Positions 1 through 64,000 of a DNA stretch of 64,000 nt are shown piece by piece (within the stretch, counting starts at the first letter, position 1; the number at the start of each line of letters is the position of its first letter). The translations under genes were made by a program, and so were the position numbers. A model generated the notes under the pieces. It was not told where the DNA came from. It ran no database searches and worked only from the letters and a program-made list of their open reading frames with translations. The DNA is from Siphonodentalium dalli (Eukaryota > Mollusca > Scaphopoda > Gadilida > Siphonodentaliidae), in contig CP136067.1 of the NCBI GenBank assembly GCA_032622095.1, positions 131,505,990-131,569,989 on the forward strand, read 5' to 3'.

Positions 1-75
1 CCGCACAGTATAGCCATCACCCAATAGTCATCTCCCAATAGTCATCACCCAATAGTAATCACCCAATAGTCATCT
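1..75. repeat. 15-bp tandem repeat
   Basis: About five copies of a 15-bp unit around CACCCAATAGTCATC run from the first base, so the array may begin upstream of the window. Single-base changes separate the copies. A remnant of MITE family D (GACAGACACACTATT, about 128-145) follows. Confidence 0.8.
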
Positions 76-178
76 CGCTTATGCACGTCATTTTCTGCAA
101 ATTAGGTCTGGGGATTTCATTCTCCAGATGACAGACACACTATTGGCAGGCTTGGCAATGAGAAACGTACTGTTTATA

Positions 179-571
179 TTAACCCTTTACCCAACAGAAG
201 GGCACTGTGCCAATGCATTCTCTTATATATGCGAGTCGACCATAGGTCGCCTCGCATATATAAGAGAATGCATTGGCTTAACACATTAAAAATTATAAAA
301 TTGTTAAAGAATGTAAGAACAAATGGTAAAAAGTGTTAAAAAAATTTAGGCCAATGCATTCTCTTATATATGCGAGGCGACCTATGGTCGACTCGCATAT
401 ATAAGAGAATACATTGGCACAGGGCATAACTGTAACCATCACAATGTGGTCAATGAGCCGGTTCCAATGATATCCATATGTGTATGGTTTTATTGAGACA
501 GACCCAAGATAATTTAGGCTGTTGCAGCTTTATTTGGCCGTTTTTGGCCGGTTTGTTGGGTAAAGGGTTAA
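179..571 (-). mobile_element. MITE family A, copy 1 (piggyBac-like)
   Basis: TTAA stands at both ends, and the termini are inverted: CCCTTTACCCAACA on the left and its complement TGTTGGGTAAAGGG on the right. Inside are two copies of the 67-base hairpin (about 212-278 and 349-416) separated by an AT-rich spacer, then a long unique arm. Known piggyBac elements target TTAA and many have CCC-starting ends; assignment to that superfamily is inferred. It encodes no transposase. Confidence 0.85.
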
Positions 572-813
572 TTACTAAAGCATCATTGGTGAGTAGTTAT
601 CCCATGGGAAATGCTCAGATAATAAGTTCAACAAACGACCATAGATCTTATTATCTAAACATTTCCCTCAATAAATAGGACTCATTCTGTACTTTTATTT
701 ATCTGTGATCTGCTTTTTCTACCTGTACATCCCATCAAAATAAAAAAATGGACCAATCCGATGTATACTGTTATAACTGACTGGGAGAATTCACTTAGTA
801 TATAAAGGGTTAA
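568..813. mobile_element. MITE family E, copy 1
   Basis: The element shares its left TTAA with the preceding family A copy and ends in TATATAAAGGGTTAA. Its centre is an inverted repeat: GTTCAACAAACGACC with arms related to AAATGTTCAGATAATAAG. Similar units occur near 15,987, 20,656 and 49,430. The left end seems shortened by the family A insertion, since other copies carry TTAACCCGTTCGATACT there. No protein is encoded. Confidence 0.65.
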
Positions 814-2359
814 AGATTCACTGTCCGATTTGATGCGAAATAATTCAGAATTTCCTAAACCAATTGTATGAAACTCACATTAGACCAGCTGCGGGCTCCG
901 AACTCATATCGATGTGTTCACAACTACGACAAAAGTCGGACACACTGACCTATGGAACATATCCGAAAATAGTGTGAATTTAGTGACGCTCTCCCGCAAG
1001 GAGGACGATACCGTCACCAAATTCACCATCTGTGAACCTCATTCTCTTTAGGCCTCAACTGCTAAGGGAGATCTAGGATCAGATTAAATTTCCCCAGTTG
1101 AAGCTGGTGATATCAATTGTATTGAACGGACACTAAGTAATCCCATGGATTGTTATCTGGCTCCAGACGACAATCCGCGAGATCGAGTAGTAATCCTCAG
1201 ACCGATGTAATCATATATGCAGAACTATAACGTTTGTATACTGGACATATTACTTCCTTTGGATAGGCACAATCCGACATCGATTTCACGAGAGTGGTCC
1301 CTCAAGTGGCTCAATAAATAAATCACATTTAATGAAACGTGAACCTTTATTTATTACACTATATCTTCTAGTCTGTCTAATATACTACATCCCAGTGACC
1401 TGATTAAATTTGCAACCAAAAATATTTATATATCTGCGATGCTCTAGAAATTCAGTCCAAACGATTGTCACCAGTTGCATATATATACGTATTGATCGAT
1501 TTTACGTGTATACATGGGTTATGTTCTTTGCCTTCGGTCCGTATAGTTGGTAAATGTAGGTATATCTCCCAATTTATTAGGAGATCCGTTTGTAATTATA
1601 ATTAACCTGGCATTGCTGAGGCAAATACTTCAATATTGATGCCAGATATTAAATTTCGAAGCTCATAAAGAGCCAATTTGACCAATACACTTGATTTGCC
1701 ACTCATAATTTCCGTTGCACCTGCAGAATCACGCATTGGTAATGAAAGGTAATATTCACCGACACGTTCGTCATCATTTTAGTACCCTAAAGCTACATAA
1801 TTAACTAACGCCTCGCTCTAAAGTCCATATTCAGTATAATCCAAGCAAATAAACTCACACATCGAACCTGGTTCTGGTAACGCACAAAACAATTTAAACA
1901 AGTCTTGTTGTTATAATATTGTGATGTAAGTCTATGGGGAGAGGAGCAACCTAAGTTGTTATAACTTGTGCGCCGATCCCAATTGTACATAAATGCCAAT
2001 AAAATATGTTTAAAATAAACTAACGTAATATCCTGGGTTGAAACCACCTGTCTATACACAAGTTTTTGTCACCAGTTTTGACGTTTCGTTCAGCTATTTT
2101 CACATTTTCAGGATGAGCAGGAAATGGTCCCATTCGAGTACATTACTCTTGTGCAACAATATGTTATTTTCGACTGAAATTTCCATTTCATTTCGAATAG
2201 GTTACATGATATGCTACTCACGCTCTTGCGTTGCGGAACACTGACATCCTTATATTGTTTCAGGTGTCACGATGATGCACCGATGTGCAGAAATCAGAAG
2301 TAAATAAACAACCCGTGAGCAACCACATATCAAGTATGACAACGGTAAGACTAGTTGTT
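814..2359. other. Intergenic stretch without a supported gene
   Basis: I see no convincing exon. A degraded family D palindrome lies at about 973-1056 (GTGAATTTAGTGACGC paired with its complement). The DNA between 1,075 and 1,170 resembles 41,520-41,590 (AAATTTCCCCAGTTGAAG against AAATTCCCCAGTTGAGG), so it belongs to a longer old repeat. The rest is AT-rich with only short chance frames. Confidence 0.5.
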
Positions 2360-2745
2360 TTAAAGCCCCACCAGATCACATAATAATTCGAAGCTCCAAA
2401 ACATTCTGTTATCAACTGATCCGGTCGAATAAACTGGGAACATGTTTTTTTTTTTTGAGGTACCGATGTGCGTTCTGTGATTAACTTTGATCCGGACTGT
2501 ACTGTCTTGTACATGTATTATCAATGGAAGGGAATAACTATATCTGTTAGTTTCAATTTTGATGCATTCTGGGTTGACGACGGTGGAGTCTTTGAACTCT
2601 ATCACTTGGTGGACACTCCTATGCCACAGCTGTTCGGTATTGTGGTGGAATATATATATTGTGTGTTCCTCTTCCAAGTTGTATATAATACGGAATATGT
2701 GTTTATAACGTTATCTGATCCTTCGAAAATTAAGTGGGCCTTTAA
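2360..2745. mobile_element. MITE family I, copy 1 (TTAA-flanked)
   Basis: TTAA is followed by AGCCCCACCAGATCACAT and, at the other end, AAGTGGGCCT is followed by TTAA. Sister copies start at 7,697, 39,299 and 40,391, with the same ends and the same internal landmarks (GGAATAACTCTAT, ATTCTGGGAGCCA). Frames of about 100 residues on both strands here are shadows of this repeat, since the copies do not keep them open. Confidence 0.8.
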
Positions 2746-4566
2746 GCTCCTTTACCATTTGAGCAAGACGCATTTTGTAGTAGTTTTTTTATTAACAACC
2801 CGACACCTCTCAATAAAGCATGTTTTGCTAAATTGAAATTCAAATACAACTGCAATAAGTACACATCTATATATGCAGCATGTGATATCAAGAGTTTCAA
2901 AAGCGATGGGTAGAAAATGTCACTAATGAGAAAACTGATTGTCAAGCTGATTTCCCACAACGCCAACGATACACATGTATGTATACCCCGGATAACACAA
3001 TGCTATATTTATAAAGCCCGAAACTCGAGCTATCTATGAATATATCTGCGCCAAAACTTAACTCGTATATAAAAGTGTATAGCATGACATTCGTCATTAA
3101 TAGCACGAACGTTGTGTCACACAATTGCCAGCGGAATAACAATCTACTTATTTCTTCAGAATAACTATACCACACCAACTGTATGATTCATGTATGATTT
3201 TCTTAATGTCATCAGTGAGAGAGTGGCCCAAGTGAAATTAACTTGGGGGCGTGCTTTGTTTGTTTTGTTAGGGTTTTACGTCGTTTTAGCCATGAGGCCA
3301 TACCAGGATTGCGAGAAACTGAATCACGATAAAGCGGATCAACTGTTTATAGACGTAACCGTGAATTAGACTAAACGAAATAAAATATATACAAACACCC
3401 ATATCAGAGTCATTAAGAAACTGACCATTGGGCAGACACATACAACAGAATATCAAAGCAGATAGAAATACTACTTTGAGAACAGCAAGTTATACTGCGT
3501 GAAATGTAATCAGCAGATATAATTAATCTTATTTAATAAGGCCTCTATGTATCGAAATATGTGGGGTAGCTGACAGCCTCGCATCCTGCATGATTGATAA
3601 GATATTTATAATATCTTATGAATCTATGTGTGACAGACAAATTTCTGTTTTGGAACAATCGGATCAACTTGCAAAGATTGTTTTGGAGGAAATGCCTTAA
3701 TGACAGTTTCTGGAACAGGAATAATATCAGTCGCCTCAACTTCTGTTGCTACATGTAATGATATACTGACGAGATTGGTTTTACTCAGTGTCTGAATACT
3801 GGCATCATGAAACACACATTTTGGTAGACACGTTTGCTGACTCTGCTGAGTATATGACATGTGGATGTGAACCTTGACAGTTAGAAATTTTATAAAGATT
3901 ATGACCAGAAATAGAACATCATGCACATATGGTTTCTCTACTTGTACACTGTTAATGACCATGGTCATACCACTTACATTTAAGCCATCGCAATGGGTTT
4001 GGACGATATGTTCTTAAATCCATCTTCATATACCCAACCTTCAATGTCGTGGATGTTCGGCCCGAAATGAAGGTCAGAAGATAACTGTTTGTCTATCAAC
4101 ATTTTTGTAAATTTACAGACTCCTGTAACTTAGACAGTATCTCTGATTCAGCTATATCGCGAGTTCATAACGCAGCTCTGCTATTTATTCAATGTCTTGT
4201 TTGTGAGTAATCAACACCGGTTTATGTACAATAGATTTTAATTGCACAAGGGCGTTAGTTGAAATTTTCCTGATCATTCGATCAGAAGAGCCAGTTAGTG
4301 GCCCAGTCCTGATCGGTTTGACACACTTTAATTGTCCGGCTATGCGTTGTAGAGTTTTATAAATCAGACATGCAGAAGCTCATTTGACATTTGGATCAAA
4401 ACCAAGTACCAAGTACTTAGGATAAACCTCAGCATCAGTGGAACTTGGCGAGTGGTCAATCTTACGTTTCTGTTTGTTAAGAGTTGCCATATGGAAAGCA
4501 AATAATCAACAAATAGCCCAGCAGCTGCCTCGAACTACCCTTCAAATTGTTGTAGGGTCAAAGACT
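2746..4566. other. Non-coding stretch; one unexplained minus-strand frame
   Basis: No supported gene. At 3,624-3,968 on the minus strand a 114-codon frame stays open; I recognise no motif and it has no splice or promoter context. At about 3,265-3,310 the phrase TTAGGGTTTTACGTCGTTTT resembles dispersed SINE-like repeats that I recall from mollusc genomes. That is the only organism hint here and it is weak. Confidence 0.35.
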
Positions 4567-4574
4567 GGTACGTA

Positions 4575-4892
4575 CAGGGGCACTGGAAGCATCCAAGGGC
4601 AGGGGGGCAGAGCCTACAAAAAGGGCACTTTTCCGCAAAAAAAGGTCATTTTCTCAGCAAACTCGGGAAAATAACCATAAATTCATTGTGGCAAAAATCC
4701 CTATTTTAATGGTATTTGTCGGTTTTTATGGCCGTTTTGTGATAAAATTGACAAAAAATTAATATTCCTTGCGAAATTGGTGGTATTTGGACCAAAAAAG
4801 TCACATTTTGCTATAAAAACACGAGATTAAACACACAAAAAGCATTTTCTGTCAGCTGCCCCCTCTGCCCCCCCCCTCTTCCGGCGCCCCTG
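4575..4892. mobile_element. hAT-like MITE with 8-bp target duplication
   Basis: The ends are CAGGGGCACTGGAAG and, inverted, CTTCCGGCGCCCCTG. The perfect 8-bp direct repeat GGTACGTA lies at 4,567-4,574 and 4,893-4,900. A CAGGG-type terminal repeat with an 8-bp duplication is the hAT superfamily signature. The 318-bp interior is low-complexity with C-runs near the right end and no transposase, so the element is non-autonomous. The clean duplication suggests a fairly recent insertion. Confidence 0.92.
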
Positions 4893-5355
4893 GGTACGTA
4901 GCTGAAGCGGTGACCCTTTTAGCCACTGAATATAACATCCTGCTGGTACCTCACCACATTGAGACAGATGTGAATAGTACAAGATTGAAACATTTAACAA
5001 TCATGAAGACGAAATGCAAACAGAAATGACACGATAGAAACAACATACATGAGAAACAGAAGACACAACTAGATACCGGAATCAAAATACAACAGATATC
5101 GATATGTAATCTGAAACACTGGACAGGCGTAAATATCCGATTGAGCCGGGTAGGCTTAGCTGGATGAATGATATAACCTTTATACGTGTATGACTGAATG
5201 GGATACCCCATCCTTTATGACACTATACAGCTACAATTGGCAAGCTTTCAACGTGCATGCCAGAACATGAGATGGCACCCATGTGTCCATTGACCATTTC
5301 AATATTGAATGGATTCTAACATTCAGTTATAAAAGTATATATTAGAATGGTAACG

Positions 5356-5640
5356 TATTCCAGCCTGTTCTCCCAAAAATCAGCACATTAGCTGCTTACA
5401 ATAGAACTTGTTTTAGGTAGATAATCTACTCAGAATCGCCTAATTGTTTAGTCGATAATGTGCTGAAAATGAGAACATTTTAGTCACATTATCGACTGAT
5501 AATGAGGCGATTGTAAGCAGATCATGTGCAGACAATGACACAAATAAGCCAACTCACGACTTTTCAGGTGTACGCTCTTTAACACTGTTTTCGCCGTGGC
5601 CAGTACCATAAAAATAGGTACGAATCCATATCTGCTTATT
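5356..5640. repeat. Repeat family H, copy 1
   Basis: This unit matches 47,385-47,640 in the opposite orientation. Shared landmarks are ATAATGAGGCGATTGTAAGCAG and TCACATTATCGACT, in arms that pair across the centre (about 5,388-5,525). It is probably a foldback MITE; I could not define its ends or a target duplication. Confidence 0.6.
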
Positions 5641-5744
5641 TAAGAATAAAATAATCACATGATGTACATATTCACATTATAGGTCGATTATGTGCATATT
5701 TTCGCGAAGATATGTTGAGTATTCATGTAGAGGGGTGTTCATGT

Positions 5745-5875
5745 CATACAGACGACAGACATGGGAACATATAATAACAGTGCAGAAGGGTTCATATCCG
5801 TTTGAGGGAAATGTCCAGATTATAAGTTCAACAAACGTTTGTAAATGAATATTTAGTATAGAAAGGATTGGTATA
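5745..5875. repeat. Degraded repeat shared with 39,830-39,975
   Basis: The run GGTTCATATCCGTTTGAGGG followed by AAATGTCCAGATTATAAG resembles 39,860-39,950, and both contain the family E centre (GTTCAACAAACG-like). It is an old fragment without recognisable ends. Confidence 0.45.
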
Positions 5876-5985
5876 ATATGCTGGAGGTCAGATGTCGGCG
5901 TTCAAACAAGCCAGTTTTAACACATTTTGGTTTTTGTCACCCCAAAATTCCAACGATCGTCTGATAACAAGCGTCAGTGCTTCGT

Positions 5986-6372
5986 ATAACCCTTTACCCA
6001 ACAGAAGGGCCCTGTGCCAATGCATTCTCTTATATATGCGAGTCGACCATAGGTCGCCTCGCATATATAAGAGAATGCATTGGCTTAACACATTAAAAAT
6101 TATAAAATTGTTAAAGAATGTAAGAAAAAATGGTAAAAAGTGTTTTTTAGGCCAATGCATTCTCTTATATATGCGAGGCGACCTATGGTCGACTCGCATA
6201 TATAAGAGAATGCATTGGCACAGGGCATAACTGTAACTATCACAATGTGGTCAAGGAGCCGGTTCCAATGATATCCATATTTGTATGGTTCTATTGAGAC
6301 AGACCCAATATATTTTAGGCTGTTGAAGCTTTATTTGGCCGGTTTTGGCCGTTTTGTTGGGTAAAGGGATAA
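5986..6372 (-). mobile_element. MITE family A, copy 2, with ATAA flanks
   Basis: Same layout and orientation as the copy at 179-571: short left arm, hairpin at about 6,016-6,083, AT-rich spacer, hairpin at about 6,153-6,219, long right arm. Both flanks read ATAA instead of TTAA (GTATAACCCTTT on the left, AAAGGGATAAAG on the right). It lies 264 bp upstream of receptor exon 1. Confidence 0.85.
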
Positions 6373-6635
6373 AGCAGTACCGATACATAATGCATAACGT
6401 TCTCAATTATATACAGTATATATTCTCAAATATCATTTGTAATCGTGTTCATGGTAAAACTGATGGGTTCTTTCGTGGATTTTCGTGATTTCAATTATTA
6501 TTCTTTTTCTTTTGCCTGTTGTGCAGATTATTTTTCTTCGTAATTTGGCCTCAAATCTGACGGTGTTATTCTAAGATTGTGATAAACTTAATTGCTATAG
6601 CGACCCAGCTACATTAATTTTCTACCAAACTTCAG

Positions 6636-6729
6636 GTCAACGTTGTGGACATTGCTACGCAAAATGCTGGGATTCTGATGGCTCGCATGGAGTGTATGTG
6701 GTACATGAAGCATTTTAATGACTCAGAAG
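6636..6729 (+). CDS. Class B1 GPCR, exon 1 of those visible (N-terminal ectodomain)
   Basis: This 94-nt exon follows the acceptor ACCAAACTTCAG and ends at the donor AAG|GTGAGT. It reads VNVVDIATQNAGILM then ARMECMWYMKHFNDSE, with one base left over (phase 1). The Cys in MECMW fits the first of six conserved ectodomain cysteines, in the alpha-helix that precedes the hormone-binding core. NDS is a possible N-glycosylation site. It has no start codon or signal peptide, so at least one upstream exon is missing. The exon is weakly diagnostic alone; it is supported by its phase match to exon 2. Confidence 0.8.
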
Positions 6730-6800
6730 GTGAGTTGTTATATTCATTATTAATTATTGGATTTATATATGTCCCTTGGACAATAGTGTTACCCCAACTG

Positions 6801-7190
6801 TTAACCCTTTACCCAACAAACCGGCCAAAACCGGCCAAATAAAGCTTCAACAGCCTAAAATATCTTCGGTCTGTCTCAATAGAACCATACAAATATGGAT
6901 ATCATTGGAACCGGCTCCTTGACCACATTGTGATAGTTACAGTTATGCCCTGTGCCAATGCATTCTCTTATATATGCGAGTCGACCATAGGTCGCCTCGC
7001 ATATATAAGAGAATGCATTGGCCTAAATTTTAACACTTTTTACCATTTTTTCTTACATTCTTTAACAATTTTATAATTTTTAATGTGTTAAGCCAATGCA
7101 TTCTCTTATATATGCGAGGCGACCTATGGTCGACTCGCATATATAAGAGAATGCATTGGCACAGGGCCCTTCTGTTGGGTAAAGGGTTAA
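6801..7190 (+). mobile_element. MITE family A, copy 3, in intron 1
   Basis: TTAA on both sides, long arm on the left (CCGGCCAAATAAAGC region), then two hairpins at about 6,955-7,021 and 7,094-7,160, and the short right arm. It sits only 71 bp past the exon 1 donor. It is in the opposite orientation to the copies at 179 and 5,986. Confidence 0.9.
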
Positions 7191-7696
7191 GCGATGTCGA
7201 ATCTAATGCAAACTGTCATTATTTACATTCTGATAAGAAGTGGCGAGAGGGGCACACATGTACACGTACAGGTATCAAACCAACGTCGCAGGCTTACCAA
7301 ACAGCAAGCTCGATGTATAGTTCAGTCCCCCGATACGCAGGAGTTACCACTGCCAGCACATACGCAGAATGAGGAAATCGCTACTTATTTTATTTGAGAC
7401 TTGTGTTTGTTACAACTCATTCTACGTTATTCTGAAAAACCGATCCGTCCACATTTATTTGACAATTGCCTATAGATCATGCCAGAATGAATTGTAACTG
7501 ACAAAGTACTTTAATAAAAAATGTTATATTTTAAATTAAGAACATACACATGCCGGCAGCTGTCAGACATAGCGTAGTGGGGGGGGGGTTGAACTGTTTT
7601 GCAGCTTGACCAAACATGTAACATAATAATAACCACCATATGTACGTTTTATATATTTTTTCTGACGGTCATATATCAACGTCAAATGACGAAGTT
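7191..7696. other. Intron 1 spacer
   Basis: I see no feature except a nine-base G run near 7,580. Two short overlapping frames at 7,194-7,397 start in MITE sequence and show no motif. Confidence 0.4.
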
Positions 7697-8342
7697 TTAA
7701 AGGCCCAATTAATTTCCAAACCCCCAGATAATTTTATTTAACCCTTTGAGTGCCAGGGGCCGATCTCATCGGCCCTAAACCTACAAAATAAGTCTGTTAA
7801 AGAATATAAGAATAAATTATTAAAATTTGTTAGGCCAATGCATTCTCTTATATATGCGAGGCGACCTATGGTCGACTCGCATATATAAGAGAATGCATTG
7901 GCACAGGGTATATGGGTTGATACAAAAATCGACCTGGCACTCAAAGTGTTAAAATATATACCATATTATTTACCATCTGAAATAGGAAGCTCCAAAACAT
8001 TGTATTATCAATTTATTCGGTGTAATAAACTGTGAACATGTTGCTTTTTTGTTGAGATACCCACCTGTTTTATCTTAAGATATAGAGTTATTCCCTTCCA
8101 TTGAAAATACTTGTTCAATTTGAAATGTCTTGTATTCTGGGAGCCATAACGGGGGGGGGGGGTGTTTCTATGATCTCACTGTTTTCTATTTCTCTATGGA
8201 CATATTCTGATACACAGACGTTTCAAATGGTGATGAATTATAGTATTTTAATCATATTTTATGGCATAGATTGTTATTTAAACCGTATATCAAGGCACTA
8301 CAAACAAATAATCGATGACTCGAAAATTAAATGGGCTTTTAA
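7697..8342. mobile_element. MITE family I, copy 2, split by a family B MITE
   Basis: TTAA then AGGCCCAATTAATTT at the left, AAATGGGCTT then TTAA at the right. The element is interrupted by the family B insertion at 7,738-7,952. Once that is set aside, the order of landmarks matches 40,391-40,854. A G-run of about 11 bases lies near 8,150. Confidence 0.85.
7738..7952 (-). mobile_element. MITE family B, copy 1, nested in family I
   Basis: TTAA, then CCCTTTGAGTGCCAGG, and at the right CCTGGCACTCAAAGTG then TTAA. One 67-base hairpin (about 7,834-7,900) is followed by GGCACAGGGTATATGGGTTG. The related family I copy at 40,391 lacks this insert, so this is a later TTAA insertion. The terminal CCCTTTGAGTGCCA pattern looks piggyBac-like; no transposase is present. 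Confidence 0.9.
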
Positions 8343-8795
8343 CACGTTTTTGAAATTGTGTTAGCCTAGAAAAAATTCCAATGATCGCATCTGAAGAAGA
8401 GCGTCTATGCTTCCGTCGCCTCCAAAAGAGTTGATAATAAAGATCGTTTTAACTTTTAATCATGTAGACGCTTTTGTAGATTTTTTGTGATGCATGTTCT
8501 ATATGCACGGTGGAAATTGAAAGTATTTTTTTTTTCAGTTTTAGTTTTACCTTGTAAGGTGATAATTAACTCGGGCAATTTCTACTACTTTGATGTCAAT
8601 TCGGAACGATATATGTAGTGTTAAGACGGACATGGCAGCTTTACTGTTAAATCTGACTAGGTATATCTAGTGTTAAATCTGATAGGACATCCTTAATGTC
8701 AAATGAGACAGGGCTTATTTAAATATGAATACACCCAGTAACGACGATGAACTGAACGATGAACTAAACATTCCAACTACATAACTATACATGGC
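8343..8795. other. Intron 1 spacer
   Basis: AT-rich sequence with no supported feature. Near 8,620-8,700 the phrases GTGTTAAGACGGACATG, AGTGTTAAATCTGA and similar repeat loosely, perhaps an eroded tandem repeat. Confidence 0.35.
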
Positions 8796-9082
8796 TTAAC
8801 CCTTTGAGTGCCACGGGCCGATCTCATCGGCCCTAATTTACGATGTGTAAAATCGGCCCTAAAAAATAAAAATAAATGTTTTTGTTTTTTTTTATTTTAA
8901 AAAAATTATTAAAATTGTAAAAAATTGTAAACAATAATAACAAATGATGAAAAATTGTTAGGCCAATGCAGTCTCTTATATATGCGAGGCGACCTATGGT
9001 CGACTCGCATATATAAGAGAATGCATTGGCACAGGGTATATGGGTTGATACAAAAATCGTACCTGGCACTCAAAAGGGTTAA
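8796..9082 (-). mobile_element. MITE family B, copy 2
   Basis: TTAA-flanked, starting CCCTTTGAGTGCCACGGGCC and ending CCTGGCACTCAAAAGGG. One hairpin at about 8,963-9,029. The spacer is AT-rich with T-runs. Same orientation as copies 1 and 3. Confidence 0.9.
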
Positions 9083-9377
9083 TACAATGGTGCTGTTAAA
9101 AGGAATTATTGTCATTGTCACGAAAGTTGAAACTGTTCAAGGTGATAGTCCTAACAATCAAGACAAATTGCAGATCAGCTAAGAGATTGACTGCGAATTA
9201 CGATCGAAATAAACCACATTAATGTTCCTTTATAGACAAATAATATATAACATCTTCAGTTGTATCTATGATTCTATGTTGTATTTATTCACATAATAAC
9301 CATTTAAAGTTGAGGTCTTGAAATCGGAATTTATAATAATAATGTTGTAATTGTGGCCAGTAAGAGATAGATCATTC

Positions 9378-9843
9378 TTAACCCTTTCAGTGCCAGGGGC
9401 CGATCTCATCGGCCCTATTTACGGTCTGTAAAATCGTCCCTAAAAAATATTTTTAAAAAACATTTTGTTTTTATATTTTTTTGGGTTGATTTTTTTTTGG
9501 GTATGCTTAAGCATGCTATAGCGAATTTAAAAACAAACTGGATAAAACCTTAGGGGCATGTTATAACTCAAAACTATCACCAGGTATTCATAGTAATAAT
9601 TTTGATGCCCATGAAAAACGTAAGATTCCCTGGCACTAAACCTACAAAATAAGTCTGTTGAAGAATATAAGAAAAAATTATTAAAATTGTAAAAAATAAT
9701 AACAAATGATGAAAAATTGTTAGGCCAAAGCATTCTCTTATATATGCGAGGCGACATATGGTCGACTCGCATATATAAGAGAATGCATTGGCACAGGGTA
9801 TATGGGTTGATACAAAAATCGGACCTGGCACTGAAAGGGTTAA
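9378..9843 (-). mobile_element. MITE family B, copy 3 (long form)
   Basis: TTAA-flanked with CCCTTTCAGTGCCAGG ends. It carries an extra internal block of about 200 bp containing GGGTATGCTTAAGCATGC and ACCTTAGGGGCATGTTATAA, shared only with the copy at 59,223. One hairpin at about 9,724-9,790. Within family B, copies 3 and 5 form a longer subfamily. Confidence 0.9.
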
Positions 9844-9954
9844 AGAGACTCAAAGTCTTCGATGGTTTCATGCGAAATAACATAAATTTTATGTAAAACA
9901 ACTGTAATCAACAAGTACATGTAAAAATAGATCGACTGTGTTTTTAAGAACTCT

Positions 9955-10412
9955 TCTTTGTTGAGTAAATAGAGGATCTACAACGAGTCCCCAGCTTATA
10001 GCGGAATTTACAAAACGAGTCCAGTAAATTAGGTCTGGGTCGAGCCTTTGGCATTTATTACATGATCCAAAACATTGACAAAACATACTTAAATCAACAA
10101 ATGGGACGCACAACTAACATTGGCTTCTATAAGGCATGTGGTGACGTTTCGTCCACGATAAATAATTACTCTTTGGTGTACTTAATGGCGTATATTTAAT
10201 GACATATGTTTTCAAACTCTTCATTCATTATAGTTTGTTTGAAAATTGTTGGAAGCCATAGTATTTTTAGACGTAGCTTATGGAATGTAAACAGACGACA
10301 ACCCGGAAGTCAAGAGTCACCTGGCACTATTTCCTGTTCTTAAACGGACGTTTAATATCACAATTTATAGAATGGGTTTATTGAATGGAATAAGGGTAGG
10401 ATCATGTAATAA
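9955..10412. repeat. Repeat family F, copy 1 (empty-site copy)
   Basis: This roughly 455-bp unit matches 24,305-25,250. Landmarks are AGAGGATCTACAACGAG, CAGTAAATTAGGTCTGG and GAATGGGTTTATTGAATGG. At 10,196-10,199 it has a single TTAA where the other copy carries a family A MITE. No coding potential was seen. Confidence 0.85.
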
Positions 10413-10750
10413 AAAGTACTTCTACATTGGCATTATCGACCAATTAGACATTGACATCAGGAAAATTCCAAGCATTGAAAATCATATTTGAAATTAATGC
10501 ACAATCAGTGACGTTTGTTGACTAATAATTGTGACTATAGTTAACTATCGTTTCAACACGCCAATTTTTGCTATTGGAGAGCTATCAGTAATTAAAGGGA
10601 TACTGTATCCAAATGTTGTTGTTGATTGCTTTAGTCTCTGAGTTGTCGAATAAGGTAACCAGATTTCCATTATTTGAAAGCTGTTGAGTACGAAGTAATC
10701 TTACGGATTGCAGATTAGCCGGACTGCGGAAATACCAATTGTCGTTGTCG

Positions 10751-10842
10751 AGTAATTTTTGGACTGTTTTCAAGCAAATAAATGTTATATATAATATAAC
10801 ATTTATTTGATACATTTGCTTGAAAACAGTCCAAAAATTACT
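10751..10842. repeat. Palindrome
   Basis: AGTAATTTTTGGACTGTTTT and its complement flank an inner inverted repeat ATAAATGTTATA/TATAACATTTAT. The hairpin spans about 92 bp with roughly 40-bp arms. It may be a minimal foldback MITE; no target duplication was identified. Confidence 0.8.
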
Positions 10843-11447
10843 AGTCCCATATACGCATAAGTCATTGTATATTCACTAGTCAGTGAGTGGCTTGAGTTTA
10901 CGCCACATATCAACATATTTTTTTACACGGTCATGTGTGCCACGCTTTGCCCAATCCACTATCCGTGAATTATTTTGATTACATCTTGTACGCGGATATT
11001 CGTAATTTAATTTATGACTCCAGCCATAAATTAAATTTATATCAAATTACTAACTTTGATTTTAAGATAACCTATTAACCTGAACGTTTACAGAATACAT
11101 CTTCGACTCAAATTACTTAGTTTTCTATATATTATCGATATTAGATCGTTGTTATCACACCGGGAATTTATTGGAAATGGCGTACAGTACCCATTTAACA
11201 TATAAATACAGTTTATTCATTTCTTCGTACTCTTCTTATATAATGGCGACATTTAACTTGTATAAATTATGTTGTGCATATTTACAAACTGTAAGTGTCT
11301 TGGTCCCTTTAATTCTCGTTTGCTGTTCTCTGTTGTCATCATTTTAACTGACGGTAAGGGTTACACATGTGTCAATCTTGATAGTCCACCCTTTTTTATC
11401 TTAAAATTTGACACCGTACATTGTTGTTGTTTGTTTATTACATTCAG

Positions 11448-11552
11448 GTTGTAGTACAATCTTCGACACAATCATGTGCTGGAAGGGAACAGCTGCTGGC
11501 TCAACGTTAACTCAGGGATGTCCGAACTACGTCCAAGGGTTCGTCGTTAATG
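11448..11552 (+). CDS. Class B1 GPCR, exon 2 (hormone receptor domain core)
   Basis: After the acceptor ACATTCAG the exon reads GCSTIFDTIMCWKGTAAG then STLTQGCPNYVQGFVVN, with phase 1 at both ends. It carries ectodomain cysteines 2, 3 and 4, the family hallmark CW after an FD pair, an aGs/t turn, and GCPNY. No GT donor fits the next exon. The frame requires the break AATG|GCAAGT, a GC donor, which joins N to GTASRTC and keeps normal family spacing. The nearby CACCAG|GTGCTA would put exon 3 out of frame. Confidence 0.93.
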
Positions 11553-11586
11553 GCAAGTACATATCAAAGCACCAGGTGCTAAATGT

Positions 11587-13625
11587 CGGGAACGGGACCA
11601 ACCGACCCAGAGGCAACCTGGCGTACCCGATCAAACCGGGACAATTCGACCTGAGACAACCCAACCCAGGGGCAACCCGACCCAGGGACAACCCGACCCG
11701 ATCAAGCCGGGACAATCTGACACGGTACAACCCGACCCAGGGACAACCAAACCCTGGGACAACCCGACCCAGAGACAACCCGACACAATAAAACCTGAAC
11801 AACCCGACCCAGGGACAACCCGACACAGGGACAACCCGACCCAGGGAAAACCGACCCGGATATCCTGACCCGATCAAGCCGGGACAATCTGACACGGTAC
11901 AACCCGACCAGGGACAACCCAACCCTGGGACAACCCGACCCAGAGACAACCCGAAACAATAAAACCAGGACAACCCGACCCAGGGGCAACCCGGCAAAGG
12001 GACAACCCGACCCGATCAAGCCGGGGCAATCTGACACGGTACAACCCGACCCAGGGACAACCCAACCCTGGGACAACCCGACCCAGAGACAACCCGACAC
12101 AATAAAACCTGAACAACCCGACCCAGGGACAACCCGGCACAGGGACAACCCGACCCAGGGAAAACCGACCCGGGACATCCTGACCCGATCAAGCCGGGAC
12201 AATCTGACACGGTACAACCCGACCCAGGGACAACCAAACCCTGGGACAACCCGACCCAGAGACAACCCGACACAATAACACCTGAACAAACCGACCCAGG
12301 GACAACCCGACACAGGGACAACCCGACCCAGGGAAAACCGACCCGGGACATCCTGACCCGATCAAGCCGGGACAATCTGACACGGTACAACCCGACCCAG
12401 GGACAACCCAACCCTGGGACGACCCGACCCAGAGACAACCCGAAACAATAAAACCTGGACAACCCGACCCAGGGGCAACTCGGCAAAGGAACAACCCGAC
12501 CCGATCAAGCCGGGGCAATCTGACACGGTACAATCCGACCCAGGGACAACCCAACCCTGGGACAACCCGACCCAGAGACAACCCGACACAATAAAACCTG
12601 AACAACCCGACCCAGGGACAATCCGGCAAAGGGACAACCCGACCCGATCAAGCCGGGGCAATATGACACGGTACAACCCGACCCAGGGACAACCCAACCC
12701 TGGGACAACCCGACCCAGAGACAACCCGACACAATAAAAACTGAACAACCCGACCCAGGGACAACCCGACACAGGGACAACCCGACCCAGGGAAAACCGA
12801 CCCGGGACACACTGACCCGATCAAGCCGGGACAATCTGACACGGTACAACCCGACCCAGGGACAACCAAACCCTGTGACAATCAGACCCAGAGACAACCG
12901 ACACAATAACACCTGAACAACCCGACCCAGGGACAACCCGACCCAGGGACAACCCGACACAGGGACAACCCGACCCAGTGAAAACCGACCCGGGACATCC
13001 TGACCCGATCAAGCCCGGACAATCTGACACTGTACAACCCGACCCAGGGACAACCCAACCATGGGACAACCCGACCCAGAGACAACCCGAAACAATAAAA
13101 CCTGGACAACCCGACCCAGGGGCAACCCGACACAGGGACAACCCGACCCGATCAAGCCGGGGTAATCTGGCACGGTACAACCCGACCCAGGGACAACCCA
13201 ACCCTGGGACAACCCGACCAGAGACAACCCGACACAATAAAACCTGAACAACCCGACCCAGGGACAATCCGACACAGGGACAACCCGACCCAGGGAAAAC
13301 CGACCCGGGACATCCTGACCCGATCAAGCCGGGACAATCTGACACGGTACAACCCGACTCAGGACAACCCAACCATGGGACAACCCGACCCAGAGACAAC
13401 CCGAAGCAATAAAACCTGGACAACCCGACCCAGGGGCAACCCGGCACAGGGACAACCCGACCCGATCAAGCCGGGACAATCTGACACGGTACAACCCGAC
13501 ACAGGGACAACCCGACCCAGAGAAAACCTAACCCGATAAAACCTGGACTATCCGACACAGGGACAACCCGACCCGGGACATCCCAACCAGAGACAACCCG
13601 ATCCGATAAAACCTGGACAACCCGA
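11587..13625. repeat. GC-rich higher-order minisatellite in intron 2
   Basis: A short core, CAGGGACAACCCGACC with variants, repeats throughout. A landmark GATCAAGCCGGG recurs 12 times at 11,700, 11,872, 12,014, 12,187, 12,360, 12,503, 12,646, 12,819, 13,007, 13,150, 13,322 and 13,464. The steps are about 143 or 173 bp, once 188. The longer form holds an extra block of about 29 bp (CAGGGAAAACCGACCCGGGA). Open frames of 60-208 codons on either strand are products of the repeat, not genes. The array starts about 35 bp after the exon 2 donor. Confidence 0.97.
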
Positions 13626-13965
13626 CACAAATAAGAGATAAAATATAACTTTGCCAACTTCATTTAAAAAAAAGAATAAAATATATGGGGAAACATGATA
13701 GATTCGTGTAGTTATAATCTATACACGGCGCAATGTAACGGAGTATATATACTAGTATTATGTGTTAGGGAGATTGTCAACGTCGTCCAACATGAATAAC
13801 AATATAGATATAAAATATAACATGTATGGCACCAGAAAATCACAAATCTGAATCTGAAGAACTGTGCATATTTAGCGACAACTTCGTGTTTTAAAATATA
13901 AATTTAACATTTCGATGAAAATATGCAGAAAAAATAATTTTAATACGGCAACAACTATTTAATTA
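13626..13965. other. AT-rich spacer between two inverted arrays
   Basis: Sharply AT-rich sequence with no supported feature, in strong contrast to the GC-rich arrays on both sides. Confidence 0.6.
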
Positions 13966-13974
13966 AAACATGGG

Positions 13975-14572
13975 ACAACCCGACCTGGAAGTCTTGACAA
14001 CCCGACCCAAAATACGGCCGGTCGGGTTGTCCCTGTCGGGTTGTCCCTGTCGGTGGACGCGCTTAACGGGTCGGGTTGTCCCTGTCGGGTTGTCCCGACC
14101 CTGTCGGGTTGTTCCTGTCGGTGGACGCGCGGGTCGGGTTGCCCCTGTCGGTGGACGCGCGGGTCGGGTTGTCCCTGTCGGTGGACGCGCGGGTCGGGTT
14201 GTCCCTGTCGGTGGACGCGCGGGTCGGTTTGTCCCTGTCGGTGGACGCGCGGGTCGGGTTGTCCCTGTCGGGTTGTCCCTGTCGGGTTGTCCCTGTCGGG
14301 TTGTCCTGCATGGTCGGGTTGTCCTGATCGGGTTGTCTCTGTCGGTGGACGCGCTGGTCGAGTTGTCCCTGTCGGTGGACGCGCTGGTCGGGTTGTCCCT
14401 GTCGGTGGACGCGCGGGTCGGGTTGTCCCTGTCGGTGGACGCGTGGGTCGGGTTGTCCCTGTCGGTGGACGCGCGGGTCGGGTTGTCCCTGTCGGTGGAC
14501 GCGCTGGTCGGGTTGTCCCTGTCGGTGGACGCGCTGGTCGGGTTGTCCCTGTCGGTGGACGCGCTTAACTAA
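13975..14572. repeat. 30-bp minisatellite, inverted relative to the preceding array
   Basis: The unit is GGTCGGGTTGTCCCTG plus TCGGTGGACGCGC. Its first 16 bases are the exact reverse complement of the core CAGGGACAACCCGACC of the array at 11,587-13,625. About 14 units carry the GGACGCGC block; the others have only the core. Several frames are open through the array on both strands because 30 is a multiple of three; I do not take these as coding. Confidence 0.96.
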
Positions 14573-14783
14573 ATGTCTACCTCTATGTCTATCCACCGCA
14601 TTCTGAGTGAAAAAAAAGCTGATTTTTCCTTAGAATAGTTTATTTGAGATTTCCGATTTGATTAGATCCGACTGAATCGTTATGCATCAGCATTGATAAA
14701 CCACGTGTCTCTAAATTTGAAGTAGTTGTATACTGTATACTGGCGACGTGTGTCTGGATAAATAGAGAATACCTACAGTTTTA

Positions 14784-14880
14784 GTTTGAACACCTAAATA
14801 TCTCATTCGTGTCTGGAAATAAGTATCGAATTTTCGATTATTGTTTCCAGACACGAATGATATATTTCAGGCATTCAAAC
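14784..14880. repeat. Palindrome
   Basis: GTTTGAACACCTAAATATCT and TCATTCGTGTCTGGAAA pair with their complements on the right (TTTCCAGACACGAATGA and GGCATTCAAAC). The arms are about 40 bp. Ends without a clear target duplication. Confidence 0.75.
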
Positions 14881-15479
14881 AAACAAAATGCAGGTATTCT
14901 TTTTATTATGTGCACCTTATTAAAGCTCAAAGTTGCTAAGCTATGTGGCATTTTTACTTTTAATATAATGTACAGAAATTTTAAGAATACTTCCTACTAA
15001 TCATAAGTGCACAATTACCCAGATAAAGCAACAAAACTCGTGCACAGAAATGAAACACAGCATCGAAACTAACGAGTCTCCGTGTCACCACAGTCGAACT
15101 ATTAATCCCATGTGCACGGGCCCCGGCTGCACAGTGTGTGATAAGCACCGGCTAGCCAATCACAAACGCAGAATCGCTGACGACACTTGAGTGTCAAGAG
15201 TGTCTGTTTCAACTTTACGCGCGTGTCATTTTTTTTAGAAAGTTTTTCGCTTGTTTTACTTCTGCCTTCTACGTATGTTGGTTCCCCTGTGAAAGGACGG
15301 ATTAAATTATAAGAATAATTTTTGCTTCGAATAAGCTTATGGGTCATATACCTGATTTTAAACCCGTCGATAGCCGATGCAGAGGTGTGAGTCCCCAACG
15401 CAGAGCAGCCAATACTCCGAGGATTATATAGCAAACTATATGAAATCGGGGTTCGCGATGAGGTATCTAATGATAGTCA

Positions 15480-15890
15480 ATCTCAGTAACACGTGTCACG
15501 GGATGTTCGATTGATATCAGAATATAGGATATCATATAATCCCATATCCCATAATATGTCAAATATAGCGAATTATCTAAATATGAATTACAACGAAAAA
15601 GCGAAATAGAAAATACAGCGAAATAGTGGAATAAAAAATGCAGCGCAATGGCGAAATAGAGCGAAATATAGGAATAGGGAGTTATTATTATCAACGAAAT
15701 AACGAAAATATTTGAAGAAGTGTTTTAAAGGTGTTGCAATTGCTTTCGTACAAATCTCCCTTATTTCGTCAAAGTACATGCTATATAGAGTTATCACCAT
15801 TCAGATTAAATATGACACTCAATCGAAACTACGCGTGCCACCTGTGGTCGCGATTATATACCAATCGCCATGTAATCGTGAACCCCGAAT
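15480..15890. repeat. Repeat family J, copy 1
   Basis: The internal run GACGAAATAACG-like, ATTTGAAGAAGTGTTTTAAA and CTTTATAGAGTTAT-like text is shared with 53,392-53,913. The outer parts are diverged but keep an inverted-repeat look (ATAATCCCATATCC, ACGCGTGCCACCTGTGG). A likely foldback MITE. Confidence 0.5.
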
Positions 15891-15986
15891 AGTTAGCTTC
15901 TGGTAGTCAATTCGTGTGGGCATTAGGTACCACATAGATACAAAACAAAGTGTTTTAAATCGACATTAACTGACATCAGCACTGAC

Positions 15987-16253
15987 TTAACCATTTTTAT
16001 ACTAAATGGATTCTCTCCCTCAGTTAAAGTTACAAAGGGTACATCGGAATGGTCTATTATTGATTTGCAGGGACGTACATGTTATATAAGCAGACGACAT
16101 ATAAAACAAAGTACAGAATGAGTCCTATAGTTATACTGAGAGAAATGTTTAAATAATAAGTTCATGGTCGTTTGTTGAACTTATTATCTGAACATGTCCT
16201 ATATATGATGGGATAACTACTCATCAACGATGATATAGTATCGAACGGGTTAA
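15987..16253. mobile_element. MITE family E, copy 2
   Basis: TTAA-flanked, with CCATTTTTATACTAAATGG at one end and TATCGAACGGG before TTAA at the other. The centre holds AAATGTTTAAATAATAAG and GGTCGTTTGTTGAACTTATT. The right part overlaps a 219-bp tandem duplication. Confidence 0.7.
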
Positions 16254-16598
16254 TGAAGTTATTATCTGAATATTTCTAAGGTAGCTACAAGTACTCTCAG
16301 ACGAGTGATTCTCCGAAGAATATATTCTAGTTCTGCGTGCCATAAACACGTAGCTACTCGGAGACTAGTCTCGCCGTAAGTTCATGGTCGTTTGCTGAGC
16401 TTATTAACTGAATATTTCCTATGATGGGATAACTACTCATCAACGATGCTTTAGTATCGAACGGGTTAATGAAGTTATTATCTGTGTACTTCTAATGTAG
16501 CTACAAGTACTCGCAGACGAGTGATTCTCCGAAGAATATATTGTAGTTCTGCGTGCCGTAAACACGTAGCTACTCGGAGACTGGTCTCGCCGTAATTA
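16161..16598. repeat. 219-bp tandem duplication
   Basis: Two direct copies, about 16,161-16,377 and 16,380-16,598, each containing TTCATGGTCGTTTG, TATCGAACGGGTTAATGAAG and GTAGCTACTCGGAGACT. They differ by scattered substitutions. The first half is family E sequence; the second half is a distinct inverted unit (GTAGCTAC pairs within it). Confidence 0.85.
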
Positions 16599-16861
16599 TG
16601 TTGAGCCCGATATCAACGTCCCACATGGCCCTCGGCGCGTGACCTAATGCTTGAGGGTAATAGCCTAATATTACAAAGTGGGATTCGCTAATAAATCTCG
16701 TTAAACGCCGGCTAATGTTGGTTTTCTGTTAGCGCGGCACATTTTGACTTCTAATGATACCTCCTGAACTTTAACAAAGCAACATCAGACTAGAAGTTAC
16801 GATAGCAATAATCGGCATGTCGTCGTCAGTCTCTTTGAAAAGCCGACGGACATCCATGGTT

Positions 16862-17405
16862 CGCGCTGCCACTTGCCAAATTTGCCAATGCCAAAAATAA
16901 TTCATATTTGGCAAAAAATATTTTCATTTGGAAAAGGTTTTGGCAAGTCACTTTTTAATTCCTCAATAAAGTTGAAAAATATCGGTCAATCAAGACCATT
17001 CATTTTAGGAAATTATTATAATGAATTTTTTTTTCAAATTGTGTTTTATATGGTTTTGGTAAAGTTAACTTATCACCTCCATTAAGCTACAGTTAATATG
17101 ATATCATTAGTATCGATGGGTGGAGGGATTACTGTATTACCTGTGATTGTGGTGTTTACATAGCTAATCCTCTTGTGATGTTCCCTTCTGATGAAGCAAC
17201 GCTTCTACCATTGTACTGTTCGGTGATTTGTTAGAGATGAGAGTAAAATTATTAACCAACTGCTTTTCTATTGATATCAAACCGCGAGTGTCGAACCATA
17301 AGACTCAATCAAGGTTGAAGAAAATTATACTATCAGGGATAATATTTGGCAAATTAAATTCTAAAAGAATTTGGCAAAAAACATTTTCATTTGGCAAATT
17401 ATCGG
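16862..17405. mobile_element. Repeat family G, copy 1 (uninterrupted)
   Basis: Starts CGCGCTGCCACTTGCCAAA and ends near ATTTTCATTTGGCAAA. The other copy (31,967-37,845) has the same ends but is split by two insertions, so this copy is the intact reference of about 545 bp. It is rich in TTTGGCAA and its complement. Superfamily unknown. Confidence 0.8.
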
Positions 17406-17784
17406 TTATGGCTCAGAGTGATTTCATTAGTTAGTGGTGTAACAGATCATTTCAAGGCGGAATCCAATATTTATAAAAAGCATATTACAATTACATACAC
17501 TGCTTCGTTGTTACTTATCTTTAAATTTGTTATGATTTCAGTCGGCTTTTCAAAGAACAAAATCCATGATTGTAAGCGACTGAACGAAATAATTCCCATC
17601 ATGATAAGAATTAGTCGTCAAAATCCCAAAAGGAGCGACGGAGTAGGCGGACAATTGTTCTGTTTCGTAATGTCGGTCGCTGTTGGGACAGACTGTATCG
17701 ATACCGCGAAAGATCGCGACTACCAACCGGGAAAACGATAATATCGTCTAGGACGATCGTGATAAGACCCATATACAGTAATGC

Positions 17785-17990
17785 CCTAAATAATCGACTC
17801 CTTGACCACAGCAGAATTATGGGTAACTTTTCAGGATTTAGTCGGAAATATGGCTTGTTGCCATTCATCGGAAAGCTCTCACCGAGAGCTTTCCGATGAA
17901 TGGCAACAAGCCATATTTCCGACTAAATCCTGAAAAGTTACCCATAATTCTGCTGTGGTTAAGGAGTCGATTATTTAGGGAATTACTGTT
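17785..17990. repeat. Long near-perfect palindrome
   Basis: Two arms of about 100 bp meet at CTCTCACCGAGAGC (near 17,880). The left arm GAATTATGGGTAACTTTTCA pairs with TGAAAAGTTACCCATAATTC. Only a few mismatches are visible. Mirror-image frames of 62-85 codons in both arms are a by-product. Confidence 0.92.
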
Positions 17991-18244
17991 GGAGCAATTT
18001 ATAGTCTGGAGTTACAATGTTAATAGTTCCGGTGCTGTCCATTGGAAGTCAAACTGGGCTGCGCTAACAGAAAACGAACATTAGCCGGCGTTTAACGAAT
18101 TTTATTAGCGAATCCTACTTTCCAATATTAGGCTATTAACCTTAAGCATTAGGTCAAACATTTGGGGAGCAAGGTTCAATTTAATATTAGTGTGGATATT
18201 CTCATAGTGACTGTGTTTACTGGACGAAGAACTGAGATCATGTC

Positions 18245-18470
18245 ATGGACATGTATACTCTGGCTATGCCGTAGAGATAAGATTACCCCCGTTCAAAACC
18301 TGTGAACTGTGATGATGTGACGGGAAAGTTCATTATCATAACATTGAAAAAACAGTGCAGGTAATATATTTCTTAGCTAATATATGTTCCCTACTAATGG
18401 CTTTAACTGTCGGTGAAGGTCCCAGCTCGAGATTGCTGAAAAGTATATACGATCACTGACATGTTTTATC
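18245..18470. repeat. Repeat family K, single diverged arm
   Basis: CCGTAGAGATAAGATTACCC, ATATATTTCTTAGCTAATAT and GGTCCCAGCTCGAGATT match one arm of the foldback element at 56,601-57,057. Only one arm is obvious here. Confidence 0.55.
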
Positions 18471-19736
18471 TCGTTGTTTTGTTCTTGTATATGTCTTGAA
18501 TTCCGCAAAACGCAGTCGCTTAGAGACGAAACCCACTACAGTTAAGCAACTGCCGACTTGAAATTGCTCTTATTTGTGACTTATCACCATCGTAGAACTC
18601 GGCATATTGACTTCATGTATCACTTTAGACATTATCGTTTTCCCGGTAGGTAATCATGACATTTCGTGGTATCCACACATCATGTCTCGACGGTGATCGA
18701 GGACACGAACACAGACAAGTGTGCTCCTTATCCGTGACGTTTGTTACAGTTTTTGATATAACTATTTATCTGGTGGTGAAGAAGTACTCTCCATGCGTGA
18801 TACAAGCGAGCAATTAGACAGTGTTAGCTTTAGTTGATGACTGTATATATCATTTAAAGATGCATAATCCGAATTAACGCTTGCGAATTACTATTTCCTT
18901 GGCTTCATGAGCAAACAACATTTGATTCGAGTCGAGGAAACACCATCAAAGCTCAGAGTGATCAGATATCGAAATTTGAAATCTATTATTTTTCACCACC
19001 AATACGTTTTAGTGGCCTACTAAAAAGTCGACGAGAAGACGGTCTCGGACCAAATTGCTGACAAAGATGGATAACACTAAAATCAGGTGACTTTGTTGTA
19101 TCAGATATTTGACAAACCGGCAACACTTCGTAAAAGAAATAACAGATTTTTGGAAATTTTATACCATTCGGGTAACTGAAGCGGCATTTCAAAAAATAAT
19201 GTTGTTGTTGTTGTTGGAATCTGATGGCACGGGGACCATTGAATCGGATTGAGTACCTTTAATATCATATGTTTCTTTAAAGACACATTATGCTGAATAA
19301 GTAAAACACTCAATGCATTCACCAAATAAACCCACACAAAGTTCCTTACTTGACAAACAAAGTATATATAACATTATGTTACTACACGTACATTTGTTCA
19401 ACTTTGGCAATTAGATCGGAGAGAGCATCACGGGATTTATGGCGATCAAATTACGTCGTTATCCACAAAAAACTCCGTGATAGCCGCGCACTCGTAAATC
19501 ATTCCTCTCCGAATAGTGCAAGAACACCTTCATTATTTGCCGTCAAAGCAACTATCCACCGAATGAGAAATATGAACCACCAAGGCATTTCCAGACATTA
19601 CTAATAATTACGAGCCACCGAGGCTTTCAACTTCCAACGAGAGGTGACGTCGACTATGTAGACACTTTGTTAAATATAACAGATTTCAACCCACGAGGTT
19701 GCCTGTCACATTGGCGACAGCACAGCTATCTGACTC
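18471..19736. other. Intron 2 spacer
   Basis: No supported gene. A short TTG microsatellite lies at about 19,200-19,216. The frame at 19,350-19,604 shows no recognisable motif. Confidence 0.4.
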
Positions 19737-20085
19737 CTGAAATTTCGCGAAAACCCTGTGCCAATGCAAAATTTTAATATATGGGAGTCGACCATAGGTC
19801 GCCTCCCATATATAAGAGAATGCATTGGCATAACCAATTTTATATTATTTTTTTTATATAACTGTTTAAGAATTTAAGAAAAAATGAAAAAAAAAGAAAA
19901 AAAAACTGTTAATGAATGTAAGAAATAATGACAATAATTGATCAAAATTATTAAAGAATGTAAGAAAAAATTATAAAAAATGATAAAAAAAAAAAAAAAA
20001 AAATTAATGAATGTAAGAAATCATGATAAAAAATGATAAAAAAAAAACTGTTAAAAGAATTTAAGAAATAACAAAAACTGAAAAT
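19737..20085. mobile_element. MITE family C, copy 1
   Basis: Begins near GACTCCTGAAATTTCGCG followed by AAAACCCTGTGCCAATGC, then a mutated hairpin (about 19,761-19,829). It is followed by an AT-rich spacer made of imperfect tandem copies of TTAAAGAATGTAAGAAAAAA with A-runs up to about 19 bases. The far end is not defined. Confidence 0.7.
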
Positions 20086-20289
20086 GCATGAAATCAGATT
20101 ATTTCTGCGCAGCACTTTAAAAACACACAGCTGTCTACATTTACATGTCTGCTGCACCAAACTTCCCCAGAAATGTCCTCAATAATGGATGCGGCATCCT
20201 ATATATAAACACGTTATATATCATAAATTAACTTAAATCATCTCTACCTTCTTTGAATATCACACCATTCCGTCCAAATACAATGACTG

Positions 20290-20515
20290 GAGCAGCCTGA
20301 ATTTTTGCGAAAACCCTGTGCCCATGCATTCTCTTATATATGCGAGTCGACCATAGGTCGCTCGCATATATAAGAGAATGCATTGGCCTAACAAATTTTA
20401 TATTATTTTATATAATTGTTAAAGAATGTAAGAAAAAATTGAAAAAATTAATAATTGTTTATAAAGAATGTAAGAAAAATTGATAAAGAATGTAAGCAAA
20501 AATGATAAAAACTAG
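20290..20515. mobile_element. MITE family C, copy 2
   Basis: TGACTGGAGCAGCCTGAATT and GCGAAAACCCTGTGCCC precede a hairpin at about 20,323-20,386 that has lost a base in the centre. The AT-rich TTAAAGAATGTAAG spacer follows. Confidence 0.75.
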
Positions 20516-20655
20516 AGGTGTGCAAAGCCATTTCATCCCTTTTATACACACACTCCATCAGGTTATCTGCCTTGTTCTTCGCTATATTAGAATGACAACC
20601 CTTGATCTCCAAACTACGCGAGTTACCAACCTTAGTGTGTGAATGCATTAACCCA

Positions 20656-20927
20656 TTAACCCGAGATAATAATTCCCGCTTAGCCATTTCAAAACTAAAG
20701 CATCTTTGACGAGTACTTATCCCATTGGAAATGTTCAGATAATAATGTCGTGTAAGTATTCAACTTATTATCTAAACATTTCCCACAATCAGTAGGAATC
20801 CTTTTGTAATTGTATTTATATGTCGTCTGCTTATATTAACTGTACATTCTTGAAAATCAATAATAAACCATTCCTATGTTCACTTGTTAACAGGCTGGGA
20901 TAATCCATTTAGTATATAAAGGGTTAA
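20656..20927. mobile_element. MITE family E, copy 3
   Basis: TTAACCCGAGATAATAATTC at the left and TATATAAAGGGTTAA at the right. The centre has GAAATGTTCAGATAATAA and TTATTATCTAAACATTTCCC. It is the best-defined family E copy. Confidence 0.75.
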
Positions 20928-21164
20928 TTCAATAACACCGGAAATGATAAATACCCGTATCTCGTTATCGGGTTATTTGGTTCGTTTAGATACCAGTCAG
21001 TAGGTTAATGGGATATATTCAGCATTAGCCTCGTAGGGTCTAGTCTAGTTCAGCACCTGTCTGGAGTAAACTACATACCCACATATAAAATAGTGGGTCT
21101 GATGACTTTTCGTAGAGTTTTAATTTCCCAACCGCGGGATTCCACGTCAGTAGCGCCAATCAGA

Positions 21165-21780
21165 ACTCACTGTGATCCGGGAGTCCATTATTCTGCATCA
21201 CACTATTACATGTGCCCACATATAACAACACTATGATCCGGGAGTCCATTTTTCTGCACCGCACTACATGTGCCCACATATAACACTCTTCGCAGGTCCG
21301 ACAGTCCATTGTTCAGTATCACCTTGTTATATGTGCCCACATATAACAACACTATGATCCGGGAGTCCATTATTCTGCATCACACTGTTACATGTGCCCA
21401 CATATAACAACACTATGATCCGGGAATCCATTATTCTGCATCACACTGTTACATGTGCCCACATATAACAGGTCAGACAGTCCATTGTGCAGTATCACCT
21501 TGTTACATGTGCCCACATATAACAACACTATGATCCGGTAGTCCATTATTCTGCATCACACTGTTACATATGCCCACATATAACACTCTTCGCAGGTTCG
21601 ACAGTCCATTGTTCAGTATCACCTTGTTACTTGTGCCCACATATAACAACACTATGATCCGGGAGTCCTTTATTCTGCATCACACTGTTACATGTGCCCA
21701 CATATAACACTCTTCGCTTGTCCGACAGTCCATTGTTCAGTATCACCTTGTTACATGTGCCCACATATAAGAGAAATCGC
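21165..21780. repeat. Roughly 60-bp tandem repeat with two unit types
   Basis: Every unit ends in GTGCCCACATATAAC. Type 1 starts CACTATGATCCGGGAGTCC with TTCTGCATCACACTG. Type 2 starts CTCTTCGCAGGTCCGACAG with TTCAGTATCACCTTG. The two types are interspersed over about ten units. Not coding. Confidence 0.93.
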
Positions 21781-22074
21781 AGGTCCTGGAGTCCCGATGT
21801 TCAACAAGTGATATACATCCTATCATGCACGATTCTGAATTAAAAACATGTGACATGAAACTGTATGTTCTATCGTCACTCATTTAGATAATGGCTGCGG
21901 ACACACGTACCACAGAAGCGATGGCATATAGTAGGTGTGACAATTAATTATGGTAGAGTTTGGTGACAATTGGTCAACATAATTTATATGCCATAGGGAG
22001 TCGTGTCGCGCGCCGCATATTCGCACTGTGAGTCGACTGACCAAATAACCCATTGGTCCGAATCGGCATCTCTG

Positions 22075-22460
22075 GTTTAGACTAGGTTTTATTCTAGACC
22101 AGGTTTAACTCCAGTTTAAACTAGGTTTAAGTAGGGTTTAAACTTGGTTTTACAGTAGTTAAACCAGGTTTATGGGAGTAAAACTGGGTTTTAGCGTACT
22201 TAAACCAAGTTTTGTGATAAACTCAGTTTAAGTTGAAACTAGGTTTTATTAACGTGATAAAGTTATGGTAATATTACTAGTTGTTTGTGGTGAATTGGCT
22301 ATATAATCATCAGTATAAGCTTAGGTATATATGATTTATACGTACCATACGTCTCGCCTCGAACATACACCTTTAAATATACCTTGAAAAAAATTCAAAG
22401 TTAAACCACCCTACCCCAGGTTTGACTAAAACCTAGTTTTTTGGGGTTTAATTATTCGGC
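22075..22460. repeat. Degenerate AAACTAGGTTT repeat
   Basis: Variants of TTTAAACTAGGTTTA on both strands recur from 22,075 to about 22,240, and again around 22,400-22,450 (AAACCTAGTTTTTTGG). The two clusters are inverted, consistent with the ends of an eroded MITE. Confidence 0.55.
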
Positions 22461-23499
22461 CGATATTTTTCGCCCAATATTGATGTTGTTTCTTCGTAAA
22501 TATGGGAGTGTTTATTTTGAATTGGGGGAGGCGTTTATTTTGTGTATACTAGTAATATTGTTATTTTCAGTACCTTTATATACCAATACTGTGTATAACA
22601 ATGCATATAAATTAATCCATGTAATCATGTATATTGATTCAACGGATTCAGTGGTTTTTTCCACCAGTCTATCAAATTTGCGGGGAAAACATGGCCACAA
22701 CCAGTACACCCTGTTAAATTTCGAATTTGAATCAATTGGCGCACCCTGCAGCTAGCTTTTATTGGAGAACTTTTTCTCATGTGGATAGTTTGGGTCACCG
22801 CTAGATGTGAGCCATGTTTTGTTCTCAAGCTGTCCTTGTGAAGACATCACTGCCAGCGGTCATCTTGAATTTTACTATTTTTATGGCTAAATAATTTGGT
22901 TGATCCTACAGACGACACCCCTTGTCCGATCGTCACCAGATTCCACAATGATCTTCTGGATAACCAGGGTGAGAGTAATCTAATTTTCCCGAATTTCGTT
23001 AAAAAACATTACCACAGGCAGCAATTTGGTATCTTACTGTTTGATCCTCTTTTGCGTGACTGAATTGTTTAGCAACTGTACAGTCATATCCCTCATCTGA
23101 TAGTCACCACACTTTATATTGATCTTCGGGCTGACAACTAGATGGGAGCTATCGAATGCTTTGAATTTTTTTGGAAAACATTGTCGCCAGCAGTCATCTT
23201 CTATTTTGGTTTTTATATACATGTATATCTCTTCATTCGGATAGCCAGTATTACGTAGGTACTTCAACTTTCCGCATTCCTGTCATCATTTGAAATATAA
23301 AAATTTACCTGATACCATGCACCCATCAAAATTTGTTTCGTCGTATCTATTTTAATGACCCGTATGGTAATATTGATACAGATATATTTGTCAAACATTT
23401 CTTTGTACAATATACAGGTATTTAGTTTGTAACTAAATCTAGAAATATATAATAGTAGCTGGTGGACCCTACTTCGTCCGGGATGTTCCCCTCTGATTT
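22461..23499. other. Intron 2 spacer
   Basis: No gene supported. The segments 22,790-22,960 and 23,030-23,200 share loose similarity (GATCCTACAGACGACACC and TGATCTTC phrases), which may be an old tandem duplication. Confidence 0.35.
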
Positions 23500-23890
23500 T
23501 CGGAGAATTGCGCGATTTAACCTTGAATTGACCATTTTAAAGGTGAACGTCATGTCGGGTCACGATTTGATCCGTCCAAAACACTCCCCGGACAAAAGTC
23601 ACGACAAAAGTACCCGTCGAAATCCGCCCGGCTTTACCCGATTTGACCTTGAATTGACAATTTTGAATGTCAAGATCAGGTCAGGGTCATAATTTGACCC
23701 ACCCGAAACACTCCTGGGACAAAAGTAACAGTAGGTATTATATTTCGTTGAAATACTTCCGTTTTACCAGATTTGACCTTGAATTGATCTTTTTGAATGT
23801 CAAAGTCAGGTCGGGATCAAGATTTGACCCGTCCAAATAGTCCAGAAACATGCCTACATCAGCACGTTCGAGAACATGGTCCCACGTGAA
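23500..23890. repeat. 125-130-bp tandem repeat, about three units
   Basis: TTTGACCTTGAATTGA recurs at about 23,517, 23,642 and 23,771. Each is followed by GTCAAGATCAGGTC-like and TTTGACCCGTCC-like text. A further diverged unit may extend towards 24,020. Confidence 0.8.
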
Positions 23891-24177
23891 ATTGGACCCG
23901 TCCATATTGCTCCCGGGATCGAAGTAGTCCTACACACAAATTTTTAGTCGGATCGGTCAAGGTCCAGAAACATGCCTATGAGCGAGGTCAAGTTGACACG
24001 TTAAATACCAAATCCGAGTCGGATCAGTCGAGCAGTGTTAGAGTCTATAACACATACACACATGCATTCATGCATACACACATACATACAGACAGGTGTT
24101 CCAAAATGTATAATCGATAGCTACAACAATTCTATGGTAGATAGTTCACGGCCGACCTGATGCATGCATCTTAGTTT

Positions 24178-24275
24178 TCTTGTTCGTGACTAGCAGTGGA
24201 AATATCAATTTCAACTCGCGACATGGGGTCGCTCATTGAAAATTAATATTTCCACTGCTGGTCTCGAATGAATTT
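24178..24275. repeat. Palindrome
   Basis: GACTAGCAGTGGAAATATCA pairs with TAATATTTCCACTGCTGGTC across a centre near GACATGGGGTC. The arms are about 35 bp. Confidence 0.75.
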
Positions 24276-24304
24276 ATTATCGATCTCCTATACGGTTTTG
24301 TATA

Positions 24305-25250
24305 TAGAGGATCTACAACGAGTCCCCAGTTTATGGAGGAATTTACAAAACGAGTCCAGTAAATTAGGTCTGGGCCGAGCCCTGGGCGAGTTCCAGACCT
24401 AATTTACTGGACGAGTTTTGTAATTTCCGCTTTAAACTGGGGACGAGTTGTAGATTTTATTTATTATATGATCCAAAACCTCGACAAAACATACTTAAAT
24501 CAACAAATGGGACGCGAAACTAAATATCGGCTTCTATAAGGCATGTGTTGGCGTTTCACATAACTATGCGTTGTTCGCCCGCGTAAAGAGATAGTCCCAG
24601 ATAAATAAAGACTCTTTAGCGTATTTCATAGCGTATATTTAACCCTTTATCCAACAAACCGGCCAAAAACGGCCAAATAAAGCTGCAACAGCCTAAATTA
24701 TCTTGGGTCTGTCTCAATAAAATCATACAAATATGGATATCATTGGAACCGGCTCATTGACCACATTGTGATGGTTACAGTTATGCCCTGTGCCAATGCA
24801 TTCTCTTATATATGTGAGTCGATCATAGGTCGCCTCGCATATATAAGAGAATGCATTGGCCTAAAAAAAATCTTTTTTAACACTTTTTACCATTTTTTCT
24901 TACATTCTTTAACAATTTTATAATTTGTAATGTGTTAAGCCAATACATTCTCTTATATATGCGAGGCGACCTATGGTCGACTCGCATATATAAGAGAATG
25001 CATTGGCACAGGGCCGTTTTGTTGGGTAAAGGGTTAATGACATAACTTTTCAAACTCTTCATTTTCATTATAGTTTGTTGGAAAAATATTGGAAGCCATG
25101 GCATTTTGAGACGTAGCGTACGAATGTAAACAGACTACAAGCCGGAAGTCAAAGGTCACCTGGCACTATTTCCTGTTATTAAACGAACGTTTAATATCAC
25201 AATTTATAGAATGGGTTTATTGAATGGAATAAGGGTATGCTCATGTAATA
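24305..25250. repeat. Repeat family F, copy 2 (filled-site copy)
   Basis: Matches 9,955-10,412. Its left part is a palindrome of about 150 bp (ACGAGTCCCCAGTTTA and TAAACTGGGGACGAGT). A family A MITE (24,639-25,037) interrupts it at the TTAA that is single in copy 1. Confidence 0.85.
24639..25037 (+). mobile_element. MITE family A, copy 4, with a paralogous empty site
   Basis: TTAA flanks at 24,639-24,642 and 25,034-25,037. The joined flanks, GCGTATATTTAATGACATA, match 10,189-10,205 exactly, so insertion duplicated TTAA. Long arm on the left, hairpins at about 24,796-24,861 and 24,940-25,006. Confidence 0.96.
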
Positions 25251-25395
25251 AATAGACAGAACACAACGCGCATCTTAATCGAGACTCTTTTATCGAACGA
25301 GTTGCGGATGGCGTAAGGATATAACTTTGCGCCGTCCGCAACGAGTTCGATAAAAGATTCGAGATTATGATGCAAGTTGTGTTCTGTATTTATTC
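25243..25395. repeat. Palindrome
   Basis: AATAAATAGACAGAACACAA pairs with TTGTGTTCTGTATTTATT, and ATCGAACGAGTTGCGGA pairs with TCCGCAACGAGTTCGAT-like text. The arms are about 70 bp with several mismatches. Confidence 0.85.
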
Positions 25396-26170
25396 TACAC
25401 CGTTCAGTCAGACAAGTTAAATCCATGAATGTCACATTCACTGTTACTCTGGCTACCTTTATTGTGATTTTAAGTCTGACAAATAACCAGTAATTATGGG
25501 GGGATCACCGGAAGCGGATGATCGACGTAATGTACGTCATCTTTCTTGGCGACAACGTCAACAAGAATAGTTCCGGCTTGTATTCCACTAGAGGTATACA
25601 CTAATATGTATTCAATGGCTGGGATTCAGTTGAATACATGTGACTCACGTCAATGGGTGTGGAATAAATATCATTATACTTCTTGGGTGACGATATTCCA
25701 TATTTACTTTTAATAATATTTATGGATATCAAAAATACATACTCATTCAGACTTGTCATATAAAATTACAAATCAACAGTTACAGATATTGAAGAGATTT
25801 ACAAATAAATTGTCGGTTTCAATTATTCGTTTTGTGGGGCTTTATTTATTTAGTTTATGAGTGCAGACAACTGCGTACCTTTCTTCAATGGGACAAGAAT
25901 CAGTCCTGGCCATGTCTCCTTTGTTACAAATGAGACTGGATATGGCCAGCGCCTGTAACCACTTACCAAAGTGCAAGCAGTTTCTTTCTACACATCTCAA
26001 TAACAAAAAATAGAAATGAGAAATTAATATAAATTTGATTTAGTCTAATAGTCTAAGGGAAGCATCAGAGCAGGTATATATAGAGTCGTTACCTCGACTA
26101 ACCACCATAACAGTGTGACTTGTGAATAGAGAATTTAAAAGTGAGGATATTTCTATTTATATTTTTTCAG
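25396..26170. other. End of intron 2
   Basis: No supported feature other than the polypyrimidine-rich acceptor TATATTTTTTCAG before exon 3. Confidence 0.5.
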
Positions 26171-26322
26171 GTACGGCGAGCAGAACGTGTACAGAGAATG
26201 GCACGTGGTATATAAGTCCAAATACTCAAAAAGAATTCACAGATTACACAGGGTGTTATCCACCGTCTCATCAGAACAATGGACATACAAATAAAATACC
26301 AGAAGTGGACCCCATTCTCGTG
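26171..26322 (+). CDS. Class B1 GPCR, exon 3 (end of the hormone receptor domain)
   Basis: The exon starts in phase 1 and reads GTASRTCTENGTWYISPN then TQKEFTDYTGCYPP, ending in phase 0 at CTCGTG|GTATGT. ASRTC..NGTW and DYTGC give ectodomain cysteines 5 and 6 and the conserved tryptophan, completing the three-disulfide set. Asn-Gly-Thr sequons occur in NGTW and across the exon 2 junction (N|GT). The tail, through KIPEVDPILV, is the linker to TM1. Confidence 0.95.
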
Positions 26323-27113
26323 GTATGTCGGATGGTCACGTGATGTAAACAATATTTATTCTAGCTCTCACATATACATGAATATATAATAATGTAATTA
26401 TAATAAATACAATTTTTTCGTTTCTTGTTTTTGGTGAGTTTTTCAAATGTGAGATATGGAAGATCTGACAACAAGCAAAATGCTTTTTTAAAGTCATCTC
26501 CTCAGTGTGTTACTTCTGAATCAGAAATGATTTCATTATGGTTATATGTCGATTATTATATGCCAAGTTAGCTTTTTTCTGGTCCAGGTGAAAATTAGCA
26601 CATGGTCGTCTATAAAGGAAAATCATGATTGGGTAAAAGATTTCGAAAATATATTGTAACTGAAGTTTGTCATTAACTGTATCTATACGATACTCTTATC
26701 AGTCAATAGTGTATGACTAGGATGTTTTAAAGAGAAACTAGAATAATTTAATATTCATAAAGACAAAAAAGTACAATTGAAAATCCCACTTGTGCTGATA
26801 AGTTGGATGGTCACTTGTTTGAATCGGACAATAGCTAATGCGAATAATTATGACCTCCATCCCGCCTAATGAATAATTGACCATTACAATGTGTATTTGT
26901 ATTACTGATAGGAGAATCCACATAGTAAAGAGGGTAAGGATGTTGATCTCTTTCCGACACCATGTACACCAATATATGTTATGCTAGTCTGAAGGCGATT
27001 TGACTAATGTTGCACCAAAAACGTGTTTCAAGAGATAGAATTTTAATAAAAATGTAATAATGTGATAAAGGGTGACTGTACACTAAATCCGGCCACTTAT
27101 GGTGCCATCTCCT
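26323..27113. other. Start of intron 3
   Basis: AT-rich intron sequence in which I see no feature. Confidence 0.4.
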
Positions 27114-27500
27114 TTAACCCTTTACCCAACAAAGCGGCCAAAACCGGCCAAATAAAGCTTCAACAGCCTAAAATATCTTCGGTCTGTCTCAATAGAACCA
27201 TACAAATATGGATATCATTGGAACCGGCTCCTTGACCACATTGTGATAGTTACAGTTATGCCATGTGCCAATGCATTCTCTTATATATGCGATTCGACCA
27301 TAGGTCGCCTCGCATATATAAGAGAATGCATTGGCCTAAAAAAATCTTTTTACCATTTTTTCTTACATTCTTTAACAATTTTATAATTTTTAATGTGTTA
27401 AGCCAATGCATTCTCTTATATATGCGAGGCGACCTATGGTCGACTCGCATATATAAGAGAATGCATTGGCACAGGGCCCTTCTGTTAGGCGCAGGGTTAA
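27114..27500 (+). mobile_element. MITE family A, copy 5, in intron 3
   Basis: TTAA on both sides. Left end CCCTTTACCCAACAAAGC; right end mutated (TGTTAGGCGCAGGGTTAA). Hairpins at about 27,268-27,334 (one arm mutated, GCGATTCGACC) and 27,404-27,470. The shorter AT-rich spacer distinguishes it. Confidence 0.88.
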
Positions 27501-28101
27501 TACTCAACCGAATATATGCAACAAATGAACAATTTGAGTCATGGATCAGTGCAAAATACACTCACATGCTCTGTGAACGATGCAAACAACATGGTAATTA
27601 TTATGAAATGAATTTATGACTGGAGTCATTAACAAATTTTAATCAATTGATTGTGGCAATCCCCAATATCTTAGAACTAAGCTGATACACTCCCAATCCA
27701 TGATCTTTGGTAAAAATGTAACGCATGTTTAACCCATTTCCACAATTGACGTGAATTGGTTATCCAACAAACTCGCCATCCAACTTTTATGTGAGCATGA
27801 ATAACATAACTTTTGTTGAGCAGCGGTCAACTTACTCCAGAAATAACGGTTTGATGAGTCTATGTATGGTTATTGGGTGAGTAAAACAGCCACATACTCA
27901 ACTACCGTGGTTAGTTGTCACCAAACTGCACCACATTAAGGAAAGACATATACTATGACATCGCTACAATGACATGGCGGTTGTATCATCAGCCATTACA
28001 CAACAACTTATAGTGCATTCTTACTTGAGATTATTAGGTTTATACTCGAAATTTGCCACATTTTATCAACTTGGTAATCAGTGTTTATTATTTATTCACA
28101 G

Positions 28102-28196
28102 GAAAATCTGAGCAGGATAGAGCTCATGACGAGCATAGGATACGGAACATCCCTGTCAGCTTTAATCGTTGCCACTGTCATCATGCTTTATTTTCG
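28102..28196 (+). CDS. Class B1 GPCR, exon 4 (TM1)
   Basis: After TTATTCACAG the exon reads ENLSRIELMTSIGYGTS then LSALIVATVIMLYFR, and ends TTTTCG|GTAAGA in phase 2. The IGYGTSLSALIVATVIMLYF segment is TM1 with the family's GYs.S...L pattern; the closing YFR begins ICL1. It joins exon 5 to give YFRKLHC. Resemblance to PTH-receptor TM1 is good by eye. Confidence 0.95.
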
Positions 28197-28766
28197 GTAA
28201 GACATGTCTCATACGGACAAATATGTCTTTTTAAACTGTTGGGTGTATGTACTATAAAACACAATTTTTGTAATTCAAAATTTGTGTTTTATTGTGTTTG
28301 ACTGAATTTCGGGTTATGGGGTTCACATGAGCCATACCGTTTAGGGAGCAAACTTGTATCGTAACACGGCCTCGCTGTCGTCGAATTATTAAACCTGGAA
28401 AGCACTTTCAATGTCTTTAATGGTTGTCAATAATACCAATAAAACCTTCACCTTGCATCGGGGCACAGTGTTTGATAATTCCATTGCTGCTCCTTCCAAA
28501 AATAATATATAGCTGTAAATGAGGTGCACCAGGGGCCTAGTCACTATGGCATCTGCCAAAAGCAGGTCGTGTGCAAGCAGACAACTGACGAATTAATGCT
28601 GATAAAGTAAACAGCCTTAATGGTTACAAAGCAAAAATAATGGGACTCCTAAATTGAAAGTTAATCTACTATCTAAAGCAGATGCTGAATTAACGCAAAC
28701 CAGTACTGCAAAAATTTATATTGATGCTCACCCCCATTAACCAGATTATGCAGATTATGTCTTAGC
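28197..28766. other. Start of intron 4
   Basis: No gene. The segment from about 28,500 leads into a 19-bp copy (TGCAGATTATGTCTTAGC) of the sequence that flanks the MITE at 29,659, and may be retroelement debris. Confidence 0.4.
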
Positions 28767-29289
28767 TTAACCCTTTACCCAACAAACCGGACAAAACCGG
28801 CCAAATAAAGCTTCAACAGCCTAAAATATCTTCGGTCTGTCTCAATAGAACCATACAAATATGGATATCATTGGAACCGGCTCCTTGACCACATTGTGAT
28901 AGTTACAGTTATGCCCTGTGCCAATGCATTCTCTTATATATGCGAGTCGACCATAGGTCGCCTCGCATATATAAGAGAATGCATTGGTTTAACACATTAA
29001 AAATTATAAAATTGTTAAAGAATGTAAGAAAAAATGGTAAAAAGTGTTAAAAAAATATTTGTTTTAGGCCAATGCATTCTCTTATATATGCGAGGCGACC
29101 TATGGTCGACTCGCATATATAAGAGAATGCATTGGCACAGGGCATAACTGTAACTATCACAATGTGGTCAAGGAGCCGATTCCAATGATATCCATATTGG
29201 TATGGTTCTATTGAGACAGACCGAAGATATTTTAGGCTGTTGAAGCTTTATTTGGCCGGTTTTGGCCGGTTTGTTGGGTAAAGGGTTAA
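28767..29289. mobile_element. MITE family A, copy 6, with two long arms
   Basis: Unlike all other copies, this 523-bp element has the long arm on both sides, so it is palindromic from end to end: CCGGACAAAACCGGCC at the left and TTTGGCCGGTTTTGGCCGG at the right. Hairpins at about 28,920-28,986 and 29,080-29,134. The left half carries the private change CCGGAC also seen in copy 7, and has the same left flank as copy 7. TTAA at both ends. Confidence 0.9.
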
Positions 29290-29394
29290 ATTGATGCCTA
29301 ATATGGGGCGCATAAATAAACGGAAGTTTATTGATAAACGGAAGTTTATTGATGATATGCCGGAGCCCAAATAATAAAGCCCAGTTATATCAGC

Positions 29395-30715
29395 TGGTCA
29401 GCTCATATCGTGGTGGTAGCTACGAAGGGCGGCAGACATCGTTTTGCGTCGATTTCCGCGAAGTGAAGTAACTAAACCCCTGTCCTATTAACTTCTAAAT
29501 CTGCTTGGACAAACTAAGTAATTCAGATCCATCGAGGCAATGCCTAGTCGCTGAGGAAAAAAATCGGCCTTCACATGCTGCCGAGGTTTATTCAAAGTTT
29601 ATGTTATGGTATTTGGGCTCCAAATTTCTCCGGGTCTTTATGCAGATTATGTCTTAGCTTAACCCTTTACCCAACAAACCGGACAAAACCGGCCAAATAA
29701 AGCTTCAACAGCCTAAAATATCTTCGGTCTGTCTCAATAGAACCATACAAATATGGATATCATTGGAACCGGCTCCTTGACCACATTGTGATAGTTACAG
29801 TTATGCCCTGTGCCAATGCATTCTCTTATATATGCGAGTCGACCATAGGTCGCCTCGCATATATAAGAGAATGCATTGGCCTAAAAAAACACTTTTTTAA
29901 ACACTTTTTACCATTTTTTCTTACATTCTTTAACAATTTTATAATTTTTAATGTGTTAAGCCAATGCATTCTCTTATATATGCGAGGCGACCTATGGTCG
30001 ACTCGCATATATAAGAGAATGCATTGGCACAGGGCCCTTCTGTTGGGTAAAGGGTTAAGTCCATTGTGAGCTAGGGAGCTTCGCAATAGCCTATATCGAC
30101 GACATTTTTATTTTCAACCAAAACCAGAGACAACATTTCCAAATTGTGCTTGACGGGCTCAAGCATCACAGCTTGAAGCTTAAATTAAAGAAGTTTCAAT
30201 GCATGGGCAAAGAAACTAACTATCTGGGATTGAAATGGAGTCTGTGCAGCCATGGAGAAAGTGGATGCCATTTGCTCCCTCGTATGTCAGAAACAGAAGT
30301 TTTATAGGGCTATTTAACTATTATTGTTAACCGCAAATTCTCAAAAATTGCAGAACAGACAGTTACCCTTACCAAGATATATGCCAATTTTAAATGGAAC
30401 ACTGTCTGCATAAATGCATTTGAATACCTCAAAATGTAATTAATTGTCATCCCTTTATTAACTTACCCTGACCCCTCGAAACCATACATCATGTTCGCCG
30501 ATGATAGTGAGAGCTGTATTGGGCCTGCGCCACTCAGGCATGGAATGGATATGACTCATCCTATATATTTCCTGTCTTATAAACTAACTGACACCAGACT
30601 CATTGGCATGTGGTGGGAAAAGAGTGTTATGCCATCCATTATGCTTTGCAGAAATTTGCAGGCCCATTATCTACATTACGTTAATTTTGTCACCAATACC
30701 TGCCACTAGCCTTTG
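29395..30715 (+). pseudogene. Broken Ty3/gypsy-like pol fragment, split by a MITE
   Basis: Before the MITE, FCVDFREVK (about 29,440-29,470) matches the RT FCVDFRKLN-type block, and VFGLQISPGLYADYVLA lies close to it in another frame. After the MITE, AYIDDIFIFNQ, a variant of the catalytic Y-x-DD box, is followed by LKHHSLKLKLKKFQ and NYLGLKW. Next come NRKFSKIAE, AFEYLK and PDPSKPYIMFADDSE, resembling the RT-RNase H connection and the start of RNase H. Several stops and frame changes break it. No LTRs, gag or integrase were found. The host intron 4 is on the same strand. Confidence 0.85.
29659..30058 (+). mobile_element. MITE family A, copy 7, inside the gypsy fragment
   Basis: TTAA at both ends, with the left flank TGCAGATTATGTCTTAGC. 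The reverse-transcriptase reading resumes on the far side (YADYVLA before, AYIDD after), which shows the MITE jumped into an existing retroelement. Hairpins at about 29,814-29,880 and 29,961-30,027. Confidence 0.93.
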
Positions 30716-31966
30716 ATATACAATGAACTCTATGTTTCTGAAGTAAGATTATGTATATAGGTATTATCGGTATATGGCTATGTTGGCACAAACAAGATCT
30801 CATCAGACGAGTTGAATGAATTCACCAACAGAACAAAGTAACCACCTGATTGACACCTATATTGTTTTATTCATAGTTTCGCAAGTTTCTGATAAAACGG
30901 ACAAGTATGTGCGGTATCATATTTGTGTACATAGTAACATATATGGCTATTGTTATGAAACATATACATTTATCAAATAGGTCGTGGCTCCATTTACCAT
31001 GACATAGATATAGCAATGGGACTTAATCAGACATGGCTCAATCGAGCATCCAAATTGTGTGTATTTAGTTTGGAAGGAGGTATAAGATAGGTTTACAAAT
31101 AACTGATATATTGAAATACCGGCTTCATATTCTCTGAAAAGTACTTACCATGGTCACTTTCCAGCTTTTTCCAACTGTTTGGAAAGAAGCGAAACAAACG
31201 CTCTCTATTTATACAACATAAAAATAGACCAAATGCTATTGTTTGTTCCATGCCGTGTATTTTGTGTGTGTTTGTTTGGGACCCAAATATCGTGTTCAAA
31301 GTTTTATTTTTCGTGAATTATATGCGTCATTCTGGGATATATAATGCTCGTAGACATGTAGTTTAAGTAATTATATTCTGATACCGGGAAAGATTCGAAA
31401 TCGAATATTCTTAGGTTTGTTTTGGACCGCAAACCGACAAGTGGCTTTAAATATGTGGAATTACGTAATTACCCATAAGTTGGTGATGTTAGACACAACA
31501 TTTAGTGAACAGCTATATTACTATATTTGACATCCACATTAATTTAGCAAATTATTGCGTTCCAAACAAAAGGCATACCTCTAACGTGAGTGCACCTGTC
31601 TATTTAAAGATGCTGTATCTCTTACTGGCACAAGTTTCTACACCATTTCTTGGAAATGTGTTTTAAAGGCACATTAGCACAGCTCTTCCCAGACAAACAC
31701 ACATGAAACACCTGGTGTTACAACTATTTCAAATAAAAGTATATTCAAACAGACATTTTCTATCAAAATGAAGCAATGATCTTATAATAGCCGAATAAAC
31801 TGATTCATAGAAAATGATGCATAGAAAACATCATTCTTAGTAACAGACGCTCCAGCTGAATGGTTGCCCAGGCTAATAATTATTATTTTACACACCGAAT
31901 CAATACAAACGAAATCAGAGATACACCATCTCTAATTATTTGAAATGCAAACACAACTAAAATCAG
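30716..31966. other. Intron 4 spacer
   Basis: I see nothing supportable in this stretch. It is AT-rich with frequent stops on both strands. Confidence 0.5.
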
Positions 31967-32342
31967 GTTTCGCGCTGACACTTGCCAAATTTGCCAATGG
32001 CAAAAATAATTCATATTTGACAAAATATATTTTCATTTTGGCAAAAGTTTTGGCAAGTCACTTTTTAATTCCTAAATAAAGTTGAAAAATATCGGTCAAT
32101 CAATACCATTCATTTTAGGACATTATTATAGTTTAAATTTTTATTAATTGTGTTTTATATGGTTTCGGAAAAGTTATCACCTCCATTAAGCTGCAGTTAA
32201 TATGATATCATTAGTATCGATGGGTGGTGGGATTACCCATATCACATGTTATTGTGGTGTTTACATAGCTAATCCTCTTGTAATGTTTCCTTCTGATGAA
32301 ACAACGGTTCTACCGTTGTATTGTTCGGTGATTGTTTTTTTA

Positions 32343-32362
32343 TCTATATTTATATTTGCGAA

Positions 32363-32409
<47 letters not shown>

Positions 32410-35400
32410 GTTCTATAGAAATTCACAGGGGACCATCTAGATGATGCCAAAGGGATCTACTAGGAGTAACTTTTTACGAGAAAGATAATGGTCAGGGTTA
32501 GAATTTTCTAAAGTGACGCCGTTGTTGTCAGGGGCAGAAAATGGGGAGGGGCAGAACAAAAAATTGCCGCCGATTGCCACCAAACTTATACATAATAATC
32601 CCCATGATATGAGGAATCTAATGGTGTGGTTTAAATATGGCAAAAGTCGCACCGTTCGCGTCAGGGGTGCCCGGAAGGGAGGGGGAGATTTTTTTTCTGT
32701 CGCCGATTTCCACCAAACTTATATATAATCATCCCCATGATATGAAAAAACAAACGGTGTGGTTTAAAAGTGGCGTCGTTCGAGTCAGGGATGCACGGAA
32801 GGGGAGAGCGGCATCAAAATTGAAAAACTAATTTTAGCGCCGATCTCCACCAAATTGATATATATTCTTCTTCATGATATAAGGAATCTAATTGTGCGAT
32901 TTAACAACGCCAAACCCATGATATGAAAACAACAACGGTGTGGTTTAAAAGTGGCGTCGTTCGAGTCAGGGATGCACGGAAGGGGAGAGGGGCACCAAAA
33001 TTGATAAACTAATTTTAGCGCCGATCTCCACCAAATTGATATATATTCTTCTTCATTATACAAGGAATCAAATTGTGCGCCTTAACAACGCCAAATTGTT
33101 GTCTTTTGGTTGAGAGATTGGGAGGGGGTGGGCACTAAATTTGATAATAATTGGTTTAGTCGCCGATTGCACCACACTTATACAAAATCATCCCCATGGT
33201 ATGAGGAGTATAATGGTGTTGCTTATATCTGTCAAATGTGGCCTCATTCGAGTCAGAGTTGCATTGAAAGGGACAGTGGCACCAAAATTGATGCACAATT
33301 GTTTTGCGCCAATTTCCACCAAATTGATACACGTTCTTATCCAAGATACGAGGAATCTAATCGTGTGATTTAAAGACGCCATAGTGGTCCTGTTTGTTCG
33401 AGAGATGGGGTTGTGGACTGGCACCAAATTTGATAAAAAAATTGTGTAGTCGCCGATTATCACCAAACTTATAAACAATCATCTACATGATATCAGGAGT
33501 ATAATCATGTGGTTTAAGGATGTCATAAGTTGGGCCATTCGAGTCAGTGGTGTATAGAGATGAGAGGGACACAACAAATTATATCTATATGTTTAGTGCC
33601 GATTTCCACCAGATTGATACATATTCTTCTCTGTGATACGAGGAATCTTGTCGTTTAGATACACCAAATGTGTGCCCTGTGGGTGAGAGATATGGGGACC
33701 TTAAATTTGATATGAATTTGTAAACTCGCCAATTTTCACCAATTTCATATATATGCATCTGTAATCTCTAATGAGTCTTAGTGTGTGCAGCTTGAGACTG
33801 AAATAGGGACGGGAGGGTCACCAAGACATATACAAAATATTTTTAGTACTAATTACCATCAAATTCAGACACGTTCTTCTCAAATGATACAAGAAATCAA
33901 ATCGTGCTGTCTGTTTGTCTGTCTGTCTGTCTTTCTGTCTGTCTGTGTGCGTTCTATATATAACTTCACGAGGTACAACGATATGGCACCAAGGCGTTCT
34001 AAGAGGGGTAACTGTTTACAAGGAAGATAACGGTGCGGGTAAAAAGTTTCTAAAATGACGCTGTTGGTGTCAGGGGAAGAAAAGGGGGAGGTCGGCAAAA
34101 TTAAAAATATATCGTGAAATAGTTTTGTCGCCGATTTCCACAAAACGAATACATAATCACCTTCGCAATATGGCGCTGTTCGAGTCAACAATTGATTTAA
34201 TAAGCTATCTTTAGCCCAGATTTCCACCAAATTGATATATTATTCTTCTCTATGATACAAGGAATATCATCGTGTGATTTAAAGACGTCAAATTGGCGAG
34301 AGATATGGGTCATAACTATTCTCAGAATTTGTTTAGTTGCTGATTACCACCAAACATAAATATAATCATCGCCAGTATATCATGCATCCTTGAGTCTAAT
34401 GGGAGTGGTTTAAATATGTCAAAAGAGGCAAACGCTGGTACAAATTTATTTGGCACCAATTTCCACCGAATTCATACACGTTTTTCTCTAATGATATACC
34501 ATGAATTAAATCACATTTGGTGTCGTTTGCGTCGCGGACGGCGAGCGGATATGCACTATCATTGATAAGATTGCTATCAGGGATGTGGCTAGAGGGTCTC
34601 CGCTGGGGGGTGTCCACCTTGGGAATTTACAACTGCACCCCCCCCCCCCCTTGAGTCGGAATCACACCAACACAACTTATAATTCCATTTGCACCCCCCC
34701 CCTTGATTCGGAATCACACCAACACAACTTTTTGCATAATTCCATTTGCACCCCCCCCCCTTGAGTTGGAATCACACCAACACAACTTTTTGCATAATTC
34801 CATTTGCACCCCACCCCCCTTGTACCTCATGCTCAGGCCTAATTTCCTATATATTCATAAGCCATGCTTCTATTTTCCCAGTATGAGAACATTAAGATAT
34901 TTTAACCTGAAAATTACCCCAAAAAAACAACTAGTGATCTAATTCCAGACAAATGCACACAGCTACCGACAACAGACCAGGAAACACCGGGCCGATCATG
35001 GTTGTTCGGGCCGGTGTGAGAAAATTTTGAAAACTATACAAGAAAATCGCAAATCCTAGCATCTAGACTGGCCTCAACTGAAGCTTTCCTAGTGTTGGAA
35101 ATTTCAAACCTCATACTCCCCCTCAGGTTGGAAAATTCTTCAACTGATGACCATTTATGTCTACAAGTTTGACCAAATGTAGTAAAATATTGTTTTGCTA
35201 AACTATTGAAAATATAGCTCTCTGCTGGGGGGGGGGGGGGTGAGACACCCCCACACCCCCCCCCCTCTAGCCACATCCCTGATTGCTATTCGCCTTTATC
35301 TACATATAAGTTATATACAGTCACCCATGCCATCTCCATATCATTTTAAGTAGTTTTGGACGTTCACATTTCACAATCCCGACATATGGTGACCCACTTA

Positions 35401-36353
35401 AGTCACTTGAACAATTATATCTTCTTAACTGTCATATGTATATGGGAATAGCAATCAGGGCATTCACAAAATGAGCTAGCAAAAAGAGATACATAGAAGA
35501 AGCATTAAGCGTATATTTATCATTCTATGCAAACTGAGAGACCCCGAACCGTCAGAGGATTACATATATATTATAACAAAATTGAGTCTGTTCCATTCAA
35601 TACAGTTTCCATAAAAAAGTTACAATTTGTCAAGAGATATGGAAGGCCTGTTCAAATTCAAAAATAGTCGCCACAGTGTGCAGTCAAATATAGTTTCTTC
35701 TGATATACAAGAAAATGCAGTTAGTAGCATAAGACTTTTCAGGATCCTCCCAATACTGCACATCTGACAAGGTTTTATAACAGACTCCTCGACTGACATA
35801 AACAACTCAAAATCTCGCTCTGTGCCTGGCACATGTAGCTAATATTTATGCGCATCAACATTTCGTTTAAACTGAGAATATTTAGCCAATATATAGCACC
35901 ATGAACAGAGGAGCAACTAGACATTTGTTTGGAAACATCTGTATCTTCATGGAGATAGCCAGGTGTCCTCGAGAACTTAGTCCAACCCACTAAATTGATT
36001 GATACATCTCAATATTTGAAACCCAATTATCATCTTTTATCGAACTGATGTGTTTATGATGTTCATGTATGATATTATAACGTCTAATGTATACGCAGTT
36101 GTAAATAAATACATACTTCATTATTGTTGGAACGGATTAATCGCGACAAACAGAATGACAATTGACAAGGTGAGCCACTACTTATATCCCATGACTGTAA
36201 TAATAATGTTTTATGATGCTCTTTGAATATACAATTTATGAGAAAACGTATAACACTTTTAAGCAAGAGCATTCTCTATCCCCAACAAATATCCACAGCA
36301 TACAGAAGGTTTCTCATCGCATTTACCTGGGCAACGCCGGGTAACCCTGCTAG
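32343..36353 (+). mobile_element. Probable non-autonomous Helitron, about 4 kb
   Basis: Inserted in family G between A and T. It begins TCTATATTTATATTTGCG followed by a (CTGT)n tract. It ends with the hairpin GGGCAACGCCGGGTAACCCT then GCTAG and T. A TC start, an end hairpin followed by CTAG and A|T insertion are Helitron signatures. The interior is an array of diverged units (ACCAAATTGATA, GCGCCGATTTCCACCAAA). A second (CTGT)n-led block at about 33,905 repeats the first about 1.55 kb downstream. No Rep/helicase frame is visible. A hAT element is nested at 34,578. Confidence 0.85.
34578..35281. mobile_element. hAT-like element nested in the Helitron
   Basis: The ends are CAGGGATGTGGCTAGAGGG and its complement CCCTCTAGCCACATCCCTG. 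The 8-bp direct repeat ATTGCTAT stands at 34,570-34,577 and 35,282-35,289. The left third holds about four units of a C-run plus TTGAGTCGGAATCACACC (about 34,630-34,820). The 704-bp interior has no transposase. Ends and duplication are near perfect, so it is young relative to its host element. Confidence 0.95.
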
Positions 36354-36476
36354 TATATGATAAACCACAATAGAGATGAGAGTAAAATTATTAACCAACT
36401 GCATTTCTATCGATATCAAACCGCGAGTGTCGGAACATAAGACTCAATCAAGGTTGCAGAAAATTATACTATCAGG

Positions 36477-37775
36477 CAGGGGGGGGGGGGGTCAGGAAAA
36501 AAATCACGGATACAAGGTGGAAATTTTGTGTTTTTCAGTTTTGGGGACCCACCACCCCGGGAGCGTAAGTGTTTTCCACCCAGGTCTGGGACACCCACCC
36601 GGGACCGTATGTTTTTTCCACCAGGTCTGGGACACCCACCCCCAAAATTTATGAAAATCTTGTAAATTCTACTAAATAAATAGTGGCAGGGTAAGGGTCT
36701 CTCATTGTGTCTGCACTGGAACTGAGAGAACGCTGATCAAGTACACCCACACAAAATAAACAAACAAAGCACATGGCTGAAAAATATGCCAACAAAACCA
36801 GTGACAAAACGTTTAAAAATCCAAATATTTATGGCTATAAAGATAAAATACCCACGTTAAAATATGTGCATGTGTAAAGTAAAAACACCATCAATTTGAT
36901 TAAATAAAACAGTTCCAGTCCTCTCCATGTGGGAGATCACTGGTGAGCAATAAGGAGCTCCCCTTAAAATCATTCTAGGCGAGTAGCTCTCCTACAAAAT
37001 GTCGAGGCGAGTAGTATCCCAGCAGGAGATGCCTTTAGCATCTCCCGAAGTCCTGAGGAGAGAGTACGGGAGGGGGTCAGGGGGCCTCCCCCGGAAAATT
37101 TTGAAAATTAGATGCTCTGAGATTGAATCTGGATCCTTATAATGCACTTCGACCACATGGTCACTGTATTTATCGTTTATTCGATATCTTGACTGAATCA
37201 GTTCGATTTTGAATTAATACCTCGATCTATTTTAGTAAATAGCGCATATAATAAAAGAAAACCTTCGTGTTTTGAGTGAATATCGGAATTACCTCATTCG
37301 TGGTCACAGTGAGATACTGGAATCATCAACTCGTGGCCTTTAACTCGATGATTCCAGTATCTCACTGTGACCACTCATGAGACTTCTGGTATTCACTCAA
37401 AACACGCAGGTATCCTCTATGTATAATAAGTTTAAAAAGCCATGATAAACCAGGATAAACCTGGATCAACTATGAGAAAAGATGAGAATGGATATTTTTT
37501 TCATTGCAAATTTTTTCCTCGACCAAAACCGGACCCACCCCATCGTTTCAACTGCTAAAGGTAGAAATTGTGGACAAAATATTAAAATATAGAGCCCCCC
37601 TCACTTGTATAAGTCTATAGCATACACTACTATATGAATCCGATTGTTTCAATTCATTTTGAAGCTGCAAAAATTGCATGACATCAGAAAAAAACTGCAT
37701 TCCGGGCTCGGGTACACCCACCCACCTGGTCCTTGTATCCTGTAATTTTTTTCCGACCCCCCCCCCCCCGCCCTG
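36477..37775. mobile_element. hAT-like element of 1.3 kb with G-run ends
   Basis: It interrupts family G. The left end is CAGG then a G-run and GTCAGGAAAAAAATCACGG; the right end is CTGTAATTTTTTTCCGAC then a C-run and GCCCTG. TATCAGG (36,470-36,476) is repeated as TATCAGGG after the right end; the uninterrupted copy at about 17,325 has it once. That is an 8-bp duplication with one G lost. It contains a palindrome at about 37,268-37,408. No transposase is visible. Confidence 0.88.
37268..37408. repeat. Palindrome inside the hAT-like element
   Basis: GTGTTTTGAGTGAATATC pairs with GTATTCACTCAAAACACG, and GTGGTCACAGTGAGATACTG pairs with CAGTATCTCACTGTGACCAC. The arms are about 60 bp, so a foldback MITE may have jumped into the element. 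Confidence 0.85.
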
Positions 37776-37994
37776 TATCAGGGATAATATTTGGCAAATT
37801 CTAAAAGAATTTGGCAAAAAATATTTTCATTTGGCAAAAGTTAATTTCAGTCCATCGCGGACCCTGACTAAAATAACGCGACGGATTAAAATAGCAGCGT
37901 CCCATCAACACAGCAGTCGTCAACGCTGGCAATATTTACAGAGCCGTTGATGGAGACACTTCATGTCAAATTTAATCTTCTTTTTTCATTTCAG

Positions 37995-38163
37995 CAAACT
38001 TCACTGCCCAAGAAACATCATTCACATTAACCTGTTCGTGTCATTCATCTTACGAGCTGGAGTATTCTTCCTAAAACAAATTTTATTGGTTCAAGGGGTG
38101 GGCTTGGAATCTGACATCACATACGACGGAGTCGGCAAATTAATATTCAACCCAAACGGAACG
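37995..38163 (+). CDS. Class B1 GPCR, exon 5 (ICL1, TM2, ECL1)
   Basis: After TTCATTTCAG the exon completes an Arg codon and reads KLHCPRNIIHINLFVSFILR then AGVFFLKQILLVQG and a polar loop ending FNPNGT. LHC.RN.IH..LF.SF.LRA is the strongest family signature here; the His in NIIHIN is the conserved TM2 histidine. The loop GLESDITYDGVGKLIFNPN is ECL1, ending in an NGT sequon. Phase 0 at the donor ACG|GTATGT. Confidence 0.97.
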
Positions 38164-38234
38164 GTATGTAATGTGTTCCATATTACATGGCAACCAATGT
38201 TTTCACGTCAACTGGGTCAATATTTGTGAATACC

Positions 38235-38395
38235 ATGTACCAATGCATTGTATCATATGTGCGAGACTCCGAATATGTAAGAGAATTCATTGGCTTAAAA
38301 ATATTTACATTGACCGTGTAACCCAGTGCATTGCCTTATATATGCGATGCTCCCTGTGGTATAATCACAGATATAAGAGAATGCACTGGCACATG
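38235..38395. repeat. Diverged two-hairpin MITE relative
   Basis: GTACCAATGCATTGTATCAT with ATTCATTGGCTTAAAAAT, then CAGTGCATTGCCTTATATAT with AAGAGAATGCACTGGCAC, resemble two eroded copies of the 67-base hairpin. This is an old member of the family, starting about 70 bp past the exon 5 donor. Confidence 0.7.
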
Positions 38396-38506
38396 ACCGC
38401 GAATGCTGCACTATCCCAGCTCTCGTCATGAACGGGTTGAGTTTGGTAAGGTAATGTTAATATCGATGGTCATTGAAATTTTTTCAGAAACTTAATCTTC
38501 CAGAAT

Positions 38507-38744
38507 CAAGCCTTGAAATAGTGTGTCTGTCATTTGCAGAATGAGGTCCCCAGAGGGTGAATTTAGTGATGCTACCCCGCATAGCGGGCTAGCATCACCA
38601 AATTCACCCTCTGGGGACCTCATTCTGCTTACACCTCGGCAGAATGAGGTTCCCAGAAGGTGAATTTGGTGATGCTAGCCATCACTAAATTCACCCTCTG
38701 GGGACCTCATTCTGCAAATGACAGACACACTATTTCAAGGCTTG
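38507..38744. mobile_element. MITE family D with 8-bp target duplication
   Basis: The ends are CAAGCCTTGAAATAGTG and its complement CACTATTTCAAGGCTTG-like. The direct repeat TCCAGAAT stands at 38,499-38,506 and 38,745-38,752. The interior is two adjoining palindromes built from GCAGAATGAGGTCCCCAG and GGTGAATTTAGTGATGC. An 8-bp duplication excludes TTAA or TA inserters; hAT or P-type are candidates. Confidence 0.93.
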
Positions 38745-38950
38745 TCCAGAATTGAAGCTACATCCTCAAACGTGTACAAGTACTGATGTACATGTATTTG
38801 CGGTAAAAAGGTACCATTAAAGCAATTAACGACTCATCCTCCAAAATGGCGCTTCCCAGTTTCAAAAGAATATCCACGTTATCTACCAAAGTAGATAAAA
38901 TGCATAAGTGAGTACCTCATACTGTAAATGTCAGACACACTATATTCAAG

Positions 38951-39196
38951 CCTTGAAATAGTATGTCTGTCATTTGCAGAATGAGGTCCCTAGAGGGTGA
39001 ATTTAGTTATGCTACCCGCATAGCGGGCTAGCATCACCAAATTCACCCTCTGTGAACCTCATTCTGCTGAGGTGTAAGCAGAATGAGGTCCTCAGAGGGT
39101 GAATTTGGTGATGCTAGCCCGCTATGCGGGTTAGCATCACTAAATTCACCCTCTGGGGACCTCATTCTGTAAATGACAGACACACTATTTCAAGGC
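38951..39196. mobile_element. MITE family D, copy 3
   Basis: CAAGCCTTGAAATAGTATG at the left, CACTATTTCAAGGCTTA at the right, with the same pair of internal palindromes around GCGGGCTAGCATCACC. It lies about 200 bp from the previous copy. The flanking duplication is unclear. Confidence 0.85.
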
Positions 39197-39298
39197 TTAC
39201 ATGGAACTAACAAACCAGTGAGTGTGCAAGATCACAAACTTAGCTTTCTGTTGTTTTTTTTAGGGGGGGGGGTCATAATGATTCAACTACAGTTTGAT

Positions 39299-39781
39299 TT
39301 AAAGGCCCACTTATTCGAGTCACCAATTATTTTTGTTATAATGCCTTTGATAACAATCTATGCCATAAAATACGATTTTCATACTATAATTCATCACAAT
39401 TTGGAACGTCTGTGTCTCGGAAGGTGCCCATAGAGTTATAGAAAATAGGTAAAATCATAAAATCATTTTCCCCGTTATGGCTCCCAGAATGCACCGTAAT
39501 TCAAACTATAGTTTATTTTCAATAGAAGGTGAATAACTCTTATCTAAATATATAGAGTTATTTCCCCTTCCATTGAAAATAATAAGACTTTGTGCAGAAA
39601 ATTCAGCACAGGACAGACATCCGTTTCTCAACAAAAAAAACATGTTCACCTGTGTTCAGTTTATTACATCGAATAAGTTGAAAATACAATGTTTTGGAGC
39701 TTCCTCTTTCAAATGATATATAATATGGCATATATTTTATACAATATGATCTGGGGATTCGAAAATTAAATGTGGCTTTAA
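39299..39781. mobile_element. MITE family I, copy 3
   Basis: TTAA then AGGCCCACTTATTCGAG at the left, AAATGTGGCT then TTAA at the right. It is in the opposite orientation to copy 4 in its interior (TGCCATAAAATACGATTTTC and so on). Confidence 0.85.
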
Positions 39782-40004
39782 TTTGGTTTTTATAAATATT
39801 TTAGGTGTTTAATAATAAAAGCAGACGAGATAGAAAAAACATATAATACAAGAGCAGAATGGTTCATATAGATTGGAGGGAAATGTTCCCAAAATAAGTA
39901 AAAAAAAACGTTTGTTCAACATTATCTGAACACTTATAAGGGAAAAATTCGTCGATGAGAATGTAATAAAGATATGGTTAACTCTTCTGCAAGGGTATGG
40001 TTCT

Positions 40005-40108
40005 CTATTCCGAAGGTTCGCTATTCCGAAGGTTCATTGTTCCGAAGGTTCCCTATTCCGAAGGTTCATTATTCCGAAGGTTCGCTATTCCGAAGGTTTT
40101 CTATTCTG
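40005..40108. repeat. 16-bp tandem array
   Basis: About six to seven copies of CTATTCCGAAGGTTCG. The same unit in reverse orientation forms the array at 41,267-41,377. Confidence 0.92.
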
Positions 40109-40390
40109 GGCGTATTTAACCAGAAATGTATCAAAATGTGCACCCCCACACAAACACACGCGAGGAATGAAAAATACTATTATGCTAGTATTCACATATA
40201 GTACATTTATACAACCCGTTCTAATTGCCAGAGTGTCCCAGATGTCGGTTATTAATAGCAAGAAGACAGTATCAATTTATCGTTTATTATGGACAGTTGA
40301 AAACACGATGATTGTATGACTGAAATAAACTACAGGTAAGAGATACAGTCTGTCCGAACTGGCAATCTGTATTTGAAAGAAACATCAAAA

Positions 40391-40854
40391 TTAAAGGCCC
40401 ACTTAATTTTCGAACCCCCAGATCACATATATAAAATATATGCCATATTGTATTATCAACTTATCCGGTGTAATAAACTGTGAACATGTTTTTGCTGAGT
40501 TACCGACGTGTTTTTGTGCTTAAGTTTCATCTGGTTTTGTTGTGCAAAGTATATTATTTTCAATGGAGGGGGAATAACTCTATATTTTAAAGATTGAGTT
40601 AGTCCATTGAAAATACATTTTAGTTTGAATTATGTTGCATTCTGGGAGCCATTACGGGGGGGGTCTTTTTATGATATCATATATATATATATATGTATTC
40701 TATTTCTCTATGGGCATCTTCTGAGACACAGACGTTTCACATGGTGATGAATTATAGTACTTTAATCATATTTTATGGCATAGATTGTTATTAAACCGTA
40801 TATGAAGGCACTATACAAAATAATCGGTGACACGAAAATTAAGTGGACCTTTAA
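40391..40854. mobile_element. MITE family I, copy 4 (clean copy)
   Basis: TTAA then AGGCCCACTTAATTTTCGA; at the right CGAAAATTAAGTGGACCT then TTAA. It is the best reference for the family. A seven-base G run and an AT microsatellite (about 40,679-40,695) lie inside. Confidence 0.92.
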
Positions 40855-41266
40855 AGTCAATACAAAGTCACAATTGCAGTTAGGTTCAACCCATACCCGT
40901 CTATTCAGCGATACAGCTACGCAGTATGTTATGGCGCTCCAGTATTCATTACGCGTTATAGCCCCACTGTTATAATCCGTCTTTATCTGGCGTATTCATA
41001 CCTCTAAGATTATTGGTATATAACATAGTACGTGGTGGCATTAAATCGTATGGAAACGTAGCAATTATGTGGGCTGCGCGACGTGAATACGTATTGAGAA
41101 ATAAAGTCATACGTAATGACATTCAATATCAAGGAAACCAGCGAAAACCAAAACAAAATCACATTTATTGTTTTAATGTTTTAAGTTATTTCCTTCACAA
41201 AAGAGTCTTCGTGATAAGGAACCCTCTCAATACTTTAGAATATAGAATTAACCTTTAAAATAACAA

Positions 41267-41377
41267 AACCTTCGGAATAGCGAACCTTCGGAATAGTGAA
41301 CATTCGGAGTAGCGAACCTTCGGAATAGAGAACCTTCGGAATAGTGAACCTTCGGAATAGCGAACTTTCGGAATAGA
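41267..41377. repeat. 16-bp tandem array, inverted partner
   Basis: Seven or so copies of CCTTCGGAATAGCGAA variants, the reverse complement of the unit at 40,005-40,108. Confidence 0.92.
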
Positions 41378-41456
41378 GACATGTCCACCTTCTGCAAGTA
41401 TCATTCATATGAACTTTGTTGTCTACATATTTTGGTTCTCGGAACCGGTGACGTGA

Positions 41457-41795
41457 ACCCTGAATGAGGTCCATAGAGGGTGGATGTTGTGTCGTTAGCC
41501 CAACATGCCTAATTCTGCTATGCGAGACCTTGAATCAGATTGAAATTCCCCAGTTGAGGTTGGTGATACTCGCACATCAGTCACATCGATTGTGCATATT
41601 GTCTTCTGCAAATTAGGGGATATAGAAACTGAACAGAAGTGAGAAAGTGAAAACAATGTTAATTTGAGACTATATACACTTCCCAGAAGATGAGGCCTAA
41701 GATGTGTGAGGTCCCCAGAGGGTGAATTTGGTGACGCTTGCCTGCTGAGTGGGATATCGTCACTAAATTCCCCATCTGTGGACCTCTTTGATTCC
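41457..41795. repeat. Family D fragments
   Basis: AATGAGGTCCATAGAGGGTG starts one eroded unit near 41,463. A second (GTGAGGTCCCCAGAGGGTGA, about 41,708-41,792) keeps the palindrome around GTGACGCTTGCCTGC. The ends are lost. Confidence 0.65.
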
Positions 41796-41926
41796 CACTT
41801 GACTGACTCCGCTGTGACAAAAAATACTATTCAGATTCGGAGGTCGGACAATCGCGAAAACAGTGAACAAATATAATTTGAGCGGTGACAATAATTATTA
41901 TGTCTCTCTTTATACATTCATTTCAG

Positions 41927-42083
41927 CATTGGGAATGTAAGACACTGGTATCTGTTTATAACTACGTCCATACAGCGAATTATGTCTGGATTATGGTGGA
42001 AGGTCTCTATCTACAAATGTTGCTGTCAGTGACAGTCTTCTCGGAAAAATCGGGCCTCAAGTGGTACATTTTATTCGGATGGA
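41927..42083 (+). CDS. Class B1 GPCR, exon 6 (TM3, ICL2, start of TM4)
   Basis: After CATTTCAG the exon reads HWECKTLVSVYNYVHTANY then VWIMVEGLYLQMLL and SVTVFSEKSGLKWYILFGW, with one base over (phase 1) at GGATGGA|GTGAGT. WEC carries the TM3 cysteine that pairs with ECL2. VEGLYL is the class B TM3 hallmark, and FGW opens TM4. If intron 6 were retained, the frame would run into MITE sequence and stop at 42,191. Confidence 0.98.
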
Positions 42084-42096
42084 GTGAGTTTTCTCC

Positions 42097-43092
42097 TTTA
42101 TTTACCCCTTCCATGTTGCGAAAACCCTGTGCCAATGCATTCTCTTATATATGCGAGTCGACCATAGGTCGCCTCGCATATATAAGAAAATGAATTGGCC
42201 TAACATATTTTATATAATTTTTTATAATTGTTAAAGCATGTAAGAAAAAATGGAAAAAAAATACATTAAAATTGCTAAAGAATGTAAGAAATAATAATAA
42301 AAAAGAAACATTTTGTTAAAGAATGTTAGACAAAATGATGAAAATTGATAAAGAATGTAAGAAAAAATTATCAAAACTGATAAAAAATTGTTAAAGAATG
42401 TAAGAAAAAATGATAAAATTATTAAATAATATAAGAAGAAAGGATAAAAATTGTATAGAATGTAAGAACAAAATATAAAAAAAACAGCCACAGCTTTCTT
42501 TTATATATGCGATTCTCCCATAGGGAGCCTCGCATATATAAGATAATATGTACATTTTGTTCGGATGGTGTGAGTATTCCCCTTTGCTTAACACTTCCAT
42601 GACTGGAGCTTCCTGAAATGTTGCGAAAACCCTGTGCCAATGCATTCTCTTATATATGCGAGTCGACCATAGGTCGCCTCGCATATATAAGAGAATGCAT
42701 TGGCCTGACAGATCTTATATTATGTTTTATAATTGTTAAAGACTATAAGAAAAAAATGGAAAAAAATGATATAAAAATTGCTAAAGAATGTAAGAAATAA
42801 TAATAAAAAAGATAAATTTTGTTAAAGAATGTTAGAAAAAATGATGAAAATTGATAAAGAATGTAAGAACAAATTATCAAAACGGATAAAAAATTATTAA
42901 AGAATGTAAGAAAAAATGATAAAATTATTAAAGAATATAAGAAAAAAGGATAAAAATTGTATAGAATGTAAGAACAAAATATAAAAAAAACAGCCACAGC
43001 TTTCTTTTATATATGCGATTCTCCCATAGGGAGCCTCGCATATATAAGAGAATATGTAGCTATCTCCCCATTGTTTATAGGTAAAGTATTTT
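42097..43092. mobile_element. MITE family C, tandemly duplicated pair
   Basis: Two units about 505 bp apart. Each has GCGAAAACCCTGTGCCAATG, a hairpin (about 42,132-42,198 and 42,637-42,703), an AT-rich spacer of TTAAAGAATGTAAG copies, and a variant hairpin with GCGATTCTCCCATAGGGAGC (about 42,503-42,543 and 43,010-43,050). The first unit starts about 14 bp after the exon 6 donor. Between the units lies a copy of the exon 6 end plus donor. Confidence 0.88.
42549..42600 (+). repeat. Duplicate of the exon 6 end and its splice donor
   Basis: TACATTTTGTTCGGATGGTG then TGAGTATTCCCCTTTGCTTA mirrors 42,065-42,100 (TACATTTTATTCGGATGGAG then TGAGTTTTCTCCTTTATTTA). It includes 19 exon bases and GTGAGT at 42,570-42,575. 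It has no acceptor of its own, so I do not call it an exon. Confidence 0.85.
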
Positions 43093-43107
43093 CCATTTCT
43101 TAACCCT

Positions 43108-43207
43108 TCCATGCAAATAATGAGGTCACCAGAGGGTGAATGTAGTGACGCTATCCCGCTTAGCGAGCTAGAATCACCAAATTCACCCTCTGGGGACCTC
43201 GTTCGGC
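43108..43207. repeat. MITE family D fragment
   Basis: The palindrome AATGAGGTCACCAGAGGGTG paired with CACCCTCTGGGGACCTCGTT around CCCGCTTAGCGAGC. Outer ends absent. Confidence 0.8.
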
Positions 43208-43412
43208 ATGGCATCATCTGATATGGGTGATATAGACAGATCGACGTTCCGAAATGGTGAATAATGTGATGTACGCCCATTGGGAATCTCAATTACGCAA
43301 TGTGTTGTCTTCAAATTCGGGAAATAGAGAAACTAAAACAAAAAAGAAATAGAATCTATGTGAAGTTTCTATAGAAATTTGATAATAAAGAAACTTTCCA
43401 GAGAAGATGAGG

Positions 43413-43530
43413 CCTAAGCAGAATGAGGTCCCCAGAGGGTAGATTTAGTTATGCTAGCCCGCCGTGCGGGATAGTGTCACTAAATTCACCCTATGGGGAC
43501 CTCATTCTGCAAATGACAGTCACACTAAAC
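43413..43530. repeat. MITE family D fragment
   Basis: GCAGAATGAGGTCCCCAGAG and its complement around GCCCGCCGTGCGGG, followed by the outer part GCAAATGACAGTCACACTA. Confidence 0.8.
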
Positions 43531-43667
43531 TTAGACTTGATGTCTGTGTTATTTATTTGATGTTACAAAGTTCCCCGTCATTTAATCAAAAATTTCTGGT
43601 GTTTTGAATGGGTTGAATGTGTTATCAACGAGAGTAGCCAGAGTAAAGATTCATGGCGCGGTCTATG

Positions 43668-43790
43668 TTTAACCCTTCCATGACTTGAGCTCACTGAAAC
43701 TTTGCGAAAACCCTGTGCCACACCATTCTCTTATATATGCGATTCTCCCATATGGAGCCTCGCATATATACGAGAATACATTGGCCGAAC
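43668..43790. mobile_element. MITE family C, short copy
   Basis: TTAACCCTTCCATGACTTG opens the unit, then GCGAAAACCCTGTGCC and a variant hairpin (about 43,725-43,784) with GATTCTCCCATATGGAGC in the centre. It shows best how family C starts. The right end is unclear. Confidence 0.75.
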
Positions 43791-44169
43791 AATATGCCTG
43801 AAATATGTAGCTATATCTCCTTTGTTTAAAATAAAAGTTCTGAATCGAGGCATTTCAACCATTACATGTCTATCGGTATCAATATATCTAACGTCACAAG
43901 TTATTGATCTTTATTTATTGACGTAATTGGAGGCACTGGTGTTATTAGGTATACTGATTGTATAATCTATATTGTGTATATCAATTGTTGGTATTTATCT
44001 TCCATTTAAAATTTAATGAACATATGAAAAAAGGAGTTTGATACATCCAACAATTAATTTATAATGGCGGGAGTGGTAAAATCGTACATGTGCACTTTTG
44101 CGAATATTCGGAAGGTAATGAAAAACGTTACGTAAAACGATAATATGGTGTTTAAAATATGCTACAAAA

Positions 44170-44262
44170 ATCTCCATACTTCTTGGTAATCTCCATACTT
44201 CTTGGTAATCTCCATACTTCTTGGTAATCTCCATACTTCTTGGTAATCTCCATACTTCTTCG
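44170..44262. repeat. 19-bp tandem repeat
   Basis: About five copies of TCTCCATACTTCTTGGTAA in intron 6. Confidence 0.92.
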
Positions 44263-44335
44263 CATTACGTATCACCCACGATTCTCCGTATTGCGGTAGT
44301 TTCATCATATTTTTCTAACCGTTGGATGTCACTAT

Positions 44336-44734
44336 TTAACCATTTACCCAACAAACCGGCCAAAAACGGCCAAATAAAGCTTCAACAGCCTAAAATATCT
44401 TCGGTCTGTCTCAATAGAACCATACAAATATGGATATCATTGGAACCGGCTCCTTGACCACATTGTGATAGTTACAGTTATGCCCTGTTTCAATGCATTC
44501 TCTTATATATGCGAGTCGACCATAGGTCGCCTCGCATATATAAGAGAATGCATTGGCCTAACAAAAATCTTTATTAACACTTTTTACCATTTTGTCTTAC
44601 ATTCTTTAACAATTTTATAATTTTTAATGTGTTAAGCCAATGCATTCTCTTATATATGCGAGGCGACCTATGGTCGACTCGCATATATAAGAGAATGCAT
44701 TGGCACAGGGCCGTTCTGTTGGATAAAGGGTTAA
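44336..44734 (+). mobile_element. MITE family A, copy 8, ending 20 bp before exon 7
   Basis: TTAA flanks; left end CCATTTACCCAACAAACC, right end TGTTGGATAAAGGG. Hairpins at about 44,492-44,558 and 44,637-44,703. Only ATCTAATTATTTTCTTTCAG separates it from exon 7, so the branch point of intron 6 must lie in that short run or inside the MITE. Confidence 0.93.
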
Positions 44735-44754
44735 ATCTAATTATTTTCTTTCAG

Positions 44755-44815
44755 GTTGGCCGCTACTCTTCGTTATTCCTTGGGTCATCGTTCGATCAAC
44801 TCTGGAAGATATATA
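44755..44815 (+). CDS. Class B1 GPCR, exon 7 (TM4 to ECL2)
   Basis: After TTCTTTCAG the 61-nt exon completes a Ser codon and reads WPLLFVIPWVIVRSTLEDI with two bases over (phase 2) at GATATATA|GTAAGT. PLLFVIPW..V matches TM4 of glucagon- and PTH-type receptors. It joins exon 8 as EDIYCW, the conserved ECL2 cysteine-tryptophan. Reading past the donor gives two stops at once (TAG TAA). The exon is boxed in by a MITE 20 bp upstream and a splice-donor array directly downstream. Confidence 0.96.
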
Positions 44816-47018
44816 GTAAGTGTGGAGAGTCTGACGAAAGATATATAGCAAGTGTGGAGAGTCTGACGAAAGATATATAGTAAGTGTGGAGAGTCTGACG
44901 AAAGATATATAGTAAGTGTGGAGAGTCTGACGAAAGATATATAGTAAGTGTGGAGAGTCTGACGAAAGATATATAGTAAGTGTGGAGAGTCTGACGAAAG
45001 ATATATAGTAAGTGTGGAGAGTCTGACGAAAGATATATAGTAAGTGTGGAGAGTCTGACGAAAGATATCTAGTAAGTGTGGAGAGTCTGACGAAAGATAT
45101 ATAGTAAGTGTGGCGAGTTTGACGAAAGATATCTAGTAAGTGTGGAGAGTCTGACGAAAGATATATAGTAAGTGTGGCGAGTTTGACGAAAGATATAAAG
45201 TAAGTGTGGAGAGTCTGACGAAAGATATATAGTAAGTGTGGAGAGTCTGACGAAAGATATCTAGTAAGTGTGGAGAGTCTGACGAAAGATATATAGTAAG
45301 TGTGGAGAGTCTGACGAAAGATATCTAGTAAGTGTGGAGAGTCTGACGAAAGATATATAGTAAGTGTGGAGAGTCTGACGAAAGATATATAGTAAGTGTG
45401 GAGAGTCTGACGAAATATATCTAGTAAGTGTGGAGAGTCTGACGAAAGATATCTAGTAAGTGTGGAGAGTCTGGCGAAAGATATCTAGTAAGTTTGGAGA
45501 GTCTGACGAAAGATATCTAGTAAGTGTGGAGAGTCTGACGAAAGGTATCTAGTAAGTGTGGAGTCTGACGAAAGGTATCTAGTAAGTGTGGAGAGTCTAT
45601 CGAAAGATATATAGTAAGTGTGGAGAGTCTGACGAAAGATATATAGTAAGTGTGGAGAGTCTGACGAAAGATATATAGTAAGTGTGGAGAGTCTGACGAA
45701 AGATATATAGTAAGTGTGGAGAGTCTGACGAAAGATATATAGTAAGTGTGGAGAGTCTGACGAAAGATATATAGTAAGTGTGGAGAGTCTGACGAAAGAT
45801 ATCTAGTAAGTGTGGATCGAGAGTCTGACGAAAGATATCTAGTAAGTGTGGAGAGTCTATCGAAAGATATATAGTAAGTGTGGAGAGTCTGACGAAAGAT
45901 ATCTAGTAAGTGTGGAGAGTCTGACGAAAGATATCTAGTAAGTGTGGAGAGTCTGGCGAAAGATATCTAGTAAGTTTGGAGAGTCTGACGAAAGATATCT
46001 AGTAAGTGTGGAGAGTCTGACGAAAGGTATCTAGTAAGTGTGGAGTCTGACGAAAGGTATCTAGTAAGTGTGGAGAGTCTATCGAAAGATATATAGTAAG
46101 TGTGGAGAGTCTGACGAAAGATATATAGAAAGTGTGGAGAGTCTGACGAAAGATATATAGTAAGTGTGGAGAGTCTGACGAAAGATATATAGTAAGTGTG
46201 GAGAGTCTGACGAAAGATATATAGTAACTGTGGAGAGTCTGACGAAAGATATCTAGTAAGTGTGGAGAGTCTGACGAAAGATATCTAGTAAGTGTGGAGA
46301 GTCTATCGAAAGATATATAGTAAGTGTGGAGAGTCTGACGAAAGACATATAGTAAGTGTGGAGAGTCTGACGAAAGATATATAGTAAGTGTGGAGAGTCT
46401 GACGAAAGATATCTAGTAAGTGTGGAGAGTCTGACGAAAGATATCTAGTAAGTGTGGAGAGTCTATCGAAAGATATATAGTAAGTGTGGAGAGTCTGACG
46501 AAAGATATATAGTAAGTGTGGAGAGTCTGACGAAAGATATCTAGTAAGTGTGGATCGAGAGTCTGACGAAAGATATCTAGTAAGTGTGGAGAGTCTATCG
46601 AAAGATATATAGTAAGTGTGGAGAGTCTGACGAAAGATATATAGTAAGTGTGGAGAGTCTGGCGGAAGATATATAGTAAGTGTGGAGAATCTGACGAAAG
46701 ATATATAGTAAGTGTGGAGAGTCTGACGAAAGATATCTAGTAAGTGTGGAGAGTCTGACGAAAGATATCTAGTAAGTGTGGAGAGTCTATCGAAAGATAT
46801 ATAGTAAGTGTGGAGAGTCTGACGAAAGATATATAGTAAGTATGGAGAGTCTGACGGAAGATAATAGTAAATGTGGAGAGTCTGACGAAAGATATCTAGT
46901 AAGTGTGGAGAGTCTATCGAAAGATATATAGTAAGTGTGGAGAGTCTGAAGAAAGATATATAGTAAGTGTGGAGAGTCTGACGAAAGATATATAGTAAGT
47001 GTGGAGAGTCTGACGAAA
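44816..47018. repeat. 32-bp array built on the exon 7 splice donor, about 69 copies
   Basis: The unit is GATATATAGTAAGTGTGG plus AGAGTCTGACGAAA; about a third read GATATCTA. The first unit overlaps the exon: its TCTGGAAGATATATA is matched in every unit by TCTGACGAAAGATATATA. Each unit therefore carries the last exon bases and GTAAGTG. Marker variants (AAAGGTATC, GTTTGGAG) repeat about 480 bp apart, showing block duplication. The 273-codon minus frame at 46,303-47,124 is mostly array and is not a gene. Confidence 0.98.
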
Positions 47019-47384
47019 GAGAAAATATCTCAATGACTATCTTTGAGAAGCTCTTCAAAAACATTTTGATCTGACATTTGGAACTCCTTAGATAAAAACA
47101 ATGAACGAATGTAAATATAAACATAACTTCGAAAAGGGTCTAACAAGCCACATAAATATGCCTAGTTAATGTACTATCACTAAACATAAACGATATGGCA
47201 AACATAAAGAGAATAAAACAATCTTGCAATATAACACTTATAACATCAGTCTATCATATTTTTTATATACACGATCATACTAACTAGCTTTACCTTCTAA
47301 GATAGTCATCAGATCAACATATCACACACTATCGACCTATAATGTGGAGTAGGTACATAATGAGATTACTTGATTCTGAAATAA

Positions 47385-47640
47385 GCAGATAATAGACCCG
47401 TATCCGTTATATCGTTTTATGGCGCGGGCCGCATTGAAAACACCTGTTATTGTGCGTAAACATCAAACGTCGTGAGTTGGCCCTATTTGTGTCATTGTCC
47501 GCACACAATCTGCTTATAATCGCCTCATTGTGAGTCGATAATGTGACTAAAAACTATCATTTTCAGCTCGGTATCGACTAAAATTGAGGCGACTCTAAGC
47601 AGATTATCTATCTAAATCAAGGTTTTCGGGAGATCAGGCT
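47385..47640. repeat. Repeat family H, copy 2
   Basis: Reverse-oriented match to 5,356-5,640: ATAATCGCCTCATTGTGAG, TCGATAATGTGACTAAAA and GGAGATCAGGCTGG. Confidence 0.6.
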
Positions 47641-48330
47641 GGATGAGAGAAGCACGTTATGTAACATAATGGCAATCGTTCAATTCAGTTGGACGTACAA
47701 CACTGCAACAACCGCGTTACACACGAAATTCGCTGCAGACACTACTAGTTTGTTTGTTCTCTAGAATATCCAATATTTTGATATCTCGTCTACGCATGAC
47801 GAGCGGAAGTGTTCGGAACAATATGCGCACATGCTTTGTGACGATCCAACCTATATTTGGAAGAGCTCCACATTATGTAGGAACAAGTGGTACTCTTTCA
47901 TTTTGGGTCTGCAGTTCGTGTTTTCTTTCTTCAGAAAAGCATGTGTGTCCATGTTATCGACCTTTGACAGCTGGTTTCCAAATGCCTTTGAACTGTACCC
48001 CCGTTTTCTAAGTTGAACTTTGAGCAACGCCTATGACGCTCTTAGAAGAGACACAAATATCAGACCAGTAGGTCGATGTCTCCACCGAACTCCGTATGTA
48101 ACGGTTGTTGCAGTGTTTGTGATATTTGAAATGGCCGTCAGTTAAAATTTCCAACAGTTGGAAAGCTTGTTGTATACCAGTTGGAATATGGGGGGATAAA
48201 ATTCCTCAAACTGCAAACAACTTGTTAAAAGGGGTGCAGTCGGAAATATCAAGGTTTACGCCCCCCCCCCCCCCCCCCCCCCATGAAATGTAGATTGCAC
48301 TACCATAGTTGCATACCATCTTACTTCTAG
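47641..48330. other. End of intron 7, with a 22-base C run
   Basis: A run of 22 cytosines at about 48,261-48,282 lies 50 bp before exon 8. No gene is seen. The 85-codon frame at 47,754-48,011 has no motif I recognise. Confidence 0.6.
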
Positions 48331-48400
48331 CTGCTGGAGTACACACCCGACAAAAGGATACTTCTGGATTTTGAAAGGACCAATATCAGCAACGATCGTT
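48331..48400 (+). CDS. Class B1 GPCR, exon 8 (ECL2 to TM5)
   Basis: After TTACTTCTAG the 70-nt exon completes a Tyr codon and reads CWSTHPTKGYFWILKGP then ISATIV, ending phase 0 at ATCGTT|GTGAGT. The Cys pairs with the TM3 cysteine. YFWILKGPI is the start of TM5, where this family typically has a W-I-x-x-x-P pattern. Confidence 0.97.
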
Positions 48401-49239
48401 GTGAGTATATACTTAATATCTATATCAGCAACGACGCTCGTGTATTTTATTTATGCCACAATGATTCATTTAGATTTTTTTATCACAGCCATTTGATATC
48501 CCCATCCAGATATTTCCTAGTTCATATAACAATAGCAATCTGCGTTGATTGATACGCAGGCAATTTTCTTCATATTTGATTGATTTCATAACTACTTCCC
48601 ATTTTAAAGGAATATGTAACAAAGCAAATATTTTGCTAACTAAGATGTAGTTCTATTTTGGGTATAACAGTTTAACCCATGAAATGACGTTTGAATATTT
48701 ACACCCAAAGTAGAAATGTATTCCCACAGTAGGGGTGACGAACAAAATGTGTGGTATACACAACCTAGCATAGACAATTATGGTGTAAATACATTCATTG
48801 ATCAATAACAAAATATTGTTTATTTGTATGCCACCTCATGTGTGGAGTCTCTGTGATAGCGTTCTTTGTGTTAAGAGGGAGGTAAAGTGGAAACATTTGA
48901 ATGGGGAATTCAGTGTTAATTTTTTAGAAAGTTTCAAGACTTATCTAGTGACAACGCGAAGCGGAATTTTTATTTTCATCCCAGGTTGGATAGTATTTGA
49001 CATTATTAAAAAGTAGGTCACCATTGTTTATCATTGTTTATAATATTTCCATCACATGTCACAAATCAAAACATAAAATGAAAATTACGCTTTGCGTTGT
49101 CACTAGATATGAAGACATGAAGTATTGTTTTAAGGTTTGTAAATATTGAGTGATATTATCTTGAAAATTAACACTGAATTCCCCATTATATGTTGCCACT
49201 TTACACCTCTTAATTCTGGAATCCGACGTGTATTTGCAG
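48401..49239. other. Intron 8
   Basis: AT-rich. 48,880-49,010 and the complement of 49,070-49,190 share loose inverted similarity (GAATTCAGTGTTAATTTT, AAAATTAACACTGAATTC), so a small foldback unit overlaps the exon 9 upstream region. Confidence 0.6.
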
Positions 49240-49325
49240 ATAAATTTCGGCTTCTTCTGCAACATTATAAGAATACTATTCACAAAGCTACATGCAGTAA
49301 ATTCACCCGAAGCCAGAAAATACAG
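49240..49325 (+). CDS. Class B1 GPCR, exon 9 (end of TM5, ICL3)
   Basis: After GTATTTGCAG the exon reads INFGFFCNIIRILFTKLH then AVNSPEARKY, with two bases over at ACAG|GTATAAG. INF..F.NI.R.L.TKL is the class B TM5-ICL3 pattern; the following KY[R] matches the start of the next, G-protein-contacting segment. The exon that should follow (LAKSTL.LIPL..H-like TM6) was not found in the rest of the window. Confidence 0.96.
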
Positions 49326-49429
49326 GTATAAGTAAGTATAGTTTGTCATTTGTTAGCATTCATTGAACATTGCATATGTTTGCCCTCAAGCCGTCTTGGT
49401 ATTTCTATGTTAACGCCTCTGAACGAGAA

Positions 49430-49683
49430 ACATTAAACAACTTTATGTTAATCATTTATATGCTAAATACTCGTTTGCGGGTAATTGTTCATTAGGAAAT
49501 GTTCAGACAATACAAGGTCGTTTGTTGAACTTATTATCTGAACATTTCCCCAATAAATATAATCCCTTCTATACTTATCGTCTGCAGTTTTTTGTTATCA
49601 AGCCCTCGAGATGAATAATATACCATTCCAATGTATACTTTTACAACAGAGTGGGAGGATCCATTAAGCATGGAATGGGTTAG
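49430..49683. repeat. MITE family E, copy 4
   Basis: GGAAATGTTCAGACAATA, GGTCGTTTGTTGAACTTATT and ATCTGAACATTTCCCC mark the centre, with GGAATGGGTTAGTG near the right end. The ends are eroded. Confidence 0.65.
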
Positions 49684-49828
49684 TGCGTACATGAATCTAA
49701 GAAGTCCCGATAACGTGCTACCTGAAGGCAGTTGTTCATTTGTAAAGGTGCGTTCATACTCTCGCAAATTAGCCAGACATTCTTTTGCAGGCATGCTGCA
49801 TAGAAAGCTACAAAGCCTGCAATGTGCC

Positions 49829-50034
49829 CAAGCCTTGAAATATTGAGCTTGTCATTTGCAGAATGAGGTCCACAGAGGGTGAATTTAGTGATGCTATCCG
49901 GCACAGCGGGCTAGCATCACCAAATTTACCCTCTGTTGTCCTCATTCTGCTTAGGCCTTAGCAGAATGAGGTTCACAGAGGGTGAATTTGGGAACCTCAT
50001 TCTGCAAATGACAGGCTCAATATTTCAAGGCTTG
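49829..50034. mobile_element. MITE family D, copy with perfect 8-bp duplication
   Basis: The ends are CAAGCCTTGAAATATTGAGC and its complement. AATGTGCC stands at 49,821-49,828 and 50,035-50,042. The interior has one full palindrome (GCTATCCGGCACAGCGGGC centre) and half of a second. This is the clearest proof of the family boundary. Confidence 0.95.
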
Positions 50035-50205
50035 AATGTGCCAGAAACCGAATGATAAAATTGCTTACAATATGCTCGCTACATTTATGTCAGAAGTAAA
50101 AACTATGTATTACCACTAGTAGCGCTATTATCAAAATTAGAGTGTATATACATAACATGCAAATTTTGGGCAAGAATCAATCATACTAATATGTTATAGC
50201 AACGT

Positions 50206-51204
50206 GTTAGTAACGCTGAATAGGTCACTCTCACCGGTTTTCTGTGATAAAGTTACCCAGGTTCCCGAAATTGTGATAAAGTTACCCAGGTTGGAGAGGA
50301 TTGTGATAAAGTTACCCAGGTTAATAACATTTCATGTTTAGCAACAAATTATTCATTTTTGCGATCAATATGACGAACTACAGTACTAATATGTCTTAAT
50401 TTATGCTTAATAAGGGCTATTACTTGCCAAAACTGAACAATATTTCCCTGTGTCACTTTTAAATCGAGTTGATATTGTGAGATTTGCTTTATCACAATTC
50501 TCTCCAACCAGGGGCCTGTACTATATATTTACAATTGCCGTGTTTGAACAGGTGTACAAGGTTATGGGAGGTACACAGGAGGCGTGAAGTGCAATATACC
50601 ACTGTATTGTAATAGAGTAGATTATACGCGTGTGCTCATTGCTGATGGGTGATTTGGTTTGATCAGAATGGTATTCAATATAATACTCCAGCGATTTTGC
50701 ATGACAACCCAACTAGAAATTGAAATACATCTTAAAACTTGAATTGTTGGAACAGACGATAACCATTGATGACATAATTATAACACAATGCACGAGCGGT
50801 TGCGGCGTACTCACTGAGCGATTATTTAAAGGATACCGATTACCCCACTAATACAATTGAACACGGATTACCCATGCACTAGCGATAACATATCAATGAG
50901 TGTCTCCGAGGAATATTTTTTTTCATTGGTCAATCAAGTCACATGTGGTAAACCTATTATTTTATTGGTCACCGTGCATGTAAACGAGGCGTTGCAAGAA
51001 GTCGCCTTTTCACTGTAAGAATAAGAGTGGATGTCTATGGTAATCGACACCTTCTGTGTGCCCCACATAACCTTGTACACATGTTCAAACACGGCAATTG
51101 TAAATCTATAGTACAGGCCCCAGGGTAACTTTATCACAAACTTAGGAACCTGGGTAACTTTATCACAGAAAACCGGTGAGAGTGACCTATTCAGCGTTAG
51201 TAAC
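50206..51204. mobile_element. Foldback element, about 1 kb
   Basis: GTTAGTAACGCTGAATAGG and TCACTCTCACCGGTTTTCTG at the left pair with the complement at 51,150-51,204. A second inner pair, GGGCCTGTACTATATATTTA and ACAATTGCCGTGTTTGAACA (about 50,513-50,552), matches in reverse at 51,075-51,120. Left arm holds three GTGATAAAGTTACCCAGGTT repeats. No transposase. Confidence 0.9.
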
Positions 51205-51254
51205 ACTGTTACATGTGGAACTACCGAAAGTTCACTATTCCCGTTGTTAGGGCC

Positions 51255-51789
51255 GGTTTACATTGCTGTAGATCTGTATACAGTTCTACACGCATACTAG
51301 TGCAAACGGTTGATATAGAAATGCACACAGAAAGAAAACGGTATTCGTTCGTGTGAGAAACAATCGTATCCGTTATACATCAATTCAACCCATGTATTTC
51401 ACACTGTGTAAGCGAGAACCTGTGTGCTGGTGCATGTGGTGACAAAGTACTTAAAGTAAAGTTTTTACTATATACAGTATATCTTATTAATATTTGTTCT
51501 TCTTGGAGTTTGGTAATACCTTAGTACATTTAGTGAACAACCGGGCGACCGCAAAAGCATAACATATAACCATTATCAACTGGTGTAAGAATAAACTGCT
51601 TTGGTCTGCTGATAGTTGATTCATTTTGTTGTTGTCTGGCCTGAACTGACACGACTCATAGTGAATTGTCAATTAGCAGAGTACTGATGAGCGCGCGTTC
51701 ACTATCAGTAATCATGTTGTTATCACAGCAATCTGCGACACGTGACTTCACACAGATCTGTATACAGATCTACAGCAATGTAAACACAC
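51255..51789. mobile_element. Inverted-repeat element, about 535 bp
   Basis: GGTTTACATTGCTGTAGATC then TGTATACAG at the left and the complement at 51,755-51,789. The arms are about 30 bp and the interior is unique AT-rich sequence with no motif. Confidence 0.8.
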
Positions 51790-52237
51790 CTTAGCTTTGG
51801 TAAATTAGCATCTTATATGCATTTTGCCGTTAATATTCTGGCACCATGGGGTGTTCTATGACAACATGCCTGCACAAAATGTCGTGCAAACTCGCCACTG
51901 TATGAACGTACCCTGAGTGTCTTATGCTGTACTAGAATAGAATAGTTTAGACCATATATTGTGATACACACTATAGTGAGAATCTGATGCGCACTGCACC
52001 TATCTGTGTCATGTTTGCCGCGCTGTGCTTAAAATGTGACATTTCAGACTGTTTAGATGTAAATGTAATTGGTTATGCTTGGTCAAGTTCGATTACACAC
52101 ATATTTGATATTGATATCTATTCGGCGGACATAGAAAATTATTTGGCATTATCTGTCAAATGGAATATTTCACTTGCCGGACCAAATTCACAGGTACCCT
52201 GGTGCGAGAACCCCCACATGCAAGCCTGTGTGTAGTG

Positions 52238-52575
52238 TGCCTGTCATTTGCAGAACGATGTCCCCAGAGGGTGAATTTATTGACGCTATCCCGCATAGCG
52301 GTCTAACATCAATAAATTCACCCTCTGGGGACCTCATTCTTCTTAGGCCTCATTTTCTCTGGAAAGTTTCTTTATTATATAATTTCCATAGAAACTTCTT
52401 CACATAGATTATATTCACCATTTGGGAACCTCAATCTGAGTCTATGTCTTCCATAGCAGATGAGGCCATGCAGAATGAGGTCCCCAGAGGGTGAATTGGA
52501 TATGATAGCCCGCTATGCGGGATAGCGTCACTAAATTCACCCTCTGGGGACCTCATTCTGCAAATGACAAGCACA
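52238..52575. mobile_element. MITE family D pair
   Basis: GTGTGCCTGTCATTTGCAGA at the left and GCAAATGACAAGCACACG at the right enclose two palindromic units (about 52,255-52,345 and 52,470-52,562). Between them is a non-palindromic middle with GGAAAGTTTCTTTATTATAT, similar to 43,375-43,410. Confidence 0.8.
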
Positions 52576-52920
52576 CGTAACATATTACCTACATTATATG
52601 GTATTTTGTTCAGTAATAAAAGTTAGAGTGTGGACAAAAAAGAAAACGAAATCAATTTCTGTTGCTAGAAACTTGTTAATCACTAATTCCAACTAAACAT
52701 TATTGTTAAACGTGTTTGCGCTATCTCACACTTTCTATTATTTATATAGTTATAACAATAATTTTGAGTTGGAGTTGAGACAAAGAAAGTGCATCTTTGC
52801 AATGCGAAATCTCAACATAATTATACAGTCAACAAAGAAATATTAGCTACCATGGGGATTTAATCTCCATATCTGGTTGAACAATACCACGTTTTGCACA
52901 GTCTCTTTGAAAGGCCGACG

Positions 52921-53300
52921 AAAATCCTATATCGGATGTACGTCTCCATAACACTCAAATTAAAATCCTATATCGGATGTACGTCTCCATAACACTCAAA
53001 TTAAAATCCTATATGGGATGTACGTCTCCATGACACTCAAATTAAAATCCTATATCGGATGGATGTACGTCTCCATAACACTCAAATTAAAATCCTATAT
53101 CGGATGTACGTCTCCATAACACTCAAATTAAAATCCTATATGGGATGTACGTCTCCATGACACTCAAATTAAAATCCTATATCGGATGTACGTCTCCATA
53201 ACACTCAAATTAAAATCCTATATGGGATGTACGTCTCCACAACACTCAAATTAAAATCCTATATCGGATGTACGTCTCCATAACACTCAAATTAAAATTA
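52921..53300. repeat. 41-bp tandem repeat, nine units
   Basis: The unit is AATCCTATATCGGATGTACG plus TCTCCATAACACTCAAATTAA. Units start at about 52,923, 52,964, 53,005, 53,046, 53,091, 53,132, 53,173, 53,214 and 53,255. The fourth is four bases longer. CGG/GGG and TAACAC/TGACAC variants alternate in blocks. Confidence 0.97.
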
Positions 53301-53391
53301 GGTTGTGCTTTGAAGGGTTCCCTCCATTTCATTGGAGAGTGGCGCAGATTACGCCCGATGTCATTGTTTATGCGGGCAATTCTTCAAGGAG

Positions 53392-53913
53392 TGTCCACTT
53401 ATAAATGGACAATCGGTACCTAAAATGGTCATTAATAAATGGACAATCCAACCACGCGTGGCGCGCGAGCTTGGGATTGTCCACTAAATGAAGACATGTT
53501 TTGCTAATCCTGCATGTTAGCTTCATATTTAATATTAAGGGCAATAACTCTATAAATAATATTAATTTGCTAAATAACGGTGATTTGTATGAGAAGAAGT
53601 GTTTTTGACGAAATAACGGAGATATTTGAAGAAGAGTTGTTGACGAAATAACGGAAATATTCGAAGAAGTGTTTTTAAAGAGTTGATCTGTTGTGGTGTT
53701 GCAAATTTCTCACACAAATTTCCGTCATTTTAGTAAAGGTACATTCTTTATAGAGTTATATTACCCTTCAGATTTAATATGAAGCTAACATGCACGATTA
53801 TCTATATATGTCGTGATTTAGTGGACAATCCCAAGCTCGCGTGCCACGCGTGGTCGGATTGTCCATTTATTAACGACCATTTTAGGTACCGATTGTCCAT
53901 TTATAAGTGGACA
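53392..53913. mobile_element. Repeat family J, copy 2 (foldback MITE)
   Basis: TGTCCACTTATAAATGGACA at the left and TGTCCATTTATAAGTGGACA at the right. Long arms include GGTACCTAAAATGGTC, CCACGCGTGG and GGGATTGTCCACTAAAT. The centre carries GACGAAATAACGGA copies shared with 15,480-15,890. Arms of about 130 bp. Confidence 0.93.
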
Positions 53914-54145
53914 ATCTTATGCGCATTAGGTGTGTTTATGGTATAACAGATCGCTTTGCAGAACTGAGGTCAATGACGCGTTGACAATTTTCCCACGCAT
54001 TGTCAAACTCAACTATTGTTGGAAATCTGAATACAGGTGATATATCCATAATTCATTTTACTCATCGCAATATAGGAGACATCATCTTCGAGTTTTTATC
54101 AGTCAACGATATTCATTTCGCATCTTGTTGTATTTATAACTATTT

Positions 54146-54393
54146 TTAACCCTTTGAGTGCCAGGTAGATTTTTGTATCAACCCATATACCCTGTGCCAA
54201 TGCATTCTCTTATATATGCGAGTCGACCATAGGTCGGCTCGCATATATAAGAGAATGCATTGGCCTAACAATTTTTTATTTTATTTTTGTCACAATTTTT
54301 TACAATTTTACAATTTTATTCTTATATTCTTTAACATACTTATTTTGTAGGTTTAGGGCCGATTAGATCGGGCTCTGGCACTTAAAGGGTTAA
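54146..54393 (+). mobile_element. MITE family B, copy 4 (opposite orientation)
   Basis: TTAA then CCCTTTGAGTGCCAGGTAG; at the right GCACTTAAAGGG then TTAA. One hairpin at about 54,197-54,263 with a single central change (GGTCGG). The order is the reverse of copies 1-3. Confidence 0.92.
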
Positions 54394-55086
54394 ATACTAC
54401 GATTCTCACAAACATTGACTACGCCAGGAATGCACTCCATATTTGGAAACAATGTATTACGTCATGTTTGGGAATCCCGCGAGATCATAAGAATGAATTA
54501 TAATGGACAGTTATAGAGACATACATCCGTTAGGATATTCGTCGGCTGTTCAAACAGACTGAGATTTGCAATACAACATGCAGCTACTCCAAACTGCTAT
54601 CCCCGCATTTCGAGCTCAACGGTCAAACTCCGTGCAGCGCCCTCTACGTTATCACTGCGATATAACACTGCCACAAGGATGGTACTTCTCGGACCGAAAC
54701 ATCTATTATTACATATCGTCGGAACTATATGTAGTCACCTATTATCTTATTTTTACCACCAACAGTTTGCAATAATGGTAATTCTTTCGGTTTTGATAAG
54801 AACAATATGAACTGAGGCTGACATATACAATTTTAATCCTAAAACGTAAGAACTAAGAACACGTAAGAAATCCTTACCAAATATCCTTATGTCAGTGGTA
54901 TCTCAGCGGAGTTTGCTCAACGGTGTTATTCCATGTATGTACCGGGCAGAGGGTTTACCTCTGTTGCAATGCGAGGTTGCACAGTGAAACTTCCACAAAG
55001 ACTTATTTCTTACCTCCATATGATCTGTTATCTGCATTCTTCGTCCCCTGTCTCTATTTACTTTACACTCCGCTGTCGTGTATCAC
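54394..55086. other. Downstream spacer
   Basis: No convincing exon. Short frames at 54,566-54,775 and 54,923-55,168 lack motifs; the second runs into the foldback element that follows. Confidence 0.4.
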
Positions 55087-55581
55087 CCCTGGTAAAGTGG
55101 TCCTGCTAATGTGCTATGATGCGGTTGAGTCCTGCCGAATTGCTATAATGATGTTTAGGGCAAACTGATGCTGTTAACAAAAAGTACCGTTATTTTTTTT
55201 CAATTTGTCTTTTTCGCAGTGTTCCGATAATCTGAACATATACAGGAAACGCTATTAAGCGTATCAAACATTCAAAAACATATTTATTGCGAAGTATTTT
55301 TAATACTGGTTGTATTAGTTGTTAAAAATCGACTATAATCAAGATGGTTATTCATGTAGTTTTAGAAACACCAGCGCAGCCGTTATTATATTTTTCAAAA
55401 ATATATTTGTTCTTGAATGTTTCATTCGCCCACTGTTTTTTCTCTCAAATCGCTCGGATTGCCAAACATCGCGAAAATAACAGTACTTTTTAGTAACGGC
55501 ATCAGTTTGCCCTACCCGCGTCATACCAATTCAGCCGGACCACCAGCATCATAGAATATTAGCAGGACCACTTGACCAGGG
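55087..55581. mobile_element. Foldback MITE
   Basis: CCCTGGTAAAGTGGTCCTGC at the left and GCAGGACCACTTGACCAGGG at the right. The arms continue through AGGGCAAACTGATGCTGTTA and TAACGGCATCAGTTTGCCCT for about 115 bp with moderate mismatch. Confidence 0.9.
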
Positions 55582-56600
55582 ATGTGTATGTCTTTCGTTT
55601 TTTCTTCTATTCTTCTTCCCTCGTATGTCTTTACTTTTCTCCACCCCCTATATTGTTATATATCTCTTTCTCGTTCTTTTCACCTGCCAATTTTGTTTAA
55701 CCACTCAAGTTTACAGGCTTTTCAGAGTGAGTTACATTTCCTTTGCACCATGAGATTGCATGATAATCATTGCCTCCTTTGCCAGCGGATTTCGTTTGAG
55801 TATAGGGTTGCAGTCTTATATATCCCGATAAGAAGGCGCCCCATTTGTGATTTCTCTAGACAATCTCGATTACAATCTATCAATTTGAAGGAAATAATTA
55901 TCCTTGAAAACCAATGTATGATAGAGTACTATAGCAACACCTGTTTTTACCCTCAAAATATGAGAGATATGTTCTAATTGTGTGTAAAAGGGGTTTAAAA
56001 ATTAAGAACAAGTGTTTTGACATAGGTCGATAGAGAGTTGAATGGGTAATATTTGCAAAAACACACTACCGTATCAAGATTTGAAGCAATCTAGTGTATA
56101 TACATGTATGCGCGCTGTCTACCATCTGAAATCCTCATCTGTCTGCGAGAAAATGAATCAAATATTTTTCATTGCATATATTTTTTTATTTTATTTTTTT
56201 TTGGAAGCCTTTGCAGAACTATTGGAGGAAAAAATCGCAATAAAACAATAAAATGTCTGAAAAGATGAATCAGTATTGAGTATTTAGGTCTGCCAGATTA
56301 TTGTAAACGTGATCTAATACTATTTATGTCGGGTTATTTGTTTTGGTCCTTCACAAGATAAACAAAATAGTTCTGCAAATGGCCACCAAAAAAAAATAAA
56401 TATGCAATGACATATATTTGATTTATTTTCTCACGGGGATATAATTGATTTCGTATTGTCAAAATTAACTATTATAATTGGATAAAACTATACCTGTTCT
56501 ATTCAGGATGTACGTTATCGTTGGCCTCTCTGACTTTGTCTCTCTCTTTCTAGTGTGCTAGGTATGGTGTGGATCATGCCATGAATCACTACTCAGGCTA
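55582..56600. other. Downstream spacer with an unexplained frame
   Basis: A 131-codon + strand frame (55,582-55,977) begins right after the foldback element. I recognise no domain in it; the first 40 residues are hydrophobic and the rest polar. It could be chance. Nothing else is seen apart from T-runs near 56,180. Confidence 0.35.
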
Positions 56601-57057
56601 GCGCCCGTAGAGATGATATTACACCAGTACAAAACCTTGGAACTTTTTAAAGTTTTGACAGGGAACCTTATAAAGTCAAAATAATAACGTGGGGAATATA
56701 TTTCTTAGTTAGTATATGTTCCTTAATAGTGTACTTCACTGTTCAGTCAAGGTCCAAACTCGAAATTTCACAATTTAAGTGACTTTGTGAGCAATTTTGC
56801 TTTGCGTTTCTTACAATTGTGGAATTTTTCCTGGGTAATTAATTGAATGTTTATTGCGATATCGGTTCTCAAAAGTCACAGAAAAGCATGCAATTTCGAG
56901 TTGGGACCTTCACATATAGTGAAGTACACTATTAAGGAACAGATCATCATTAAGAAATATATTCCCCGCGTTATTTTTTCGACTTTATAAGGTTCCCTGT
57001 CAAAACTTCAATAAGTTCCCAGGTTTTGTTCTGGTGGAATAATATCTCTACGAGCGT
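56601..57057. mobile_element. Repeat family K, full foldback copy
   Basis: GTAGAGATGATATTACACCA, TTGACAGGGAACCTTATAAA and TAGTGTACTTCACTGT-type text at the left are answered by complements at 56,890-57,057. Arms of about 190 bp around a centre of about 80 bp. Confidence 0.88.
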
Positions 57058-57211
57058 CAGACAGAGTAGAGATTCATGGCATGATCTAGGTATGGTGTTC
57101 ACTTATCTTGGCAGTAGTGCTACCTGATAGGTCACCCACTTACCCTATACTGGTTACATAAAAACACTTTTACTTCAGGTAAACATGCGTGTGCAGATAA
57201 GTAGTGTGTCT

Positions 57212-58002
57212 AGTCCCAGTATGCTGGTACGTAAACCAGCTAAGATATTGGGATAGACAGATGCTGTGTTTACGTCCCAAAACGCCCCGATAACCTTTCT
57301 ATGACAGCGTTTACGCACTAATCACCAGCTCACATAAAACCACAAATAAATACAACTGCGACAATAAACGGGTTTTTTTCCGTAGAAGACATATTTGTTC
57401 TGAACACCACATCAATTGTTAATTGAAAGCGGTAATTTAATTTGAAACAAAATATTATCGCAATGTTTACATATTTTTAAAAGTATGCGAACTCAATTGA
57501 CCTCACGAAGTGACATTGGCATATTCCGGCTCTGGTAAGGTGAACATAAACAACCCCACTAAAAAGTAATATAGGATCACTTAAAAATAAACACATACTA
57601 GTGATAGAATATATTAACAGGGCACGATGATTGAATAAGGGTGCACTCGATTCTGATTGTTGTACTCGATTGACGACACAGAAGCCGGCTTAGCCGAGTA
57701 CGTTACGGAACACTTCGGCTTTCAGTTAAAACGTAAACTGATGTTAGTCCTAATAAACCAGAATATTCTATGTGTAATTTAACATCAAGGTTAGATTTTT
57801 ATACACCATTATGACCATAAGATGTAAATCTTTATATAGCATCAGGTATTGATTTGTTGGGTAACATCGAGTAAAAGAGCCGACCAATCCCGTCACCACG
57901 TGTGGGCGTAAGATCCGCTATAGAAACGCTATCGGGCGTTCTGGGACGTAAACACAGCTATCCCAGTATCTTAGCTGGTTTACGTACCAACAGACTGGGA
58001 CT
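57212..58002. mobile_element. Inverted-repeat element, about 790 bp
   Basis: AGTCCCAGTATGCTGGTACG with TAAACCAGCTAAGATATTGG at the left, and their complements at 57,960-58,002. The arms of about 95 bp include TGTGTTTACGTCCCAAAACG and CGTTCTGGGACGTAAACACA. The interior shows no transposase. Confidence 0.9.
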
Positions 58003-59222
58003 ATAGTTTGTCATGCGTTCATTATTCGCTTTCATCCAATCCCATTATAACAATGTCACCGCATGCTTTTACTTTAGTAAACAACTCATGCAGGTCTGAG
58101 AATGTGGTGCCGGGCAATCGAGAATGAATTATGAGAATGTGCAGGGTATCGTCACTAAATTCACCATTTGGAACCTTATTACGCGCGCTCCGCGCGTATA
58201 CTAATGTAGAGATTCTTATTTCGCCTGGTCGCATGGGTGATTTATTTATAGAATGGGAATTTTTGGGAGGATTAAATGTCGAACTGCGAACGGAGGCCGA
58301 GTCAGGTAAAAGGTGTAGTTGGGAATTTCAATTTCGTTTATTGTCGTTAACATTATGTCAATAATGTTGATTTTTAGTTTGTGATAAGCTATATGCCAAT
58401 TACAAATAAAAGATATGAAAAAGATAATTTGTAAGTCTTATATTTCAACTTTTATAGACATTTTTCGTTCTGCAGCCCATTGGGATTTGTGGTCGGCGAC
58501 AGCCGAGTCGGCCGCCGGTTCGTTAATTAGGTGCTGGTTGTTATTGTTATTTTTACGGAATTCTAAGTTGGTCATTCGCAAAACCAATATATTTTATATT
58601 CTATAATTACAATCATGGGTATATAATATATGATCTTGAGCGCGTTACCATTTCTGACATTTGTTTTCTTGTTCTGCAAATGTCCGGTACCATATTCTAT
58701 GTCCTGAAACCATGCATGCACTTATTTGTCCACCCAAATATATATATATGCATGGATGTGCACACACTGTGTAATTTGCATTGGTAATGGTGAAACAATT
58801 TGCCACCGCAGAGTTCAACAATGTCCAAGAATATAGCAATAGATTATGTGTAGATATGTAGTAAATACAATGCCACATCGACCAACTGCTATGAGACATC
58901 AGTGACATGCGCAATAACGTTACGGAGGTCAAGTGACCAATTTTGGTGAGCATTTCCATTCAAATCTCCGCAGCATAAGTTACAGTTGCAAATATTTATG
59001 TGTGTGATTTTGTGCATTATTGACAACACTACATTTTTACCTGTTGGGTCGGCTTGGAATTTGTTCATTAGAATGTTGGTGTATTTATTTGTGAATTGTA
59101 TATTGATTTATCAACACTATAGGTCAAGTGTTGTAATTCCAGAAAAAAAATCACAAATATAAATTTATGGAACAAAATGGAAATTTATCAAACGCCAACC
59201 GTCAGTTACATGTTATGTCTGT
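58003..59222. other. Spacer with a family D relic and exon-like fragments
   Basis: A family D relic lies near 58,140-58,180 (TCGTCACTAAATTCACCATT). Two locally GC-richer stretches, 58,240-58,306 and 58,473-58,540, have AG before and GT after them, but encode nothing I recognise. Confidence 0.35.
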
Positions 59223-59641
59223 TTAAATCTTTCAGTGCCAGAGGCCGATCTCATTTTTTGTTTTTTGGGATGAATTTTTTTTGGGTATGCTTAAGCATGC
59301 TATAGCAAATTTAAAAACCAACTGGATAAAACCTTAGGGGCATGTTATAACTCAAAACTATCACCAAGTATTCATAGTAATAATTTTGATGCCCATGAAA
59401 AACGTAAGATTCCCTGGCACTAAACCTGCAAATTAAGTCTGTTAAAGAATATAAGAAAAAATTATTAAAATTGTAAAACAAAAATTGTAAAAAATAACAA
59501 CAAATGATGAAAAATTGTTAGGCCAATGCATTCTCTTATATATGCGAGGCTACCTATGGTCAACTCGTATATATAAGAGAATGCATTGGCACAGGGTATA
59601 TGGGTTGATACAAAAATCGGACCTGGCACTGAAAGGGTTAA
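59223..59641 (-). mobile_element. MITE family B, copy 5 (long form)
   Basis: The left end is mutated (TTAAATCTTTCAGTGCCAG), the right end is CCTGGCACTGAAAGGGTTAA. It shares with copy 3 the block GGGTATGCTTAAGCATGC through CGTAAGATTCCCTGGCAC. Hairpin at about 59,523-59,589 with two central changes. Confidence 0.9.
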
Positions 59642-60033
59642 TGATATGGCTGCTTTAGTTTTTAGACAACTGCTTTATATATAACTTTTGTTGCGGGGAT
59701 TTGCGAGGAAATCCCCACTCAAAATTGGTCACTTTACCTCCTCTTAAAAAAGTGACTCAATTTTGTTATTCCATGATTATTACTCACTCCTATGCCTGCA
59801 GCTTGTTGCATGCTAAAATTTAAGTCAACGCTTAATTTAATAGAACATAGTAGTGATTTATGTAGACTTTAGTGAACAATTAACGTCGGCAAGTGCGATG
59901 TCAAAGTAATCGATGAGATTTGTCGAATGACAAAACATTTGTTTTTCATCTGTATTTTGCTTTGTTTCGTAAAAATAAATCAATGGGGTGCAATAAATAT
60001 TGTGCTGGGTCGGCTGCCGCACCAGCTATATTA

Positions 60034-60178
60034 TTAGTTATCTTCGGCAACATCGGGGGTACATGGATATTTAATACCTGGATGTCGATTTTGAACCCCG
60101 AGGCGGAGCCGATGGATTCAAAATGAGACATGCACGTATTAAATATCCATGTACCCCCGATGTTGCCGGAGATAACGA
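60034..60178. repeat. Palindrome with ACCCCCGATGTT motif
   Basis: TCTTCGGCAACATCGGGGGT and ACATGGATATTTAATACCTG pair with the complement ending near 60,178. Two more copies of ATACCCCCGATGTTT occur singly at about 60,366 and 60,391, so the motif is dispersed locally. Confidence 0.85.
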
Positions 60179-60884
60179 TTTTGTCTCCACAACAATAACC
60201 ACGTTTCCTTAATTTAAGTGTGTTTTTCATAGGTTATCCGATTAATTCACACCAATAAGAATAATTAAGTAGATGACCTAAGGACCCGGCGTCAGGTGGC
60301 GTCAAATTCGGCGTGCGAGAGCAACGTCACGATTGGTGGAAACTGCCAGTTCAAGGGTCATTCATATACCCCCGATGTTTCACGTGCTCATATACCCCCG
60401 ATGTTTGGCCACGTTCTCTTATACCCCGCCGTCAAGGGTGACGGGGGACACGGTGATTTAAACGTGGCGGCGTTGTAGCCAATCAGATCGCTAGTTACAA
60501 CCGGATGTGGGGACAAGAAACAGTAACCACTATCTGATAGATATTTCCACTCACCCAGAAAGGGTACCATCTGGTTAGTCGAGAGCTGCATCATATATGG
60601 TACAGAGTTGTGTTAAATTTCGCGCATCACTATACCAAGTAAAACAACGAACAAAGACAACAATCTCGATAAAATATATACGAAAATATATTCACCACGT
60701 TACTAAGGTGTGTCCACGTGAAATTAAACAATTACTGTGAACACTTATTTCGCATGAACTTCGTCAATTTGCGAAGTGTCGACATTCGGTTGATTCACCT
60801 CGCTGGTTTATAAAAAATACATAAATACCACGCATTCCGGTTTATTGGACTAGATGTCAAGGCATTGTGACAAGTATGTTATCT

Positions 60885-60960
60885 TAACCCTTTACCGAAC
60901 AGAACGGCCCTGTGCCAATGCATTCTCTTATATATGCGAGTCGCATTGCAATGCGACGAG
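60885..60960. mobile_element. Truncated MITE family A copy
   Basis: TTAACCCTTTACCGAACAG then CCCTGTGCCAATGCATTCTC lead into the hairpin, but after GCGAGTCGCATT the sequence folds back on itself for a few bases (GTCGCATTGCAATGCGAC) and leaves the family. Confidence 0.85.
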
Positions 60961-61430
60961 GGTTGATACCTTGGTGTTTTTTTGTTCTGTTGTGTTTAAC
61001 TTTATATTGTTATATTTCTTCATTTAATGTCAATTGTGATTCCTATGATGGTTCACCTTACATAATGCTAGCCATTTTTCATTTAATTTCCATGCATTTG
61101 TCAAACACGTTGGCATATTTTCTGTTCTGATTTGTTTCCTTGTTTTCTTATATTTCTTCGTTTTGCTTCAGCGAAGTATCAACAATAATGCACACAAGAT
61201 TGTATGCATTCAAAAGTATGACCTGGACACAAGTTAATTGTGAAAGCATTGTCTTTTCTTGAAGTTGGATTGAGAATTCAAAAACAAACATTCAAAACCT
61301 ATGAACTCACTCTAGAGATATGATAAATGGAATATGCAGTTTTGATATAGTACCTACCTGGGATTATTACAATGCCCATGTCCTAGATATAAGGTACATG
61401 TATACTAGTTCGTTCTGAGTGTCAGTTTTA
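60961..61430. other. Spacer before the satellite
   Basis: No supported feature. Confidence 0.4.
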
Positions 61431-61480
61431 ACACGTCCATGACTGGAGCTTCCTGAAACGTTGCGAAACCCTGTACCAAT
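61430..61480 (+). mobile_element. MITE family C start, founder of the satellite
   Basis: TTAACACGTCCATGACTGG and AGCTTCCTGAAACGTTGCG match the family C left end near 42,584-42,630 almost base for base, then run straight into the first 27-bp satellite unit. Confidence 0.88.
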
Positions 61481-64000
61481 GCATTCTCTTATAAACCCTG
61501 TACCAATGCATTCTCTTATAAACCCTGTACCAATGCATTCTCTTATAAACCCTGTACCAATGCATTCTCTTATAAACCCTGTACCAATGCATTCTCTTAT
61601 AAACCCTGTACCAACGCATTCTCTTATAAACCCTGTACCAATGCATTCTCTTATAAACCCTGTACCAACGCATTCTCTTATAAACCCTGTACCAACGCAT
61701 TCTCTTATAAACCCTGTACCAACGCATTCTCTTATAAACCCTGTACCAATGCATTCTCTTATAAACCCTTTACCATGCATTCTCTTATGAACCCTGTACC
61801 AACGCATTCTCTTATAAACCCTGTACCAAGGCATTCTCTTATAAACCCTGTACCAATGCATTCTCATATAAACCCTGTACCAATGCATTCTCTTATAAAC
61901 CCTGTACCAATGCATTCTCTTATAAACCCTGTACCAATGCATTCTCTTATAAACCCTGTACCAATGCTTTCTCTTATAAACCCTGTACCAATGCATTCTC
62001 TTATAAACCCTGTACCAATGCATTCTCTTATAAACCCTGTACCAATGCATTCTCTTATAAACCCTGTACCAATGCATTCTCTTATAAACCCTGTACCAAT
62101 GCATTCTCTTATAAACCCTGTACCAATGCATTCTCTTATAAACCCTGTACCAACGCATTCTCTTATAAACCCTGTACCAACGCATTCTCTTATAAACCCT
62201 GTACCAACGCATTCCCTTATAAACCCTGTACCAATGCATTCTCTTATAAACCCTTTACCATGCATTCTCTTATAAACCCTGTACCAACGCATTCTCTTAT
62301 AAACCCTGTACAAATGCATTCTCTTATAAACCCTGTACCAATGCATTCTCTTATAAACCCTGTACCAAGGCATTCTCTTATAAACCCTGTACCAATGCAT
62401 TCTCTTATAAACCCTGTACCAATGCATTCTCTTATAAACCCTGTACCAATGCTTTATCTTATAAACCATGTACCAATGCTTTCTCTTATAAACCCTGTAC
62501 CAACGCATTCTCTTATAAACCCTGTACCAATGCATTCTCTTATAAACCCTGTACCAATGCATTCTCTTATAAACCCTGTACCAAAGCATTCTCTTATAAA
62601 CCCTGTACCAATGCATTCTCTTATAAACCCTGTACCAATGCATTCTCTTATAAACCCTGTACCAATGCATTCTCTTATAAACCCTGTACCAATACATTCT
62701 CTTATAAATCCTGTACCAATGCATTCTCTTATAAACCCTGTACCAATGCATTCTCTTATAAACCCTGTACCAATGCATTCTCTTATAAACCCTGTACCAA
62801 TGCATTCTCTTATAAACCCTGTACCAATGCATTCTCTTATAAACCCTGTATCAATGCATTCTCTTATAAACCCTGTACCAATGCATTCTCTTATAAACCC
62901 TGTACCATAGCATTCTCTTATAAACCCTGTACCAATGCATTCTCTTATAAACCCTGTACCAATGCATTCTTTTATAAACCCTGTACCAATGCATTCTCTT
63001 ATAAACCCTGTACCAAGGCATTCTCTCATAAACCCTGTACCAATGCATTCTCTTATAAACCCTGTACCAATGCATTCTCTTATAAACCCTGTACCAATGC
63101 ATTATCTTATAAACCCTGTACCAACGCATTCTCTTATAAACCCTGTACCAACGCATTCTCTTATAAACCCTGTATCAATGCATTCTCTTATAAACCCTGT
63201 ACCAATGCATTCTCTTATAAACCCTGTACCATGGCATTCTCTTATAAACCCTGTACCAATGCATTCTCTTATAAACCCTGTACCAATGCATTCTTTTATA
63301 AACCCTGTACCAATGCATTCTCTTATAAACCCTGTACCAAGGCATTCTCTCATAAACCCTGTACCAATGCATTCTCTTATAAACCCTGTACCAATGCATT
63401 CTCTTATAAACCCTGTACCAATGCATTATCTTATAAACCCTGTACCAACGCATTCTCTTATAAACCCTGTACCAATGCATTCTCTTATAAACCCTGTACC
63501 AATGCATTCTCTTATAAACCCTGTACCAATGCATTCTCTTATAAACCCTGTACCAATGCATTCTCTTATAAACCCTGTACCAATGCATTCTCTTATAAAC
63601 CCTGTACCAATGCATTCTCTTATAAACCCTGTACCAACGCATTCTCTTATAAACCCTGTACCAACGCATTCTCTTATAAACTCTGTACCAACGCATTCTC
63701 TTATAAACCCTGTACCAATGCATTCTCTTATAAACCCTTTACCATGCATTCTCTTATAAACCCTGTACCAACGCATTCTCTTATAAACCCTGTACAAATG
63801 CATTCTCTTATAAACCCTGTACCAATGCATTCTCTTATAAACCCTGTACCAAGGCATTCTCTTATAAACCCTGTACCAATGCATTCTCTTATAAACCCTG
63901 TACCAATGCATTCTCTTATAAACCCTGTACCAATGCTTTCTCTTATAAACCATGTACCAATGCTTTCTCTTATAAACCCTGTACCAACGCATTCTCTTAT
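61471..64000. repeat. 27-bp satellite derived from the MITE hairpin
   Basis: About 93 units of CCCTGTACCAATGCATTC plus TCTTATAAA reach the window end. The unit is the CCCTGTG motif plus the outer 18 bases of the 67-base hairpin arm, joined head to tail. One-base-shorter units (CCCTTTACCATGC) at 61,766, 62,251 and 63,735 mark higher-order blocks of 485 and 1,484 bp. Because 27 is a multiple of three, frames of up to 322 codons stay open on both strands; none is coding. Confidence 0.98.

Follow-up and report, generated by a model that had tools for sequence, protein, structure and literature searches.

A receptor gene carries, at the end of its exon 7, a 32-bp tandem array in which one exon-joined splice donor is followed by 68 near-identical copies of itself. 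With a probability of roughly 0.6 this is a minisatellite founded at the exon-intron junction, with its first donor the one in use, and its presence is for the most part a by-product of duplication, though truncated transcripts possibly leak from it. Arrays of this type recur at exon ends elsewhere in the genome, and it is this recurrence that points to a by-product rather than to a device for the receptor.

The gene lies on the + strand, as do all of its features given here, of the window, that is the whole 64,000-nucleotide stretch analysed (C7:131505990-131569989, in a genome of 2.23 Gb and 9 contigs). On protein similarity it is a class B1 (secretin-type) G protein-coupled receptor. Four joined exon pieces match the Pfam 7tm_2 domain over 149 amino acids (E 2.2e-34, 119.3 bits) and, among PDB entries, the GLP-2 (GLP2R), secretin, GIP and glucagon receptors (E ~1e-24 to 7e-26), with GLP2R and the secretin receptor among the best (E about 1e-25). 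An N-terminal hormone-receptor (HRM) domain is matched by a single exon at E 0.00072 and 20.3 bits, which is below the curated Pfam cut-off of 26.2; the ORF that holds part of this exon is at 26119..26340, the edges of the exon being approximate. The TM2 region matches 7tm_2 at 37972..38094 (C7:131543961-131544083), exon 6 (41927..42084, donor at 42085) runs from TM3 to the start of TM4, and exon 7 (44755..44815, 61 nt, WPLLFVIPWVIVRSTLEDIY) encodes the remainder of TM4 and the start of ECL2. The true donor of exon 7, GTAAGT, is at 44816..44821, and exon 8 (CWSTHPTKGYFWILKGPISATIV) is at 48331..48400 with its donor at 48401. A TM6-TM7 match follows past the window end, at C7:131582787-131582939.

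Tandem Repeats Finder (TRF) calls a single array at 44806-47020 (period 32, 69.1 copies, 94% matches), and with the donor as anchor the array divides into 69 units, so the original prediction of about 69 tandem donors at the end of exon 7 is borne out. The unit is composed of 10 exon bases and 22 intron bases, the first unit overlapping the last 10 bases of the exon, and just five units depart from 32 bp in length (30, 36, 30, 36 and 31). That the units carry donors also holds: the core is GTAAGT in 65 of the 69, with GCAAGT, GAAAGT, GTAACT and GTAAAT occurring once each. Of the 68 later copies, 66 retain the GT itself, unit 2 having GC and unit 42 GA, while units 3 to 8, near the exon, are perfect copies. 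Recursive splicing was considered and set aside, as AGGT is absent from the unit junction of the receptor array. A 64-base query of two units finds 33 places in the genome, by a search that passes over very common words, and all of them are within the array itself.

Reading outward from the donor, the end of exon 7 matches the unit exactly for 10 bases (AAGATATATA). The original prediction had the boundary repeated in each unit together with an upstream TCTG..GAA; the 10-base match stands, but the extension needs a 3-base gap and falls away, as the TCTGACGA of the unit, which contains its TCTG, derives from the intron side. The array is bounded on the left, inside the exon, by AAGA (44806..44809) and on the right by another AAGA (47017..47020), a putative microhomology partner, where the last unit gives way to unrelated intron. 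With the surplus copies removed the sequence reads ...CTCTGG-AAGA-TATATA|GTAAGTGTGGAGAGTCTGACGA-AAGA-GAAAATATC..., in which the two AAGA are 32 bases apart. Two short repeats at such a distance are what slippage requires, and the presence of AAGA at both edges makes plausible a single-copy ancestor in which this pair would have been the seed for tandem duplication.

Paralogous genes (loci L056/L057 and L058) have an intron at the same position and in the same phase, also with GTAAGT, and are without such an array; their exons end in ...GAAGATGAGTT and ...AACGATGTGTT respectively, L056 and L057 being identical to each other over the stretch shown. Since the paralogues share the position and phase without the array, the end of exon 7 is older than the array, and with the 10-base match this identifies the exon-intron junction, from comparison of the sequences, as the founder, as had been predicted. 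The same comparison bears on intron gain through tandem duplication of an exonic AGGT (the Rogers model), in which a new intron comes to lie between the duplicates. Intron gain by tandem genomic duplication, as outlined in PMC4974935, resembles the present case in that the duplicated segment carries a splice signal, and the donor here is indeed flanked by tandem duplicates; the receptor array, however, has brought no new intron. With ordinary introns at the same place and phase in the paralogues, and the exon 8 acceptor about 1.3 kb past the array, gain of this intron by such duplication is exceedingly improbable.

Growth involved more than single units. Units 20-25 (45423..45612) are repeated unchanged as units 35-40 (45905-46094; 190/190 bases identical), and units 32-33 equal units 55-56 (68/68). 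Variant blocks thus recur in order within the array, so it grew partly by block duplication. The junction-founded minisatellite would have arisen, then, when the 32-bp segment was duplicated in tandem, perhaps between the two AAGA repeats, and would have reached 69 copies through slippage together with the duplication of multi-unit blocks. The entire surplus lies in intron 7 and would be removed with it; the duplication process would often catch splice junctions.

How good the copies are as donors can be gauged from pairing with the 5′ end of U1: the unit gives -7.5 kcal/mol, exon 8 -7.4, exon 6 -5.7 and a full consensus donor -14.0. Described beforehand as strong-looking, the donors of the array are therefore above that of exon 6 and level with that of exon 8, but middling against the consensus. 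Extension of exon 7 past 44815 reads TAG TAA at once, as checked for donors 2, 3, 10 and 69, and the same applies to all other later donors because all extend the same exon. The predicted product of a later donor ends ...RSTLEDI, after TM4, in agreement with the original prediction that use of a later copy would truncate the receptor there. The decoys are as variable as the other positions of the unit, and no sign of selection is seen: changes are found in 5 of 512 donor cells and 19 of 1344 other unit cells (Fisher p 0.65), columns -3, +18 and +19 having been excluded beforehand as carriers of shared variants.

The spliceosome most likely picks the first, exon-joined donor, and its use is assumed here. 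Where a later copy was picked instead, the transcript would gain TAG TAA and end after TM4. When two equally strong donors stand in tandem, the downstream one can be preferred, and splicing of human IFI6, which has a minisatellite at an exon end, reportedly uses the first three repeats; leak from the later donors, in whatever amount, is therefore quite possible. A downstream preference, if at work here, would enlarge the leak, and each instance would be a message for a truncated receptor. Such leakage could in principle be the function of the array, a poison device or rheostat in which the later donors consign a fixed fraction of transcripts to nonsense-mediated decay, with receptor output tuned by copy number. 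The stop pair after every later donor and the perfection of units 3 to 8 are in keeping with that, as are the IFI6 transcripts discussed below. Against it, the decoys vary without the retention expected of a device, the very first of them is a GC, and like arrays are present in kinesin and TCP-1 genes, where there is no special reason for tuning; it is improbable that the array serves as a rheostat. Sequestration of U1 and slower splicing, likewise proposed at the outset, are conceivable further effects of the array.

A minisatellite that supplies several splice donors is known from exon 2 of the human gene IFI6 (6-16, G1P3; Turri, Cuin and Porter 1995), in which downstream repeat units reportedly serve as donors in transcripts. 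The supposition that no case of this form had been described thus does not hold. The receptor array is of the same kind: it overlaps the end of an exon and is made of units resembling donors. The IFI6 units are said to be of 12 bp, in about 26 copies, with products that stay coding. In contrast, the receptor array has 32-bp units, 69 copies and an immediate stop from every later donor, and it has counterparts on other genes in the same genome. Relative to IFI6 the novelty lies in how large the array is, in the stop that follows at once and, most of all, in finding junction-founded arrays again on genes that are unrelated; a search of open-licence literature turned up no account of donor arrays that recur within a genome. 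Internal tandem repeats at exon-intron boundaries in human segmental duplications can alter splicing and form introns (PMC2812944); those repeats vary among paralogues and often remain exonic, whereas the receptor intron predates its array.

For effects of donor-like sites close to a true donor there are known systems. In the Drosophila P element a decoy 5′ splice site is bound by U1. The U1-bound pseudo 5′ splice site of PAH intron 11 is likewise near a true donor, and can alter its use (PMC5933811). These decoys are one or a few sites demonstrated experimentally, in distinction to the 68 of the receptor array, which are read from the sequence.

To what extent the receptor is special can be judged from exons elsewhere. 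The receptor sample comprised 23 loci, equal to 20 distinct exons of which three are those of the window itself; within the first 61 loci exon edges were read in L009 and L039-L061, and the 29 loci L010-L038, with long single frames, were considered for array coverage only. In one paralogue exon, L048, the donor is spanned by an array (37 bp x 3.8), and acceptor-spanning arrays are at L047, L049/L050 and L054, those of L049 and L050 having 61-bp units in 24.8 and 16 copies. The last two are a mirror case of the window array, with TTTCTCTTTCAG and the first receptor exon bases repeated upstream of the exon (L049 1612-3129; L050 540-1518), and belong to two C8 genes that are nearly identical and lie on opposite strands. 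In L058 there is an 11-bp array within the polypyrimidine tract.

Outside the receptor family, 108 exons were hand-picked from lists before their sequences were viewed, with recent duplicates and single-exon copies skipped: 60 of 123 listed matches for kinesin, 20 of 85 for myosin and 28 of 53 for TCP-1. Donor-spanning tandem duplications, of 2 to at least 10 copies, are present in 11 of them, and the idea of an array specific to this receptor is thereby not supported. Seven are in kinesin exons (L091, L111, L114, L130, L132, L138 and L141), one is in myosin (L067) and three are in TCP-1 (L156, L159 and L166). The first copies read as intact exon ends in eight loci and also in L156 and L159; L091, automatically sorted as 'inside' since its HMM match overruns the donor, is donor-spanning by eye. 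The arrays thus recur across genes within this sample. Acceptors are spanned in L130 and, in decayed form (73% identity), in L157. TCP-1 exon L159 has at least 7 downstream donor copies (403-732), five of seven lacking GT, so that its decoys, unlike those of the receptor array, are mostly dead. In L132 and L138 the units have 12 intron bases, as they do by eye in L156 and L159, four arrays being too few for a test.

Whether 11 is more than expected depends on the background chosen. Apart from these, the 62.4 kb of flank contain 6 arrays of score >=100, one being the distal portion of that of L159, from which 0.6 donor-spanning arrays are expected (P 5e-11); the density at score >=60 gives 1.2 (P 6e-8), and that of the window, with 21 arrays of score >=100 in 64 kb as counted from TRF output, gives 2.0 (P 1e-5). 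The homology search scores only the best candidates and may favour repeated exons. The 6 arrays with <=35 exon bases per unit are the least exposed to this bias, and for them P is 4e-5, 0.0014 and 0.018 with the flank, score >=60 and window backgrounds respectively. Both results weigh against the view that minisatellites are ubiquitous, that one of them struck a junction by chance and that the search enriched the sample by picking repeated exons. In favour of that view, tandem arrays cover 19% of the window, and GTAAGT triplets in arrays (12,245 + 22,446 = 34,691) are no commoner than those of the reversed motif (21,136 + 22,628 = 43,764). Pairs of the strict MAGGTAAGT number 1,045 + 850 in the genome as against 601 + 666 reversed; reduced to distinct places among those listed, roughly 100 in all, they amount to 11 in the first 231 Mb of C1 and 21 reversed in 189 Mb, so that by the strict motif paired donors are not clearly in excess genome-wide. 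This pair test has low power because MAGGTAAGT is the donor in just 3 of the 108 sampled exons, as guessed by an automatic procedure that is wrong for at least L091 and L141. Taking both sides, chance with sampling is an unlikely account of the receptor array, and a genome-wide excess of arrays at exon ends is tentatively taken as likely. In C1 there is also a stretch of more than 70 kb (C1:231979802-232053381) with many copies of a 26-bp unit containing CAGGTAAGT.

Donors are spanned more often than acceptors among the 108 exons, by 11 to 1 (p 0.006), or 11 to 2 when L157 is included (p 0.022). This preponderance would suit a selective advantage, in which additional U1 sites downstream help to define a short exon of 61 nt with a middling donor and duplication is favoured for that reason. 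Inclusion of PAH exon 11 is promoted when U1 binds beyond the true donor, on its downstream side (PMC5933811), and SRSF1 and U2 components can be recruited by a donor placed downstream (PMC8724738). But donors with arrays are not weaker than others (median rough score 3.7 against 3.3, from the same automatic guess, wrong for at least L091 and L141), and acceptor arrays also occur, the ratio being 12 to 4 (p 0.077) with the class B exons added and the window exon left out. Help from extra U1 sites is an improbable reason for the array.

A junction-founded minisatellite, as preferred here, may have wider bearing. It is conceivable, and offered tentatively, that in this genome tandem duplications start from splice junctions, and from 5′ splice sites in particular, far more often than from nearby intron, so that several percent of exon ends would have arrays of true-sequence donors and splicing would need a rule that chooses the exon-joined copy from up to 69 identical ones. 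The choice among equal donors is an old question, approached by engineering two or three copies. This one genome supplies a natural series, with 69 near-identical donors on a single exon and 2 to 10 or more on exons of kinesin, myosin and TCP-1 genes, and RNA reads alone could reveal the rule. Should the excess at exon ends hold genome-wide, it would point either to a process of duplication linked with splice junctions or to selection for retaining additional donors.

Other repeats of the window merit mention. A 27-bp satellite of 94 copies (61466-64000) runs off the window end. It has CAATGCATTCTCTTAT in common with palindromic MITE-like elements of intron 6 (44490-44555 and 44638-44704), where this sequence is terminal, which suggests that the satellite may derive from such an element. 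Two GC-rich minisatellites, at 11625-13601 and 14021-14565, lie near each other in opposite orientation, with reverse-complementary cores (GGGACAACCCGAC and GTCGGGTTGTCCC).
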